From the NCBI GenBank assembly GCA_015067585.1, contig SVMC01000006.1, positions 1 to 64,000 of the forward strand: a stretch of DNA of 64,000 bases. The letters run 5' to 3'. Position numbers and translations under genes: made by a program. The notes below the pieces were generated by a model. The model was not told where the DNA came from. It did not search any database and worked only from the letters and a program-made list of their open reading frames with translations. Origin of the DNA: Oscillospiraceae bacterium. GTDB lineage: Bacteria; Bacillota; Clostridia; Oscillospirales; Oscillospiraceae. How positions within the stretch are numbered: position 1 is the first letter of the stretch; every line of letters begins with the position of its first letter. This document shows, one piece after another, positions 1 through 64,000 of the stretch.

Positions 1-213
1 GATTCCCATCATTGAGGTCATTTCAGTGGTCATATTTTCAAGGTCTTCGTCGGAGATACCCATCTGCTTGACGATATCATCCACCTGCTTGATGCCCAGT
101 TCCTTGGCGCATTTCAGGCAAAGACCTTCATTGTTGGTATTGCCGTTTTCAATCCTGGTAATGAAGATCACGGCAACATTCTTTTTACACTTGGAACAAA
201 GTGTCGGTTTCAT
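1..213 (-). CDS. Partial N-terminus (gene runs off the window) of a Clp-type ATPase/McsA-like protein with an N-terminal CxxC..CxxC zinc finger
   Basis: Reverse complement from ATG at 213 reads MKPTLCSKCKKNVAVIFITRIENGNTNNEGLCLKCAKELGIKQVDDIVKQMGISDEDLENMTTEMTSMMGI; SD GGGAGG just upstream; two CxxC motifs. Confidence 0.6.
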   Translation of the reverse strand, partial: MKPTLCSKCKKNVAVIFITRIENGNTNNEGLCLKCAKELGIKQVDDIVKQMGISDEDLENMTTEMTSMMGI

Positions 214-290
214 ATGGAAACCTCCCTTCCGGAAAACGCTGAATCAAAGTATAACAGAAAGTAGATAAAAAAGATAGAAAAACAGGGCAG

Positions 291-1697
291 TTAACTGACC
301 CGGTATGCGCCGCTGCCGTCAATGAGCAGGGCGGCACCGTCCTTTTGTGCGCAGACCTGTGTGGCAAAGCCCACATTTTTCTCCGTCAGGCACTGGCGAA
401 GGCGGCTGTCATAGACGGTAAGACCGTCGGTGCTCAGCACGGCGAGATAGCGGCCGTTGGCACTGATATCGAGGATCTCGGCATCCACCGCAATGCTTGC
501 AAGCTCTGTGCCATCGTGACCCACGGTGGTGATCTGATAGCGGCTGCCTGCCTGATTCATGTTGCGCACGATGGCAGCAAAGGAATCGGCCTGCAGGTCA
601 TAGAACAGAAGTTCACCGCCGTCATAGGAGTATTCTCCGTGACCGCTGCCATCGCTGCGGAAGAAGTGCAGGGCTGTTTCGCCAACGGCGCACAGACGAT
701 CCTCCGAAACGAAGTCCAATTCATAGACGAGATCGCTGCCAAGGGAAAGCTCCGCCACAGGTTCTTCCCGGTCTGTGGCAAAGAGCATGCAGGCAGTCTC
801 AAAGCTGGTACCGGTCTGCCCTAAGGCAATGGCGGCCAGAAGGTCTGCGTCTTTTGATACGGCGCACTGGCTGAGAAAGCGGGTGGAGGAGTACCAGGTG
901 TAGATCTCCGCGCCTGCACTGTTCAGTGCGGTCAGGACGGTCTTATAGCCGGGGCGGACAGAGGAATAGGCGATGCAGGAACTGTCAGACAAATGGGCAT
1001 CCAGCAGAGTACCGGGGACGGAGATCTGCATCTGCACGCCATTTCTGTAATGAAGGGTGGATATGGTGCTGTCACCGATCCCATAGCCCATGGCAACGGT
1101 GTCATTTGCCAGCAGAACAGGCAGCTGCATCGGATTCTGAACGGCAGCGGTCTCTTCGCCGTGTTTGTCAAAGCTCATCATACCGCTGACGGAGGCAATG
1201 ACCAGACCGTTGTGGAGGCTCAGATATTTGTTGTCATTGTGGGCATCGAAGGAGAACGCGGTGTTGTCTCCAGAGTAGCGCACGATTCGTACTGCCTGAT
1301 CCGCAAGCCGCCTGCCGCCAAAGACCACAAGGCAGACGATTGCCACGACCAGAGCAGACGCAGCAAAGAAGCTCCAGAACTTTTTGCTCTGCAGGAGTTC
1401 AGGATAACGGGAAGTCTTTTTTTCCTCCGGGTAAGATGCTTCTTCGGCTGCAGCTTGAGAAGTTCCATTCCGGTCATCGAAAAGCTGTTTCAAAAATGCG
1501 TCATCAGCTTGATCCACCGATGCGGCATCTTCTGTCACGGCGGTATCTTCCGAAGTTTCCTGCACAGCATCTATTACGGCAGGCTTCGGTTCCTCCGGAG
1601 TGTCCTCAGGTGCCATAGGCAGGGGAGAGGAAGCCGGAGATTCTTCCGTCTGAAGTTCTTCGATTTCAGGTGCCGGATGCTCAGTTTTATTCCACAT
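291..1697 (-). CDS. Membrane-anchored beta-propeller-like protein (DUF5711-like)
   Basis: 468 aa; acidic cytoplasmic N-terminus, one TM (FWSFFAASALVVAIVCLVVF), long beta-rich extracellular part. Confidence 0.6.
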   Translation of the reverse strand: MWNKTEHPAPEIEELQTEESPASSPLPMAPEDTPEEPKPAVIDAVQETSEDTAVTEDAASVDQADDAFLKQLFDDRNGTSQAAAEEASYPEEKKTSRYPELLQSKKFWSFFAASALVVAIVCLVVFGGRRLADQAVRIVRYSGDNTAFSFDAHNDNKYLSLHNGLVIASVSGMMSFDKHGEETAAVQNPMQLPVLLANDTVAMGYGIGDSTISTLHYRNGVQMQISVPGTLLDAHLSDSSCIAYSSVRPGYKTVLTALNSAGAEIYTWYSSTRFLSQCAVSKDADLLAAIALGQTGTSFETACMLFATDREEPVAELSLGSDLVYELDFVSEDRLCAVGETALHFFRSDGSGHGEYSYDGGELLFYDLQADSFAAIVRNMNQAGSRYQITTVGHDGTELASIAVDAEILDISANGRYLAVLSTDGLTVYDSRLRQCLTEKNVGFATQVCAQKDGAALLIDGSGAYRVS

Positions 1698-2451
1698 GGA
1701 AGCTTACCTCCGGTGTTTCATACCAAAGCTGGGTCATGTACAGGCCGCCCGGGGGAACGGTGGGGCCTGCGGCGGTGCGGTCGCCGCTTTCCAGGATGGC
1801 GCCCAGTTCTTCCGGACGGATCTTGCCTTCCGCCGCCCAGACGAGGGTTCCCGCCATGGCACGGGCCATGTTGTAAAGGAAGCCGTTGGCGCATACCTTC
1901 AGGCGGATGAGCTCATTTTCCCGCTCCACCGTGTAATAATGCACCGTGCGGATGGTGGATTTTACCTCTGTACCAACGGAACGGACGGCTGCAAAATCAT
2001 GAGTGCCAACAAACTGGTCAGCCGCTGCCTGCATAATGGTCTCATCCAGATGCTTGGGGTAGAACCATGCCCGGTTCACATAGAAGGGGTCACGGATGCG
2101 GGAATTGTAGATCAGATAGGTGTATTCCTTTTTAACACAGGAGCCGATGGCATTAAAGCTGTCGGGCATTTCTCTTGCGTCGGTGATCACGATGTCCTGA
2201 GGCAGATGGGTGTTCAGGGCGTAGGGAATGCGGTCCACGGGGATGCTGGATTCGGTGCGGAAGTTTGCCACATACCGCAGGGCATGGACACCTGCGTCGG
2301 TGCGTCCGCAGCCGGTGACATGGACACGGTGGCCCACCACCCGGGCGCAGGCTTTTTCCAGGGTTTCGCCCACGGTGATATTATTTTTCTGTACCTGCCA
2401 GCCATGGTACGCGGTGCCGACATAGGTTAAAAACAGGGCAATATTTCGCAA
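1687..2451 (-). CDS. truA: tRNA pseudouridine(38-40) synthase TruA
   Basis: LTYVGTAYHGWQVQ and GCGRTDAGVHALRYVANF motifs. Confidence 0.95.
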   Translation of the reverse strand: MRNIALFLTYVGTAYHGWQVQKNNITVGETLEKACARVVGHRVHVTGCGRTDAGVHALRYVANFRTESSIPVDRIPYALNTHLPQDIVITDAREMPDSFNAIGSCVKKEYTYLIYNSRIRDPFYVNRAWFYPKHLDETIMQAAADQFVGTHDFAAVRSVGTEVKSTIRTVHYYTVERENELIRLKVCANGFLYNMARAMAGTLVWAAEGKIRPEELGAILESGDRTAAGPTVPPGGLYMTQLWYETPEVSFHVE

Positions 2452-2466
2452 TGGATACCTCCCGGC

Positions 2467-3270
2467 CTACAGGCCAAAGCTGCGAAGGACGATCACACCT
2501 GCCAGAAGAACGATGCCAACGGCAAGTGCCACATAGTCACGGCTGTGCATATGGAGCTGCTTCATACGGGTGCGGCCCTTACCGCCGTGATAGCAACGGG
2601 ACTCCATGGCCACGGCAAGCTCGTCCGCACGGCGGAAGGCACTGATGAACAAGGGTACCAGAATGGGGATCAGTGCCTTTGCACGGCGCATCAGATTGCC
2701 GGATTCAAAATCCGCGCCTCTGGCTTTCTGGGCGGAAATGATCTTGTCCGTCTCGGAAATGAGGGTGGGGATAAAGCGAAGAGCGATGCACATCATCATG
2801 GAAAGCTCGTGCACGGGTACTTTGATCTTCTTCAGGGGGTTCAGCAGCAGCTCCATGGCATCGGTCAGAGCAATAGGAGAGGTGGTATAGGTGAGAAGGA
2901 AGGTGCCGAAGATCAGCATAATAATGCGGGAGATCATAAAGAACGCATTGCGGATGCCTTCTCTTGTGATGGTGAAGATCCAGAAGGACCAGATCGGTGT
3001 GCCTTCGGTGTAAAAAAGGTTCAGAAGACCTGTCAGGACGATGATGATCAGCAGCGGCTTCAGACCCTTGACGATTACACTGAGGCGAATGGTGGAAAGC
3101 CACATGGACAGCACCAAGAAAGCTGCTACCACGGCATAGGATACATAGGATTTTGCGCAGAACAGGGCAACGATATAGACGCAGACCAGGATCAGCTTCG
3201 TTCTGGGGTCCAGCCTGTGAACGATGGTATCCCCGGGGAAATACTGGCCAAGCGTGATGTCTTTAAGCAT
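2467..3270 (-). CDS. ecfT: Energy-coupling factor transporter transmembrane protein EcfT
   Basis: HRLDPRTKLI motif, polytopic, ARGADFESGNLMRRAKALIPILVPLF coupling region; adjacent to the two EcfA genes. Confidence 0.93.
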   Translation of the reverse strand: MLKDITLGQYFPGDTIVHRLDPRTKLILVCVYIVALFCAKSYVSYAVVAAFLVLSMWLSTIRLSVIVKGLKPLLIIIVLTGLLNLFYTEGTPIWSFWIFTITREGIRNAFFMISRIIMLIFGTFLLTYTTSPIALTDAMELLLNPLKKIKVPVHELSMMMCIALRFIPTLISETDKIISAQKARGADFESGNLMRRAKALIPILVPLFISAFRRADELAVAMESRCYHGGKGRTRMKQLHMHSRDYVALAVGIVLLAGVIVLRSFGL

Positions 3271-4126
3271 GGCGGCCTCCTTTCAGCGAGAGGAGGGCCT
3301 GCAGAGCGGCATCCACAGTGTAAACCCCTTCTTCCACCGGAAGACCCAGCTGCTTCAGACGGGCGAATACCTGCGCCACCTGGGGCACATCGAGGCCAAT
3401 GTCCATCAGCTCACGGCTGCGGGAGAACACCTGCGCCGTGGGGGCATCCATGAAGACACTGCCGTGATTCATGACGATAATCCGGTCAACGGATGCGGCG
3501 ATCTCTTCCATGGAATGGCTGACCATCACGATGGCGGCGCCGCAGCGGCTGCGGTAATTGCGCAGCTGCGCAAGAATCTTTTCACGGCCTGCCGGGTCAA
3601 GACCCGCGGTGGGTTCATCAAGAATCAGGATCTTGGGACGCATGGCGATCACACCCGCAATGGCCACACGGCGTTTCTGGCCGCCGGAAAGCTCAAAGGG
3701 GGAGACCTCCAACAGATGCTCCGGAATGCCCACGAAGCCGGCAGCCTCCAGCACCCGCTCCCGGATCTCTTCCTCCTTCAGGTCCATGTTTTTGGGGCCA
3801 AAGGCAATATCCTTGTACACCGTTTCCTCAAAAAGCTGATATTCCGGGTACTGGAACACCAGACCCACCTGAAAACGGAGCTGACGGGTAAACTGGGCAT
3901 CCTTCCAGATGTTTTCCCCTCCAAAGAGGATCTCGCCGGAGGTGGGCTTGATCAGGCCGTTCAGATGCTGGATCAGAGTGGATTTTCCGGAACCGGTATG
4001 ACCGATGATGCCGACAAATTCTCCCTGCTCCAGACAAAGGGAGATATTCTCGATGGCGGTACGCTCAAAGGGCGTGCCTGCGCTGTAGATATGGCTTAGA
4101 TTTTTTGTTTCAAGTAGTGGTGCCAA
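3263..4126 (-). CDS. ecfA2: ECF transporter ATPase EcfA2
   Basis: Walker A GHTGSGKST, signature LSGGQKRRVAIAG, Walker B ILILDEPTAGLDP; probable TTG start at 4126 behind SD GGAGG (the ORF track starts at 4189). Confidence 0.9.
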   Translation of the reverse strand: MAPLLETKNLSHIYSAGTPFERTAIENISLCLEQGEFVGIIGHTGSGKSTLIQHLNGLIKPTSGEILFGGENIWKDAQFTRQLRFQVGLVFQYPEYQLFEETVYKDIAFGPKNMDLKEEEIRERVLEAAGFVGIPEHLLEVSPFELSGGQKRRVAIAGVIAMRPKILILDEPTAGLDPAGREKILAQLRNYRSRCGAAIVMVSHSMEEIAASVDRIIVMNHGSVFMDAPTAQVFSRSRELMDIGLDVPQVAQVFARLKQLGLPVEEGVYTVDAALQALLSLKGGRHA

Positions 4127-4994
4127 GGTTGGAACCTCCGGAGGATGAATTCGAGAAATAGTGGTACAGGGCATCGGCACATTCCTCAACGGAAAGAGCT
4201 TCTAAAGGAAGCTTGCAGCCGGCCTGATTGAGTGCATACAAAAGCTGGGTGGTCTGGGGCACACTGAGGCCAACACTCTGCAGCAGTTCCGGCTGAGAGA
4301 AGACCTGGCGGGGTGTGCCGTCCGCGATCACGGTGCCCTTGACCATAACGAGGATGCGGTCAGCCTGTGCCGCCTCCATCATATGATGGGTGATGAGTAC
4401 CACGGTAATGCCGCTTTCCCTGCAGAGCCGTTTTACAGTGGAGAGCACTTCCTGGCGACCCTGCGGGTCCAGCATGGCTGTGGGCTCGTCCAGCACGATG
4501 CACTTGGGGCGCATGGCGATGACACCTGCAATGGCGATGCGCTGCTTCTGACCGCCGGAGAGAAGATGAGGGGCATGTTCCCGGAATTCGTACATACCCA
4601 CCTGCTTCAGGGCATCATCCACCCGCTGACGGATCTCAGGGGGCAGTATGCCAAGGTTTTCCGGAGCGAAGGCGACATCCTCTTCCACCACATTGGCAAC
4701 GATCTGGTTGTCGGGATTCTGGAATACCATGCCCACGGTGCGGCGGATATCTATGAGTTTTTCTTCATCGGCGGTATCCATGCCATAGACGCAGATGCTG
4801 CCCCCCTGGGGCAGCAGAATTGCGTTAAAATGCTTGGCAAGGGTGGATTTTCCGCAGCCGTTGTGACCCAAAACCGCCACAAAGCTGCCTTCTTCGATGG
4901 AAAGGCTCAAATCTTCCAGCACAGGAACGGCAACCTTACCTTCCTGGGGCTCATATTGAAATGTAATACGGTTTGCCTGAATTGCTTGTTTCAT
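4110..4994 (-). CDS. ecfA1: ECF transporter ATPase EcfA1
   Basis: GHNGCGKST, LSGGQKQRIAIAG, CIVLDEPTAMLDP. Confidence 0.92.
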   Translation of the reverse strand: MKQAIQANRITFQYEPQEGKVAVPVLEDLSLSIEEGSFVAVLGHNGCGKSTLAKHFNAILLPQGGSICVYGMDTADEEKLIDIRRTVGMVFQNPDNQIVANVVEEDVAFAPENLGILPPEIRQRVDDALKQVGMYEFREHAPHLLSGGQKQRIAIAGVIAMRPKCIVLDEPTAMLDPQGRQEVLSTVKRLCRESGITVVLITHHMMEAAQADRILVMVKGTVIADGTPRQVFSQPELLQSVGLSVPQTTQLLYALNQAGCKLPLEALSVEECADALYHYFSNSSSGGSNLGTTT

Positions 4995-5006
4995 ATAGGA
5001 CTATCC

Positions 5007-5870
5007 TTAATCTTTTGACCAGCGGCCGGTGGCACCGCAGGGGAGCACCAGACCGGAACCGGTGACCGGCAGGCCCAGCTCATCACATTCGGAGTGACCG
5101 CCGAACTTGGGACGGAACACACTGTCCATAATGCAGCCCAGCACACTGGGTGCCAGTCCCGTGGTATAGGAATTGATGATGACGAACAGGGGATCGTCGG
5201 AAAGAACACCGGCTACCAGCTCCACAAAGGGATAGAGATTCTGCTCTAATTTCCAGATCTCGCCGGAAGGGCCACGACCATAGGAGGGAGGATCCATGAT
5301 GATAGCGTCATATTTTCGTCCGCGGCGGATCTCCCGCTCCACGAATTTTCCGCAGTCATCCACGATCCAGCGGATGGGGGCATTTTCCAGGCCGGAGGCC
5401 CGCGCATTTTCCTTGGCCCATGCCACCATACCCTTGGCCGCATCCACATGACACACACTGGCTCCTGCGGCGGCGGCGGCTAAGGTAGCACCGCCGGTGT
5501 AGGCGAAGAGGTTCAGCACATTGATGGGCCGTCCCGCGCCTCGGATGCGCTCCATGATATAGTCCCAATTGGCGGCCTGCTCGGGGAAAACGCCGGTATG
5601 CTTGAAATTCATGGGCTTGACATTGAAGGTCAGAGGGCCGTAATGGATCTGCCAGTGCTCCGGCAGCTTGTGCTCCGTCCATTTGCCGCCGCCGGCATTG
5701 GAGCGGATATAGCGGGCATCATATTTTCGCCACCGGGGATCGGTGCGCTTGGTGCGCCAGATCACCTGAGGGTCCGGACGAACCAGGAAATAACGGTCCC
5801 AGCGCTCTAATTTTTCACCGTCAGAGGTGTCCAGCACCTCATAATCCTTCCATTTGTCAGCTTTCCACAT
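5007..5870 (-). CDS. Class I SAM-dependent methyltransferase (RlmI/RlmK-like)
   Basis: VLNLFAYTGGATLAAAAAGA and DAIIMDPPSYGRGPSGE motifs. Confidence 0.85.
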   Translation of the reverse strand: MWKADKWKDYEVLDTSDGEKLERWDRYFLVRPDPQVIWRTKRTDPRWRKYDARYIRSNAGGGKWTEHKLPEHWQIHYGPLTFNVKPMNFKHTGVFPEQAANWDYIMERIRGAGRPINVLNLFAYTGGATLAAAAAGASVCHVDAAKGMVAWAKENARASGLENAPIRWIVDDCGKFVEREIRRGRKYDAIIMDPPSYGRGPSGEIWKLEQNLYPFVELVAGVLSDDPLFVIINSYTTGLAPSVLGCIMDSVFRPKFGGHSECDELGLPVTGSGLVLPCGATGRWSKD

Positions 5871-5905
5871 GATTTGATATTTCTCCTGTTACTTAAAAGT
5901 ATGAG

Positions 5906-8491
5906 TTATTCTTCCGGTGTGGGATCGGAGGTGCCGACAGAACCCGGTCCGTGGACGGTACAGGTGCCTGCCTCACCGTTCCAGATACCCATGGAGGATA
6001 CGGTGTTGCCGGGAACAGAACCACAGTAGCTGTTGGCGATGCCGTTGCCGCCGTGACACCACTGCACACTGGTATGGCCGGTGCAGCTTTCCTCCGGCGC
6101 GTCGATCACAACGAGGCTTTGCGTTTCAGCGCAGCTTCCGTTTACATCGTTGCGGCAGGCATCCGTTGCCAGCAGTTCACTCTTGGTACAGATCTCAAAT
6201 TCCTTTTCTTCCAGTTCGGGCACATAGAACGAACCCTGATAGAGCTTGCGGTTTTCCTTGCCTTCCACCAGCTTGGACATGACCTTGCGCCACATGACCA
6301 CGGCGGGATTGGTATAGCTGCCGGAGAGGACGACTTCCTCCGGTTCATCAAAGCCGCACCAGACGGAAGCGGTGTAATGGCCGGTATAGCCGGAGAACCA
6401 GCGGTCATTGTTGTCGGAAGAGGTACCGGTCTTGCCGGCGACGGTCATGCCGCCGATGGCAGCGGGAGCACCGGTACCCACATTGACGGCATTTTCCAGC
6501 ATGAAGGTCATGGCCCATGCGGTGTTTTCACTCATGGCCACATGGCTTTCCTGGGTGTTGTCCAGAATGACATTGCCTTCGCTGTCCACAACCTTGGTAT
6601 AGGTACGGGCCTGACGGAAGACACCGTCGTTGGGGAAGGTGGCAAAGCCGGTGGCCATTTCACGCACGGTAATGCCGTAGGTCAATGCGCCGAGCGCCAG
6701 AGGTGCCAGTGCCTTATCCGTATATTCCTGATCGCCTACCTGCTCGTGTTCCACAAGGGAGTAGAGGTTGAGCTTGTTCTTTGCAAATTCAAAGGAGGCT
6801 TCCGGGGTCAGGTCTGCCAGAACATGGACTGCAATGGTATTGAGGGACTTGGCAACACCGGTGGCAACGGTCATGCTCTTGCCGGAAGTACCACCGCCTT
6901 CATTATGGGGCCAACCGTCCTTGTAGGGCTCGTCTTTATAAACGGAGCCGGGGGTGATAATACCGTATTCCAGCGCGGGTGCATAGACTGTCAGGGGCTT
7001 GATGGAGGAGCCGGGCTGACGCTGGGAGATGGTGGCACGATTGAGGGTGAGATAACCTTCCTTTTTGCCAACACCGCCTGCCATGGCTACAATATCGCCG
7101 CTTTCGTTATCTACTACGACGATGGCGGATTGGAGCTGCTGGGCACTGGTGGTATTGGGAACATTGGAAATATCTTCATAGACCTCGTCTACGATGGCCT
7201 GAGCTTCCAGATCAATGGTGGAATATACGATATAGCCGCCGGTCTTCAGCTGGGTCATGCAGGCATCGGCGTCCATGCCGGTCTTGGCCTGCAGATCGGC
7301 AACCACATCACGGATGACGGTATCCACAAAGTAGGAATAGTCCCAGACCTTTTCCACCAGGCTTTCCTCTGTCAGAACCGCATCGCAGTTGGGGCAGTGG
7401 AGGACTTCATAGGTGGTGGGAAGGGGGTCTTCTTCGCCTTTGTCTTCCGCGGCTTCTTCGCCTTCTTCTGCAGCGGCGGCTTCACGGTCAGCTTTCATCT
7501 GATCCAGCTCTTCCTGTGTATACTCCAGAGTCTCTACCCGCAGGGAGTATTCGCCCACCTGTTCGCCGCACTCATAGCAGTTATAGCTGTCCTCGGCACT
7601 GCCGTTGCGGAAGATGAGCTCCTGCGCAAGTGCTTCTTCATATTCACTTTCTGTGATGAAGCCCTGATCCAGCATCTCCGACAGCACGATGCCGCGGCGC
7701 TCTTTGTTATTCTCCGGGCGGATATAGGGATCATAAAGGGAGGGATTGTTTGTGATACTGATGAGGCTGGCGCATTCCGCTACCGTGAGCTGGTCCAGCG
7801 ATTTGGCAAAATAGACATTGGCGGCACTCTTGATGCCGTAAGCGCCTTCGCCAAGGTAAATGGTGTTGAGATACCATTCAATGATCTCGTCTTTGGTGTA
7901 TTTCTTCTCGAACTGCAGTGCCCTGAAGATCTCCTGCAGCTTTCTGCGCACGGTCACCTCATCATCACCGGTGAGGTTTTTGATGAGCTGCTGGGTGATG
8001 GTGGAGCCGCCGAAGGTATCGCCGGAGCCGAAGAACATGGCGCCGCAGGCACTGATGGTGCGCCGCCAGTCCACACCCTGATGCTCATAGAAGCGCTTGT
8101 CCTCAATGGCAATGGTGGCGTCAATCATTTTCTGCGGAATCTCTTCAAAGTCCACCCAGATGCGGTTTTCCGTGGCATAGATCTGCTGCAGCTCTTCATA
8201 TTCGCCGGTTTCCTTGTTCATAGCATAGATGAAGGAGGTCTGACTCAGAGAATAATCGTCCAGAGACATATCCGAGGAGACCAGAACATCATCCTTCATA
8301 TATTCTGCCAGATCCACGGAAAAGATGATACCGGCGATGACGGCGATGAGCAGCACGGTCGCAGCGGCACCGATGGTAAATTTGATCAGGAACCACAGCA
8401 CCCGGAGAATGATCACAGGAATACTGTCCTGGTCATTGTCCTTGCGCTTGCGCCGTTTGAGCTCCCGCAGTTTTTTCTTGTTGTCGTCCAT
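5906..8491 (-). CDS. Class A penicillin-binding protein (PBP1A-type transglycosylase/transpeptidase)
   Basis: EDKRFYEHQGVDWRRT, GGSTITQQLIKN (GT51), QPGSSIKPLTVYAPALE (SxxK), KTGTSSDNNDRWFSGYT; probable start MDDNKKK at 8491. Confidence 0.93.
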   Translation of the reverse strand: MDDNKKKLRELKRRKRKDNDQDSIPVIILRVLWFLIKFTIGAAATVLLIAVIAGIIFSVDLAEYMKDDVLVSSDMSLDDYSLSQTSFIYAMNKETGEYEELQQIYATENRIWVDFEEIPQKMIDATIAIEDKRFYEHQGVDWRRTISACGAMFFGSGDTFGGSTITQQLIKNLTGDDEVTVRRKLQEIFRALQFEKKYTKDEIIEWYLNTIYLGEGAYGIKSAANVYFAKSLDQLTVAECASLISITNNPSLYDPYIRPENNKERRGIVLSEMLDQGFITESEYEEALAQELIFRNGSAEDSYNCYECGEQVGEYSLRVETLEYTQEELDQMKADREAAAAEEGEEAAEDKGEEDPLPTTYEVLHCPNCDAVLTEESLVEKVWDYSYFVDTVIRDVVADLQAKTGMDADACMTQLKTGGYIVYSTIDLEAQAIVDEVYEDISNVPNTTSAQQLQSAIVVVDNESGDIVAMAGGVGKKEGYLTLNRATISQRQPGSSIKPLTVYAPALEYGIITPGSVYKDEPYKDGWPHNEGGGTSGKSMTVATGVAKSLNTIAVHVLADLTPEASFEFAKNKLNLYSLVEHEQVGDQEYTDKALAPLALGALTYGITVREMATGFATFPNDGVFRQARTYTKVVDSEGNVILDNTQESHVAMSENTAWAMTFMLENAVNVGTGAPAAIGGMTVAGKTGTSSDNNDRWFSGYTGHYTASVWCGFDEPEEVVLSGSYTNPAVVMWRKVMSKLVEGKENRKLYQGSFYVPELEEKEFEICTKSELLATDACRNDVNGSCAETQSLVVIDAPEESCTGHTSVQWCHGGNGIANSYCGSVPGNTVSSMGIWNGEAGTCTVHGPGSVGTSDPTPEE

Positions 8492-8875
8492 TGAGGCATC
8501 CTCCAAGGCTGCCGTGCAGCCGGTCATTAAAAACATCGAAAACGATGAATGCGTATACGAATTCATAATATAGTTATTATATCATATTTGTCAATCGATT
8601 GGAATCCAAAATACAAGTTCTTTTACTTAGTTTTTCCGGAATCAAAGCAACATAACAGCATAAACTAAGGGATAGGAAAAACATTTCGCTCAGAGATACG
8701 AAAAAGAATAAAATTGCGATTCCTGCGGAAACATGTGGAAGCAGTTGTTAAAATTAGACAATAATGGTAAGCCGGACGAATGCTTTTTGATGAAATTGTA
8801 TTCCCAGACAGATTTCCTCTTGATTTTTTACGCTTCTGTGGTAAAATAAAGCCATCAATTCACAGGAGGCACCCA

Positions 8876-9163
8876 ATGGATACTGAATTTGGTCAGGATC
8901 TGATCACCATCACCGATGAAGACGGCAAGGAATATGAACTGGAGATTCTCTCTACGGTAGAGTATAATGGTTCTTTGTATTATGCACTGGCACCGGCCGA
9001 GACGGATGATGAGGAAGAAGAACTGGAAGTCAGCATCCTCAAGGCGGTGCAGGAAAACGGTGAAGAGATCCTCTGTGCCGTGGAGGACGAGGAGGAGCTT
9101 GAACAGGTTTATGAGCTTCTTATCGATCAGCTTTACGATGAAGAGGACGAAGAAGAGCTTTAA
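8876..9163 (+). CDS. DUF1292 family acidic protein
   Basis: MDTEFGQDLITITDEDGKEYELEILSTVEYNGSLYYALAPAE; AGGAGG SD at 8863. Confidence 0.88.
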   Translation: MDTEFGQDLITITDEDGKEYELEILSTVEYNGSLYYALAPAETDDEEEELEVSILKAVQENGEEILCAVEDEEELEQVYELLIDQLYDEEDEEEL

Positions 9164-9164
9164 G

Positions 9165-9420
9165 AGTCCCGGCTCCCTGCCGGGTGCGTGAAGGGCCCAC
9201 TTAAACCCACATTTTATTCACGGGATGCTGTACTTCTTATTCGGATTGCAGGCCTCCCGCCTGTACTTTGATACAGCGCGGACGTTGGAAGCAGCGAAGA
9301 ATGAGAGAGGCGACCCACCTGCCATTTTGTGCAGGTTATAACTGGGTTCTCACGGCCATGGTGGGGGCTCTCAAAAAGCCGGATGGCAGCATGTCAGCAT
9401 ATGATGTGCTGCCATTTTTC
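9165..9420 (+). ncRNA. ssrS: 6S RNA (SsrS-like) candidate
   Basis: Noncoding interval between DUF1292 and rpsT with strings resembling clostridial 6S RNA (CCCACTTAAACCCACATTTT; GCGACCCACCTG...CAGGTTATAACTGGGTTCTCACGG), ending in the hairpin GGCAGCA..TGCTGCC followed by TTTTT. Boundaries approximate. Confidence 0.6.
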
Positions 9421-9523
9421 TGCCCATGACGGTAAATTGGCGGTTCGGACGGGGATCCAAACAAGATATTGTGTCTGCATGAAAAAAATATTGTATTTTT
9501 TTGAAATTTACTATTGATTTTTT

Positions 9524-9552
9524 CTGCATGAGCAGATATAATGTTTTACTGC
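9524..9552 (+). promoter_or_regulatory. Sigma-A promoter of rpsT
   Basis: TTGATT-17-TATAAT. Confidence 0.7.
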
Positions 9553-9602
9553 ATGAGGAAAAAATGTGCGTCATACAAACGCTATTGGAGGAGGTGTAAT
9601 CC

Positions 9603-9866
9603 GTGCCCAACATTAAATCTGCAAAGAAAAGAGTTCTGATTTCCAAGGTCGAGAACGAGCGTAACAAGGCTGCAAAGTCTGCCCTCAAGACGACCGTGAA
9701 GAAATTTGACGCCGCCGTCGAAGCCGGTAACAAAGAGCAGGCCGATAGCGCTTACAAGGCAGCCGTTAAGGTCGTTGATCAGGCTGTGAAAAAGGGTATT
9801 CTTCACAAGAACACTGCAGCGCGCAAGAAGAGCAGCATGACCGTCAAGATGAACAAGCTCGCTTAA
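9603..9866 (+). CDS. rpsT: 30S ribosomal protein S20
   Basis: MPNIKSAKKRVLISKVENERNKAAKSALKTTVKKF; GTG start, GGAGGAGG SD. Confidence 0.97.
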   Translation: MPNIKSAKKRVLISKVENERNKAAKSALKTTVKKFDAAVEAGNKEQADSAYKAAVKVVDQAVKKGILHKNTAARKKSSMTVKMNKLA

Positions 9867-9887
9867 TTTGCCGTAGCATGAAAATAT

Positions 9888-9916
9888 CTCCTTCCCGGAT
9901 CCGGGAAGGAGTTTTT
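9888..9916 (+). terminator. Intrinsic terminator of rpsT
   Basis: CTCCTTCCCGG AT CCGGGAAGGAG TTTTTC. Confidence 0.9.
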
Positions 9917-9920
9917 CATT

Positions 9921-10640
9921 TTATTGGGCTGAATCCTCAATCAGCTGCTGCACCACGAAGCCTGAGAGCATGAGGCCCGCGCAGGAGGGTACCCAAGACA
10001 CGGAGGCAGGTACCGATCTGCGGCCCTCAGGGGGCGCCTCAAGGGGCAGGGGAGTGATGGGAAGCTCCTGACTATACAGTACCTTGTGATGGTTGATGCC
10101 CCGGGCACGCAGTTCCTTACGCACCACACGGGCGAGGGGACAGCCGGTGGTTTTGGAAATGTCAGTGATGCAAAACTGCATGGGGTCCAGCTTATTTCCG
10201 GTGCCCATGGCACTGATGATGGGGATATCCCTGTTTATGGCATTTTCGATCAGGCTCAGCTTGCAGGACACGGTATCAATGGCATCGATGATATAGTCGT
10301 AGTGCTCTGTGAAGAAGAGCTCCTTATCTGCCTCGGTATAGCTGCGGACAAGGGAGCGGACCCGGCATTCCGGGTTGATGTCAAGGATGCGCTGTGCCAT
10401 CACATCGGACTTGTTCTGCCCGACGGTGGAATGGAGCGCGCAAAGCTGGCGGTTGATGTTGGTGACGCTGACCGTATCGTTGTCCACAAGGGTCAGGCGG
10501 CCTACACCGGCTCTTGCCAGTGCCTCCGCGCTGTAGCTGCCCACGCCGCCGATGCCGAACACCGCCACATGGCTTTGCCGCAGCTTCTTTAAAGCATCCT
10601 CGCCAAACATCATTTCTTCTCTCAGAAATTCCTTACCCAT
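9921..10640 (-). CDS. tcdA: tRNA threonylcarbamoyladenosine dehydratase
   Basis: VFGIGGVGSYSAEALARAGVGRLTLVDNDTVSVTNINRQ; E1-like ThiF family. Confidence 0.9.
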   Translation of the reverse strand: MGKEFLREEMMFGEDALKKLRQSHVAVFGIGGVGSYSAEALARAGVGRLTLVDNDTVSVTNINRQLCALHSTVGQNKSDVMAQRILDINPECRVRSLVRSYTEADKELFFTEHYDYIIDAIDTVSCKLSLIENAINRDIPIISAMGTGNKLDPMQFCITDISKTTGCPLARVVRKELRARGINHHKVLYSQELPITPLPLEAPPEGRRSVPASVSWVPSCAGLMLSGFVVQQLIEDSAQ

Positions 10641-10668
10641 AGGATCGACCTCAAATCATGGAAAATTT

Positions 10669-10697
10669 CAGCCTGCCGGATATGCTCCGGCAGGCTG
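10669..10697 (-). terminator. Hairpin terminator between the PPIase and tcdA
   Basis: CAGCCTGCCGGA TATGC TCCGGCAGGCTG, 12-bp stem. Confidence 0.6.
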
Positions 10698-10715
10698 TTA
10701 CTTATCAAGCGGGAA

Positions 10716-12341
10716 TTAGTTCTCGATGGTGATTTCGGGAGTGGTGGAATCGGAGGAGCCGAGAATCATATCGGTGCGCAGATATCCGATGCCTTCATCC
10801 AGAATGGTAGCTTCGTAGTCTGCAATCAGCTCTTCGGACCATACAGTGTAGTCGTCTTCCTTCAGATGGCTGACGATCATAGACTCGCGGTATTCTTCGC
10901 CTTCGCCAACGAAATACAGGACATGATAACCGTACTGGCTGTAAACGATACCGGTATCGCCGGGCTGACGGCTTTCATCGTAGCACCAGTCTTCAAATTC
11001 TTCCACCATCATGCCACGGTAGACACCTTCGTACAGACCGCCTTCAGCGGTGTCAAAGGACTTCTCGTCTGCCAGCGCAGCAAAGCTTTCTTCGGTGGCA
11101 TCGCCTGCCTGCCAGTCAGCCAGGATCTGCTCAGCTTCAGCCTTGGCAGCTTCCAGAGCGGCTTCGGAATTGGTATCGGCAGTGCCGTCACCGTCCAGGT
11201 CTTCATCCACTTCGGGACTGATCAGGATGTGGCGGACATTCATAGTGTTGTACTTGTTATCGTTGATACCGATGAAGTATACAGCATAGTAGCCGGTGCT
11301 ACCATCGGAGAGATAAGTGGTATCGCCCATCTCACGGGCTTCATCAAAGAGCCACTCCTGGATGGTGGTGTTCACATTTTCGTAGGGAGCGTTTTCATAC
11401 AGGGTTGCGTTGGGATCTTCATAGCTTGCCTTGGAAGCTTCGCTGGCCAGATTGTAGGCACCTTCGATGAAGTTGGCTTCGTTGCCCTTGGAATCTTCTG
11501 CCAGCTTCTTGGCATCGGCTTCAGCGGCTTCGAGAGCGGCAGCATCCTCTTCTTCAGTGGTTTCTTCAGCATCTGCATTCTTATAGTTGTTGGCGCTGAT
11601 GTAGAAGGAACGGTAGGAAACACTGCTGAAGATTGCGGGATTTTCTGCGTCCAGAGCGGAGATCTGCTCATCGGTATAAGTACGGTCTGCGTCTACCTTC
11701 TGTGCGTATTCAGCGGCGGTCATGTGGATGCGCTGATATTCACGATAGGACTTTTCGGAGCTGCCCTGGCCGTAGATCTGAGTGAAGTACTGCTTGAGGG
11801 AGGTAAAGCCATTGGCCTTTGCGGTTTCCTTCAGTTCCTTCAGACCTTCGTCAATGGTCTTTTCGCTTTCAGCGGAAAGGGTATAGCCGGCTTCCTTTGC
11901 TGCGTCATATGCGGCGTAGTCATACTTTGCGCTCTGAGCAGCTGTTGCGATGAAGTAATCGGCCCAGGTTTCACCGGTTTCTTCGTTATAAACCTGCTCA
12001 TCCAGGGGGAGGGAGGGATCAGTCATAACATAGCTCAGATAAGAGCCATAGTTCTGATAGAAGTTGTTGATGGCATCGTAATAGTAGTAGCTGAATTCAG
12101 TAGAAGAAAGCTCATGGTTGCCAACTTTCAGGGCAGCGGTCTGACGGGGTGCCAGTTTGGGCTGGATCAGAAGGCCGTAAACACAGCCTGCCAGGATGGC
12201 GACAGCCACAACGGCAGCGATAATGCCGACCAGAACATTCTTAGTCTTTTTCTTTTTGGCCTCTGCAGCCTTTGCCTGCTTGTCGGTCTGGCCGGAATTG
12301 GCAAGCTCCAAGCGCTTTTTTCTTTCGCGTGATGCACTCAT
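10716..12341 (-). CDS. Membrane-anchored PpiC/SurA-type peptidylprolyl isomerase
   Basis: N-terminal TM; C-terminal parvulin signature (RHILISP...FAALADEKSFDTAEGGLYEGVYRGMMVEEFEDWCYDESRQPGDTGIVYSQYGYHVLYF). Confidence 0.85.
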   Translation of the reverse strand: MSASRERKKRLELANSGQTDKQAKAAEAKKKKTKNVLVGIIAAVVAVAILAGCVYGLLIQPKLAPRQTAALKVGNHELSSTEFSYYYYDAINNFYQNYGSYLSYVMTDPSLPLDEQVYNEETGETWADYFIATAAQSAKYDYAAYDAAKEAGYTLSAESEKTIDEGLKELKETAKANGFTSLKQYFTQIYGQGSSEKSYREYQRIHMTAAEYAQKVDADRTYTDEQISALDAENPAIFSSVSYRSFYISANNYKNADAEETTEEEDAAALEAAEADAKKLAEDSKGNEANFIEGAYNLASEASKASYEDPNATLYENAPYENVNTTIQEWLFDEAREMGDTTYLSDGSTGYYAVYFIGINDNKYNTMNVRHILISPEVDEDLDGDGTADTNSEAALEAAKAEAEQILADWQAGDATEESFAALADEKSFDTAEGGLYEGVYRGMMVEEFEDWCYDESRQPGDTGIVYSQYGYHVLYFVGEGEEYRESMIVSHLKEDDYTVWSEELIADYEATILDEGIGYLRTDMILGSSDSTTPEITIEN

Positions 12342-12566
12342 GGTGATTCATCCTCTCAGTTTCTTTGGAATTCGATGGGGTCGCGTAATGCGAGCAATCT
12401 TTTGTCATTATATCGAATGTCATGTCAGGATGCAAGTTCTTTTTTTACGAACTGCACAAGTTGTTTTAAGAAAATGAAAACCGTTCGCCGTTTTGCATAT
12501 TTCGTGGTATTGGGAGAAAACTGTAGGGGAGGAGATTCTGATGATTTATGTGTGAAAGGGAGTGTG

Positions 12567-13388
12567 ATGAGGCAAATGAAGAGAACAGACCTTGCAGTGG
12601 AGGCCCATCAGCTGTGGCGCCGGGCGGAGAAACGAGCATCCATGCCAGGTGTTCAGGTAGAAACAAAATCCCGTGGCCCCCTGCAGACTACAATTGTGAA
12701 GATTCTGGATGAAGAAGGGGCGCAGGCTCTGGGTAAACCCAAGGGTACCTATCTTTCCATGGAGCTTGGCAGCCGATACGGCTGCGTACGGGCAGAGGCG
12801 GCACGGCAGCTTGCGGGGCATCTGAAAAAATTACTGCCCAAAGATACACAAAAGCATATCATGGTGGTGGGCTTGGGAAACCGATCTGTCACCCCGGATG
12901 CCTTAGGGCCGAGGACCGTGGATCAGCTTCTCATCTCACGCCATGTGGCGGACGCCTATCAGGGACTTCGTCCCGTTTCAGCCATCTGTCCCGGGGTCAA
13001 AGGGCAGACAGGCCTGGAGAGTCTTGAAATCGTTCAAAGCGTGCTGCGCAGCACAGAGCCTTCCTGCGTCATTGTGATCGATGCTCTTGCTGCCGCAGAG
13101 ATCTCTCATATCGGAAGCGTTGTCCAGATCGCGGATACCGGGATCCAGCCCGGTTCCGGAGTGGGAAATCGCCGGTCAGCCTTTGACCGCAAAACCCTGG
13201 GAATTCCCGTGTATGCCATAGGCGTTCCAACGGTAACGGATATGGATCGAGCAGAATCCGGCATGATCGTAACCAGTGCGGAGATCGATGAGTGCATCGA
13301 GGGAATGGCGAAAATGCTGTCCATGGCGCTTAATGAGGCATTGCAGCCGGAACTTTCCACAGAGGAAATTGCGGAATTTGTTATGTAG
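12567..13388 (+). CDS. gpr: GPR endopeptidase (spore germination protease)
   Basis: RTDLAVEAHQLW, VVGLGNRSVTPDALGPRTVDQLLISRH, CPGVKGQTGLE, VIVIDALAA motifs; start reassigned from 12375. Confidence 0.94.
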   Translation: MRQMKRTDLAVEAHQLWRRAEKRASMPGVQVETKSRGPLQTTIVKILDEEGAQALGKPKGTYLSMELGSRYGCVRAEAARQLAGHLKKLLPKDTQKHIMVVGLGNRSVTPDALGPRTVDQLLISRHVADAYQGLRPVSAICPGVKGQTGLESLEIVQSVLRSTEPSCVIVIDALAAAEISHIGSVVQIADTGIQPGSGVGNRRSAFDRKTLGIPVYAIGVPTVTDMDRAESGMIVTSAEIDECIEGMAKMLSMALNEALQPELSTEEIAEFVM

Positions 13389-13672
13389 TTGTATTTTGCT
13401 TTATGTTAACGGATTATTCATAAAGATATGGGCGCAAGCCTGTGGATAAACCTGTGGAGAATGTGAAAAAGTTTGTGCCTGCCGAGCTTTCCCAGGACAG
13501 ACGGAAGAATTCAAATGGGATTTTCTTGTATATCCTGTCGAATAATACGAATGATTATGTCAAAGAGAGGGCATTACGTCTACGGTTTGATTTCATTATT
13601 GAACTGCGTTCCCCTGCAAAAAGTTGCGATTTTACTTTTTTGAAGGAAAATGACAGAAAAGAAAAATTAGTA

Positions 13673-13701
13673 TTGACAAATTATGCTTCAGTCATTATAA
13701 T
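13673..13701 (+). promoter_or_regulatory. Consensus sigma-A promoter of tRNA-Leu
   Basis: TTGACA-17-TATAAT, 25 bp upstream of the tRNA. Confidence 0.85.
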
Positions 13702-13726
13702 AAATGAGCGCTGTAAAGTGCGCCAT

Positions 13727-13811
13727 GCGGAAGTGCTGGAATAGGTAGACAGGCACGTTTGAGGTGCGTGTGTCAACCGACGTGAGAGTTCAAGTCTCTT
13801 CTTCCGCACCA
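13727..13811 (+). tRNA. tRNA-Leu (anticodon GAG), CCA encoded
   Basis: Acceptor GCGGAAG/CTTCCGC, anticodon arm CACGT-TTGAGGT-GCGTG, GTTCAAGTC T-arm, long variable arm. Confidence 0.95.
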
Positions 13812-13856
13812 AAAAGAAACGACAATTTCCGTCAGGGAATTGTCGTTTCTTTTTGG
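13809..13856 (+). terminator. 22-bp hairpin abutting the tRNA-Leu CCA end
   Basis: CCAAAAAGAAACGACAATTTCC GTCA GGGAATTGTCGTTTCTTTTTGG (one G-U wobble). Confidence 0.75.
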
Positions 13857-14031
13857 TGTTCTCTTCTCTTTTTGTTCTTCACTATTCTCTCTTCTCAAGA
13901 AGAAATTGTCGTTTCCAGAGAATAATGAAAAGTGAAGAGAGAAAAGAAAATGTGCTTTGCTTCACAAAGATATATAAATGAATGCCGGACACCACAATTC
14001 TGTGGTGTCCGATTATTTGAAATATTTAAGA

Positions 14032-14715
14032 TCAGTAATCAAAGGTGGAGGAGCTTACCAGCATATAGAGGTAGCCGTCTTCGCCTTCGATGAAGATGGA
14101 GCCGCTCTCGTTTACCAGAGGTACGGTGGCGCCGTCCAAGGAGATGGTGCCCTTCATACCGTTCCAGGTGTAGCTGCCCAGCTTGTTGGCGCTGCCGTTG
14201 CTGGCTTCCAGAGTGCCGTCGGCAAAGAAATGGTAGGTAATGCCCTCGGTTTCCCAGGTGGAGTCCCGCAGATCAATGGCGTTGGGATCCTCGGAGGTAA
14301 CATCCACGCCGGATACAGCGCCGGCTGCTTTGGCTTCGGCTTCTGCCAGAGCTTCCTCAGTGGGAGTGGGAACCGCTTCTGCCCGGTCAAAGCGGAAGGT
14401 CATATTGTCCTCACTGGTGGCGACCAGCTTCTCTTCTTCGTAGGTCACGGTGTAGTTTGCGCTGCCATAGACCATCTTGCAAACGCCGTCTTCGATGGCA
14501 TATCCGCCGGCGTAGTCTTCGTACTCGATACCGTCGGCATTATAAGTCTTGATGGTGCCGTCTGCGTTGAATACATAGTAGTCGCCGGTATAGTTCCAGA
14601 CGGTATCGGAAAGATCGATGGGGAATTCCTTCTCCTTCGCGCAGCCGCTCAGCAGGCTGAGGCTAAGTACAAGGCAGAGGGTAAGGATCAGCGTGATTTT
14701 GTATGTTTTTTTCAT
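14032..14715 (-). CDS. Lipoprotein with two related lipocalin-like repeats
   Basis: Lipobox LSLLSGC; two D-[TS]-x-W...F-x-A-D-G-T units; ATG at 14715. Confidence 0.6.
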   Translation of the reverse strand: MKKTYKITLILTLCLVLSLSLLSGCAKEKEFPIDLSDTVWNYTGDYYVFNADGTIKTYNADGIEYEDYAGGYAIEDGVCKMVYGSANYTVTYEEEKLVATSEDNMTFRFDRAEAVPTPTEEALAEAEAKAAGAVSGVDVTSEDPNAIDLRDSTWETEGITYHFFADGTLEASNGSANKLGSYTWNGMKGTISLDGATVPLVNESGSIFIEGEDGYLYMLVSSSTFDY

Positions 14716-14804
14716 AATGATGCTCCTTGCGATGGTAAGACCAATGGCCTGATATGTTTGTGGTGCTATTGTAGCATAGGGGAGGATAATTTTCAATTAC
14801 GGTT

Positions 14805-15923
14805 TTAATTATTTATCCAATTGTCGTAATCTGGGGAAGAATCTACGGATGCTCTGAAAAGCAATTTGCCGCTATCATCGTAACCGGAATAAACCGTTTC
14901 TGTGTAGTACCATATGCTGCTGACGGCAGGTGGAGTATTTTCATAGACTCCGGTATTGTTCTCAGAGACGATCAGGAAAAAATCACCGTAATCAATAAAG
15001 GCTGTGGGTGTTCCTGCATCAAAATCATTCAGAAGGGGAGTGCTTTTATACACGGGAGCGCCGTCTTTTTCTCCGAGCTGTGTGTCAGAGAAATCTCTGC
15101 CGGGTGAGCGTTTCTTTTTAATAATCTCAAGGTCATCGTCTACCGTAAAAACCCACTTCACAGGGTATCCACCAGAGTTGGAGCCGGTAAAGTCTCCATC
15201 GTCAGATTGGGCGCTGATCGATAGCACAAAATGGTCACCGGATCGCTCTGCAAAATGTAGGTCATCAAAATCAGAACCGGCAATGCATTGGGTATTCGAT
15301 AGTTCCCCGTTTTCGTTGAGCCTTGCCATATAAATGTCTGTTTGAGGATTTATGCCCCTGTTTTTCGTTTTGTATTTCTGAATCGTTCCGAAGAAGTAAA
15401 ACTGTCCGTTTTTCTCGAAACAATATTCCAATGCCCGGCCTTCCATATCTTCTAAAGCTGTGTCAAACTGAACATTTCCGTCTTTATCGCATTTTATCAC
15501 CCGGGAGGCAAAGCCTTTGTCGCTTGCCCAAGTATTTTGACCGTAAGCATAGTCCTGAAAACCAAACACGAACAGGAAGCCACCCTCCGCTGTGGCTGTC
15601 AGGGTGGTGACATGGTATGCATCATCGGAGCTGCAGGTATATGCCGCAAGCTCTTTTCCGTAGAGATCCATCATCCGGATCTGATGGGTGACGGTTCTGT
15701 TTTCTTGATCGGAAGAGAGGATATCTGATTTTAAAACTCTTCCATCAAAGGCAGTGACATCTTTCCAAAGGTTGTTCTCAACGATCTCAATGAGTTCGTC
15801 CGGGATCTGTCCAACTTGCTCGACGGGTTTAAGTACCTCCTGCTGCATTGGAGGTTGAGGATCGGAGCATCCGGACAGAAGGAGAAGAAAGAGAAAGAGG
15901 AAGGCAATGTATTGCTTTTTCAT
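14805..15923 (-). CDS. Uncharacterised lipoprotein
   Basis: MKKQYIAFLFLFLLLLSGCSDPQPP lipobox; 372 aa. Confidence 0.6.
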   Translation of the reverse strand: MKKQYIAFLFLFLLLLSGCSDPQPPMQQEVLKPVEQVGQIPDELIEIVENNLWKDVTAFDGRVLKSDILSSDQENRTVTHQIRMMDLYGKELAAYTCSSDDAYHVTTLTATAEGGFLFVFGFQDYAYGQNTWASDKGFASRVIKCDKDGNVQFDTALEDMEGRALEYCFEKNGQFYFFGTIQKYKTKNRGINPQTDIYMARLNENGELSNTQCIAGSDFDDLHFAERSGDHFVLSISAQSDDGDFTGSNSGGYPVKWVFTVDDDLEIIKKKRSPGRDFSDTQLGEKDGAPVYKSTPLLNDFDAGTPTAFIDYGDFFLIVSENNTGVYENTPPAVSSIWYYTETVYSGYDDSGKLLFRASVDSSPDYDNWINN

Positions 15924-16166
15924 GGTGCGATCAACTACTTTCTATATCACAGAACAATGCGTTTACAATGGTCAATTATCGTTAGTTTAGCAAATTATTT
16001 TTAGAAAAACAAGTTTTTATCGATCGCGAAGGGGAGAGAACTCGATTATTTTTTCGCAATTCTCTTGGCTAATTTTTTCTGAGTCCTGTCATTAGTAGGA
16101 TACTTTTGTAAACAAAGTGATCACCTTTCAACTCTTTAAGTACAAATCTACAGTAGAGTGAGCCTT

Positions 16167-16625
16167 TTATACGATGTTTCTTTTAATGGTTTCTAAAATA
16201 TCTTTTTCTTCATCTTTGCCATAGGAAAAAAGTGTGAAAGTTACTTTTCTGCCATCTTTTAAGCCTAATGTGTGAAAGAAACAATCCTCAGAAATAATCT
16301 TATCGCCCGGTAAAAAATTGCTTTTGACAGAACCTATTTCGCTCCACTTAACAACAGTTTTTTGAAAAACCATTTTCCCATTGATTGATACACCCCTTGG
16401 TAAAATGATTTTTTCATTGTCTATGCTCAATACACGTGTCCTTTCGGCAAGATAACAAATAAGAAAAAGCATACCAAGCAATCCACCCAATAATGTAAAT
16501 CCGATGGAAAACGAAACATTTGATATTTTAGCAAATATAAGAATGATACCAGAAAGAAACACTATTCCGCAGACCAAAGTAACTGCAGCCAACCATTTAA
16601 GTGCAGTTGGTGCGTATATTTTCAT
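16167..16625 (-). CDS. Two-TM protein with a PH-like C-terminal domain, hypothetical
   Basis: MKIYAPTALKWLAAVTLVCGIVFLSG...; two hydrophobic segments followed by a beta-rich tail; start reassigned from 16688. Confidence 0.45.
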   Translation of the reverse strand: MKIYAPTALKWLAAVTLVCGIVFLSGIILIFAKISNVSFSIGFTLLGGLLGMLFLICYLAERTRVLSIDNEKIILPRGVSINGKMVFQKTVVKWSEIGSVKSNFLPGDKIISEDCFFHTLGLKDGRKVTFTLFSYGKDEEKDILETIKRNIV

Positions 16626-16730
16626 TTTGCATTCTCCTTTGCAAATTAAAAGATAAGACGAGCAATTTGTTTTCGGCCATAAATGCACCTTCTTTCAATG
16701 GTACTGTAACATAAGATGTTGCGTTTTTCA

Positions 16731-16897
16731 ATGATATATCGCTTGCGCAATATGATATACGGCGATGCCGTATGATATATTTGCGAAGCAAATATGATAT
16801 AATATCCGTTCCCTTCATATGCTGAAGGCATATATCATCCACGATAGTGGATATCATATCGAAGATATATCACCCGGTCCGAGAGGAACGGATATCA
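16731..16897. repeat. Cluster of small hairpins separated by ATGATAT(A) linkers
   Basis: ATACGGC-GAT-GCCGTAT; ATATTTGC-GAA-GCAAATAT; ATATGC..GCATAT; ATCCAC..GTGGAT; ATATC-GAA-GATAT; outer arms ATATCCGTTCC (16802-16812) and GGAACGGATAT (16885-16895). Confidence 0.8.
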
Positions 16898-16901
16898 TTG
16901 T

Positions 16902-16940
16902 AAAAAGCCTGATTTGTCGGTCGACAAATCAGGCTTTTTA
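16902..16940. terminator. Bidirectional-looking terminator downstream of the tRNA-Ser pair
   Basis: AAAAAGCCTGATTTGTCG GT CGACAAATCAGGCTTTTT, 18-bp perfect stem. Confidence 0.85.
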
Positions 16941-16942
16941 CA

Positions 16943-17034
16943 TGGCGGAGAAGAAGGGATTTGAACCCTTGCGCGCTTTTTAGACGCCTACTCCCTTAGC
17001 AGGGGAGCCCCTTCGGCCTCTTGGGTACTTCTCC
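16943..17034 (-). tRNA. tRNA-Ser (anticodon GCT), CCA encoded
   Basis: GGAGAAG...CTGCTAA anticodon loop...GGTTCAAATCC...CTTCTCCGCCA. Confidence 0.95.
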
Positions 17035-17066
17035 GAATCTGTTCTCATTATTCAGTTAGAAGAGAT

Positions 17067-17155
17067 TGGCGGAGAGAGTGGGATTCGAACCCACGGCACA
17101 TTGCTGTGTCACTGGTTTTCAAGACCAGCTCCTTAAACCGCTCGGACATCTCTCC
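17067..17155 (-). tRNA. tRNA-Ser (anticodon TGA), CCA encoded
   Basis: GGAGAGA...CTGGTCTTGAAAACCAG...GGTTCGAATCC...TCTCTCCGCCA. Confidence 0.95.
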
Positions 17156-17321
17156 GTGCATCTTTGAGACGCTAACTATATTACCATGTCCTTGCACATT
17201 TGTCAACAAATTCTTTTCAGGACATTGTAATTTGTTTTCAAATGCTGTATGATATATAAAATGCCATAGTATGGGCCATTTTATGCAGGCTCTGTTTGAA
17301 GATTTTTGAGGAGGTGACCGG

Positions 17322-18839
17322 ATGATCTGTCATGTTCGTTCCCTTGGATTGAGCGGTATCAGCGGCTATGAGGTTTTGGTGGAATGCTATATTACCAACG
17401 GCCTTCCGGCCTTTGAGATCGTTGGCCTTCCGGATGCTGCCGTCAAGGAGGCCCGGGAACGGGTGCGGGCGGCTGTGAAAAACTCCGGCTTTAAATTCCC
17501 GGTCAGCCGCATCACCTGCAACCTTGCCCCGGCGGGCACCAAAAAATCCGGCACAGTGTATGATCTTCCTATCCTTCTGGGCATCCTTGCTGCCACGGGG
17601 CTTTGCAAGCTGCCGAAAGAGCGCAGTGCTTTCCTTGGCGAATTAAGTCTGGAGGGCTATGTGCGTCCGTTGCCCGGTGTGCTGCCCATGGCACTGGCGG
17701 CGAAGGAGCAGGGGATCGAGGCCCTCTATGTCCCGGCAGAAAATGCCCCAGAGGCCACCTTGGCACAGGGTCTTCGTGTCTACCCGGTGCGGGATGTGGC
17801 GCAGCTTGTGGCCCATCTGCGGGGAGAAGCACCCATTGAGCCTCAGACACCATGGGAGCCCAAGGAAAAGCAGAAATCGATCCTTGACTACTGCGATGTC
17901 AAGGGGCAGGAGAATGCCAAAAGGGCATTGGAGGTGGCGGCGGCAGGCAGCCATAATATTCTTTTGGTTGGCCCTCCGGGCTCCGGTAAGAGTATGCTTT
18001 CCAAGCGGCTTCCCTCCATTTTGCCGGATATGACAAGGGAGGAATCTCTGGAAGCCACAAAGATCCGGTCCGTGTTGGGGTTGCTTCCTTCTGACGATCC
18101 TCTGGTGCGGGAGCGGCCCTTCCGTGCGCCCCACCATACCATTTCCACGGCAGGACTTGCCGGCGGCGGCAGCAATCCAAAGCCCGGCGAAGTATCCCTT
18201 GCCCATAAAGGCGTTTTGTTTTTAGACGAGCTACCGGAATTCCGCAAGGAGACCTTGGAGGTGTTGCGACAGCCTTTGGAGGATGGTGTTGTGACCATCT
18301 CCAGAGTCAATGGCGCGGTGAGCTATCCCAGTGACTTGATGCTGGTCTGCGCCATGAATCCCTGCAAGTGCGGCTGGTACGGCGATCCCAGCGGACGGTG
18401 TACCTGTTCCAAAGCCTCAGTGGATGCCTATCTGAGCCGCATTTCCGGCCCGCTGCTGGACCGCATCGATATGATCGTGGAGGTAGCAGCGGTGGATTTT
18501 GAGAATCTGCGCCGCAGAACTCCGGCAGAACCCTCGGAAGAGATCAAAAAGAGGGTAGATAAAGCCAGAGCAAGGCAAATTGCCCGCTTTGGCGAAAGCA
18601 CCACCCAGTGCAACGCCCGCATGACCCCGGCGCAGATGAGAACCATCTGCACTTTAGACGAAAACTGCACCCAGCTGATGAAGGAAGCCTTTGACGCCCT
18701 CAGGCTCACCGCCCGAAGCTATGACCGCATCCTCCGTGTTGCCCGTACCATTGCGGACTTAGACGGCAGCGAGGAGATCGAAATGCAGCATTTAGCGGAG
18801 GCGATCCGCTACCGTACCTTCCAGCTGGGAGATCAATAA
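17322..18839 (+). CDS. comM: YifB/ComM family Mg chelatase-like AAA+ ATPase
   Basis: VECYITNGLPAFEIVGLPDAAVKEARERVRAA; GPPGSGKSML; FRAPHHTISTAGLAGGG. Confidence 0.93.
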   Translation: MICHVRSLGLSGISGYEVLVECYITNGLPAFEIVGLPDAAVKEARERVRAAVKNSGFKFPVSRITCNLAPAGTKKSGTVYDLPILLGILAATGLCKLPKERSAFLGELSLEGYVRPLPGVLPMALAAKEQGIEALYVPAENAPEATLAQGLRVYPVRDVAQLVAHLRGEAPIEPQTPWEPKEKQKSILDYCDVKGQENAKRALEVAAAGSHNILLVGPPGSGKSMLSKRLPSILPDMTREESLEATKIRSVLGLLPSDDPLVRERPFRAPHHTISTAGLAGGGSNPKPGEVSLAHKGVLFLDELPEFRKETLEVLRQPLEDGVVTISRVNGAVSYPSDLMLVCAMNPCKCGWYGDPSGRCTCSKASVDAYLSRISGPLLDRIDMIVEVAAVDFENLRRRTPAEPSEEIKKRVDKARARQIARFGESTTQCNARMTPAQMRTICTLDENCTQLMKEAFDALRLTARSYDRILRVARTIADLDGSEEIEMQHLAEAIRYRTFQLGDQ

Positions 18840-18868
18840 ATAAATCATAACAGGAGTTACTATATAAT

Positions 18869-20047
18869 ATGAAAGAACACTTTTTGCTGAAACTGGGCGA
18901 GATCGTCCTGAAGGGACAGAATCGCTGGCAGTTTGAAAACAAGCTCAAGCAGAATGTCAACCGCAGAATGCGCCCCTTTGGTGAGTTCAATGTCAATATC
19001 ATCCAGTCCACCGTGTTTGTGGAACCCCAGAACGAGGACTGTGATCTGGACGGCGCATGGGATGCCTGCCATTATATCTTTGGTGTGGTGGCCCTGTGCC
19101 GCTGCAGACCCTGCGAGAAGGACTTAGATGCCATTTACGCGGCAGTGAGAGAATATCTGGACGATGACCTGCTGAGCGCAAAGAGCTTCAAGGTGGAGTC
19201 CAAGCGGGCAGACAAGCGCTTCCCCCTGAATTCCATCCAGATCTCTCAGGACATCGGCGGTCGTATCGCGGAAGCCTATCCCCATCTTTTGGTGGATGTG
19301 CATCATCCGGAATATACGGTCCATGTGGAGATCCGTGATCAGTTTGCCTATGTCCACGGCCCAGCGGAACCCGGTGCCGGCGGCCTTCCCACCGGTGTGG
19401 GCGGCAGAGCGGCTGTTCTGCTCTCCGGCGGCATCGATTCCCCGGTGGCAGGCTATATGATCGCGAAGCGGGGCGTGGAGCTGGAGTGCATCCATTTCTT
19501 CTCCTATCCCTATACCTCTGAGCTTGCCAAGGATAAGGTGCTGGAGCTGGCCCGTCTGATGACCCGCTACTGCGGCCGTATGACCGTGAACATTGTTAGC
19601 TTCACCGAAATTCAGGAAGCCATCCGCGACAACTGCCCCGAAGAATACTTCACCCTCATCATGCGCAGATTCATGATGGAAATTTCCGAGCGCATCGCCA
19701 GAGATCATGGCTGCGGCTGTCTCGTCACCGGTGAGAACCTCGGTCAGGTGGCAAGCCAGACCATGGAGGCCATGGGCGTGACGGCTGCTGCGGTCAATCT
19801 TCCCATCTTTACCCCGCTCATCGGCATGGATAAGGAAGAGATCGTCACCATTGCCCGCCGCATCGGCACCATGGAAACTTCCATCCTTCCCTATGAGGAT
19901 TGCTGCACCGTCTTTACCCCCAAGCATCCCCGCACCAAGCCCAGCCTTGAGCATGTCATCAAGGCAGAGCGGAAGCTGGACAGAGAAGCGCTCATTCAGC
20001 GGGCGCTGGAAAATACAGAGCTGAAGAAAGTTCGCTATCATGGATGA
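18869..20047 (+). CDS. thiI: tRNA 4-thiouridine synthase ThiI
   Basis: MKEHFLLKLGEIVLKGQNRWQFE; THUMP; LLSGGIDSPVAGYMIAKRG PP-loop. Confidence 0.93.
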   Translation: MKEHFLLKLGEIVLKGQNRWQFENKLKQNVNRRMRPFGEFNVNIIQSTVFVEPQNEDCDLDGAWDACHYIFGVVALCRCRPCEKDLDAIYAAVREYLDDDLLSAKSFKVESKRADKRFPLNSIQISQDIGGRIAEAYPHLLVDVHHPEYTVHVEIRDQFAYVHGPAEPGAGGLPTGVGGRAAVLLSGGIDSPVAGYMIAKRGVELECIHFFSYPYTSELAKDKVLELARLMTRYCGRMTVNIVSFTEIQEAIRDNCPEEYFTLIMRRFMMEISERIARDHGCGCLVTGENLGQVASQTMEAMGVTAAAVNLPIFTPLIGMDKEEIVTIARRIGTMETSILPYEDCCTVFTPKHPRTKPSLEHVIKAERKLDREALIQRALENTELKKVRYHG

Positions 20048-20516
20048 GGCGATCCGTGTTATCTCTTATCTTCGTCAGGCAGGGAAGACCCTTGCCACGG
20101 CGGAATCCTGCACCGGCGGCCTGCTGGGAAAGCTCCTGACGGATGTACCCGGCAGTTCTGCGGTCTATCCCGGCGGTGTGATATCCTACTGCAATGAGGT
20201 GAAGCACGCGGTTTTAGGCGTAGATGCTGAGCTTTTGGAAAGGGAAGGGGCAGTTTGTGCCCCGGTTGCGGCGCAGATGGCGGAATCGGTCCGCCGTTTG
20301 CTGAATGCAGACTACGGTATCTCCACCACAGGCGTGGCAGGTCCCGGCGGTGATGAGCGCGGAAACCCCGAGGGCCTTGTGTATGCCGCCATTGCAGAAA
20401 AGGAAGGGACAAAGGTACTGGAGCTGCACCTTAGTGGGACTCGTGAAGAGATCCGTGAAGCTGCGGCGAAGGCATTGTTTTCAGAATCGCTTCGTGTTAT
20501 GGGGGTAAGACCATGA
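20040..20516 (+). CDS. CinA-family nicotinamide-nucleotide amidohydrolase
   Basis: TLATAESCTGGLLGKLLTDVPGSS...STTGVAGPGGDERGNPEGLVYAAI. Confidence 0.92.
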   Translation: MDEAIRVISYLRQAGKTLATAESCTGGLLGKLLTDVPGSSAVYPGGVISYCNEVKHAVLGVDAELLEREGAVCAPVAAQMAESVRRLLNADYGISTTGVAGPGGDERGNPEGLVYAAIAEKEGTKVLELHLSGTREEIREAAAKALFSESLRVMGVRP

Positions 20517-22066
20517 AAATGAAGTATCTTCGCCTGCTTATGGTGTTTCTTACCATGCTTGTGTGCTTTGTCCTTTTTTCAGGACAGGCATCTGCCTTTG
20601 ATCTTCGGGATGTGCAGCCTCCTGCTTCCGCGGATAAGGTCGTATATGGCCACAGTGGAGCAGGCCGGGAGCTTGTGGCCTACCGTTTTGGCAGCGGTAA
20701 AAATGTAATGGTTGCAGGTTTTGCCATCCATGGTTACGAGGATAATTTTAATAAGGATGGCGGCGCACTGGTCTATACCGCCAACGAGCTGATGAAGCGG
20801 CTGGATGAAAACAGGGAGCTGATCACGGACTACGGCTGGACCGTATATGTTTTGCCCTGTATGAATCCTGATGGCCTGATGGACGGCTATACCTCCAATG
20901 GCCCGGGCCGCTGCACCACCACCTACTTAGATGCCAACGGGCAGCTTGTTCAGGGGAAAGGTGTGGATCTGAACCGCAGCTTTCCGCATAACTGGACTAA
21001 GTATTCCACTGATCGAAATTTTAACGGATCTAAGCCTTTGGCGGCCTTAGAGGCGGTGGCACTTGCGGATTTTATTCGCAGCGTCAAGGGAACAGGTGCC
21101 AATGTCTGCATCGATGCCCACGGCTGGTTCCAGCAGATCAAAACCTCTGACGGTAAGAACGGCCATCTGAATCAGGTGTTTTCCTCCCGTTTTCCCCGCA
21201 ATGCCTATTCCAGCTGCACCAATTCTCTGGGTTTCTTTACATCCTATGCCGCATCCATCGGCTATGCCTCCTGCCTGTTTGAGTTTCCCTATGATATCTA
21301 CAGTATGTCGGCTTTCCTTCGAAGCGGTTACTGCGAATCCTTCAACCTCTGCATCCTTGATCTTCTGAAGGCTTACGGCAGCTACAATGGACATAGCCAT
21401 AGCTGCCCAAGTGCAAATTTCACGGATGTGATCCCATGGCGATGGTATCATGAGGCTGTGGATTACGCGATTGGACAAGGAATCTTTCAGGGTGTGGCCG
21501 CGAACAGATTTGCACCGGAGCAGGGTATGACCCGTGCCATGTTCGTGACAACGCTCTACCGCATGGCAAATCCAAATGTTGAACCATTTCTTGAGACTAT
21601 GAAGGAACCCAAAAGGGGAGAGGCCGATTCGACTTTACCCATAGCGCCGGAAGGATTGGAATTTATAGATGTTCCCTCAGGCGCATGGTATGAGGTGGCG
21701 GTTTGCTGGGCGGTGGAAAACGGCATTGTGACAGGCTATCCGGATGGGCGCTTTGCCCCGGATGATCTTCTGACACGGGAACAGCTTGCTGTGATTCTCC
21801 ATCGCTACGCCTGCTATGCGGGCAGAAGTACCGAAACGAATGCTTCCGTGTCATCCTTTACGGATGCATCTGCCGTTTCCGACTATGCGAAGGATGCCCT
21901 TTGCTGGGCATACGGTATTGGATTGATCCAGGGTGCGGCTGACGGCAAGGGTCTGTCCCTTCAGCCAAAGGGTACTGCGACCCGGGCGCAGACGGCAGCC
22001 ATACTCATGCGCTACCGTTTGAGCGAAAATAAGGCAGATACATTGAAAGAATTTGATATTGCGTAA
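20513..22066 (+). CDS. Secreted M14-family zinc carboxypeptidase with C-terminal SLH domains
   Basis: Signal peptide; AIHGYEDN (HxxE), GVDLNRSFPHNW, DAHGW; SLH repeats (YHEAVDYAIGQGIFQG, YEVAVCWAVENGIVTGYPDGRFAPDDLLTREQLAVILHRYA, KDALCWAYGIGLIQG). Confidence 0.85.
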   Translation: MKMKYLRLLMVFLTMLVCFVLFSGQASAFDLRDVQPPASADKVVYGHSGAGRELVAYRFGSGKNVMVAGFAIHGYEDNFNKDGGALVYTANELMKRLDENRELITDYGWTVYVLPCMNPDGLMDGYTSNGPGRCTTTYLDANGQLVQGKGVDLNRSFPHNWTKYSTDRNFNGSKPLAALEAVALADFIRSVKGTGANVCIDAHGWFQQIKTSDGKNGHLNQVFSSRFPRNAYSSCTNSLGFFTSYAASIGYASCLFEFPYDIYSMSAFLRSGYCESFNLCILDLLKAYGSYNGHSHSCPSANFTDVIPWRWYHEAVDYAIGQGIFQGVAANRFAPEQGMTRAMFVTTLYRMANPNVEPFLETMKEPKRGEADSTLPIAPEGLEFIDVPSGAWYEVAVCWAVENGIVTGYPDGRFAPDDLLTREQLAVILHRYACYAGRSTETNASVSSFTDASAVSDYAKDALCWAYGIGLIQGAADGKGLSLQPKGTATRAQTAAILMRYRLSENKADTLKEFDIA

Positions 22067-22071
22067 ACGAA

Positions 22072-22104
22072 CAGGCTGTTGGCATGATGTGCGCCAACAG
22101 CCTG
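22072..22104. terminator. Hairpin between convergent genes
   Basis: CAGGCTGTTGGC ATGATGTGC GCCAACAGCCTG. Confidence 0.6.
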
Positions 22105-22108
22105 TGTA

Positions 22109-22942
22109 TCATTCTTCACTACGAAGGGACTCTTCGTAAAGGATATTCTTTTTCAGACCCGTTTGCTCTGCGGCCTTTTTTGCCGCGTCCTTTCGGGATA
22201 ATCCGCTTTGCATCAAATCGGAAACAAGTTGGATGGCAGCATCTAAATCAGGAGCTTCCTGCGTAATGCTTGCACCCTCCACCACCAGCACAAACTCGCC
22301 TCTGGGCGGGTTTTCTTTGTAGTATTCCACAGCCTCTGCTAAAGTGGTGCGGAAATATTCCTCATGGAGCTTTGTCAGCTCGCGGCAGAGGCTGATGCGC
22401 CGCTCCGGGCCAAAGGAATCAAGCAGAGCCTCCAGTGTGGTGCTCAGACGGTGGGGCGCTTCATAGAAGATCATGGTGCGTGTTTCCTGCTTCAGGCTTT
22501 CCAGATGGGCCTTCTGCACCTTTTTGGTGGTGGAAAGGAAACCCTCAAAGCAGAAGCGCCCGGTGGGCAGACCGGAGGCCGAAAGGGCAGTCACCAAAGC
22601 GCAGGGGCCGGGAATGGCGCACACCGTCACACCGGCATCGGAACAAAGTCTGACCAGATCCTCGCCGGGATCGGAGATGGCGGGGGAGCCGGCATCCGTG
22701 ACCAGAGCGCAGCTTTCGCCGTTTTGCAGCCGCTCTAAAATTCTGGGGCCGCTTTTGACTTTGTTGTGCTCATGATAGCTGACCAGCTCTTTTTTGATAT
22801 CAAGATGATTCAAAAGACGCACAGAGACCCGGGTGTCTTCCGCGGCGATGAAGTCCGCCTGCGTCAGTGTGGCGCGGCAGCGATCAGATATATCGTTCAG
22901 GTTGCCAATTGGGGTTGGCACAAGATACAGAGTTCCGGACAT
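22109..22942 (-). CDS. rsmI: 16S rRNA (cytidine(1402)-2'-O)-methyltransferase
   Basis: LYLVPTPIGNLNDISDR, AEDTRVSVRLLNHL, LVTDAGSPAISDPGEDLVR. Confidence 0.95.
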   Translation of the reverse strand: MSGTLYLVPTPIGNLNDISDRCRATLTQADFIAAEDTRVSVRLLNHLDIKKELVSYHEHNKVKSGPRILERLQNGESCALVTDAGSPAISDPGEDLVRLCSDAGVTVCAIPGPCALVTALSASGLPTGRFCFEGFLSTTKKVQKAHLESLKQETRTMIFYEAPHRLSTTLEALLDSFGPERRISLCRELTKLHEEYFRTTLAEAVEYYKENPPRGEFVLVVEGASITQEAPDLDAAIQLVSDLMQSGLSRKDAAKKAAEQTGLKKNILYEESLRSEE

Positions 22943-22959
22943 GGCTTCCTCCTGTCAGT

Positions 22960-23676
22960 TTATGGCATATGGTAAATTTCCCGGTATTCCCGGGTCTGCG
23001 CTCCGTTTTCATCGAAAAGAATGAGGTCATTTTCAATTTGCAGGCCGCTCTTTCCGCCGGAACGGCTCTCGATCAAAGCAAGGGACACCGCTGCGGTGGG
23101 ATGATGCCGCACAAAGCGCAGCCGTTTTGGCTCAAGATGATGCGTTTTTAAGAGGTATATGATCTCTGCAAGCCGCTCCGGTCGATGCACAAGGTAGAAG
23201 CTGCCGCCATAGCGTAAAAGCCATGCAGCGGCGCTGCAAAGCTCGTTTAATGTGCAGCAGGTTTCTGTTCGGGCGATGGCAAAAGCAGGCTCCTCGGGCT
23301 GTGCGCCGCTTCCCACGGGGAAATAGGGGGGATTCGAGATGACCGTATCAAAGCTGTTGGCCGGAAGTAAGGTTCTGATTTCCCGCAGGTCTCCCTGCAT
23401 AATATGAAGCCGAGCATGAAGACCGTTGATCTCAATGTTTTTCCTTGAAATATCGCAGGCTTTCTCCTGGATCTCGATCCCGGTGACTTCGCATTTTTCG
23501 TTCGCTGCACATAAAAGCACACCAAGTGCACTTCCGCCTGCCCCGAGATCAGCGATCCTCCGACCACGCAGGGGAGAGGCGAAATTGGAAAGCAGAATGG
23601 AATCTGTACCCAACCGGAACAGATCATCCGTCTGCAGCACCCGCATACCGCAGGAAAGAACTTCAAAATCTTCCAT
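22960..23676 (-). CDS. tRNA1(Val) (adenine(37)-N6)-methyltransferase (TrmN6-like)
   Basis: FRLGTDSILLSNFA, DLGAGGSALGVLL, FDTVISNPPYFPVGSG. Confidence 0.88.
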   Translation of the reverse strand: MEDFEVLSCGMRVLQTDDLFRLGTDSILLSNFASPLRGRRIADLGAGGSALGVLLCAANEKCEVTGIEIQEKACDISRKNIEINGLHARLHIMQGDLREIRTLLPANSFDTVISNPPYFPVGSGAQPEEPAFAIARTETCCTLNELCSAAAWLLRYGGSFYLVHRPERLAEIIYLLKTHHLEPKRLRFVRHHPTAAVSLALIESRSGGKSGLQIENDLILFDENGAQTREYREIYHMP

Positions 23677-23693
23677 GAAAATACCTCTCAAGA

Positions 23694-23727
23694 ATAACAC
23701 CCCTGTGCGGTGCACAGGGGTGTTATT
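23694..23727 (-). terminator. Terminator after the ferredoxin gene
   Basis: AATAACACCCCTGTGC GGT GCACAGGGGTGTTATT. Confidence 0.65.
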
Positions 23728-23736
23728 AAGTACGAA

Positions 23737-23907
23737 TCAAGCCTGCTCGATTGCTTCAACGGGGCAGGAGCCAGCGCAAGCGCCGCACTCGATGCACTGA
23801 TCAGCGTCGATAACATACTTGCCGTCGCCTTCAGCGATGATGCCGAGGGGGCAGGAGTCTGCACAGGAACCGCAGCTCAGGCAAGCGTCAGTGATGAAAT
23901 ATGCCAT
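23737..23907 (-). CDS. 2[4Fe-4S] ferredoxin
   Basis: MAYFITDACLSCGSCADSCPLGII...CIECGACAGSCPVEAIEQA. Confidence 0.95.
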   Translation of the reverse strand: MAYFITDACLSCGSCADSCPLGIIAEGDGKYVIDADQCIECGACAGSCPVEAIEQA

Positions 23908-24083
23908 TGTGAGTACCTCCATATTGTATTTGCTTATCGCTTTTTTATTGTAGCATGGTTTTAGAAAAAAGCAAATACAAAAATGAAAAAATGAAAAAAT
24001 ATTCTGTTAAAAATATGGTGGTAAATTAGTATAGTTTTTCCTTCGGTGGGAGAAAATCCCTCTGAAATTGGGGGGGAGAAGAA

Positions 24084-26405
24084 ATGAGAAAGGTTAGCTT
24101 TGATCGGGATTGCGAGGAAATCTTACGAAAGGCAGGTCAGTTTGCAAGGCGTTTGGGACACAGCTTTGTGGGAAGTGAGCATATTTTGCTTTCCATTTGT
24201 GCGCACGGTCAGAGCAGCATGTCCCAGATACTTGCAAAAAATGAGATCACCTATACTAAGATGTATTCCCTTTTAGAGCGGATACGGGGGCAGGGTGGAA
24301 GGGATTTACTTTTGCCCCAGGGCTTGTCGCCGGGGGCACAGGATGTGATCCGAACAGCGATTTGCAGCGCGGAAAAGAATTATATTGTGCACCCGGAGCA
24401 GCTTCTGTGGGCCATTGCCGCCAACAGCGGTTCCACTGCCTCACTGCTTTTGGTAAGCTGCGGCGTGTGTCCTGAGCAGATCTGTGCGGAGGCAGGCATG
24501 AATCGGAAACTATCTCAGGATAAAAAAGGAGGAACCATGCGCTTATTGGAGCAATTTGGTGTGGATATGGTGGCAAAGGCCGGGGCTTCCGGTCCTGTCA
24601 TTGGCAGGGCGGAGGAGATCGATACCGTGATCGAGGTTCTTTGCCGCAAGAACAAGAACAATCCCGCACTGGTAGGCGATCCCGGAGTGGGGAAGACCGC
24701 CATTGTGGAGGGGCTTGCCCAGCGGATGGCAGCCGGTCAGGTACCGCCACAGCTTCGGGCGAAGACCTTGATTTCATTGGACATGGCAAGTATCGTTGCG
24801 GGTACAAAGTACCGCGGCGAATTTGAAGAGCGGATGCGTGATCTTCTGGCAGAGATCCAGCGCAGCGGGGATGTGATCGTCTTTGTGGATGAAATGCACA
24901 CCCTTGTGGGTGCGGGGGCAGCGGAAGGTGCCATCGATGCATCCAATCTTTTAAAACCCGCGCTGAGCCGTGGCGGCATCCAGATGATCGGTGCCACTAC
25001 GATGGAGGAATATCGAAAATTTATCGAAAAAGATGCGGCATTGGAGCGGCGTTTTCGCCGAATTCAGGTGAAAGAACCGGCAGCGCATGAAACGATGGAG
25101 ATCCTTCGGGGACTTCGCCCGGGATTGGAGCGGCATCATGGCCTGCAAATTGGAGATGACGCATTGCATGCTGCGGTGAAACTGTCGCAGCGCTATTTAT
25201 GCGATTATTATCTGCCGGATAAGGCGCTGGACCTTTTAGATGAAGGGGCGGCTCATGCCTGCCTGTGCGCGCTAAGGAATGAAAGCACCAAAGAGCGCAC
25301 AAAGCGGAAGCAGCTCGATGATGCTTTGCGTACCGCAATTGCCCAGGAGGATTTTTCCAAAGCTTTGCAGCTTCAGGGAAAGCTACGGAGCCTTCATGAT
25401 AATAAAAGCGCGGAGGCCCTTCGGGTCAGCGAAGCGGATATTGCCTATGCTGTGAGTGCCCGCACCGGCATTCCGGTGGGGGAACTGGACGCAAGCCAGC
25501 GGCAGACCTTGCAGGAGCTTGAAAAGCGGCTCAAAGAGCGGGTAGTGGGACAAAATGAGGCAGTGCGCCTTGTGGCGCAGGCGGTACAGCGGGGCAGAAC
25601 CGGACTGAGCGGCCAAAACCGACCCACAGCATCCATTCTGCTCACCGGCCCCACCGGTGTTGGCAAAACAGAGCTTTGCAAGGCGGCGGCCCAATGTGTA
25701 TTCGGAAGCGAAAAGGCGATGGTTCGTCTCGATATGACGGAATATATGGAAAAGCACAGCGTTTCCCGCCTTGTGGGTGCGCCTCCCGGCTATGTGGGCC
25801 ATGAAGAGGGAGGAACGCTGACAGAGAAGGTGCGGCGCAATCCCTATAGTCTGGTGCTGTTTGACGAGATCGACAAGGCCCACCCGGATGTAACAGGCAT
25901 TCTTCTGCAGATCATGGATGACGGCATTCTGACGGATTCATTGGGGAGAACTGTGGACTTTTCCAATACCCTTCTTTTTATGACCGCCAACATTGGCGGG
26001 GAGGAGGCGAAAAGGGGAGGACTGGGTTTTGCTCCCACTGCTGCCAATGATCGGGTACGGGCCATGCTGCGGCAGCATTTCCCGGCAGAGTTTTTAGGCC
26101 GCCTTGATGCAGTGGCAGTGTTTGAATCCTTGGGTGAGAGGGAACTGCTCCGGATTGCGGGACAGCAGTTGAATGAGCTTCAAAAGCGCACACGGGAACG
26201 GGGCATCGATTTTACCTATGATGCTGCGGTCCAACTGTCATTGGTTCGGCAGTGCAAAGACGAGGGCGGTGCAAGAACCCTGCGCCATCTGATCCAGCAG
26301 CAGGTGGAAGCACCCCTTGCCCAGCAGCTTTTGGAAGACCCGGAGCGCAAAGTATATTGCCTTGCGGATATTGACGGAAAACTCCTATTCAAAGAACAAG
26401 AATAG
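24084..26405 (+). CDS. clpC: ClpA/ClpC-type AAA+ ATPase
   Basis: Clp_N repeat; GDPGVGKTAIVEGLAQRM; GPTGVGKTELCKAAA; RLDMTEYMEKHSVSRLVGAPPGYVGHEEGG. Confidence 0.85.
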   Translation: MRKVSFDRDCEEILRKAGQFARRLGHSFVGSEHILLSICAHGQSSMSQILAKNEITYTKMYSLLERIRGQGGRDLLLPQGLSPGAQDVIRTAICSAEKNYIVHPEQLLWAIAANSGSTASLLLVSCGVCPEQICAEAGMNRKLSQDKKGGTMRLLEQFGVDMVAKAGASGPVIGRAEEIDTVIEVLCRKNKNNPALVGDPGVGKTAIVEGLAQRMAAGQVPPQLRAKTLISLDMASIVAGTKYRGEFEERMRDLLAEIQRSGDVIVFVDEMHTLVGAGAAEGAIDASNLLKPALSRGGIQMIGATTMEEYRKFIEKDAALERRFRRIQVKEPAAHETMEILRGLRPGLERHHGLQIGDDALHAAVKLSQRYLCDYYLPDKALDLLDEGAAHACLCALRNESTKERTKRKQLDDALRTAIAQEDFSKALQLQGKLRSLHDNKSAEALRVSEADIAYAVSARTGIPVGELDASQRQTLQELEKRLKERVVGQNEAVRLVAQAVQRGRTGLSGQNRPTASILLTGPTGVGKTELCKAAAQCVFGSEKAMVRLDMTEYMEKHSVSRLVGAPPGYVGHEEGGTLTEKVRRNPYSLVLFDEIDKAHPDVTGILLQIMDDGILTDSLGRTVDFSNTLLFMTANIGGEEAKRGGLGFAPTAANDRVRAMLRQHFPAEFLGRLDAVAVFESLGERELLRIAGQQLNELQKRTRERGIDFTYDAAVQLSLVRQCKDEGGARTLRHLIQQQVEAPLAQQLLEDPERKVYCLADIDGKLLFKEQE

Positions 26406-26408
26406 ACG

Positions 26409-26443
26409 AAAAGTCCGGAAAGCTTTGTGCTTTTCGGACTTTT
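26409..26443. terminator. Bidirectional terminator between convergent genes
   Basis: AAAAGTCCGGAAAGC TTTGT GCTTTTCGGACTTTT. Confidence 0.85.
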
Positions 26444-26451
26444 ATGAATCG

Positions 26452-27288
26452 TTAAATTTTTCCCATACGGCGAAGGAGGTAGGGGATTGCCCGCTCAAAT
26501 TCCACGCCGTAGTATTTTTCATGGCCGCCCTCGGCGGTGATGCGGATGCATTCCACTGTGTAATCAACCGCGATCTTCAGGGCATCTTCCAGGCTGCTGC
26601 CGTCCATCATGGCGCCGATGCAGGTGGAGGAGAACAGGTCGCCGGTGCCGTGATAGCTGGTGGGAAGCTGTCGGGAGAAATAGGTGAAGTATTCCTCTTT
26701 TTCGGGATCGTAGGCCATAACACCCAGTTCACCGCTCTGGAAGCCAACACCGGTCAGTACCGCCTTTTTTGCGCCCATGGCACAGAGCTTTTTCAGAAGT
26801 GCTTTGATGAAAGCTTCGTCATATTCTTCCGGATAAGGAGTTTCTGTCAGCAGGCACGCTTCTGTCAGATTGGGGATGACGATATCTGCCATAGCGCAGA
26901 CTTTTGCCATTTCTGCGGGGAATTCAGGGCCGAAAGCAGGATACAGCTTGCCGTGATCCGCCATGGCGGGGTCTACGAAGATCAGGGTGTCTTTCTCACG
27001 GAAGCGGCGGAAAACATCGCATACATCTTCGATCTGCTCCGCGGAGGCAAGATAACCGGTATAGACCGCGTCAAAATGGATCTGTTCCTTTTCCCAATGG
27101 TCAGCCACCGGGCGGATCTGGTCGCTCAGGTCCTTGACGGTGAAGCCCTGGAACATGGTATGGGTGGAGAGGACTGCGGTGGGCAGAATGACACATTCTG
27201 TACCCATTGCGGAGATGACTGGCAGCGCCACCGTCTGGGAGCAGCGGCCAAGGCAGGAGATATCCTGAATACTTAAAATGCGCTTCAT
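26452..27288 (-). CDS. pdxY: Pyridoxamine/pyridoxal kinase
   Basis: ILSIQDISCLGRCSQTVALPVISAMG; GTGDLFSSTCIGAMM. Confidence 0.88.
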   Translation of the reverse strand: MKRILSIQDISCLGRCSQTVALPVISAMGTECVILPTAVLSTHTMFQGFTVKDLSDQIRPVADHWEKEQIHFDAVYTGYLASAEQIEDVCDVFRRFREKDTLIFVDPAMADHGKLYPAFGPEFPAEMAKVCAMADIVIPNLTEACLLTETPYPEEYDEAFIKALLKKLCAMGAKKAVLTGVGFQSGELGVMAYDPEKEEYFTYFSRQLPTSYHGTGDLFSSTCIGAMMDGSSLEDALKIAVDYTVECIRITAEGGHEKYYGVEFERAIPYLLRRMGKI

Positions 27289-27390
27289 ATTGGTCTTCCT
27301 TAAACTTTATTTTATGCAGCTATCATAACGAAAATCTGGCACTATGAATAGATTCAGAAAAGAAATATTTTATGGGATCAGAATTACGAA

Positions 27391-27434
27391 AAAGCACCCT
27401 CTCAGGCAATTGAGCATGAGAGGGAAGCTTTCGC
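27391..27434 (-). terminator. Terminator of metY-metA
   Basis: On the minus strand AAGCTTCCCTCTCA..TGAGAGGGTGCTTTTTCG. Confidence 0.8.
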
Positions 27435-27441
27435 TTAATCA

Positions 27442-28368
27442 TCAGATAACGGGAGTCAGATAATCCAGATCGTAAGGTGTAGTCTGGTAGACATAGTAGT
27501 TCAGCCAGTTGTGATAGAGAAGGTTTGCGTGGCTGCGCCAGTTCACAATGGGAGCCTTGGTGTCATCATCGTCGGGGAAGTAGTTCTTCGGAACTTCAAT
27601 GGGAAGTCCGCGGCTCTTGTCCCGGTCATACTCTGCCTTCAGTGTGAGAGCATCGTATTCGGAATGGCCCGTGATATATACCTGACGACCGCCCTCGGTG
27701 GATAAGGCATAAATGCCGGCTTCCTCGGAGGAGGCAAGGATCTTCAGCTTGTTGCAGCGCTCAATGTCTTCACGAAGAACCGTGGTATGGCGGGAATGGG
27801 GTACCATGAATTCATCATCAAAGCCCCGCAGCAGCATGGAAGAGCGGCGCTCTACCTTATGGGAGAACACACCGAACATTTTCTTGTCCAGAGGTACCTT
27901 GGGGATGCCGTAATGATAGTAAAGACCGGCCTGCGCGCCCCAGCAGATATGGAAGGTGCTGTAAACATGGGTGCGGCTCCATTCCATGATCTGGCAAAGC
28001 TCGTTCCAGTATTCCACTTCCTCGAAGGGCATATTCTCCACCGGAGCACCGGTGATGACAAGACCGTCAAAGTAGCGGTCACGCACCTTGTCAAAGGTGG
28101 TGTAGAACTTGAGCATATGCTCCTTGGATGTGTTCTTGGATTCGTGGGTGGAGGTCTGCATCAGCTCCAGCTCCACCTGCAGGGGGGTATTACTGAGAAG
28201 GCGGGCAAGCTGGGTCTCTGTGGCGATCTTGGTGGGCATGAGATTCAGCACAAGGATCTGCAGGGGACGGATATCCTGCGCAATGGCCCGGGTCTCGGTC
28301 ATTACGAATATGTTTTCGTCGGTCAAAACCTGAGTTGCGGGAAGTTCATTGGGAATTTTGATCGGCAT
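27442..28368 (-). CDS. metA: Homoserine O-succinyl/acetyltransferase
   Basis: [75 protein letters not shown]. Confidence 0.95.
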
Positions 28369-28396
28369 GGTTCAATATCTCCTTTGTCGATGGGAA

Positions 28397-29677
28397 TCAA
28401 TCTTCCAGTGCCTGCTTCAGATCGGCGATCAGATCTTCGGCATCCTCCAGACCGCAGGAATAGCGGATCAGGTCTGCGCCGACACCGGCGGCAGCCAGTT
28501 CTGCATCGTTCATCTGGCGGTGGGTCGCGCTGGCGGGATGCAGGCAGCAGGTGCGGGCATCTGCCACATGGGTCTCGATGGCAGCGATCTTCAGCTTGCC
28601 CATGACACGCTCGGCAGCTTCACGGCCGCCCTTGACGCCGAAGCTTACAACACCGCAGGAGCCGTTGGGCAGATACTTCTGGCCCAGTTCATAATACTTG
28701 TCGCCGGGCAGACCGCAGTACTGCACCCAGGTGACATTCTCATGGGACTGCAGGAACTTTGCAACGGCCAGACCGTTTTCACAGTGGCGGCGCATTCTCA
28801 CATGCAGGCTTTCCAGCCCCAGGTTCAGATAGAAGGCGTTCTGGGGAGACTGGATGGAACCGAAGTCACGCATGAGCTGTGCGGTGGCCTTGGTGATGAA
28901 GGCACCTTCCAGACCAAAGCGCTCGGTGTAGGTGACACCATGATAGCTTTCATCGGGAGTACAAAGACCGGGGAAGCGGTAGGGATACTTGGTCCAGTCG
29001 AATTTGCCGGAGTCTACGATGCAGCCGCCTACGGCAGCACCGTGGCCATCCATGTACTTGGTGGTGGAATGGGTAACAATGTCAGCGCCCCATTCGATGG
29101 GACGGCAGTTGACGGGAGTGGCGAAGGTGTTGTCCACGATCAGGGGGACACCGTGGCGGTGGGCAGCGGCGGCAAAGCGCTCAATGTCCAGAACGGTGAG
29201 GGCAGGATTGGCAATGGTCTCGCCGAACACAGCCTTGGTGTTGGGACGGAATGCGGCTTCCAGTTCTTCGTCCGATGCGTCAGCGGGAACGAAGGTGAAG
29301 GAGATGCCCATGCGCTTCATGGTGACGGCGAAAAGGTTGTAGGTGCCGCCGTAGATGCTGGCGGAGCTGACCACATGATCTCCGTTGGAAGCGATGTTGA
29401 AAATGCTGTAGAAGTTGGCTGCCTGACCGGAAGAGGTAAGCATGGCTGCGGAGCCACCCTCCAGAGCTGCGATCTTAGCCGCCACATAGTCGTTGGTGGG
29501 GTTCTGCAGGCGGGTGTAGAAGTAGCCGCTTGCTTCAAGGTCAAAGAGCTTGCCCATATCGGCGCTGCTTGCGTACTTGAAGGTGGTGCTCTGAACGATA
29601 GGGATCTGACGGGGTTCGCCGTTACCGGGGGTATAGCCGCCCTGCACGCACTGAGTACCGATGTTAAAGTCTGCCAT
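28397..29677 (-). CDS. metY: O-acetylhomoserine sulfhydrylase (aminocarboxypropyltransferase)
   Basis: IGTQCVQGGYTPGNGEPRQIPIVQSTTFKY; THSTTKYMDGHGAAVGGCIVDSG PLP site; start ATG 29677 with AAGGAGG SD. Confidence 0.93.
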   Translation of the reverse strand: MADFNIGTQCVQGGYTPGNGEPRQIPIVQSTTFKYASSADMGKLFDLEASGYFYTRLQNPTNDYVAAKIAALEGGSAAMLTSSGQAANFYSIFNIASNGDHVVSSASIYGGTYNLFAVTMKRMGISFTFVPADASDEELEAAFRPNTKAVFGETIANPALTVLDIERFAAAAHRHGVPLIVDNTFATPVNCRPIEWGADIVTHSTTKYMDGHGAAVGGCIVDSGKFDWTKYPYRFPGLCTPDESYHGVTYTERFGLEGAFITKATAQLMRDFGSIQSPQNAFYLNLGLESLHVRMRRHCENGLAVAKFLQSHENVTWVQYCGLPGDKYYELGQKYLPNGSCGVVSFGVKGGREAAERVMGKLKIAAIETHVADARTCCLHPASATHRQMNDAELAAAGVGADLIRYSCGLEDAEDLIADLKQALED

Positions 29678-29702
29678 GTTTGTTTCCTCCTTATTTGTAC
29701 AT

Positions 29703-29735
29703 AAAAAGGCGGCTATGGCACGCACCATAACCGCC
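29703..29735 (-). terminator. Putative attenuator terminator in the metY leader
   Basis: Minus strand AAGGCGGTTATGG TGCGTG CCATAGCCGCCTT TTT. Confidence 0.85.
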
Positions 29736-29768
29736 TTACGTATTCATCCCAAAATCTAATCAAAGGGA

Positions 29769-29825
29769 TTAAACGCAGGCGGTGCTTCGCATCATCATGG
29801 TAGTATGTGTGTATACAGTTTTCAT
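29769..29825 (-). CDS. Putative Met-rich leader peptide MKTVYTHTTMMMRSTACV
   Basis: 18 codons ATG..TAA, SD AAAGGAGG upstream, three consecutive ATG codons at 29790-29798. Confidence 0.7.
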   Translation of the reverse strand: MKTVYTHTTMMMRSTACV

Positions 29826-29851
29826 CGTACCGCCCTCCTTTGATTTTCCTC

Positions 29852-29880
29852 ATTGTAGCAATGATTATGCCTCTTGTCAA
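29852..29880 (-). promoter_or_regulatory. Sigma-A promoter of the metY leader
   Basis: TTGACA-17-TACAAT on the minus strand. Confidence 0.85.
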
Positions 29881-29994
29881 GAGCGGGATGAAAAAAGATT
29901 TTAAACGCATTTTCGGCAGAATTCGTGGAGTTTTTCGGTTGTTTTTCGGGGATTCTTATGATACAATGTAAAAAAACAAAAGTGAGGCACGATT

Positions 29995-30519
29995 ATGGCT
30001 GATCAGATTTTTTCTTTCCGCACTGCCCTGAACGGATTCCATCGCGGGGATGTGATCGCGTTTCTTGAAGAACTGACCAAAAAGCACAGCATTGAGATGG
30101 ATGAGCAGCAAGAAGCCCTTCGCCATGCCACTGAGGAAGTGGAGCGCCTGCGGGGAGAGCTCCGGAAGCTGCAGGAGGAACGCCCTTCGGAAATTGTGGC
30201 TCCCGCAGAGGAAGCGCCTGCCTTTGAGGCGTCGCCTGATGCACAGGGCAGGGAACTGGAGGCTTATCGCCGGGCAGAACGCTGTGAGCGGGAAGCCCGC
30301 CTTCGTGCCGGCAGGATCTACGGTGATGTTTCTGCCGCTGTGGAAAGCGCGGGAGCACAGCTCATTGCCCAGGAAGAACAGCTGACCAAGATCAGTGCCA
30401 CCGTTTCCTCGGATATTATTGCCCTGCAGGCAGCCATGGCGGATGTTCGTATCCAGCTCAATGCCACCAGAAGACAGATCAGTGAAATGGAGCGGAGTCT
30501 CCAGCCGGAGGAAGCCTGA
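29995..30519 (+). CDS. DivIVA-like coiled-coil protein
   Basis: FSFRTALNGFHRGDVIAFLEELTKKH N-terminus, then coiled coil. Confidence 0.65.
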   Translation: MADQIFSFRTALNGFHRGDVIAFLEELTKKHSIEMDEQQEALRHATEEVERLRGELRKLQEERPSEIVAPAEEAPAFEASPDAQGRELEAYRRAERCEREARLRAGRIYGDVSAAVESAGAQLIAQEEQLTKISATVSSDIIALQAAMADVRIQLNATRRQISEMERSLQPEEA

Positions 30520-30634
30520 GCCGGAAGAAATAATTATGTAAAGCTTGATTTATTTGTTTGATTTTTTTGTATTTTTGTGATACAATATACAAGATATGGT
30601 TTAAGCGTTATCCTGCAAGGAGGTTTTATTCTCT

Positions 30635-31930
30635 GTGAGTATCAAGCTGTTTGGCAACTCTAAAAATGCGCGTATTGTAAAGAACGGCAAAAAGAAGGAG
30701 CCGAAGAAAAAAGAAAAGCGTACTGCCCTTGATCGTGTGGTCGCCGTTTTTCTGGTGATCGTCATGCTGGAGGCCCTTTATTGTACGGCAGTGTTTTCCA
30801 ATATTTCCTTTATCGCAAAGTATCGTACCATCTGGATTGAGACGGCTATGTCCACCATGTCTCATCACTGGCTGGCCACTTATTTCATTCCCCCCGCAGT
30901 GGTCAATGCCGTGACGGAGCAGGTGGATGAAGCCAGAGCAGCACAGGTCGGTGTGAATTCCAGCTGGAACAAGGGTGAAAAAGACGCGCAGCATAAGAAC
31001 AACTATCATAATGCGGACCAGGCTGAGGAAATCGAACAGCTTCCTCCGGATCAGGCAGAGTTCTATACTCTGTTCTCTGAGATCGATCGGGATTCCATGG
31101 AGGATTATGTGAAAAAGAATCCTTCCGTGACCGCCTCCGGCTGGGATAAGATCTATATCAACGAGGCTGGCCTCGATGATGAAGGCACCGATATCTATAC
31201 GGTGCAGGGCGATCAGGTGCTGGCCATTGACGCGGAAAACGGCGTTCTGCTCATCCGTGTCAGAGGCAGCGGCTACCGCGGTGTTCTGGCCCTTGCGAAG
31301 GACTCTTCCAGACTCGGCGTATTCGCGGCGGATTCCCTCGGTTCTTATGGCGCCCACGCAGGCGACATTGCGGAAGGCCACAATGGCATCCTTTCCATGA
31401 CCGCCAGCGGCTTTATTGATAACGGCGGCGCCGGCAACGGCGGCAATCTTGCCGGCTATGCCATGTGTAACGGCGTGGAATACGGCAAGGCCCACATGAA
31501 CTGGGGCAATAAGCGCATCGAGCTGCATGAGGACAATCTGTTCTATATCACCGACTCTCAGGCTGAGGTCTCCGATGAAACCACGGATGCGGTGGAATTT
31601 ACTCCCGCACTGATCGTTGACGGTGAAGTCATCGTGGATGAGAACTGCGGCTGGAATGCCATCAACCCCCGCGCCATCATTGGTCAGAATGCCAATCACG
31701 ACATTATGATGCTGGTCATCGAAGGCCGTCTGACCCATTCTCTGGGTACCGGTGTGGTGGAGTGCGCAGGCATTCTGGAAGAATACAACTGCATGCAGGC
31801 CATGAATCTGGACGGCGGTACCTCTGCCATCATGTGGTACGATGGGGAATATGTGACCCAGTGCTCCAATGAGGCCCTTCCTGAGGGCAGAACCCTGCCC
31901 AATGCCTTTGTTTATCAGAGAGCAGAGTGA
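30635..31930 (+). CDS. Membrane-anchored phosphodiester glycosidase (NAGPA domain) family protein
   Basis: GHNGILSMTASGFID, HDIMMLVIEGR, AMNLDGGTSAIMWYDGEYVTQCSN. Confidence 0.85.
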   Translation: MSIKLFGNSKNARIVKNGKKKEPKKKEKRTALDRVVAVFLVIVMLEALYCTAVFSNISFIAKYRTIWIETAMSTMSHHWLATYFIPPAVVNAVTEQVDEARAAQVGVNSSWNKGEKDAQHKNNYHNADQAEEIEQLPPDQAEFYTLFSEIDRDSMEDYVKKNPSVTASGWDKIYINEAGLDDEGTDIYTVQGDQVLAIDAENGVLLIRVRGSGYRGVLALAKDSSRLGVFAADSLGSYGAHAGDIAEGHNGILSMTASGFIDNGGAGNGGNLAGYAMCNGVEYGKAHMNWGNKRIELHEDNLFYITDSQAEVSDETTDAVEFTPALIVDGEVIVDENCGWNAINPRAIIGQNANHDIMMLVIEGRLTHSLGTGVVECAGILEEYNCMQAMNLDGGTSAIMWYDGEYVTQCSNEALPEGRTLPNAFVYQRAE

Positions 31931-31942
31931 TAAAAACTTATG

Positions 31943-31988
31943 ATACGGTAAAATTCATCAAAATTCGGTGAGTTTTACCGTATTTTTT
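31943..31988 (+). terminator. Intrinsic terminator
   Basis: ATACGGTAAAA...TTTTACCGTAT followed by TTTTT. Confidence 0.85.
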
Positions 31989-32012
31989 CGCTTTCTTTTC
32001 TTGCTTCCCGCA

Positions 32013-32041
32013 TTGACAAGTGAATTTTCATTCGATATAAT
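32013..32041 (+). promoter_or_regulatory. Consensus promoter of the NifU-like/GGGtGRT operon
   Basis: TTGACA-17-TATAAT. Confidence 0.88.
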
Positions 32042-32124
32042 ATGACTGGAAAATTGGGCAGCACCTTTTCTGCCCGGTCTTTCGCCTGATTTCAGGCGAA
32101 TACTATATTGAAAGGATTTTTGCC

Positions 32125-32817
32125 ATGATTTATACGACTGAAGTACAGCATATGTGCCCCGTTGCCAAAGGCGCATATCACGGCCCGGCTCCCATTCCCG
32201 AAGAGGGCAAGTGGGTACAGGCTAAGCAGATTAGCGACATTTCCGGTTTCACCCACGGTGTAGGCTGGTGTGCTCCCCAGCAGGGCGCCTGCAAGCTGAC
32301 CCTGAATGTCAAGGACGGCATCATCGAAGAGGCTCTGGTTGAGACTCTCGGCTGCTCCGGCATGACCCATTCCGCAGCTATGGCTTCCGAAATCCTCATC
32401 GGCAAGACGCTTCTCGAAGCTCTGAACACCGACCTGGTTTGCGACGCCATCAACACTGCCATGCGCGAGCTGTTCCTGCAGATCGTTTACGGCCGCACCC
32501 AGAGCGCTTTCTCCGAAGGCGGTCTGTCCGTCGGCGCTTCCCTGGAAGACCTGGGCAAGGGCCTGCGCAGCCAGGTTGGCACCATGTTTGCCACCAAGGT
32601 CAAGGGTCCCCGCTACCTGGAAATGGCCGAAGGCTATGTCACCCGCGTTGCTCTGAACGATGCTGATGAGATCATCGGCTACGAATTCGTCAACCTCGGC
32701 AAGATGATGGACTTCATCAAGAAGGGCATCGAAGCTGCCGAAGCACTGGAGAAGGCAAAGGGCCACTACGGCCAGTTCGACAGCGCTGCCAAGTACATTG
32801 ACCCGCGTCACGAATAA
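32125..32817 (+). CDS. NifU-like iron-sulfur cluster assembly scaffold protein
   Basis: VGWCAPQQGACKLTLNVKDGIIEEALVETLGCSGMTHSAAMASEILIGKTLLEAL; conserved Cys residues. Confidence 0.8.
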   Translation: MIYTTEVQHMCPVAKGAYHGPAPIPEEGKWVQAKQISDISGFTHGVGWCAPQQGACKLTLNVKDGIIEEALVETLGCSGMTHSAAMASEILIGKTLLEALNTDLVCDAINTAMRELFLQIVYGRTQSAFSEGGLSVGASLEDLGKGLRSQVGTMFATKVKGPRYLEMAEGYVTRVALNDADEIIGYEFVNLGKMMDFIKKGIEAAEALEKAKGHYGQFDSAAKYIDPRHE

Positions 32818-32830
32818 GGAGGATCTGACT

Positions 32831-33829
32831 ATGGCACTGTTTGAAAGCTACGAAAGAAGAATTGACAAGATCAACGGCGTTCTCGCACAGTACGGCATCG
32901 CTTCTGTGGAAGAGGCTCGTGAGATCTGCAAGGAAAAGGGCTTTGATCCCTACGAAATCGCAAAGAGCATCCAGCCCATCTGCTTTGAAAATGTATGCTG
33001 GGCATACTGCGTAGGCGCAGCCATCGCCATCAAGTCCGGCGTGACCAACGCCGCTGACGCTGCCGAGGCCATTGGCCTGGGCCTGCAGGCATTCTGCATC
33101 GACGGTTCCGTCGCCGAAGACCGCAAGGTCGGTATCGGCCATGGCCGTCTGGGCGCTATGCTCCTCCGTGACGACACCAAGTGCTTCGCATTCCTGGCCG
33201 GTCACGAATCCTTCGCAGCCGCTGAAGGCGCAATCGGCATCGTCCGCAACGCCAACAAGGCCCGCAAGGAGCCCCTGCGCGTTATCCTCAACGGTCTGGG
33301 CAAGGACGCTGCACAGATCATCTCCCGTATCAACGGCTTTACCTATGTTCAGACCCAGTTCGACTACTTCACCGGCGAGCTGAAGGTCGTCAAGGAAATT
33401 CCCTACTCCACCACCGAGCGTGCCAACGTTCGCTGCTACGGTGCTGATGACGTCCGCGAAGGCGTTGCCATCATGCACGCAGAAGGTGTTGACGTTTCCA
33501 TCACCGGCAACTCCACCAACCCCACCCGCTTCCAGCATCCCGTTGCAGGCACCTACAAGAAGGAATGCATCGAGCAGAACAAGAAGTACTTCTCCGTTGC
33601 ATCCGGCGGCGGCACCGGCCGTACCCTGCATCCCGACAACATGGCAGCTGGCCCCGCTTCCTACGGCATGACCGATACCATGGGCCGTATGCACAGTGAC
33701 GCTCAGTTCGCAGGTTCCTCCTCCGTTCCCGCTCACGTAGAAATGATGGGCTTCCTCGGCGCAGGCAACAACCCCATGGTTGGTATGACTGTTGCTGTCG
33801 CTGTTGCAGTCGAAGAGAGCCTGAAGTAA
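32831..33829 (+). CDS. GGGtGRT protein
   Basis: Contains SVASGGGTGRTLHPDNMAAGPASYGMTDTMGRMH; start MALFESYERR at 32831. Confidence 0.9.
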   Translation: MALFESYERRIDKINGVLAQYGIASVEEAREICKEKGFDPYEIAKSIQPICFENVCWAYCVGAAIAIKSGVTNAADAAEAIGLGLQAFCIDGSVAEDRKVGIGHGRLGAMLLRDDTKCFAFLAGHESFAAAEGAIGIVRNANKARKEPLRVILNGLGKDAAQIISRINGFTYVQTQFDYFTGELKVVKEIPYSTTERANVRCYGADDVREGVAIMHAEGVDVSITGNSTNPTRFQHPVAGTYKKECIEQNKKYFSVASGGGTGRTLHPDNMAAGPASYGMTDTMGRMHSDAQFAGSSSVPAHVEMMGFLGAGNNPMVGMTVAVAVAVEESLK

Positions 33830-33922
33830 GCAAATTGCGACCTTTGCGCTCCCATGGGTAAAGTGGCAACCTGCCACCGGCAGGTTGCGAGGATTTCTAC
33901 TCGCAATGCTTTGCATTGCTCA
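33830..33922. repeat. Hairpin-rich element between two copies of the GGGtGRT 3' end
   Basis: GGCAACCTGCC-ACC-GGCAGGTTGC, GCGAG..CTCGC, GCAATGC-TTT-GCATTGC. Confidence 0.65.
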
Positions 33923-33979
33923 CCCATGGTTGGCATGACTGTTGCAGTTGCAGTTGCTGTTGAAGAAAGCCTGAAGTAA
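33923..33979 (+). pseudogene. Second copy of the GGGtGRT C-terminal codons (PMVGMTVAVAVAVEESLK*)
   Basis: 57 bp aligned to 33773-33829 with 7 differences, all third-position synonymous. Confidence 0.85.
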
Positions 33980-34150
33980 GATTATCTTACAGTAACCAAT
34001 ATCCCGGCTCATTTCGAGCCGGGATATTTTTTATGCAAGAACTATTCGCATAGAATGTTACGGAATTTATATATATCCTTATTCTCCCATTTGCCTTTTC
34101 CCCAACTTCATGATAAACTTAGGGTGACAAATCTGACAGGATGTGACACT

Positions 34151-35434
34151 ATGAAGATCAACACCCGCAATTTGCCCTATGAGGAAGTATTGAAGCTGCC
34201 GCGGCTACAGCACCGCGATCCCAGAAAGCCGAGTCGGTTTTTGGCTACGGTGGTTCGCATCGCTTCCATGCCTACGCTGCTGAAGACGAAATTCACCTAT
34301 ACCACAGAGCGCATGGAGCAGGTAGCAAAGCAGCCCTGCCTGATCCTGATGAACCACTGCAGCTTTACAGACATGAAGCTGGCTTACGGCATTTTCTATC
34401 CCAGGCCCTTTGGCATCGTGACCTCGGTGGATGCCATGTCCGGCTTTCTTGGGAAACTGATGCGCTTTCTTGGCTGTGCGCCCACCCACAAGTATATCAC
34501 GGATCTTTCTGTGATCCGGGATATGGAGTATATGCTGAAGAAGAACAAGACAAGTGTCTTGATGTACCCGGAGGCGGGTTACTCCTTTGATGGAAGAGCC
34601 ACCGCGTTGCCACGGAAGATGGGGGTTCTGATGAAGAAGCTGGGTGTCCCTGTGGTGACGGTCATCACACAGGGTGCCTTTGCCAGAGATCCGCTTTACA
34701 ATATGCTGCAGATCCGGGATGTGAAGGTCAGCGCCCATGTGAAGTGCATCGCCACGGCGGAAGAAGTCAGGGAAAAGACCGTTGCCGAATTGGACGCACT
34801 GCTTGCCGAGTCCTTCTCCTTCGATAATTTCGCATGGCAGAGGGACAATCAAATCTCCATCGATGTTCCCTTCCGGGCAGACGGCCTGCACCGCATTCTC
34901 TACAAGTGCCCCCACTGCGGCACGGAAAATGAGATGGAAGGCAAGGGCATCCACCTGACCTGCCATGCCTGCGGCAAAAAATGGGAAATGGACGAGTACG
35001 GACAACTATCAGCCTGCGAAGGGAAAACAGAATATCCCCATATCCCGGACTGGTACACATGGCAGAGGCAGTGCGTCAGAAAAGAATTAGAGGATGGGAC
35101 ATATCTTCTTGACACCGATGTGGACATTGCCGTTCAGGTGAATTTAGATGGTGTGTGCATGATCGGACAGGGGCATCTGACCCACGATCAGAACGGTTTC
35201 CATCTGACCGGTGGGGAAGGGAAGCTAAATTATCAGCAATCCGCACTGGCATCTCACACACTTTACTCCGATTACTACTGGTACGAGATCGCCGATGTGA
35301 TCGGTATCGGTGATAACGAATTCTCTTATTTCTGCTTCCCAAAAACAAAAACCTCCGTCACCAAGGCAAGATTGGCAACAGAGGAACTGTACAGGATGAA
35401 AAAGTATAATCGAAAACCGATAGCTGCAATTTGA
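34151..35434 (+). CDS. 1-acyl-sn-glycerol-3-phosphate acyltransferase-like protein with a C-terminal zinc-ribbon segment
   Basis: LILMNHCSFTDMKLAYGIF (NHxxxxD), MYPEAGYSFDGR; CPHCGTENEMEGKGIHLTCHACGKKW; start MKINTRN at 34151. Confidence 0.8.
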   Translation: MKINTRNLPYEEVLKLPRLQHRDPRKPSRFLATVVRIASMPTLLKTKFTYTTERMEQVAKQPCLILMNHCSFTDMKLAYGIFYPRPFGIVTSVDAMSGFLGKLMRFLGCAPTHKYITDLSVIRDMEYMLKKNKTSVLMYPEAGYSFDGRATALPRKMGVLMKKLGVPVVTVITQGAFARDPLYNMLQIRDVKVSAHVKCIATAEEVREKTVAELDALLAESFSFDNFAWQRDNQISIDVPFRADGLHRILYKCPHCGTENEMEGKGIHLTCHACGKKWEMDEYGQLSACEGKTEYPHIPDWYTWQRQCVRKELEDGTYLLDTDVDIAVQVNLDGVCMIGQGHLTHDQNGFHLTGGEGKLNYQQSALASHTLYSDYYWYEIADVIGIGDNEFSYFCFPKTKTSVTKARLATEELYRMKKYNRKPIAAI

Positions 35435-35545
35435 CAAAGCGTGGGGTTGTCTCAAAATGAAATTGTGTAATAGAGAAGCTCGCACTCCTGGCGGGGATCG
35501 TGTGAAGGGGCGGTCTTGGAGCCCCTTTCGCGTTCAATCAGAAAG

Positions 35546-35612
35546 CATTATGACGGAAGCAAGCATGCTTCCGTCATAATGTAAGGGCATCGTTGCATTT
35601 TGCAACGGTGCC
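35546..35612. repeat. Two adjacent hairpins between convergent genes
   Basis: CATTATGACGGAAGCA AGCA TGCTTCCGTCATAATG; GGCATCGTTGCA TTT TGCAACGGTGCC. Confidence 0.75.
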
Positions 35613-35644
35613 ATTATAGTTTCCCGGGGGAAAAGATTGCAAAA

Positions 35645-36886
35645 TCAGCGGATATGACCATCTCCGGTAATTACATACTTATAAGTGGTCAGTTCACGAA
35701 GACCCATAGGGCCTCTGGCGTGAAGCTTTTGGGTGGAGATACCCATTTCACAGCCCAGGCCAAACTCACCGCCATCAGTAAAGCGGGTGGAGGCGTTCAC
35801 ATAGACAGCAGAGCTGTCCACACCGGAGGTAAAGGCAGCTTTCGCTTCCTCGCTTTGGGTCACGATGGCCTCAGAATGGCCGGTGGAATGCTGAGAGATG
35901 TGACGCACAGCCTCATGCACATTCTCCACGCATTTCACTGCCAGAATATAATCCAAAAATTCCGTATCAAAGTCAGCAGGGGAGGCAGGTATGCCGGGAA
36001 TGATGTCCTGTGCCGTTTCGTCCAGGCGAAGCTCTACAGGCTGTTCAGGCCGCTGTGCGACCAAAGCCTCATGAAGCATGGGAAGGAAGACGGGAGCAAT
36101 GGCTTTGTCCACTAAGAGCACTTCTTCCGCATTGCATACACTGGGACGGCTGGTCTTTGCGTTTCTCACGATGTTCAAAGCCATCTGAAGGTCGGCGGTC
36201 TTTTCCACATACACATGGCAGATGCCGGTGCCAGTGGCAATGCAGGGGACAGTGGCATTCTGCACGCAGGCATTGATGAGTCCTGCGCCGCCTCTGGGGA
36301 TCAGCAGATCCACATAGCCATTGGCGGTCATCAGCGCCGTAGCGCTGGCGCGGGTGATATCCTGCACTAAATTTACCGCATCGGGCGTGATATCCACAGA
36401 GCTAAGTCCTGCCTTCAGAGCGGTGACGATGGCATTGGCAGAGCGGAATGCCTCCTTGCCGCCACGGAGAATGCACACAGAGCCTGCCTTCAGGGCGAGG
36501 GCGGCGGCATCACTGGTGACATTGGGGCGGCTCTCATAGATGATGGCGATCACACCCATGGGAACGGAGATCCGCTGGATCTTGAGCCCATCCTCCCGGG
36601 TATGAGATTCCAGAACATGACCCACAGGGTCGGGAAGGGCAGCCACCTCACGGATGCCATTGGACATTCCGGCGATGCGCTCGGGTGTCAGACGCAGACG
36701 GTCCAGCATTACATCGGACACCTTGTCCTTTGCCGCTTCCATGTCCAGTGCGTTGGCAGCAAGGATCTTGTCCTGCTGAGCCAGAAGGGCATCCGCCATT
36801 GCAAGCAGTGCTTCGTTTTTCTGAGCGGTAGTCAGCTTGGTTACATCAAATTTTGCGTTTTTCGCTGTTAAAAGAAGTTCTTTCAT
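35645..36886 (-). CDS. proA: Glutamate-5-semialdehyde dehydrogenase
   Basis: [38 protein letters not shown]. Confidence 0.96.
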
Positions 36887-37653
36887 TTTGCTTCCTCCCC
36901 AAATGCGGTGCCTACCGGTTTACCTTCCAGAATGTCATACAGGGCAGCGGGGTGATTGCCGTTGGCGATCACCATTTCGCAGCCACAGGCAATGCAGATC
37001 TTTGCGGCATGGAATTTCGTGACCATACCGCCGGTGCCGAGTTTGCTGCCGGCAGCACCTGCAAGGGCCATCACCTCAGCATTGATCTCCGGAATGCGCT
37101 GGATCAGCTTTGCATCCGGAACAGTATGGGGGTCAGCGGTAAACACGCCGTCAATATCGGAAAGCAGGATCAGTTTGTCTGCACGGATGCTCTGCGCCAC
37201 CATGGCGGCCAGGGTATCGTTATCGCCGATGGCGATCTCTTCTGTGGCAACGGTGTCATTTTCGTTGATGATGGGCAGGGCATTGAGTTCCAGCAGGCGG
37301 TTGATGGTGTTGCTGAAATTATCATGGCGCTTTTCGTTTTCCATGTCATCGCCGGTGATGAGAAGCTGACCCACCGTGTGGTTGAACATGGCAAAGAGCC
37401 GGTCATATGTATACATCAGTTCACACTGACCCACGGCGGCGGATGCCTGCTTTGTGGGGATGTCTGTGGGACGCTGCAGAAGTCCCAACTTTCCCACACC
37501 CATGCCAATGGCACCGGATGAAACTAAAATCACCTGATGACCCGCATTTTTGATATCACTGAGCACTGTACACAGCTCTTCCACACGGCGGATATTCAGA
37601 TGCCCCGTGGAATGAGCCAGTGTGCTGGTGCCAATCTTCACTACAATTCGCAT
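36883..37653 (-). CDS. proB: Glutamate 5-kinase
   Basis: [55 protein letters not shown]. Confidence 0.95.
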
Positions 37654-37776
37654 AAAAGCCTCCAAATTTACGATTGTTACTATTATAGCTGATATAACAA
37701 AAGAAATAAAGAGGAAATTCGCAGTTCATTGCAGAAGGTGATTGAATCAGATTGTCCTGATATAACAGATTCTCTT

Positions 37777-37808
37777 ACCGGCAAACGAGAATAATCCCGT
37801 TTGCCGGT
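37777..37808 (-). terminator. Terminator of the cotJ operon
   Basis: ACCGGCAAACG..CGTTTGCCGGT stem. Confidence 0.7.
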
Positions 37809-37823
37809 TTGGATCATTATGCC

Positions 37824-38420
37824 TTACTTATCAAAAGAAGGATTCATGCAGTAAACATTCTTCTGGTTCAGCCGCTCACGGAGCTTTTCAATGGCCTCGC
37901 CAAAGCGCTGGAAGTGGACAACCTCCCGCTCCCGAAGGAACTTAATGACATCGTTTACATCGGGATCATCGGAAAGACGCAGGATATTGTCATAGGTGAC
38001 TCTCGCTTTTTGTTCCGCGGCAAGGTCTTCCGTCAGATCAGCAATGGCGTCTCCCTTGACCTGCATGGAGGCAGCGCTCCAGGGAAAGCCGGAAGCGGAG
38101 GTGGGGTAAACACCGGCGGTATGATCTACAAAATAGGGCGCAAAGGCGCTGTCTTTGATCTGAGAATCCTTCAGATTCCGGGTCAACTGGTGCACGATGG
38201 TGCCGATCATCTCAAGGTGGGACAGTTCTTCCGTGCCAATGTCCGTCAGAAGGGCCTTCTGTTCGGGGAAGGGCATGGAATACCGCTGGGAAAGATACCG
38301 CAGGGAAGCACCGAGCTCCCCATCGGGTCCGCCATACTGGCTGATTATGATCGAAGCCAGCCTGGGATTGGGTTTATCGATCTTGATGGGATACTGCAGG
38401 CTTTTCTTATAAATAAACAT
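37824..38420 (-). CDS. cotJC: Spore coat protein CotJC / manganese catalase family
   Basis: SQYGGPDGELGASLRYLSQRYSMP; TEELSHLEMIGTIVHQL. Confidence 0.92.
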   Translation of the reverse strand: MFIYKKSLQYPIKIDKPNPRLASIIISQYGGPDGELGASLRYLSQRYSMPFPEQKALLTDIGTEELSHLEMIGTIVHQLTRNLKDSQIKDSAFAPYFVDHTAGVYPTSASGFPWSAASMQVKGDAIADLTEDLAAEQKARVTYDNILRLSDDPDVNDVIKFLREREVVHFQRFGEAIEKLRERLNQKNVYCMNPSFDK

Positions 38421-38423
38421 CTG

Positions 38424-38882
38424 TTAACCCTCCCCGTTTTCACGATATTCCCAGGGCCACGGGCTGTTGATCCAATTGAATTCACCGTTTCTCACGGCAT
38501 CCAGATGAGTCAGCGGACCGCATTTCTTTTCGTACTGCTCCTTGCCTGCCTGATACAGGGAGATATACGAGCGCATCAGCTCGATGACTTCCGTATCACA
38601 GGGGTGGGTATCCAGAAACAGCGCCAGCTCTGTAATGGCAAAATTCAGCGCCATGAGTTCGTGCAAAGGCGTATTGGATTTTTCCTTTGTATTCACCATG
38701 CCCATGAAGGGAAGATCCAGACCCGGGAACAGGGTGCCGCGGATCAGACCCTTTTTGGCAGTATATTGCTTGGGATTGTTGCTCTGGAACGGCACATATG
38801 GATTCGCCAATGGCGCCATATGCGGCAGGGAGCCGTACATATCATTCTTTGTCAGCTCCATGTCTGTGCGCTTATCGTCCAA
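38424..38882 (-). CDS. Fused CotJA-CotJB spore coat protein
   Basis: CotJA-like YVPFQSNNPKQYTAKKGLIRGTLFPGLDLPF followed in frame by CotJB-like LMALNFAITELALFLDTHPCDTEVIELM..YGPLTHLDAV..WINSPWPWEY; probable TTG start. Confidence 0.75.
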   Translation of the reverse strand: MDDKRTDMELTKNDMYGSLPHMAPLANPYVPFQSNNPKQYTAKKGLIRGTLFPGLDLPFMGMVNTKEKSNTPLHELMALNFAITELALFLDTHPCDTEVIELMRSYISLYQAGKEQYEKKCGPLTHLDAVRNGEFNWINSPWPWEYRENGEG

Positions 38883-39006
38883 CTTGGGTCACTCCTTACG
38901 CAGTTTTCGAGCAATTGCTCTGAACCATCATATGTGCGCAGGCTTCGACAGGTTCTTACATCATAGGCAACTGTTATTTTGCATAGGCTTTGACGAGGTG
39001 TTGTCC

Positions 39007-39720
39007 ATGGAAGCGATGAAACAGTACGGAAAACTATATCTGACCATGATCTTATGCTTTACCGCTGCAGCGATTTTGGCAGCTGCATTGGGCGGAGAAG
39101 CTGTGAGCGTCAGTGGAGAGGGGAGTGGCAATGTCATTTATCTCGACCCCGGTCATGGCGGAGAGGATGGGGGCGCGGTATCCGTCAGCGGGGTGCAGGA
39201 AAGTGAGCTCAATCTCGCCATATCTCTGCGTCTGCGGGATCTTCTTCAGCTTTGCGGAATGTCCACGGAAATGACAAGGGATGGGGATTATGCCATCTAT
39301 TCGGATGGCTGCCAGACCATTGCGCAGAAAAAAGTCTCCGATCTCAGAAACCGAGTGGAACTTCTGCAGCAAAATCCCGGCGCAATACTTGTAAGCATCC
39401 ATCAGAACCAATTCCCGGAGGAAAAATACCACGGCGCACAGGTGTTTTACAATCAGGGGACAAACAGCGAAACCCTTGCAAGCTTCATGCGTGACGCGCT
39501 GAAGGCGGGTCTTGACCCTGAAAACAATCGGGAGATCAAAAAGGCGCAGGACATTTTCCTGATGGAGCAAATTGAGAATACTGCCGTTCTGATCGAATGC
39601 GGCTTTCTGTCCAACAGGGAAGAGGAGGCAAAGCTGAGGGATGAACAATATCAAAAAAAGATCGCCTGCGCCATCAGCGCAGGTCTAATGAATTACATCG
39701 AGGATCAATCGCTCTTGTAA
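39007..39720 (+). CDS. cwlD: N-acetylmuramoyl-L-alanine amidase CwlD-like
   Basis: VIYLDPGHGGEDGGAVSVSGVQESELNLAIS; SIHQNQF; VLIECGFLSNREEE. Confidence 0.88.
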   Translation: MEAMKQYGKLYLTMILCFTAAAILAAALGGEAVSVSGEGSGNVIYLDPGHGGEDGGAVSVSGVQESELNLAISLRLRDLLQLCGMSTEMTRDGDYAIYSDGCQTIAQKKVSDLRNRVELLQQNPGAILVSIHQNQFPEEKYHGAQVFYNQGTNSETLASFMRDALKAGLDPENNREIKKAQDIFLMEQIENTAVLIECGFLSNREEEAKLRDEQYQKKIACAISAGLMNYIEDQSLL

Positions 39721-39754
39721 TCGCAAAAAATCATGCTATAATGAAGAAAAAACG

Positions 39755-41116
39755 ATGGAGCAGCCAATGAAAAAGACAAAGACAAGCTATTATTGCACAT
39801 CCTGCGGGAATGAAACACCCCAGTGGTATGGAAGATGCCCTGCCTGCGGTGAATGGGGTACTGTGGAGGAGCAGGTGAGTGCCCCTGCGAAGGTACCCGG
39901 AAAATCTGCCGTGACCCGTGCGCCCAAAAAGCTCTCTCAGGTGGCAGGGGGCGACGAGATCCGATTTACTACTGGTCTTGGGGAACTGGACCGGGTCTTG
40001 GGCGGCGGTGCGGTGTTGGGGTCTCTGGTGCTGATCAGCGGCGCTCCCGGCATCGGTAAATCCACATTATTGCTTCAAATCTGCAGTGATTTGTGCAGAC
40101 TTCGCTCTGTTTTGTACATTTCCGGTGAAGAAAGCGAAAAGCAGCTCAAAATGCGTGCCCTCCGGTTGGGTATACAGACGGACAGCCTGCTTGTATTATC
40201 CGAGACCAACCTGACCCAGGTGATCGCCATCGCACAGGAGCAAAAGCCGGATGTACTGATCGTGGACTCTATCCAGACTCTCTATCTGGAGGAAAATACT
40301 TCTGCGCCGGGCAGCATTTCTCAGGTGAAGGAATGCACCATGGCGCTGATGCATTTGTCGAAAACCTGTGGGATCACGGTATTTGTGGTGGGCCATGTCA
40401 ATAAAGACGGTGCCATTGCCGGTCCCAAGGTGCTGGAGCATATGGTGGACTGCGTGCTTTACTTTGAGGGCGACCGCAATACCAGCTATCGTCTTTTGCG
40501 TGCGGCAAAGAACCGTTTTGGCTCCACCAATGAGATCGGCGTGTTCGAAATGAACGATTCCGGACTTGTGGAAGTGCCGAATCCCTCGGAAATGCTGCTG
40601 GCAGGCAGGCCACTTGGAACCCCGGGCACCTGCGTGGCCTGCGCCATGGAGGGCAGCCGGCCGGTTCTGGCCGAAGTTCAGGCGTTGGTGACCCGATCCA
40701 GCTTTCAGGTGCCCAGAAGAACCACAAATGGCTTTGATTATAACCGTGCCAACCTCCTCATGGCAGTGGTGGAAAAGCGGGGCGGCATCAAGCTGGGCCT
40801 GTGCGATGCCTACCTGAATGTTATTGGTGGTCTGTATCTGGAAGAACCTGCTGCCGACCTTCCCGTGGTGCTTGCCATTGCATCCAGCTATCTGGATCGT
40901 GCCATCCGTCAGGATCTTTGCGCCATCGGGGAAGTGGGCCTGACAGGGGAGCTCCGCGCGGTTTCAAATCTGCCCCAGCGCCTGATGGAATTAAAGCGCC
41001 TTGGCTTCACCCAGTGCATCATCCCACGCCACGGCACCGCAGGCATCATTGCACCCGATGGCATGGATCTGATCCGGGTGAAAAATATCAAAGAAGCCAT
41101 GGATGCGGCGCTATAA
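39755..41116 (+). CDS. radA: DNA repair protein RadA
   Basis: YYCTSCGNETPQWYGRCPACGEWGT zinc finger; GAPGIGKSTLLLQ; KNRFGS motif. Confidence 0.96.
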   Translation: MEQPMKKTKTSYYCTSCGNETPQWYGRCPACGEWGTVEEQVSAPAKVPGKSAVTRAPKKLSQVAGGDEIRFTTGLGELDRVLGGGAVLGSLVLISGAPGIGKSTLLLQICSDLCRLRSVLYISGEESEKQLKMRALRLGIQTDSLLVLSETNLTQVIAIAQEQKPDVLIVDSIQTLYLEENTSAPGSISQVKECTMALMHLSKTCGITVFVVGHVNKDGAIAGPKVLEHMVDCVLYFEGDRNTSYRLLRAAKNRFGSTNEIGVFEMNDSGLVEVPNPSEMLLAGRPLGTPGTCVACAMEGSRPVLAEVQALVTRSSFQVPRRTTNGFDYNRANLLMAVVEKRGGIKLGLCDAYLNVIGGLYLEEPAADLPVVLAIASSYLDRAIRQDLCAIGEVGLTGELRAVSNLPQRLMELKRLGFTQCIIPRHGTAGIIAPDGMDLIRVKNIKEAMDAAL

Positions 41117-41140
41117 GGTGGGCACATCAATCAGAAAAAA

Positions 41141-41217
41141 TGAAGTCAACCAATTCTTGCTGGGATGCCTGCAGCCTCTCCGCAGGGATCCATACAAGAC
41201 AAAATTGGTTGACTTCA
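41141..41217. repeat. Long imperfect hairpin downstream of radA
   Basis: TGAAGTCAACCAATT (41141-41155) and AATTGGTTGACTTCA (41203-41217), inner stems CTTG/CAAG, GGAT/ATCC, CCTGC/GCAGG. Confidence 0.8.
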
Positions 41218-41363
41218 ATTAGAATATACTGAATTCAGATTTGTATGTCAATGAAAAGCAGCATAATTGGATCATCTTGTCTATAAGATGCCCACAGGCA
41301 GCAACAGGGAAGTCCCGCAAGCCGTCTGTGGGTGTTTTGTCAATCATAGCGCAATCTTTTATG

Positions 41364-41399
41364 CCCAACGCAACAAAATAAAAATTTTGTTGCGTTGGG
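41364..41399. promoter_or_regulatory. 16-bp perfect palindrome overlapping the -35 of the recombinase promoter
   Basis: CCCAACGCAACAAAAT AAAA ATTTTGTTGCGTTGGG; TTGCGT (41390-41395)-17-TATAAT (41413-41418). Confidence 0.7.
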
Positions 41400-41540
41400 A
41401 GTGGATGTGTGCTATAATAATGGTGTCAGACAGGCTGATCCGGCTCGTTGCATTGTTTTGCACAACTGATTTGGATTACGATGCATTTGAGCGGTCTATC
41501 GGATGGATTATTGACTATTTCAGGAATCGAGGTGCTTTCT

Positions 41541-42539
41541 ATGCAGTTTGATCGGGATTGTCCGCTGGTTTTGCGTGAGTTTCTTTCTTATCACGAAAAC
41601 ATCAAAGCGCAATCAAAGAAAACCATTTCAGAATACTATTTGGATCTTCGGATGTTCCTTCGTTTCATTGTTCTGATCAAAAATGAAATGCCGTACCATA
41701 CCGACCTTGAGACCATTTCCATTCGTTCTGTCGATACAGACCTTCTTCGGACGGTCACGGTGAACGATATTTATGATTTCCTTTCTTATCTTGCCAATGA
41801 TCGTGTCAAAAACCCGGACTCCATGTCGAAAGAGATCGGGATCGGTTCTGCGGCCCGGGCCAGAAAACTGTCTTCCATCAAATCATTCTACAAATATCTG
41901 ACGGTGAGAACACGGCAGTTGGAAGAAAATCCCGTCAAGGATCTGGAATATCCGAAGCTGCGCAAGTCTCTGCCCAGATATTTGACCTTAGAACAGTCCA
42001 GAAGGCTTTTGGAGGCTGTGGAAGGCATGAATTCTCAGCGCGACTTTGCGATTCTGATGATCTTTCTGACCTGTGGGATCCGCATCAGTGAGCTTGTGGG
42101 ATTGAATCTGTCTGATGTATACGATGATCGCATCCGTGTTGTGGGCAAAGGCAACAAAGAACGCGTGGTCTTCCTTGGCACCACCTGCCGTGAGGCCATC
42201 GATGCCTATTTGCCCATCCGAAAGAAGCTTGTGCTGACGGATGACCGCGCTTTATTTGGCAGCCGGGACCATAACCGCATCAGTGTATCAGCGGTACATC
42301 GCTTGGTGAAAAAGCACCTTCTGGCGGCAGGTCTGGACGCAAGCCAGTTTTCCGCCCACAAGCTGCGGCATACTGCCGCCACCATGATGCTGTCCGGTGG
42401 CGTGGATGTGAAGACGGTGCAGGAAGTTTTGGGCCATGAGAATCTCAATACTACCCAGATCTATACCCACATTGAGAACACAGAATTGCAGATCGCAGCA
42501 AGAGCAAATCCAATTTCTCAATTAAAGATCGAAAAATAA
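41541..42539 (+). CDS. Tyrosine recombinase (XerC/XerD-like)
   Basis: LTCGIRISELVGLNLSDV; HKLRHTAATMMLSGGVDVKTVQEVLGHENLNTTQIYTHI (RHRHY set). Confidence 0.93.
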   Translation: MQFDRDCPLVLREFLSYHENIKAQSKKTISEYYLDLRMFLRFIVLIKNEMPYHTDLETISIRSVDTDLLRTVTVNDIYDFLSYLANDRVKNPDSMSKEIGIGSAARARKLSSIKSFYKYLTVRTRQLEENPVKDLEYPKLRKSLPRYLTLEQSRRLLEAVEGMNSQRDFAILMIFLTCGIRISELVGLNLSDVYDDRIRVVGKGNKERVVFLGTTCREAIDAYLPIRKKLVLTDDRALFGSRDHNRISVSAVHRLVKKHLLAAGLDASQFSAHKLRHTAATMMLSGGVDVKTVQEVLGHENLNTTQIYTHIENTELQIAARANPISQLKIEK

Positions 42540-42542
42540 CAA

Positions 42543-42585
42543 TATCACCCGATATCAAGGAAATTACCTTTGATTTCGGGTGATA
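42543..42585. terminator. Bidirectional terminator between recombinase and his operon
   Basis: TATCACCCGATATCAAGG AAATTA CCTTTGATTTCGGGTGATA. Confidence 0.75.
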
Positions 42586-42590
42586 ATTCT

Positions 42591-43421
42591 TTATAAATAT
42601 TCGATTTTCTCGACAGAAACAGGCGCAAATCCCTGCGCTGTCAGCATCCAGATCTCCCGGAAGCCGCAAGCTTTGATCAGTTCCAAAGCGCTGTCAAAGG
42701 CGCAGGCAATGCCGTCTGTGCTGTGGGCATCGGAATTCAGGCATATCCGACCACCAAGTGAATGAAGCTGTTTGAGCAGGTTTTTTGCAGGGTATGGACT
42801 TGTTCTGTAGCCTCTGGAAATCGCTCCGGTGTTGACCTCAAAGATCTTTCCTGCTTTCACAAGGGATTCCATCGCCGCAAACGCGGCCTGCAGATAGGTT
42901 TTGCTTTCAGGATCGTAAATCGCTTCGCGCTCATCGAACTTTGTGAGCAGATCAAAATGGCCCACGATGTGGATTTCCGGATTGTTCGCCATTTCCGCAT
43001 ACTGGGAAAAATAGCACTCAGCCGCAGCATCCGCATTTCCGGCAAAATACCGCTTGATCCCGTCTTTGGCGATCTCTGCGGTATTATCCGCATCAAAGCA
43101 GCCATCAGGAGTCACTGTGGCATGGACAGAACCGATGACATAATCAAAGGTGGACAGATCGAGTTTGGAACGCAGATCATATTCGATCCCGCAAAATACC
43201 GGAATGATAACCCGGTATTTTGCCTTCAGTCGTTTCACTTCCGCCATATACTGCGGGAGTTTTTCTTTCGGCATGGTCCAGTCCTGCTCGTTTTCGATGG
43301 GGCTGTGTCCGCTCAGGCCGATGGCGCTGAGCCTCTTCCCTACTGCAGCCTGCACCATTTCTTCCAAGGTGCATTTTCCGTCATCGTACAGGCTGTGGGT
43401 ATGCAGATCCTGGGGTCTCAT
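42591..43421 (-). CDS. PHP-family histidinol-phosphatase
   Basis: [46 protein letters not shown]; last gene of his operon. Confidence 0.88.
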
Positions 43422-44068
43422 TTGACCATTTTCTCCTGCTTTACCTTATGGTCGATGACATGACGGCTGGCCATTTCCTTGCGGATATCGTCAAGAGAAA
43501 TGCCCATTTCCAGCATCAGCACCATGGTATGGTACATAAGATCACCGATCTCATAGATGGTGTTGGCTTTGTCCTGATCCTTGGCGGAGATGATGACCTC
43601 GGTGCACTCCTCGCCTACCTTCTTCAGGATCTTGTCCAGACCCTTGGAGAAGAGATAGGTGGTGTAGGAGCCTTCCTTGGGCTGTGCCTTACGGCCTTCC
43701 AGCATTTCCATCAGATCCTCATAGGCGAAGCCGGGCAGGGTCTCACCTTCGAAGATCACTTCATTGAAGCAGGAATCCGTGCCGGTATGGCAGGCGGGGC
43801 CGTCCTTGAGAACTTCCACCACAAGGGCATCACGATCGCAATCCGCAGTAATGGAAACGATGTGCTGATAATTGCCGGAGGTCTCCCCTTTCAGCCACAG
43901 TTCCTGACGGCTGCGGCTCCAGAAGCAGGTTTTCTCCTTTTCCATGGAGATCTGCAGGCTTTCTTTGCTCATATAGGCAAGGGTCAGCACCTTTTTGCTC
44001 TCGGTGTCCACCACGATGGCGGGGATCAGACCCTTTTCGTCAAATTTCAGAGTATTGATATCAAACAT
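43418..44068 (-). CDS. hisI: Bifunctional phosphoribosyl-AMP cyclohydrolase/phosphoribosyl-ATP pyrophosphatase
   Basis: [59 protein letters not shown] at 44068. Confidence 0.95.
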
Positions 44069-44073
44069 GGGAA

Positions 44074-44832
44074 TTACCTCCTGACATTGATGTCGTTTTG
44101 CGCCAGAACTTCCTTTAGCTCCTGAATGGAGACTTCGCCGAAGTGGAAAATAGAGGCAGCTAAACCTGCATCCACTTTGGGAAGGGTTTTGAACAGTGTG
44201 ACAAAATCCTTGATGCCGCCGGCACCGCCGGAGGCGATCACGGGCACATTCACAAGCTGACATACCGCATCCAGCATTTCAAGGTCAAAGCCCTGCTTGA
44301 CGCCGTCGGTGTCGATGGAATTGAGGACGATCTCACCTGCACCCATGTCAACGCCCCGTTTGATCCACTCAAGAGCGTTGAGGCCGGTATCCTCTCTGCC
44401 GCCCTTGGCAAATACACGGTACTCCCCTTCTACCCGCTTGGCATCCACGGAAAGCACCACGCACTGGCTGCCGTAGCGCTTGGCAGCATCTTCAATGAGC
44501 TGAGGGTTGCGCAGCGCACCGGAATTGACGCTGACCTTGTCCGCGCCGCACTTCAGCACACGGTCAAAATCGTCTACCGTATTGATTCCGCCGCCAACGG
44601 TCAGGGGGATAAAAATGGTGGAGGCGGTTCGGGTCAAAATATCGGTAAAGAGCGCACGGCCCTCCGCAGAGGCGGTGATATCATAGAATACCAGCTCGTC
44701 CGCACCGGCGGAGGAATAGTAGGCAGCCAGCTCTACGGGGTCAGAAACATCGTTTAACCCTAAGAAATTGACGCCCTTGACCACACGGCCGTTTCTGACA
44801 TCCAGACAGGGTATGATTCTCTTTGTGATCAT
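44074..44832 (-). CDS. hisF: Imidazole glycerol phosphate synthase subunit HisF
   Basis: [45 protein letters not shown]. Confidence 0.97.
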
Positions 44833-45539
44833 TTTGCCACCTCCAGTGCTTCACGAAGATCAATGGCGCCGGTAAAATAGGCTTTGCCGATGATGGCGCC
44901 GTAAAGATCCATTTCACGCAGTGCCTTTACATCTGCCAGGCTGGACACGCCGCCGGATGCCACAAGATCCATAGAAAAATCCCTTGAAAGGGCGGCATAA
45001 AGCTCCCGATTTGTGCCCTGCATAGCACCATCCTTGGAAATATCCGTACAAATGACGGTTTTTACGCCAATGCCCTGCAGCCGTTCAAAGAATGCCTCGC
45101 AGCGCATATCGCTCACTTCCGTCCAGCCGCGGATGGCCACAAGGCCGTCCTTGCAGTCTACACCAACGGCAATGGCGCTGCCGTATTTTTCTACCATACG
45201 GCACAGGAAGGGCCAATCCGTCAGGGCGGCGGTGCCCAGGATCACACGGGTCACACCTGCGTCCACATAGCGGGCAATGGTTTCTTCCGAGCGGATGCCG
45301 CCGCCAATCTCTACTTTGAGACCGCTTTCGGCAACCTTCGCCACCACATCAAAATTGGGGGTGGTGCCGTTTTTTGCCCCCTCCAGATCCACCATATGGA
45401 TCCATTCAGCGCCTGCTGCCAAGAAATCAGCGGCAATGGCGGGAGGGTTATCGCTGTATACCGTCATCTGGCGGTAGTCGCCCTGATACAGCCGGACGAC
45501 CTTCTTATCATATAAATCAATGGCGGGTAATAAGATCAT
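44829..45539 (-). CDS. hisA: ProFAR isomerase HisA
   Basis: LLPAIDLYDKKVVRLYQGDY; VEIGGGIRSEETIARYVDAG. Confidence 0.96.
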   Translation of the reverse strand: MILLPAIDLYDKKVVRLYQGDYRQMTVYSDNPPAIAADFLAAGAEWIHMVDLEGAKNGTTPNFDVVAKVAESGLKVEIGGGIRSEETIARYVDAGVTRVILGTAALTDWPFLCRMVEKYGSAIAVGVDCKDGLVAIRGWTEVSDMRCEAFFERLQGIGVKTVICTDISKDGAMQGTNRELYAALSRDFSMDLVASGGVSSLADVKALREMDLYGAIIGKAYFTGAIDLREALEVAK

Positions 45540-45547
45540 GGCTTACC

Positions 45548-46156
45548 TCACAGTTCACTGAATGCACGCAGAATGTTAAGGCCCACTTCCCCACTCTTCT
45601 CCGGGTGGAACTGGCAGCCCATCACATTGCCTTTTGCAACGGCGGCAGTCAGCTCCGCGCCATATTCACAGGTGGCAAGGAGGCTGTCGTCGCAATCCGT
45701 GGCATAGAAGCTGTGGACAAAGTAGACGAAGTCGCCTTCTTTGGTATTCTTGAAAAGGGGATGCTCCTTATGGATGTGCAGAGCGTTCCAGCCGATCTGG
45801 GGTACTTTCAGGTCAGCGGGGATCACATCGGACATGGCCACCACCCGACCGGGCAGCAGGCCAAGGCCCTTATGTACGCCAAATTCATGGCTTTCTTCAA
45901 ACAGAAGCTGCATACCAAGGCAGATGCCCATGAGCGGTGTGCCCTTATTTGCGGCTTCGATGACCACATCGGCAAGGCCGGAATCACGCAGCTTTTTCGC
46001 GGCATCCTCAAAAGCGCCCACACCGGGCAGGATAATCTTTTCTGCCTTTGCGATCACTTCCGCATCGGCACTCACCTGTGCCTCCGCACCGATCATGGCA
46101 AAGGAGCTTTTCAGAGAAAAGAGGTTGCCAACACCGTAATCAACAATAACAATCAT
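45548..46156 (-). CDS. hisH: Imidazole glycerol phosphate synthase subunit HisH
   Basis: GVGNLFSLKSSF; MGICLGMQLLFEESHEFG; MGCQFHPEKSGEVGL. Confidence 0.96.
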   Translation of the reverse strand: MIVIVDYGVGNLFSLKSSFAMIGAEAQVSADAEVIAKAEKIILPGVGAFEDAAKKLRDSGLADVVIEAANKGTPLMGICLGMQLLFEESHEFGVHKGLGLLPGRVVAMSDVIPADLKVPQIGWNALHIHKEHPLFKNTKEGDFVYFVHSFYATDCDDSLLATCEYGAELTAAVAKGNVMGCQFHPEKSGEVGLNILRAFSEL

Positions 46157-46744
46157 TTATAATACTCCTTTGGTGGAAGGGATCTCGTCCCGATAAGCTT
46201 CTTCAATGCGGACCGCAGCGCCAAGGGCACGGCCCATAGCCTTGAACATGGCTTCGATGATGTGGTGGGTGTTCTCCCCCGCCAGCATCTGGAAATGGAG
46301 GCTCAGCTCTGCCTTGCGGGTAAAGCCCAGCATAAACTCCTGCACCAGCTCCGTGTCAAAGCTGCCCACCTTCTGGCAAGGCAGGGTAACAGTGTTTACC
46401 AGGCAGGCTCTGCCGGAAAGGTCCACAGCGCACAGGATCAGCGCCTCATCCATGGGCAGCAGCATACTGCCATAGCGGCAGATGCCCCGCTTATCGCCGA
46501 GCGCTTCGGCGAAGGCCTGTCCCAGCGCAATGCCGATGTCCTCCACACTGTGGTGGTCATCCACATAGGTGTCGCCCTTGCAGGTGACGGAAAGATCAAA
46601 TCTGCCGTGCTTTGCAAAAAGGGTCAGCATATGGTCAAGGAAACCTACGCCGGTGGCGACTTCGCTCTTACCGGTGCCGTCAAGGCAAAGGGCCAGCTTG
46701 ATATCGGTTTCCGCTGTGGTTCTGATAATGGTAGAGCTTCGCAT
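46157..46744 (-). CDS. hisB: Imidazoleglycerol-phosphate dehydratase
   Basis: GVGFLDHMLTLFAKHGRFDL; DDHHSVEDIGIALGQA; HHIIEAMFKAMGRAL. Confidence 0.96.
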   Translation of the reverse strand: MRSSTIIRTTAETDIKLALCLDGTGKSEVATGVGFLDHMLTLFAKHGRFDLSVTCKGDTYVDDHHSVEDIGIALGQAFAEALGDKRGICRYGSMLLPMDEALILCAVDLSGRACLVNTVTLPCQKVGSFDTELVQEFMLGFTRKAELSLHFQMLAGENTHHIIEAMFKAMGRALGAAVRIEEAYRDEIPSTKGVL

Positions 46745-46746
46745 AG

Positions 46747-47823
46747 TCAGTTCCCCTTTTCATTCAGGATTTCTCTTGTGGTTTGGAGGAATATTTCCAT
46801 CTGTTCCTTTGTGCCGATGGTGATTCGCAGATAATCGGAGATTCTCTCTTTGTTGAAGTGACGAATCAGAACACCTCTTTGCTTCAGTGCCTGATACAGC
46901 TCGCCGCCCTCCATGTGATCGGTCTTCGCAAAGATGAAGTTTGCGTAAGAAGGAAGTACGGTAAAGCCCATCTCTTTCAGACCGGCGGCAGTATAGGCGC
47001 GGTTTTCTTCGATGGTGCGGCAGTTGGCAAGGAAATAATCGTTGACCTTTGCCGCTGCCACACCTGCAGCCTGTGCCATACGATTGACATTGTAGGGGTT
47101 GGTGGAATACTTGATGGCATTGATGTCCGCGAGCAATGTAGGATTCGCAAAGCCGAAGCCAAGTCTTGCGCCGGCTAAGCTGTGGGACTTGGAGAAGGTC
47201 TGCGCCACCAAGAGATTGTCGTATTTTTCGATCAGATCAATGCAACTTTCCGCACCGAAGGCAACATATGCCTCGTCGATGATGACCACATTGTTGGGAT
47301 TGGTGCGAAGAATCTCCTCGATCTCGCTTTTTTTCATCACCATGCCCGTGGGGGCATTGGGATTGGCAATCACAATGGTTTCGTTCAGACCGCAATAGTC
47401 CCGATAATCAATGGTAAAGTCATCTTTGAGGGGGATGATGTGGGATGGCACATGGTTAAAATCCGCAAATACAGGATAGCATCCATAAGTGATATCCGCA
47501 TAGGCCAGAGGATGACTTTCATCACAGAAAGCCATGATGGCAAAATTGAGGATCTCATCAGAACCGTTCACCGGCAGCACATTCTCGGGTTTTACACCGT
47601 AGATGCCTGCGATGGCTTCGCACAGCGCCTTGCAGGTGGGATCGCAGTAGAGGTTAGAAGAAGCGCCCGCCTCTCTCATCGCCTCCACCACCTCAGAAGG
47701 AGGCGGAAAGGGAGACTCATTGGTATTGAGCTTGGTATATTGCATATCCTGGGGCTGTTCCCCCGGGACATAGGGAGTCAGATTTGAAAACTTGGGAGTA
47801 AGAAAGCGGCTCATGGCCATCAT
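46747..47823 (-). CDS. hisC: Histidinol-phosphate aminotransferase
   Basis: KLNTNESPFPPPSEV; ANPNAPTGMVMKKSEIEEIL; TFSKSHSLAGARLGFGFA. Confidence 0.95.
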   Translation of the reverse strand: MMAMSRFLTPKFSNLTPYVPGEQPQDMQYTKLNTNESPFPPPSEVVEAMREAGASSNLYCDPTCKALCEAIAGIYGVKPENVLPVNGSDEILNFAIMAFCDESHPLAYADITYGCYPVFADFNHVPSHIIPLKDDFTIDYRDYCGLNETIVIANPNAPTGMVMKKSEIEEILRTNPNNVVIIDEAYVAFGAESCIDLIEKYDNLLVAQTFSKSHSLAGARLGFGFANPTLLADINAIKYSTNPYNVNRMAQAAGVAAAKVNDYFLANCRTIEENRAYTAAGLKEMGFTVLPSYANFIFAKTDHMEGGELYQALKQRGVLIRHFNKERISDYLRITIGTKEQMEIFLQTTREILNEKGN

Positions 47824-49094
47824 CCTTTCATAAACCGGGATTCCGCACTTCTGGCATGGGCCTCGAGGCCCTCGGCTCTGGCAAAGACGCCGATATCGCC
47901 TGTGACCTTTTTAAGTGCATCCGGAGTAAAATAGGTAAACTGAGTTTTCTTCACAAAATCGTCCACAGAAAGCGGACTGGAGAAGCGGGCAGTGCCGCTG
48001 GTGGGCAGGGTGTGGTTGGGGCCTGCCAGATAGTCGCCCAGAGATTCCGGGCAATACTTGCCGAGGAATACGGAGCCTGCATTCTGAATGCGGTCAAGAT
48101 AGGGCATGGGGTCATCCACGCAGATCTCCAGATGCTCCGGTGCCAATTCGTTGGCTGCATCGATGGCGTGGAAAAGATCATCTGTCACGATGATTCTGCC
48201 GTTGTTTTCAATGGATGCCCGGGCAATTTCCTGCCGGGGCAGGAGCTGAAGCTGCCGCTCTACTTCCTCGCTGACGGCTTCCGCCAGTGCCATGCTGTCA
48301 GTGACCAGAACGGCGCTTGCCATCTTATCATGCTCTGCCTGACTCAGAAGGTCTGCTGCCACATGGCTGGGGTCACAGGTGGCATCAGCCACCACAAGGA
48401 TCTCACTGGGGCCTGCGATCATGTCGATGTTAACGAGGCCGAACACCTGACGCTTTGCCTCAGCTACATAGGCATTGCCGGGGCCGACAATTTTATCCAC
48501 CTTGGGGACGGTATTGGTACCGTAGGCCAGTGCTGCCACTGCCTGTGCGCCGCCCACCTTGAAAATACGGGTAACGCCTGCCAGCTTTGCGGCAGCTAAA
48601 ATGGGCGCTGCCACACTGCCGTTTTTGCTGGGCGGGGTTGTGATCACGATTTCACTGCAGCCTGCCAGCTTGGCGGGGATGGCAAGCATCAGAACGGTGG
48701 AAGGATACGCGGCAGTGCCGCCGGGGATGTAAAGACCCACCTTTTCAATGGGGGTCACCTTCTGCCCCATGCAAACGCCGTCTTCCCTTCTCAGGGTAAA
48801 GCCCTCACGAAGCTGATGGCGGTGGAATTCCCGGATGTTCTTTGCCGCAAGCTCCATGGCGGACAGCAATTCCTGAGAAACTTCCTCCATGGCCCGGTCG
48901 ATCTCCTCGGGGGATACTTCAAGGCTCTGCAGTTTTACCTTATCAAAGCGCTCGCAGTAGTCAAACAATGCCTCGTCTCCCCTGCTTGCCACATCCGATA
49001 CGATAGCGGCAACCTGCGGGCCAACATTATACTGCTGCATTCCCCGCATCAGAAGCTCGCCCTGTTTCAGCTCTTCATATGCAATGATCTTCAT
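47820..49094 (-). CDS. hisD: Histidinol dehydrogenase
   Basis: VGLYIPGGTAAYPSTVLMLAIPAKLAG; KIVGPGNAYVAEAKRQVFG; DMIAGPSEILVVAD. Confidence 0.97.
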   Translation of the reverse strand: MKIIAYEELKQGELLMRGMQQYNVGPQVAAIVSDVASRGDEALFDYCERFDKVKLQSLEVSPEEIDRAMEEVSQELLSAMELAAKNIREFHRHQLREGFTLRREDGVCMGQKVTPIEKVGLYIPGGTAAYPSTVLMLAIPAKLAGCSEIVITTPPSKNGSVAAPILAAAKLAGVTRIFKVGGAQAVAALAYGTNTVPKVDKIVGPGNAYVAEAKRQVFGLVNIDMIAGPSEILVVADATCDPSHVAADLLSQAEHDKMASAVLVTDSMALAEAVSEEVERQLQLLPRQEIARASIENNGRIIVTDDLFHAIDAANELAPEHLEICVDDPMPYLDRIQNAGSVFLGKYCPESLGDYLAGPNHTLPTSGTARFSSPLSVDDFVKKTQFTYFTPDALKKVTGDIGVFARAEGLEAHARSAESRFMKG

Positions 49095-49096
49095 GG

Positions 49097-49726
49097 TTAT
49101 TTCTCCTGTGTCAAAGCCTGCTCCATGCGTTGGGCCATGGTGCAGATCTCATTATACTTGAATTTATAGTTTGCCTTGTTGGCGATGAGTCTTGCGCTGA
49201 TGGGTACGATGGTCTCCAGCGGGGCAAGACCGTTTTCCAGTAAGGTTTTTCCCGTTTCCACGATATCCACAATCACATCGGAAAGACCCAGAATGGGAGC
49301 CAGCTCGATGGAACCGTTGAGCTTGATGATATCGATCTGACGGCTTTGGGACGCATAATAGCGGCGGGCAATGTGGGCAAACTTGGTTGCCACCCGCAGG
49401 GTCTGGGAGGGATCATCACGGAAGTCCTTGGGACCTGCCACACACATACGGCACTTGCCCACATTCAGATCCAAAAGCTCATACACATCGGGACTATACT
49501 CTAAGAGAATGTCCTTACCTGCCACACCAATGTCGGCAGCACCCCGTTCCACATAGATGGCAACATCGGACGGCTTGACCCAGAAATACCGCACGCCGGT
49601 CTCCGGATTCTCAAAAGTAAGCTTGCGGTTGTCCTCACGGATGGAGGGACAGGCATAACCGGCTTTTTCAAACATACCATAGACCTTCTCGCCGAGACGG
49701 CCCTTAGGAAGCGCAATGTTAATCAA
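49097..49726 (-). CDS. hisG: ATP phosphoribosyltransferase (short form)
   Basis: IALPKGRLGEKVY; DVAIYVERGAADIGVAGKDIL; ELAPILGLSDVIVDIVETGKTL. Confidence 0.96.
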   Translation of the reverse strand: MINIALPKGRLGEKVYGMFEKAGYACPSIREDNRKLTFENPETGVRYFWVKPSDVAIYVERGAADIGVAGKDILLEYSPDVYELLDLNVGKCRMCVAGPKDFRDDPSQTLRVATKFAHIARRYYASQSRQIDIIKLNGSIELAPILGLSDVIVDIVETGKTLLENGLAPLETIVPISARLIANKANYKFKYNEICTMAQRMEQALTQEK

Positions 49727-50825
49727 GTTCCGTCACCTCCGTACCCTTCATGAGAAGCTTCTTTCTTGCGTGGACACCGCCCGCACCTTCCGGCTGAATC
49801 CGGACGCTGCAGCCAGCCTCCGTCAGCTCGTTTGCCTTGCGGATCAATGCCGCAAGGTCACAACCTTCACAGTAAGACAGAAGGATATCCACATCATACT
49901 CGTCTTTTCTGGCAAAATACCGCTCTAACTGATCCATATACAGGGCAAAGCCGATGGCACTCTGTTCTCTTCCCATCTTTGCCATCAGGTTATCATAGCG
50001 GCCGCCGGACAGAACACCTGCCGCGATACCGGAAATAAAGCCGCGGAATACCAAGCCGTTGTAATAATCCATATCACTAACGAGCGAGAGATCCAGCCGC
50101 AGATTCCGGCAGCCTGTCAGGGCAAGGAGCTCACTCAGACGCCGCAGGGATGCAATGGCAGTGCGACAGCTATCCGGCAGCTCCAGTGTTTCAGCCTGTG
50201 TCAAAGCCTCGTCCAAAGGTCCGTAGAGGCTGACAATGGCGCACAGGGTATCACTGAACTGCTGGGGCAGATCAAAACGGCTACAAAGGGCACGAAGCTG
50301 ATGGAGATTCCGCTCCCCTACTGCTACCATGATCTCGCCCCGCTGTGCTTCATCCAGCGCCTGAGAATCCAAAAGGCCGGAAAGCACACCAATGTGGGAG
50401 ATGTCCAGCACATAATCTTCTGAGATCGTGCGCAGGCTGCGCTCTGCCAGCATGAGAACCTCTGCCATGGCATAATCATCCACGGTGCCGATCAGTTCCA
50501 GACCTGTCTGCATGATCTCCTGATAGCCGTCCGCGTTCTTGGGAACGCGGTAGACATTTTCCGTATAGTAGACCTTGCTCATTCCGGCAGTGGGTTTGGT
50601 ATTTTTAATGATGGAAAGGGTCACATCCGGCTTGAGGGCCATCAGACGGCCGTTTGTATCAGTGAAGGTCAGGACCCGCTTGCTCTGCAGAAAGTTCTTA
50701 TTCTGCACATAGAGGTCGTAGGATTCAAATTTGCTTACTTTATAATGCTGATAGCCGTAGGCACTATAGAGATCCCGCAGGGCCATCATGGCCTGCTCAT
50801 CGGGTTTCATTTCCTGTTTGAACAT
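49719..50825 (-). CDS. hisZ: ATP phosphoribosyltransferase regulatory subunit HisZ
   Basis: HisRS-like without aminoacylation: LTFTDTNGRLMALKPDVTLSIIKNT; YNGLVFRGFISGIAAGVLSGGRYDNL. Confidence 0.93.
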   Translation of the reverse strand: MFKQEMKPDEQAMMALRDLYSAYGYQHYKVSKFESYDLYVQNKNFLQSKRVLTFTDTNGRLMALKPDVTLSIIKNTKPTAGMSKVYYTENVYRVPKNADGYQEIMQTGLELIGTVDDYAMAEVLMLAERSLRTISEDYVLDISHIGVLSGLLDSQALDEAQRGEIMVAVGERNLHQLRALCSRFDLPQQFSDTLCAIVSLYGPLDEALTQAETLELPDSCRTAIASLRRLSELLALTGCRNLRLDLSLVSDMDYYNGLVFRGFISGIAAGVLSGGRYDNLMAKMGREQSAIGFALYMDQLERYFARKDEYDVDILLSYCEGCDLAALIRKANELTEAGCSVRIQPEGAGGVHARKKLLMKGTEVTELD

Positions 50826-50827
50826 TT

Positions 50828-51115
50828 TTATTCCCCTTCCTGTCGGGATAAAATCATTTGATAGCCGCCGCTGCCGTAGTCAAGGCATCGTTTAACCCGG
50901 CCAACCGTGGCAGAGCTGGCACCGGTCTGATCGCAGACACTTTGATAGGACTGCCCATTGGATAAAAGCTCCGCCACACGAAGCCGCTGTGCCATGGACA
51001 GCACTTCCTTGATTGTGCAGACATCTTCAAAAAAAGCATAGAATTCATCGGCATTCTGCAGAGACAATATCGCCTGCGCCAAAGCATCTGTCTGAGAATT
51101 TCTTGGAAGACCCAT
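50828..51115 (-). CDS. TrpR-related YerC/YecD family regulator (HisR-like)
   Basis: MGLPRNSQTDALAQAILSLQNADEFYAFFEDVCTIKEVLSMAQRLRVAELLSNGQSYQSVCDQTGASSATVGRVKRCLDYG; first gene of his operon. Confidence 0.9.
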   Translation of the reverse strand: MGLPRNSQTDALAQAILSLQNADEFYAFFEDVCTIKEVLSMAQRLRVAELLSNGQSYQSVCDQTGASSATVGRVKRCLDYGSGGYQMILSRQEGE

Positions 51116-51146
51116 AGATACACTTCCCCTTTGCTTGTATGCTATC

Positions 51147-51175
51147 ATGTTATCACATTAGCGCACTAAAGTCAA
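51147..51175 (-). promoter_or_regulatory. Promoter of the his operon with a palindromic operator in the spacer
   Basis: TTGACT-17-TAACAT; spacer contains TTAGTGCGCTAA (51158-51169). Confidence 0.7.
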
Positions 51176-51290
51176 GCTGTCTTTGTCAAAAATATCAAAT
51201 TTCGGAAGCCTATTTCGTATGATTTTACAATACTCCCCCTTTTCCGTCAAGCTTAATCTGACTTTTTCACGAAAGAAATGGTAAAATCCA

Positions 51291-51319
51291 TTTACAAGGC
51301 ACTTGGATTGAAGTATAAT
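51291..51319 (+). promoter_or_regulatory. pfkA promoter
   Basis: TTTACA-17-TATAAT. Confidence 0.7.
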
Positions 51320-51370
51320 AATTCCATAGGACAATTGCAAACCTCATATTCATAAAGACAGGAGAAATGA

Positions 51371-52357
51371 ATGATGGCAAGTGCAGTAAAAAGAATTGGC
51401 GTTCTTACCTCCGGCGGCGATGCTCCCGGCATGAATGCGGCGATCCGCGCTGTTGTGCGTACCGCTGCCAGAATGGGTATTGATTGTATCGGTATCCGCA
51501 GAGGCTGGCATGGCCTGATCAACGGCGATATCGTCCGTCTGGACGAGCATAGTGTGGCCCATATCATCGGCCGCGGCGGTACTATGCTCTATACCGCAAG
51601 AAGCGAAGAATTCAAAACTGAAGCAGGTCAGCTGAAGGCCGTAGCCAACTGTAAGTTGCTGGGTCTCGATGGCATCGTTGCCATCGGCGGTGACGGCACC
51701 TTCCGTGGTGCGCTGGCTCTGTCCAAGCACGGCATTTCCGTGGTGGGCGTTCCCGCCACCATTGACAATGACATCAGCTGTACCGAATACTGCATCGGCT
51801 ACGATACCGCTGCCAATACCGCAGTGGAGTGCATCGACAAGCTGCGTGACACCATGCAGGCGCATGAGCGCTGCTCTGTTGTCGAGGTCATGGGTCGCAA
51901 CGCAGGTCACCTTGCACTCTATGTCGGTCTTGCCATCGGCGCAACCGCGGTGCTGGTTCCCGAAGAGCGTGAAACCTTTGGCTTGCACACTTTGGCAGAT
52001 AAGATCCGCAATGCCCGTCTGAACGGTTATACCCACTATATGATTGTCGTGGCGGAAGGCGCAGGCAGCGCTACAGAAGTGGGAAACTACATCAAAGATA
52101 CTCTTGGTCTGGATCCCCGTGTCACGGTTCTGGGTCACATTCAGCGCGGCGGCTTCCCCAATGCAAGAGACCGTCTGGCCGCAACCCGCATGGGTTTCCA
52201 TGCCGTGGAGCTCTTGGCACAGGGTAAGACAAACCGCGTGGTCTGCAGCGAATCCGGCGAGGATATTACGGATGTGGATATCGTGGAAGGTCTTTCCATG
52301 CACAAGGGTATCAGCCAGCAGCAGGTCAAGACCCTTGCCGCAATGACCGGCATTTAA
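51371..52357 (+). CDS. pfkA: ATP-dependent 6-phosphofructokinase
   Basis: IGVLTSGGDAPGMNAAIRAVVR; AIGGDGTFRGA; VPATIDNDISCTEYCIGYDTA; LGHIQRGG. Confidence 0.95.
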   Translation: MMASAVKRIGVLTSGGDAPGMNAAIRAVVRTAARMGIDCIGIRRGWHGLINGDIVRLDEHSVAHIIGRGGTMLYTARSEEFKTEAGQLKAVANCKLLGLDGIVAIGGDGTFRGALALSKHGISVVGVPATIDNDISCTEYCIGYDTAANTAVECIDKLRDTMQAHERCSVVEVMGRNAGHLALYVGLAIGATAVLVPEERETFGLHTLADKIRNARLNGYTHYMIVVAEGAGSATEVGNYIKDTLGLDPRVTVLGHIQRGGFPNARDRLAATRMGFHAVELLAQGKTNRVVCSESGEDITDVDIVEGLSMHKGISQQQVKTLAAMTGI

Positions 52358-52375
52358 GCATTTTTCAGTAGTACA

Positions 52376-52416
52376 TATGTGGGGTCAGGCAGCTCGCCTG
52401 ACCCCACATATTTTTT
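52376..52416 (+). terminator. pfkA terminator
   Basis: TATGTGGGGTCAGGC AGCTC GCCTGACCCCACATA TTTTTT. Confidence 0.93.
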
Positions 52417-52429
52417 GAACAATAATCCC

Positions 52430-53131
52430 TTAAAAGACTTTTATCACATTCATATCAAGCCATTCAGGACAGGGATAGTATCCGGAGCACAGGTTTTCAT
52501 CCGGTATGCAGATCTTCCCTTCCTCCCTGATCAGAACAATGCCGATATCGGCGCAGACAAGTTTTTTGATATAATTTCCGGCAGTTTCTGTGATTAACCC
52601 GTTCTTCACATAGCCGATGGTCACCGTAAGATCGGATATAACAGCCAATTCTGCCTCGCCGCTATCGCCGCTCATGCCGCTGTTGATGTCCACACTGATC
52701 ACATAGCTGCCAGATGCGTTGATGGCTTCAATGGCGCTGCGGTAGTTGCCCCGCAGCCCGCCCTGAAAGCCGGTACCCAACAGGCAGTCTACCACAATAT
52801 TATATCCCTGCAGGCATCCCGGTGAAAAGGGTCGAATGTCAATTCCTGCTTCCCTTGCCAGCTTTGCATAATAGGCACTGTCCTGTGACAGGCGATCACT
52901 TAGTGTAAATACCCCACAGTGATGCCCATGCTCTTTCAGAATGCAGGCAAGAGCAAAGCCATCGCCGCCGTTGTTGCCGGAGCCAACCACGATGGCGGTA
53001 CTTCCCTGCCAGTTTACTGCCTTGAATACGCCATATGCTGCCCGATGCATCAATTCCAGGCTGGGAACAAAATGCGCAATGGTGTAGGCATCGCTTTGAC
53101 GCATGGTCTCCACACTGATGCAGTCCATCAT
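52430..53131 (-). CDS. nnrE: NAD(P)H-hydrate epimerase (YjeF_N)
   Basis: IVVGSGNNGGDGFALACILKEHGHHCGVF; VDCLLGTGFQGGLRGNYRSAIEAIN. Confidence 0.88.
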   Translation of the reverse strand: MMDCISVETMRQSDAYTIAHFVPSLELMHRAAYGVFKAVNWQGSTAIVVGSGNNGGDGFALACILKEHGHHCGVFTLSDRLSQDSAYYAKLAREAGIDIRPFSPGCLQGYNIVVDCLLGTGFQGGLRGNYRSAIEAINASGSYVISVDINSGMSGDSGEAELAVISDLTVTIGYVKNGLITETAGNYIKKLVCADIGIVLIREEGKICIPDENLCSGYYPCPEWLDMNVIKVF

Positions 53132-53886
53132 ACCGATCCCTCCTTCTGAAGCACAAAAACATAGGTACAGTCATCTGATCTTGCTTCGTCAAAGCGATAA
53201 CCAAGGTGGTCGAATGCTTTGATCTCTTCCGGCTGCCTGATCTGGTGCTGGGCCATATAGCGCACCATTTCTCCCCTTGCCATTTTGCACATGGTTCCTT
53301 TTTCGATCACCTTACCGTCCTTTTCTTCACCAAACACGCAGGTAATAAAGCGAACGGAAGATGGTAAATGCTTTGAAACACAGAGACTATATTCTTTGGA
53401 TGCTAAATTTATAATGCAATCTGTCTGTGCAGCAAGGTAATTTGCAAGACTGTTGCCCCAGTAGGCATAGAGATCCTTCGTCTGCCCTATTTGCAGCTTC
53501 GCCTGCATCTCAAGTCGATAGGGCGTCACCCCATCAAAGGGGCGCAAAATGCCGTAAAACCCGGATAAAATGCGAAGATGCTCCTGTACATAGTCGTATT
53601 CCCTGTCCGTAAATACACCGGGTGCCATATACTGATACTGGATTCCCTCATAGGATAGAATTGCCGGTGTCAGGCGGGTATGTAAGTCCATATGCGCAAG
53701 CCGCTGCACATTCAAAGCCGCAATCTGATCGTTGCATTTCCAGAGCTTTTTCAGCTCCTCATATGACATGGCTTGCAATTTCTCACACAATTCCTGTGTG
53801 TTTGATAGAAATACAGGAAGATCACGGTACGGCATGGTATCCGTGTCTAAGCGCATTTTCTTCGCCGGAGAAATGATGATCCTCAT
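53128..53886 (-). CDS. yaaA: YaaA family peroxide-stress protein
   Basis: MRIIISPAKKMR; LLNLASKEYS-like IINLASKEYSLCV; GFYGILRPFDGVTPYRLEMQ. Confidence 0.9.
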   Translation of the reverse strand: MRIIISPAKKMRLDTDTMPYRDLPVFLSNTQELCEKLQAMSYEELKKLWKCNDQIAALNVQRLAHMDLHTRLTPAILSYEGIQYQYMAPGVFTDREYDYVQEHLRILSGFYGILRPFDGVTPYRLEMQAKLQIGQTKDLYAYWGNSLANYLAAQTDCIINLASKEYSLCVSKHLPSSVRFITCVFGEEKDGKVIEKGTMCKMARGEMVRYMAQHQIRQPEEIKAFDHLGYRFDEARSDDCTYVFVLQKEGSV

Positions 53887-54206
53887 GTTTTCTTTTCCTT
53901 TTTCTTAGGTTCGGGCAGTTCCGGGTACATAGCCTCGAATAAATCTTTCAAAAACATCCTGTCGTCTACATCCTCGATCAGGAGCATATCCTTTGCACCA
54001 TCATATGGTGGCTCCCGTCCGGCATTTGGCAGTTTATGCTCTGTAATGGGAAGGATCTTTACCAAAAGTCGGTCATCGCATAAATAAGCGGCGATCTTTC
54101 CATGATGATAGATGATATATTCTCCCATCATTTTCCGGGATGTAATGCCATCAATGAGAGAAAGCTGATCGAGGATAAAAGCAAGATACTCCTTGCTTGT
54201 TGCCAT
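53883..54206 (-). CDS. TfoX N-terminal domain protein
   Basis: ITSRKMMGEYIIYHHGKIAAYLCDDRLLVKI. Confidence 0.85.
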   Translation of the reverse strand: MATSKEYLAFILDQLSLIDGITSRKMMGEYIIYHHGKIAAYLCDDRLLVKILPITEHKLPNAGREPPYDGAKDMLLIEDVDDRMFLKDLFEAMYPELPEPKKKEKKT

Positions 54207-54613
54207 TACTGTTCCACCTCATAGGGCCAGGTACTGATGCCGCCGAATTCATAAATATTGGTGTAACCGATCTCAACAAGGGCCTGAGAAGCTACCTTGC
54301 TGCGGTTACCGCTGCGGCAGTATACCAGCACCACAGAATCCTTCTCCGGGATCACTGCGGCTGCGCTTTCTTCCGTGATCGTCCCAACAGGCAGCAAAGC
54401 GGCGCCGGGAATGTGGCCGCCATCAAATTCATCCTGCTCCCGCACATCCAGAATAATCACATCGGAATCATCCATCATTTCTTTGGCCTCTTCCTGCGTG
54501 ATCTGCTGATATGTGTTTTCTGCGGGTGCGGATTCATTCGCAGATTGTTCAGGCTGACCGCAGCCGGTCAATGCCAGCAGCAGGGCCAGAACAAAAAATA
54601 TGACTCTCTTCAT
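54206..54613 (-). CDS. Rhodanese-domain lipoprotein
   Basis: Lipobox LALTGCGQ; DVIILDVREQDEFDGGHIPGAALLP; VLVYCRSGNRSKVASQAL. Confidence 0.9.
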   Translation of the reverse strand: MKRVIFFVLALLLALTGCGQPEQSANESAPAENTYQQITQEEAKEMMDDSDVIILDVREQDEFDGGHIPGAALLPVGTITEESAAAVIPEKDSVVLVYCRSGNRSKVASQALVEIGYTNIYEFGGISTWPYEVEQ

Positions 54614-54616
54614 TTC

Positions 54617-55078
54617 TCATTCCTCCGTGAGATAGCTGAGAATTTCAGCCGCATTGGTATCAGGCTTCACCTTGGGCATGACCTTTTCGATATTGCCCGC
54701 TTCGTCAATGATAAAGGTGCTTCGCACCACTCCCATGCTGACCTTGCCGTAAAGCTTCTTTTCCTGCCAGACGCCGTAGGCCTGAATGGCTTGCAGCTCC
54801 GGGTCAGACAGAAGAATAAAGGGCAAGTCATATTTCTGGGCGAACTTCAAATGGGAAGCGACGCTGTCTTTACTGATACCGATGACAACGATATCCTCAG
54901 CTTTGAAGCGGTCATAGCTTGTGGCAAAGGCACAAGCCTGACGGGTGCAGCCGGGGGTGTTATCTCTGGGATAGAAGTATAAGATGACCTTTTTCCCTAC
55001 AAAATCTGACAGGCTGACCTGCGCTCCATTTTGATCAAACAGTGTAAAATCCGGTGCTTTCATTCCGATTTCCAGCAT
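54617..55078 (-). CDS. bcp: Thioredoxin-dependent peroxiredoxin Bcp
   Basis: VILYFYPRDNTPGCTRQACAFATSYDRF. Confidence 0.93.
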   Translation of the reverse strand: MLEIGMKAPDFTLFDQNGAQVSLSDFVGKKVILYFYPRDNTPGCTRQACAFATSYDRFKAEDIVVIGISKDSVASHLKFAQKYDLPFILLSDPELQAIQAYGVWQEKKLYGKVSMGVVRSTFIIDEAGNIEKVMPKVKPDTNAAEILSYLTEE

Positions 55079-55098
55079 AAATCATTCTCCTTTCTTTG

Positions 55099-55500
55099 TT
55101 ATAGAATTCCTTGTTGGATTCTGTTCTTCAGGTCCAGTATTTTTTCTTCGATCCGTCTCATCGTCTGTAAGAATGCCTCGTCAGGCTTCCCGCTGGGATC
55201 ATCCAGACCCCAATCCTCCCTGTGCTGACAGGTCAAAAACGGACAATGAACATTGCAGCCCATGGTGACCACGATATCGATTTTGGGAAGCTCTGATATG
55301 AGCTTGCTGTACTGGCTCTTTTCCATATCGATGCCGTGAACCTGCTTCATCAGCCGGACCGCATCTTGATTGATTTGCGGCTTCACCTCCGTACCGGCAG
55401 AGAAGCTTTCAAACACATCGGAGGCTAACTTTTTACCTAAGGCTTCCGCCATCTGGCTGCGGCAGGAATTATGGACACAGATAAACGCAACTCGTTTCAT
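55099..55500 (-). CDS. arsC: Low-MW phosphatase-type arsenate reductase ArsC
   Basis: VAFICVHNSCRSQMAEALGKKLASDVFESFSAGTE; VVTMGCNVHCPFLTCQHREDWGLDDPSGKPDEAF. Confidence 0.9.
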   Translation of the reverse strand: MKRVAFICVHNSCRSQMAEALGKKLASDVFESFSAGTEVKPQINQDAVRLMKQVHGIDMEKSQYSKLISELPKIDIVVTMGCNVHCPFLTCQHREDWGLDDPSGKPDEAFLQTMRRIEEKILDLKNRIQQGIL

Positions 55501-55521
55501 AGGCGATCTCCGTTCATTCGA

Positions 55522-56229
55522 TCAAAGCTCATAGCTCCAGCCATTGTCACCGTGGTAGATCATGAGCCTTGTCTGTCCGCCATCGATGCAGATGTTCTCG
55601 CCGGTGATAAAGCCTGCTTTCTCAGAGCAGAGGAACAGGGCCATATTTGCAATATCCAAAGGATTTCCCACCCGTCCGGCAGGCTGCTGGGCAGCATCCG
55701 GGCCTTCATACACGGTGTAAGCCGTATCGATCCAGCCGGGAGAAATGGAGTTTACCCGCACTTTTCCGGAAAGGCTGACCGCCAAGGCATGGGTCAGGGC
55801 CGCAATGCCGCCCTTTGCGGCAGTATAGCTCTCGGTAAAAGGCTGGCTCATGCGGTCACGGCTGGAGGAAATGTTGATAATGGCAGCGCCCGGGGCAAAA
55901 TGGGGCGCAAAAAGCTTCGTCAGATAGAAGGGTGCGGAAACACCCACCCGAAGGGCATAGTTGAATTCGTCCCAAGTGCATTCATGCAGACCATGCATGG
56001 GCGGCAGGGCATTATTGATGAGATAATCCACATGACCGTAGTCCGAGATCACCTTTTCCGCAAATGCCTTTAGAGTATCTTCACAGGCGATATCCCCCTG
56101 AAAATAGGAGTTTTCCTTCAGATCGATGATGCAGACCTTTGCGCCTGCTTTTTCAAATTCCTCCGCGATGCATTTGCCGATTCCGCTGGCACCGCCGGTG
56201 ATGACGGCAACTTTATTTAGAAATTCCAT
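55522..56229 (-). CDS. SDR family oxidoreductase
   Basis: VAVITGGASGIGKCIAEEFEKAGA; INNALPP; YTAAKGGIAALTHALAVSL. Confidence 0.93.
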   Translation of the reverse strand: MEFLNKVAVITGGASGIGKCIAEEFEKAGAKVCIIDLKENSYFQGDIACEDTLKAFAEKVISDYGHVDYLINNALPPMHGLHECTWDEFNYALRVGVSAPFYLTKLFAPHFAPGAAIINISSSRDRMSQPFTESYTAAKGGIAALTHALAVSLSGKVRVNSISPGWIDTAYTVYEGPDAAQQPAGRVGNPLDIANMALFLCSEKAGFITGENICIDGGQTRLMIYHGDNGWSYEL

Positions 56230-56619
56230 TTATATTCTCCCTTCCAATTGCTTTAGCAGAGCGCGATCTGCAGGGCATAGATCCAATGCGCCTGCCTCCC
56301 CTGCTGTGACCCATGCCAGCTCGCTGTGTTCCAACAGCCGGGGTTCTCCTTCTATAAGATTGGTTTTGATCAATGACAGCCGGATCGAAAGCTCAGGATA
56401 ATCATGCTCTACCCCGGCCAGTTCTTCCTTTGCAAAAACCTGAATACCCAACTCCTCCCACAGCTCCCGCTCGATGGCCTGCTGCTTCGTTTCGCCGGAT
56501 TCGACCTTGCCGCCGGGAAATTCCCATTGCCCGCCCCGCGCCTTATGCATGGGCCGACGGCAGAGCAAAAAACGACCATTTTGAACAAGGCAAGCCGCAA
56601 CTACTTCAAGATGCTTCAT
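56230..56619 (-). CDS. NUDIX (MutT-like) nucleoside triphosphate pyrophosphohydrolase
   Basis: GGQWEFPGGKVESGETKQQAIERELWEELGI Nudix box; start MKHLEV at 56619. Confidence 0.93.
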   Translation of the reverse strand: MKHLEVVAACLVQNGRFLLCRRPMHKARGGQWEFPGGKVESGETKQQAIERELWEELGIQVFAKEELAGVEHDYPELSIRLSLIKTNLIEGEPRLLEHSELAWVTAGEAGALDLCPADRALLKQLEGRI

Positions 56620-56680
56620 CGTTTCAATTCCTTTCATCTTCTCCCGAAATTATACCACAGTTTTAACTGCATTTCTACCA

Positions 56681-56724
56681 AAAGAGGCCCGCCGCAAAAT
56701 CAAAGTTTTGCAGTGGGCCTTTCA
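56681..56724 (-). terminator. Terminator downstream of the 138-aa protein
   Basis: Minus strand AAAGGCCC ACT GCAAAA..TTTTGC GGC GGGCCTCTTTT. Confidence 0.7.
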
Positions 56725-56733
56725 TCATAGTAT

Positions 56734-57150
56734 TTATCGTTTGATTCGATGCGAGATATGCGTAAAGAAATCAAGAACTACGGTTATATCATGATCATAG
56801 ATGTCCGTAAAAAAGTAAAACTGATCTGCCATTCCAAATACCCGGTTAATCCCGCGCAGACAACCACAGCAGTCAAAGGAGTAGCGCACACTAATTCGGT
56901 CTATATGGCGTTCAATTCTAATATCAAGCTCAAATTGTTCTGAAATCTTAATAGCCGCATGAATGAACTCCTTACTGGTTCTGACTCTTTCCGGAATGAG
57001 TGTATAAACTGTGTTTGCTTGAATACTTTCTATTAGCTCTGCAAAACTTTTGTACTCCAATGTATCGGTATCATTCGGTTCTATCTGCTCATTTAACAGA
57101 CTTAGATCGTCATGAGGGTATTTCTTTTCATAGATTATTTCCACTTTCAT
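56734..57150 (-). CDS. Uncharacterised 138-aa protein
   Basis: MKVEIIYEKKYPHDDLSLLNE...; operon-like with the SLOG gene; SD present. Confidence 0.6.
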   Translation of the reverse strand: MKVEIIYEKKYPHDDLSLLNEQIEPNDTDTLEYKSFAELIESIQANTVYTLIPERVRTSKEFIHAAIKISEQFELDIRIERHIDRISVRYSFDCCGCLRGINRVFGMADQFYFFTDIYDHDITVVLDFFTHISHRIKR

Positions 57151-57154
57151 ATGC

Positions 57155-57643
57155 TCATCCCTCTATGCAGATAATTGGAATCCCGTTTTTTGCAGCATAA
57201 TCAATTGTATTTTTTGTTCCGCCCTTTTTCCCGTTGTATACGGCAATGATACTCGCAGCATGGTCAACCATCCATCGATTCCTGATTTGGAAACAGGCTC
57301 GACTATAGCTATTGCAAATATATTGTACAGAATCAGCAGAAGCCAGAATTTCCCGATATTGTCTCTGCCATTCCTCTTTCCAACCTGATTCAAAGCCATC
57401 ATAAGGGCATGCACACAGTAGCTTTACATCCTCATTTTCATCCCGCAGCTTTAATACGATTTGTGCTGCCCAAAGATCGACTCCCCGTGCCATACCTGTG
57501 ATAAAGACATTTGGTCCATCACTAACAGCCTGATAGATTTGTTTTTCTAAATCTACTCTGATATCCTGCTCGGTCCGAATCAGCTTTTCCGGACGATGAC
57601 CGGTAAAGCACACCTGCTTAATTCGGTTTTCAAATTCAAGCAT
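57155..57643 (-). CDS. SLOG-family (DUF1273/DprA-like Rossmann) protein
   Basis: CFTGHRPEKLIRTEQD; VFITGMARGVDLWAAQIVLKLRDE; MVDHAASIIAVYNGKKGGTKNTIDYA. Confidence 0.85.
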   Translation of the reverse strand: MLEFENRIKQVCFTGHRPEKLIRTEQDIRVDLEKQIYQAVSDGPNVFITGMARGVDLWAAQIVLKLRDENEDVKLLCACPYDGFESGWKEEWQRQYREILASADSVQYICNSYSRACFQIRNRWMVDHAASIIAVYNGKKGGTKNTIDYAAKNGIPIICIEG

Positions 57644-57768
57644 ACCAATTCCTCCGCATCAAAATCTTCTAATATCACATCCTAACACATATCTATTTTC
57701 ATTTCAAGTTGTAAGTATTCTATTTCTCATTTCGGAAGTAAAATAGTTATAAGTAAGGTGGTGATGCT

Positions 57769-58083
57769 ATGGATACACATGCTCGTCTCCAACAATTATT
57801 GCGGGAGCGCGGATGGACTGAATACAAGCTTTCTAAAGCGTGTGGTTTGGCGCAGTCCACAATTGGCAATATCTTTAGAAGAAATACGATTCCTTCTATT
57901 GCAACACTTGAGACGATCTGCAAGGGATTCGGCATCACGATGTCGCAGTTTTTTGCTGATGCCGATATGGTGGAACTAACCGCAGACACAAAAGAACTGT
58001 TTGATTGCTGGATCTGTCTGACACCAAGTCAAAAAGCAGCTGCCATTCAAATGCTTAAAGCTATGAGCCATGATAATGAGTAA
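57769..58083 (+). CDS. XRE-family helix-turn-helix regulator
   Basis: LLRERGWTEYKLSKACGLAQSTIGNIFRRNTIPSIATLETICKGFGITMSQFF. Confidence 0.92.
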   Translation: MDTHARLQQLLRERGWTEYKLSKACGLAQSTIGNIFRRNTIPSIATLETICKGFGITMSQFFADADMVELTADTKELFDCWICLTPSQKAAAIQMLKAMSHDNE

Positions 58084-58088
58084 ACAAA

Positions 58089-58122
58089 TCCGGAATCTGC
58101 TGTGCAGATTCCGGACTTTTCT
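58089..58122. terminator. Terminator between convergent HTH and pyrI genes
   Basis: TCCGGAATCTGC TGT GCAGATTCCGGA CTTTTCTCTT. Confidence 0.85.
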
Positions 58123-58123
58123 C

Positions 58124-58552
58124 TTATTTAATAATGCTGGGCGCTACATTTTCGCAGTAGATGCAGCGGTAAACCTTGTTGACGGGGTCGGTGAGGCGGA
58201 ATTCGTGTACCAGTTCCTGCTCGGTGGAGGTGATGCAGCGGGGATTCTTGCAGCGGATGACGCCGCGGATACGCTCGGGAAGGGTCAGGTGTTCCCGCTT
58301 TGCCAGCTTGCCGTCCTGAATGATGTTGACGGTGATGCCGGGATCGATATAGGCCAGAATGTCGAAGTTCAGGTCGATGACCTTGGCCACCTTGATGATG
58401 TCCTTGCTGCCCATCTTTTCGCTTTCCGCATTCTCAATCATGGCAACGGTGCAGTCCAGATTGTGCAACTTCAGGATCTGATAGATCTCCATGCCGCGGC
58501 CTGCGGTGATGTGGTCTAAAACGATGCCATCCTTGATTTGTCCAATGATCAT
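58124..58552 (-). CDS. pyrI: Aspartate carbamoyltransferase regulatory chain
   Basis: [32 protein letters not shown]...YRCIYCEN zinc site. Confidence 0.95.
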
Positions 58553-59466
58553 ACCGTTACCTCCAGAAGCTTAAGGATCAGCGCCATACGCATGAACTTG
58601 CCGTTCAGCACCTGCTTAAAGTAGCAGGCTCTGGGATCATCGTCCACTGCAACGGAAATTTCATTGACTCTGGGCAGGGGGTGCAGAATGCTGAGATCCG
58701 GCTTGGCATTCTTCAGCTTCTGCGGGGTCAGGATATAGGTGTCCTTCAGACGGACATAGTCTTCTTCGTTGAAGAAGCGCTCACGCTGTACACGGGTCAT
58801 ATAGAGGATGTCCAGCTTGGGCATGGCCCGCTCAAGGCTGCGCTCTTCTTCATAGGGAATGCCCTTGGGATCCAGTACATCGGTCTTGATATAATCAGGA
58901 ATCTGCAGCTCTTCCGGAGAGATGAAGATGAACTTCACACCGGCATAGCGGGACATGGCGCTGACCAGAGAATGGACGGTACGGCCAAACTTCAGGTCGC
59001 CGCAAAGACCAATGGTCAGATTCTCAAAGGTGTTCTTCTCACGGTGAATGGTCAGAAGGTCAGCCAGAGTCTGGGTGGGATGGAAATGACCGCCGTCACC
59101 TGCATTGATGATGGGGACCCAATCCCGGCGGGAGGCCACCAGCGGGGCACCTTCCTTGGGATGGCGCATGGCAATAATATCAGCATAGCAGCTTACGGTG
59201 CGGACCGTATCGCTGACGCTCTCGCCCTTGGCAGCGGAGCTGCTGGAGGCTTCGGAAAAGCCCAGTACCTGACCGCCCAGCTCGTACATGGCAGCTTCAA
59301 AGCTCAGACGGGTACGGGTGGAAGGTTCAAAGAACAATGTTGCCAGCTTTTTGCCGTGGCAGGCTTCGCTGTACTTCCCGGGATCGGCAATGATATCCTC
59401 TGCGATTTCAATGAGAGAATCGATCTCCTGGGTGGACAGCTCCATAATATCGATCAGGTGCTTCAC
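58549..59466 (-). CDS. pyrB: Aspartate carbamoyltransferase catalytic chain
   Basis: [38 protein letters not shown]. Confidence 0.97.
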
Positions 59467-60107
59467 GCTTCGCTCCCCTTTCCGATCCAGCTTTCATCAG
59501 AGGGGCAGTTACGGAAAGCGATCAGGCGGGCCACATCCTCAGGACGGATATAACCTTCTTCTGCGGCGGTCTCGGCAACGGTGTCGAAATCCGTCAGGGA
59601 ATGGTTGATGACATCTGCTGCGCTCAGACGGTCAAGGCCCTTCTGCATGCCGTAGGTGAAGATGCTGACGATGCCCAGCACTTCCGCACCGGCTTCGCGA
59701 AGAATGTTGACCACTTCGATGACGCTGCCGCCGGTGGAGATCAGGTCTTCCACCACAACGGTCTTCTGACCCGGCTTCAGGGCGCCTTCAATCTGGTTCT
59801 TTCTGCCGTGATCCTTGGCACCGGAGCGGACATAGCCCATGGGCAGGCCCAGAATATGGCCGGTGATGGCAGCGTGGGCGATACCGGCGGTGCTGGTGCC
59901 CATCAGGATCTCAGCCTCGGGATAATAGGTCTTTACCAGCTCTGCAAGGCCCTGCTCCACATCGTTGCGCACGGCAACATCGGAGAGGGTGAGTCGGTTA
60001 TCACAGTAAACAGGGCTCTTAATGCCGCTGGCCCAGATGAAGGGTTCTTCCGGACGGAAAAAAACGGCACGAATACGAAGAAGGTCTTTTGCAATCAGCT
60101 TTTTCAT
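59463..60107 (-). CDS. pyrE: Orotate phosphoribosyltransferase
   Basis: [39 protein letters not shown]. Confidence 0.95.
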
Positions 60108-60814
60108 TCTTGTTCTCCTTTCACGAACTGGGCAACGCAGCGGCGGTATGCTTCCACGGGATCCGCTGCAGCGGTAATGGGACGGCCCACAACGATATAG
60201 TCAGAGCCGTTCATACGGGCGGCATAGGGGGTCATAACTCTCACCTGATCGCCCACAGCGCCGCCTGCAAAGCGGACACCGGGAGTCACGGTCAGGAATT
60301 CGTCACCGCAGACCTCATGCACGCGGGCAGCTTCCAGAGGAGAGCAGACCACGCCGTCGAGGCCGGCGATCTTGGCATTCTTTGCATAGTGCATAACGGT
60401 TTCATCCATGGGACGGTCAATGAGCAGATCCTCATGGAGCTTTTCCTCACTGGTGGAGGTGAGCTGAGTCACGGCGATGAGCAGGGGGCGAGTGCCATCG
60501 GGACGGCGCAGACCTTCCAGACCTGCTTCCATCATGGCGATGGTGCCGCCGGCGTGGAGGTTTACGATGTCCACATTCAGCTTGGACAGAACAGCCATGG
60601 CCTTCTTTACGGTGTTGGGAATATCGTGCAGCTTCAGATCAAGGAAGATCTTATGGCCGCGGCGCTTGATCTCGGTGATGATCTCGGGACCGGCAGCATA
60701 GAACAGCTCCATACCGATTTTCAAAAAAGGCTTTTCTTCCTGGAACAGGTCAAGGAACTTCAGGGTTTCTTCTTTACCCGCAAAATCGCAGGCAATAATC
60801 ACGTCTCTACTCAT
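60104..60814 (-). CDS. pyrF: Orotidine-5'-phosphate decarboxylase
   Basis: VIIACDFAG; IFLDLKLHDIPNTVKKAM; DYIVVGRPIT. Confidence 0.95.
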   Translation of the reverse strand: MSRDVIIACDFAGKEETLKFLDLFQEEKPFLKIGMELFYAAGPEIITEIKRRGHKIFLDLKLHDIPNTVKKAMAVLSKLNVDIVNLHAGGTIAMMEAGLEGLRRPDGTRPLLIAVTQLTSTSEEKLHEDLLIDRPMDETVMHYAKNAKIAGLDGVVCSPLEAARVHEVCGDEFLTVTPGVRFAGGAVGDQVRVMTPYAARMNGSDYIVVGRPITAAADPVEAYRRCVAQFVKGEQE

Positions 60815-61725
60815 CTGTGTGCTCCTCCAATCAAATCTTCTAAGTTATTCACATGATATTTTTCCATGGTTTTCGGCAGATCATTGATGATATCCCGGCA
60901 GGCCCAGGGATTCACCAGGTTGGCAGCGCCCACCTCAACGGCAGTGGCACCCGCCAGCATCAGCTCCAGAACATCCTCTGCGGTGCTTACGCCGCCCATA
61001 CCCACAATGGGGATCTTGACCGCTTTGTAGACCTGATATACCATCCGCACTGCCAGAGGCAGGATGGCGCTGCCGGACAGGCCGCCGGTGCCGTTGGCAA
61101 GCAGCGGCTTTTTCTTCTTCAGGTCGATGCGCATACCCAACAGGGTGTTGATGAGGCTCACGCCATCAGCACCTGCGTCCTCACAGGCCTTCGCAATGGC
61201 GGCAATGTCCGTCACATTGGGAGAAAGCTTGATAATGAGCGGCTTATTGGTAACTTTACGAACAGCACTTGTGACTTCCGCCGCCATTTTGGGGTCGGTG
61301 CCGAAGCTCATGCCACCGCCGTGCACGTTGGGGCAGCTGATATTGACTTCCAGCCAGCCAATCTGGGGCAGTTCATCAAATTTCTCGCAAAGGGTCACAT
61401 ATTCATCAATGGCAAAGCCGCTGACATTGGCCATCACAGGCTTATGGAAGCACTGGGACAGCTTCGGAAGCTCTTCGCTGATGACCTTTTCCATGCCGGG
61501 GTTCTGCAGGCCCACGGCATTGAGCATACCGGAAGGGCACTCGGCGATGCGGGGGGTGGGATTGCCGAAGCGGGGCTCCACCGTAGTGCCCTTAAAAGAG
61601 AAGGTGCCGAGGCAGTTGATATCATAAAGCTCCGCGAACTCGTAGCCGAAGCCGAAGGTGCCGCTGGCAGGAATGATGGGGTTGTCCATTTCAATGCCGC
61701 AGAGCGTAACCTTGGTGTTTACCAT
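60811..61725 (-). CDS. pyrD: Dihydroorotate dehydrogenase B catalytic subunit
   Basis: NPIIPASGTFGFGYEFAELYDIN; EVNISCPNVHGGGMSFGTDP; IVGMGGVSTAEDVLELMLAGATAVEVG. Confidence 0.96.
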   Translation of the reverse strand: MVNTKVTLCGIEMDNPIIPASGTFGFGYEFAELYDINCLGTFSFKGTTVEPRFGNPTPRIAECPSGMLNAVGLQNPGMEKVISEELPKLSQCFHKPVMANVSGFAIDEYVTLCEKFDELPQIGWLEVNISCPNVHGGGMSFGTDPKMAAEVTSAVRKVTNKPLIIKLSPNVTDIAAIAKACEDAGADGVSLINTLLGMRIDLKKKKPLLANGTGGLSGSAILPLAVRMVYQVYKAVKIPIVGMGGVSTAEDVLELMLAGATAVEVGAANLVNPWACRDIINDLPKTMEKYHVNNLEDLIGGAHR

Positions 61726-62447
61726 ATGATTTCCTCCTTTTTCAGCACAGGGCCTTCCTTGCAGATGCGCTTGTTGCCGTATTTCGTCTTGCAGCTGCAG
61801 CCCATGCAGGCGCCGAAGCCGCAGCCCATGCGCTCTTCAAAGCTGAAGGCGCCGGAGGTCTCGGACTTGTCATAGACCGCCTTGAGCATGGGTTCGGGAC
61901 CGCAGGTACATACATAGTCATAGTCCATGGTCATGGCATTGGTGACAAAGCCGGGAACGCCGTAGGAGCCGTCTACCGTGGTGACGGTAACATTGGCACC
62001 GATGGCGGTAAACTCTTTTTCGTAGAAGATCTCATCCTTGGTGTTGAAGCCAAGGATGACGGAAACCTGAGCGCCCCGGGCGATCAGTTCCTTTGCCAGC
62101 AGATACATGGGAGGCACACCCGCACCGCCGCCGATGAGCAGAGGCTTCTCGCCGCACTCGGCAACAGCATAACCGTTGCCAAGACCTACCAGCAGGTCAA
62201 GCTTGTCGCCGGGCTGCAGGGAGGCCATGTACTCGGTGCCGTGACCCACCACCTTGTAGATGAGGGTCAGCTTGCCATCCTCACAGTCGCATACGGAGAT
62301 GGGTCTTCTGAGATAATAGCCGGGCAGGGCGATCTGCACGAACTGCCCCGGTGCGGTATTGCCGGAGGTATCGCCCAGCAGCAGCATTTCATACACGCCG
62401 GGTGCGATCAGTCGGTTATGAGCGATCTCAAAGGTACTTTGTTTCAT
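61719..62447 (-). CDS. pyrK: Dihydroorotate dehydrogenase electron-transfer subunit
   Basis: APGQFVQIALPGYYLRRPISVCDCEDGKLTLIYKVVGHGTEYM; MGCGFGACMGCSCKTKYGNKRICKEGPV [2Fe-2S]. Confidence 0.95.
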   Translation of the reverse strand: MKQSTFEIAHNRLIAPGVYEMLLLGDTSGNTAPGQFVQIALPGYYLRRPISVCDCEDGKLTLIYKVVGHGTEYMASLQPGDKLDLLVGLGNGYAVAECGEKPLLIGGGAGVPPMYLLAKELIARGAQVSVILGFNTKDEIFYEKEFTAIGANVTVTTVDGSYGVPGFVTNAMTMDYDYVCTCGPEPMLKAVYDKSETSGAFSFEERMGCGFGACMGCSCKTKYGNKRICKEGPVLKKEEIIW

Positions 62448-63721
62448 CCAATCTCCTCCATTTCTCCATCCGTCCAGGCGATTTTACCGCCTGCCACCGT
62501 CATGCGGCAGCGACCCTGTACCTCCCATCCGATGAAAGGCATACTCTTGCCCTTGGACAGGAATTCTTCGGGGTCAATTTTATAAGAATGATTCAGATCA
62601 AAAATCGTGAAATCCGCACGAGCGCCAAGGTCAAGGCCGCCGTCAAAGCCAAAGCGGCGGTTAGGTGCGTCGTGAAGAAGCTCCATCAGCCGTTCCATGG
62701 TGATGACACCGGTCTTTACCAGATGGGTGTAGACCAGTGCAAAGGCGGTCTCGATGCCCACGATGCCCATGGCACTTCCCTTCAGACCCCGGCTCTTTTC
62801 TTCCGCGCTGTGGGGGGCGTGGTCTGTGGCGATCATGTCGATGGTGCCGTCGCAAATGCCTTGGATGAGGGCTTCACGGTCTTCTGCACTGCGCAGCGGC
62901 GGATTCATTTTGAATCTGCCGTCTTCCTCCAGCTTGGAATCATCTAAAACCAGATAATGCGGGCCTGTCTCGCAGGTCACATCCAGACCTTCCGCCTTTG
63001 CCTTGCGGATCAGCTCCACGCTTTCCTTTGCGGAAATGTGACACACATGGTAGCTGCAGCCGGTTTTGCGAACCAGCTCCAGATCCCGGGCAATGGGACC
63101 CCATTCGGACTCGCTGCAGATGCCCAAATGACCGTGGGCTTTGGCGTATTCGCCGTCGTGGATATAACCGCCGTGGAGCAGGGCATTGTCTTCGCAGTGC
63201 GCCACGATGCACTTCCCTACCCGCTTGGCTTCCAGCATGGCTTTTTCCATCATGCCGGTCTCCTGTACGCCGCTGCCGTCATCGGAGAAGGCCACAACAT
63301 TGGAAGCAATGGCATCAAAGTCCGCCAGTTTTTCCCCCTTGCGGTCCACGGTGATGGCACCGTAGGGGATCACCCGGATGCAGGCATCGGCTGCGATGGC
63401 ATCGAGCTGAGGCTTCAGATGCTCTGCTGTGTCCGGTGTAGGTGAGAGATTGGGCATGGCGCACACCGTGGTATAGCCGCCCCGGGCAGAAGCCTTTGTT
63501 CCGGTTTCAATGGTCTCTTTATAAGAAAAGCCCGGCTCACGCAGATGCACATGCACATCCACGAAACCGGGTAACAACACCAATCCGGTGCAATCAAAAA
63601 CACGAGTATCCGCGCCGGAAGATCCATCCATCGGCACGCAAACACCATTGGAAACACGAATGTCCTCTGAAACGAATTTACCTTCACGATAAACAAGACC
63701 GTTTCTGAAAACAAAATCCAT
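62444..63721 (-). CDS. pyrC: Dihydroorotase
   Basis: LLPGFVDVHVHLREPGFSYKETIETGTKASARGGYTTVCAMPN; IATDHAPHSAEEK. Confidence 0.96.
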   Translation of the reverse strand: MDFVFRNGLVYREGKFVSEDIRVSNGVCVPMDGSSGADTRVFDCTGLVLLPGFVDVHVHLREPGFSYKETIETGTKASARGGYTTVCAMPNLSPTPDTAEHLKPQLDAIAADACIRVIPYGAITVDRKGEKLADFDAIASNVVAFSDDGSGVQETGMMEKAMLEAKRVGKCIVAHCEDNALLHGGYIHDGEYAKAHGHLGICSESEWGPIARDLELVRKTGCSYHVCHISAKESVELIRKAKAEGLDVTCETGPHYLVLDDSKLEEDGRFKMNPPLRSAEDREALIQGICDGTIDMIATDHAPHSAEEKSRGLKGSAMGIVGIETAFALVYTHLVKTGVITMERLMELLHDAPNRRFGFDGGLDLGARADFTIFDLNHSYKIDPEEFLSKGKSMPFIGWEVQGRCRMTVAGGKIAWTDGEMEEIG

Positions 63722-63798
63722 GGAAATACTCCTTTCTGCTCAAAAGAACGGACTTCAGGCAGATGCTTGTCCCAAAGTCCGCATATTTGATTTTTATT

Positions 63799-63827
63799 AG
63801 AATATCATGACACCATTATAAAGTCAA
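63799..63827 (-). promoter_or_regulatory. Probable promoter of the pyr operon
   Basis: TTGACT-17-TATTCT on the minus strand. Confidence 0.6.
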
Positions 63828-64000
63828 GATGCGATAAAATGATTTGTGAAATCTTGTAAAGTAATTGAAAAACAGAAGCACAAATATACAATATTTTGTG
63901 GTTATTGACACCAAATACGCAACATATACGGTTTTATGATACAATATATTGTGAATTCCGTCAAAAAGCCACTTATTTTTTTGTGAATATTCTCCGTTCT

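Follow-up and report, generated by a model that had tools for sequence, protein, structure and literature searches.

A duplicated GGGtGRT gene tail suggests a recurrent attachment site for mobile DNA in related gut bacteria

Sequence comparisons suggest that mobile DNA has repeatedly used the 3' end of the GGGtGRT protein gene as an attachment site in related gut bacteria. The case that is described here lies in a 64,000-nucleotide stretch of contig SVMC01000006.1 from an Oscillospiraceae bacterium (the window), in which the gene is followed by a second copy of its own tail. The tail that presently completes the gene was probably imported by an integrating element and the second copy would be the older host tail that this element displaced.

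The GGGtGRT gene occupies positions 32831–33829 of the + strand (PF14057, E = 2.6e-194) and ends in tail copy 1 (33773–33830, + strand), which consists of its last 19 codons and one further base. Tail copy 2 (33923–33980, + strand) is without a gene body. Together they form the one direct-repeat family detected within 33000–34400, with a length of 58 nt, an identity of 88% and a spacing of 150. An initial annotation of the window had described a tail duplication with silent differences only, and the comparison bears this out. The seven substitutions fall in codons 4, 8, 9, 10, 12, 13 and 15; all are at third positions and silent, and both copies translate to PMVGMTVAVAVAVEESLK followed by a stop codon. 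When seven substitutions were placed at random, all were silent in 12 of 300,000 trials (about 4 in 100,000). The accompanying proposal that both tails had been under coding selection in the past is also supported. A terminator-like inverted repeat with a T run, located by a repeat search, follows copy 2 (33993–34033, + strand), while none follows copy 1 ahead of the spacer hairpins. By eye, this terminator-like hairpin is similar to that which follows the single tail in a genome of the same genus (G001, locus L006). G001 could not be used as an empty site since downstream synteny with the window was not found.

The recurrence of such tails was examined by searching the 33-residue C-terminus of the GGGtGRT protein against 394 genomes of the order. 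The C-terminus was matched in 248 genomes, 35 of which gave two or more matches. Weak matches, matches within long unrelated frames, genes truncated at contig ends and a single extra full-length gene were then set aside. By a hand count, at least 27 of the 247 other genomes with the tail have a stray copy of it within a short open frame. A like search with the C-terminus of the upstream neighbouring gene matched 243 genomes exactly once each and returned no stray tail (0 of 243). Since this control gene shows none in 243 genomes, duplicated tails are peculiar to the GGGtGRT gene end. Most displaced tails in the relatives start either at VEMMG or at GNNP, a pattern expected of site-specific recombination. 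The initial annotation had held that replacement drift in the second tail of relatives would count against its interpretation; a comparison of the gene tail with the first displaced tail at 13 loci instead gave 47 silent and 5 replacement codons (hand-summed). In one of the relatives (G422), the two tails are only 63 bp apart and differ by ten silent and no replacement changes. Because gene tails and displaced tails differ mainly silently, the best reading is that copy 1 was imported and copy 2 is the older of the two. Silent-only divergence would be expected if each tail had once formed the true end of the gene in a previous host.

In relatives, elements with an integrase are found at this very gene end, and the control gene is negative. 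In about ten independent loci, a tyrosine integrase (PF00589) starts 100–180 bp behind the GGGtGRT gene. The domains matched in these adjacent integrases are the generic Phage_integrase and SAM-like ones, and the integrases that were compared share a mutual identity of 37–91%. The tail-flanked elements are 1–16 kb in length and are sometimes stacked, up to four deep. In G416, five tails surround four stacked elements of about 1.0, 16, 3.5 and 2.4 kb (L167, L168; G416:C126:2807-25751). Two integrases immediately follow a tail; the first element has no integrase and encodes a TIR-domain protein instead. Stacked elements are also found in G485 with three tails. In G055 (L022 232-1250; G055:C24), a barnase-like ribonuclease (PF00545) and a Barstar protein (PF01337) are located between the gene tail and the displaced tail. 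The integrase of G006 (PF00589) lies about 130 bp downstream of the GGGtGRT gene. The displaced tail of this genome, which has four silent differences, lies on a different contig, at the border between mobile-element-like genes and chromosomal ones (labels assigned by eye from the translations). A closely related site integrase was not found in the draft genome from which the window derives; its two tyrosine recombinases match at 26–29% only. An Xer-like tyrosine recombinase encoded within the window (41448–42539), 8 kb downstream, is unlikely to be the responsible integrase, as it is about 13–26% identical to the site integrases that were compared.

Taken together, a mechanism may be proposed in which the 3' end of the GGGtGRT gene serves as the attB for elements with a tyrosine recombinase. 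The attachment site of the element would itself bear a copy of the last codons of the gene, kept translatable through selection in earlier hosts. Integration would fuse the chromosomal gene body to the tail of the element (copy 1) and thereby restore the reading frame, and the old host tail, namely copy 2 with its terminator, would be shifted to the far end of the element, here 150 bases downstream. In the window, it is the upstream repeat that completes the GGGtGRT gene, and the direct repeats include the gene 3' end. Copy 1 is taken to be the imported copy because of its position and because the terminator behind copy 2 resembles that of G001 by eye; the action of a recombinase in the source genome is likewise presumed. 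Of the two explanations offered by the initial annotation, an insertion at the gene end that carried a replacement tail is the one that is supported. The 93-bp spacer between the tails may be what remains of a larger element that decayed, or it may have been a miniature element from the outset. Some observations sit less easily with this mechanism. There is no integrase or other gene between the tails, 93 bp offering no room for one, and the recombinases of the source genome are only distant matches. Both tails are present, yet copy 2 starts at PMVG, further inside the tail than either boundary in relatives: 8–9 bp in from GNNP and about 36 bp in from VEMMG. The mechanism therefore requires that the end was trimmed or that there is an additional crossover point.

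Of the cases found that retain a spacer, the one in the window is the smallest. Three adjacent hairpins had been reported to separate the tails, and they are indeed present in the 93-bp spacer (33830–33922, + strand), all on the + strand. Hairpin 1 (33866–33888) includes a 21-nt core, CAACCTGCCACCGGCAGGTTG, hairpin 2 (33889–33902) is weak with a 3-bp stem, and hairpin 3 (33903–33919) has a 7-bp stem. As RNA, the spacer has a folding energy of -39.7 kcal/mol, compared with a mean of -26.1 (sd 3.0) for shuffled sequences. When the start of copy 2 is included, the energy becomes -47.2 kcal/mol as RNA and the fold has a z-score of -5.5 as DNA. In this fold, the 8-nt arm CCATGGGT (33852–33859, + strand) is the perfect complement of ACCCATGG (33922–33929), which spans the junction and the start of copy 2, and the outer stem so formed encloses the three hairpins. 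This particular 8-mer was present in 30 of 20,000 spacer shuffles; the arm sits within a near-palindrome (CCATGG). At the gathering score, no Rfam 15 family was matched in the spacer or in the elements at tRNA gene ends described below. Elsewhere in the window, a 6S RNA was identified at 9171–9371 (RF00013, 70.3 bits).

The initial annotation had also advised a search of the same genome for the spacer at other gene ends. The complete spacer does not recur, being single copy, and it was ruled out as a dispersed repeat. The central 21-nt hairpin does recur, with three exact occurrences beside tRNA genes. In inverted orientation, the core is identical to hairpins beside tRNA-Lys and tRNA-Gly genes and two bases removed from a hairpin beside a tRNA-Ser gene; with up to one mismatch, it is absent from all others among 120 genomes of the family. 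These hairpins belong to elements of roughly 100 nt with the order tRNA tail, terminator, inverted tail copy, three hairpins and second tail. In the source genome they are located at L189 1197-1610 (tRNA-Lys), L187 1357-1798 (tRNA-Ser) and L192 1371-1616 (tRNA-Gly), and in relatives at L200 (tRNA-Arg), L201 (tRNA-Ala) and L202 (tRNA-Ser). A second tRNA tail is present in most of these loci, that of the tRNA-Gly element being barely recognisable, and two of the loci have tandem copies of 180–188 bp. A covariance model (R1) built on four tRNA-end elements identified 12 elements in three genera, with 8 of the 12 beside tRNA genes. Both sides were changed in 27 of 31 base pairs, and 95% of the alignment cells pair as opposed to 33–48% with slid partners. 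This covariation supports a conserved shape for the elements in the model, with no function implied; the claim is limited to shape because the structure guided the alignment and because covariation in palindromes can also come about through mutation. As separate observations, a chain of short hairpins with ATATCAT-like linkers lies behind two tRNA genes on the - strand of the window (16700–16930), and similar ATGAAAT-linked chains follow the GGGtGRT tails in L048, L060, L075, L176 and L180.

The layout of the window spacer matches that of the tRNA-end elements, with an outer arm (8-bp stem), three hairpins and a displaced target tail in the same order. With this resemblance in mind, the 93-bp unit may instead be a miniature element that entered as a complete unit with the help of a recombinase in trans, perhaps by way of a folded single strand with the outer stem as its attachment site. 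Such an event agrees with the attachment-site reading with respect to the tails and differs on the nature of the spacer. It is a plausible explanation, if a less probable one, and it draws on the identical 21-nt hairpin at duplicated tRNA 3' ends of the same genome, on the covariance model with its doubly changed pairs, and on the closure of the outer stem exactly at the start of copy 2. However, hairpin 1 of the window is inverted relative to the tRNA-end elements, and R1 gave no match in the orientation of the tail and a modest one on the - strand only (E = 0.0025). The window also has no terminator behind copy 1, and the near-palindromic setting of the arm counts against this reading as well. 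The mobility of these elements is putative; mutation can also preserve hairpins. A broader proposal, which is rather doubtful, is that Oscillospiraceae harbour a gene-less foldback family of about 100 nt that inserts site-specifically at the 3' ends of both tRNA genes and protein genes and is mobilised in trans, with the window as its protein-gene member. Its members would be built from an inverted target arm, three structure-conserved hairpins and a displaced target tail, and would use a folded single-stranded attachment site.

The remaining explanations do without an integrating element. Replication slippage or template switching at the hairpins could have copied the gene end with no recombinase, and the palindrome-rich spacer and the short spacing would suit such an event. 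Two loci from Treponema/Spirochaetaceae (L102 4966-5215 and L103), in which a tandem array built from a tail-like repeat, an inverted copy and a hairpin overlaps with the end of the GGGtGRT gene, offer a similar picture. A fresh copy, however, should be identical or drift blindly with respect to the code, which makes seven silent changes out of seven improbable, and the 1–16 kb elements between the tails of relatives would be left unexplained; slippage is thus an unlikely source. The other explanation put forward by the initial annotation, a collapsed tandem paralogue in which nothing but the tail of a second GGGtGRT gene survived, can be set aside as very improbable. Two once-functional genes would fit the silent-only divergence, but two full genes in tandem were not encountered in the order. 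The sole extra full-length gene seen in relatives (G387) is on another contig. Moreover, the stray tails of relatives lack a gene body, begin at common positions and border integrated elements, and the neighbour with which the GGGtGRT gene forms an operon-like pair has no stray tails. Misassembly has to be considered since the source genome is a draft metagenome assembly (66 contigs, 82% complete), but it is scarcely credible given that a like arrangement occurs in many independent assemblies and that the spacer sequence is found nowhere else in the assembly.

Under the attachment-site reading, the gene end appears to be a frequently used and apparently unreported integration hotspot in gut Clostridia, situated inside a conserved protein gene, whose stacked elements carry TIR-domain, barnase/barstar and other cargo. 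Because insertions leave behind a second and usually silently different gene tail, the hotspot could be used to find cargo systematically. The tiny structured elements at tRNA ends are, in turn, overlooked by ordinary annotation. In the titles and opening lines of abstracts of the literature searched, GGGtGRT was not found reported as an integration site, and no match was found among work on folded attachment sites and miniature integrative elements. The mechanism of integration is already known; neither its target gene here nor the miniature elements appear to have been described.

With respect to known systems, folded single-strand recombination sites are exemplified by integron attC and CTX phage attP, in which an outer stem of target-like sequence surrounds further hairpins; the window spacer resembles them in shape only, and neither an integron integrase nor an attI or dif target was seen. 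Palindromic repeats of the REP/MITE type are short, non-coding and hairpin-rich, with few copies per genome at random intergenic sites. The present elements are likewise short, non-coding, hairpin-rich and few per genome, but they occur at the 3' ends of genes whose tail is duplicated, and most are beside tRNA genes. A close parallel is with integrative conjugative and mobilizable elements (ICE/IME), for which a tail-replacing integration scheme is established and which integrate at the 3' ends of housekeeping protein genes such as streptococcal rpmG, guaA and rplL, among others (PMC4701971, PMC5704250). The likeness extends to a tyrosine integrase adjacent to the gene end, to direct repeats that contain the gene 3' end and to an upstream repeat that restores the gene. 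The window differs in that the repeats lie just 93 bp apart with no integrase between them, and in its target gene, GGGtGRT. In CIME and accretion arrays, attachment sites outlast the integration and transfer genes and elements become stacked (PMC5704250). Attachment sites may similarly have been retained here, and the stacked elements of G416 correspond to such an array; the window case, however, is far smaller than a gene-bearing CIME and is set apart by its structured spacer.
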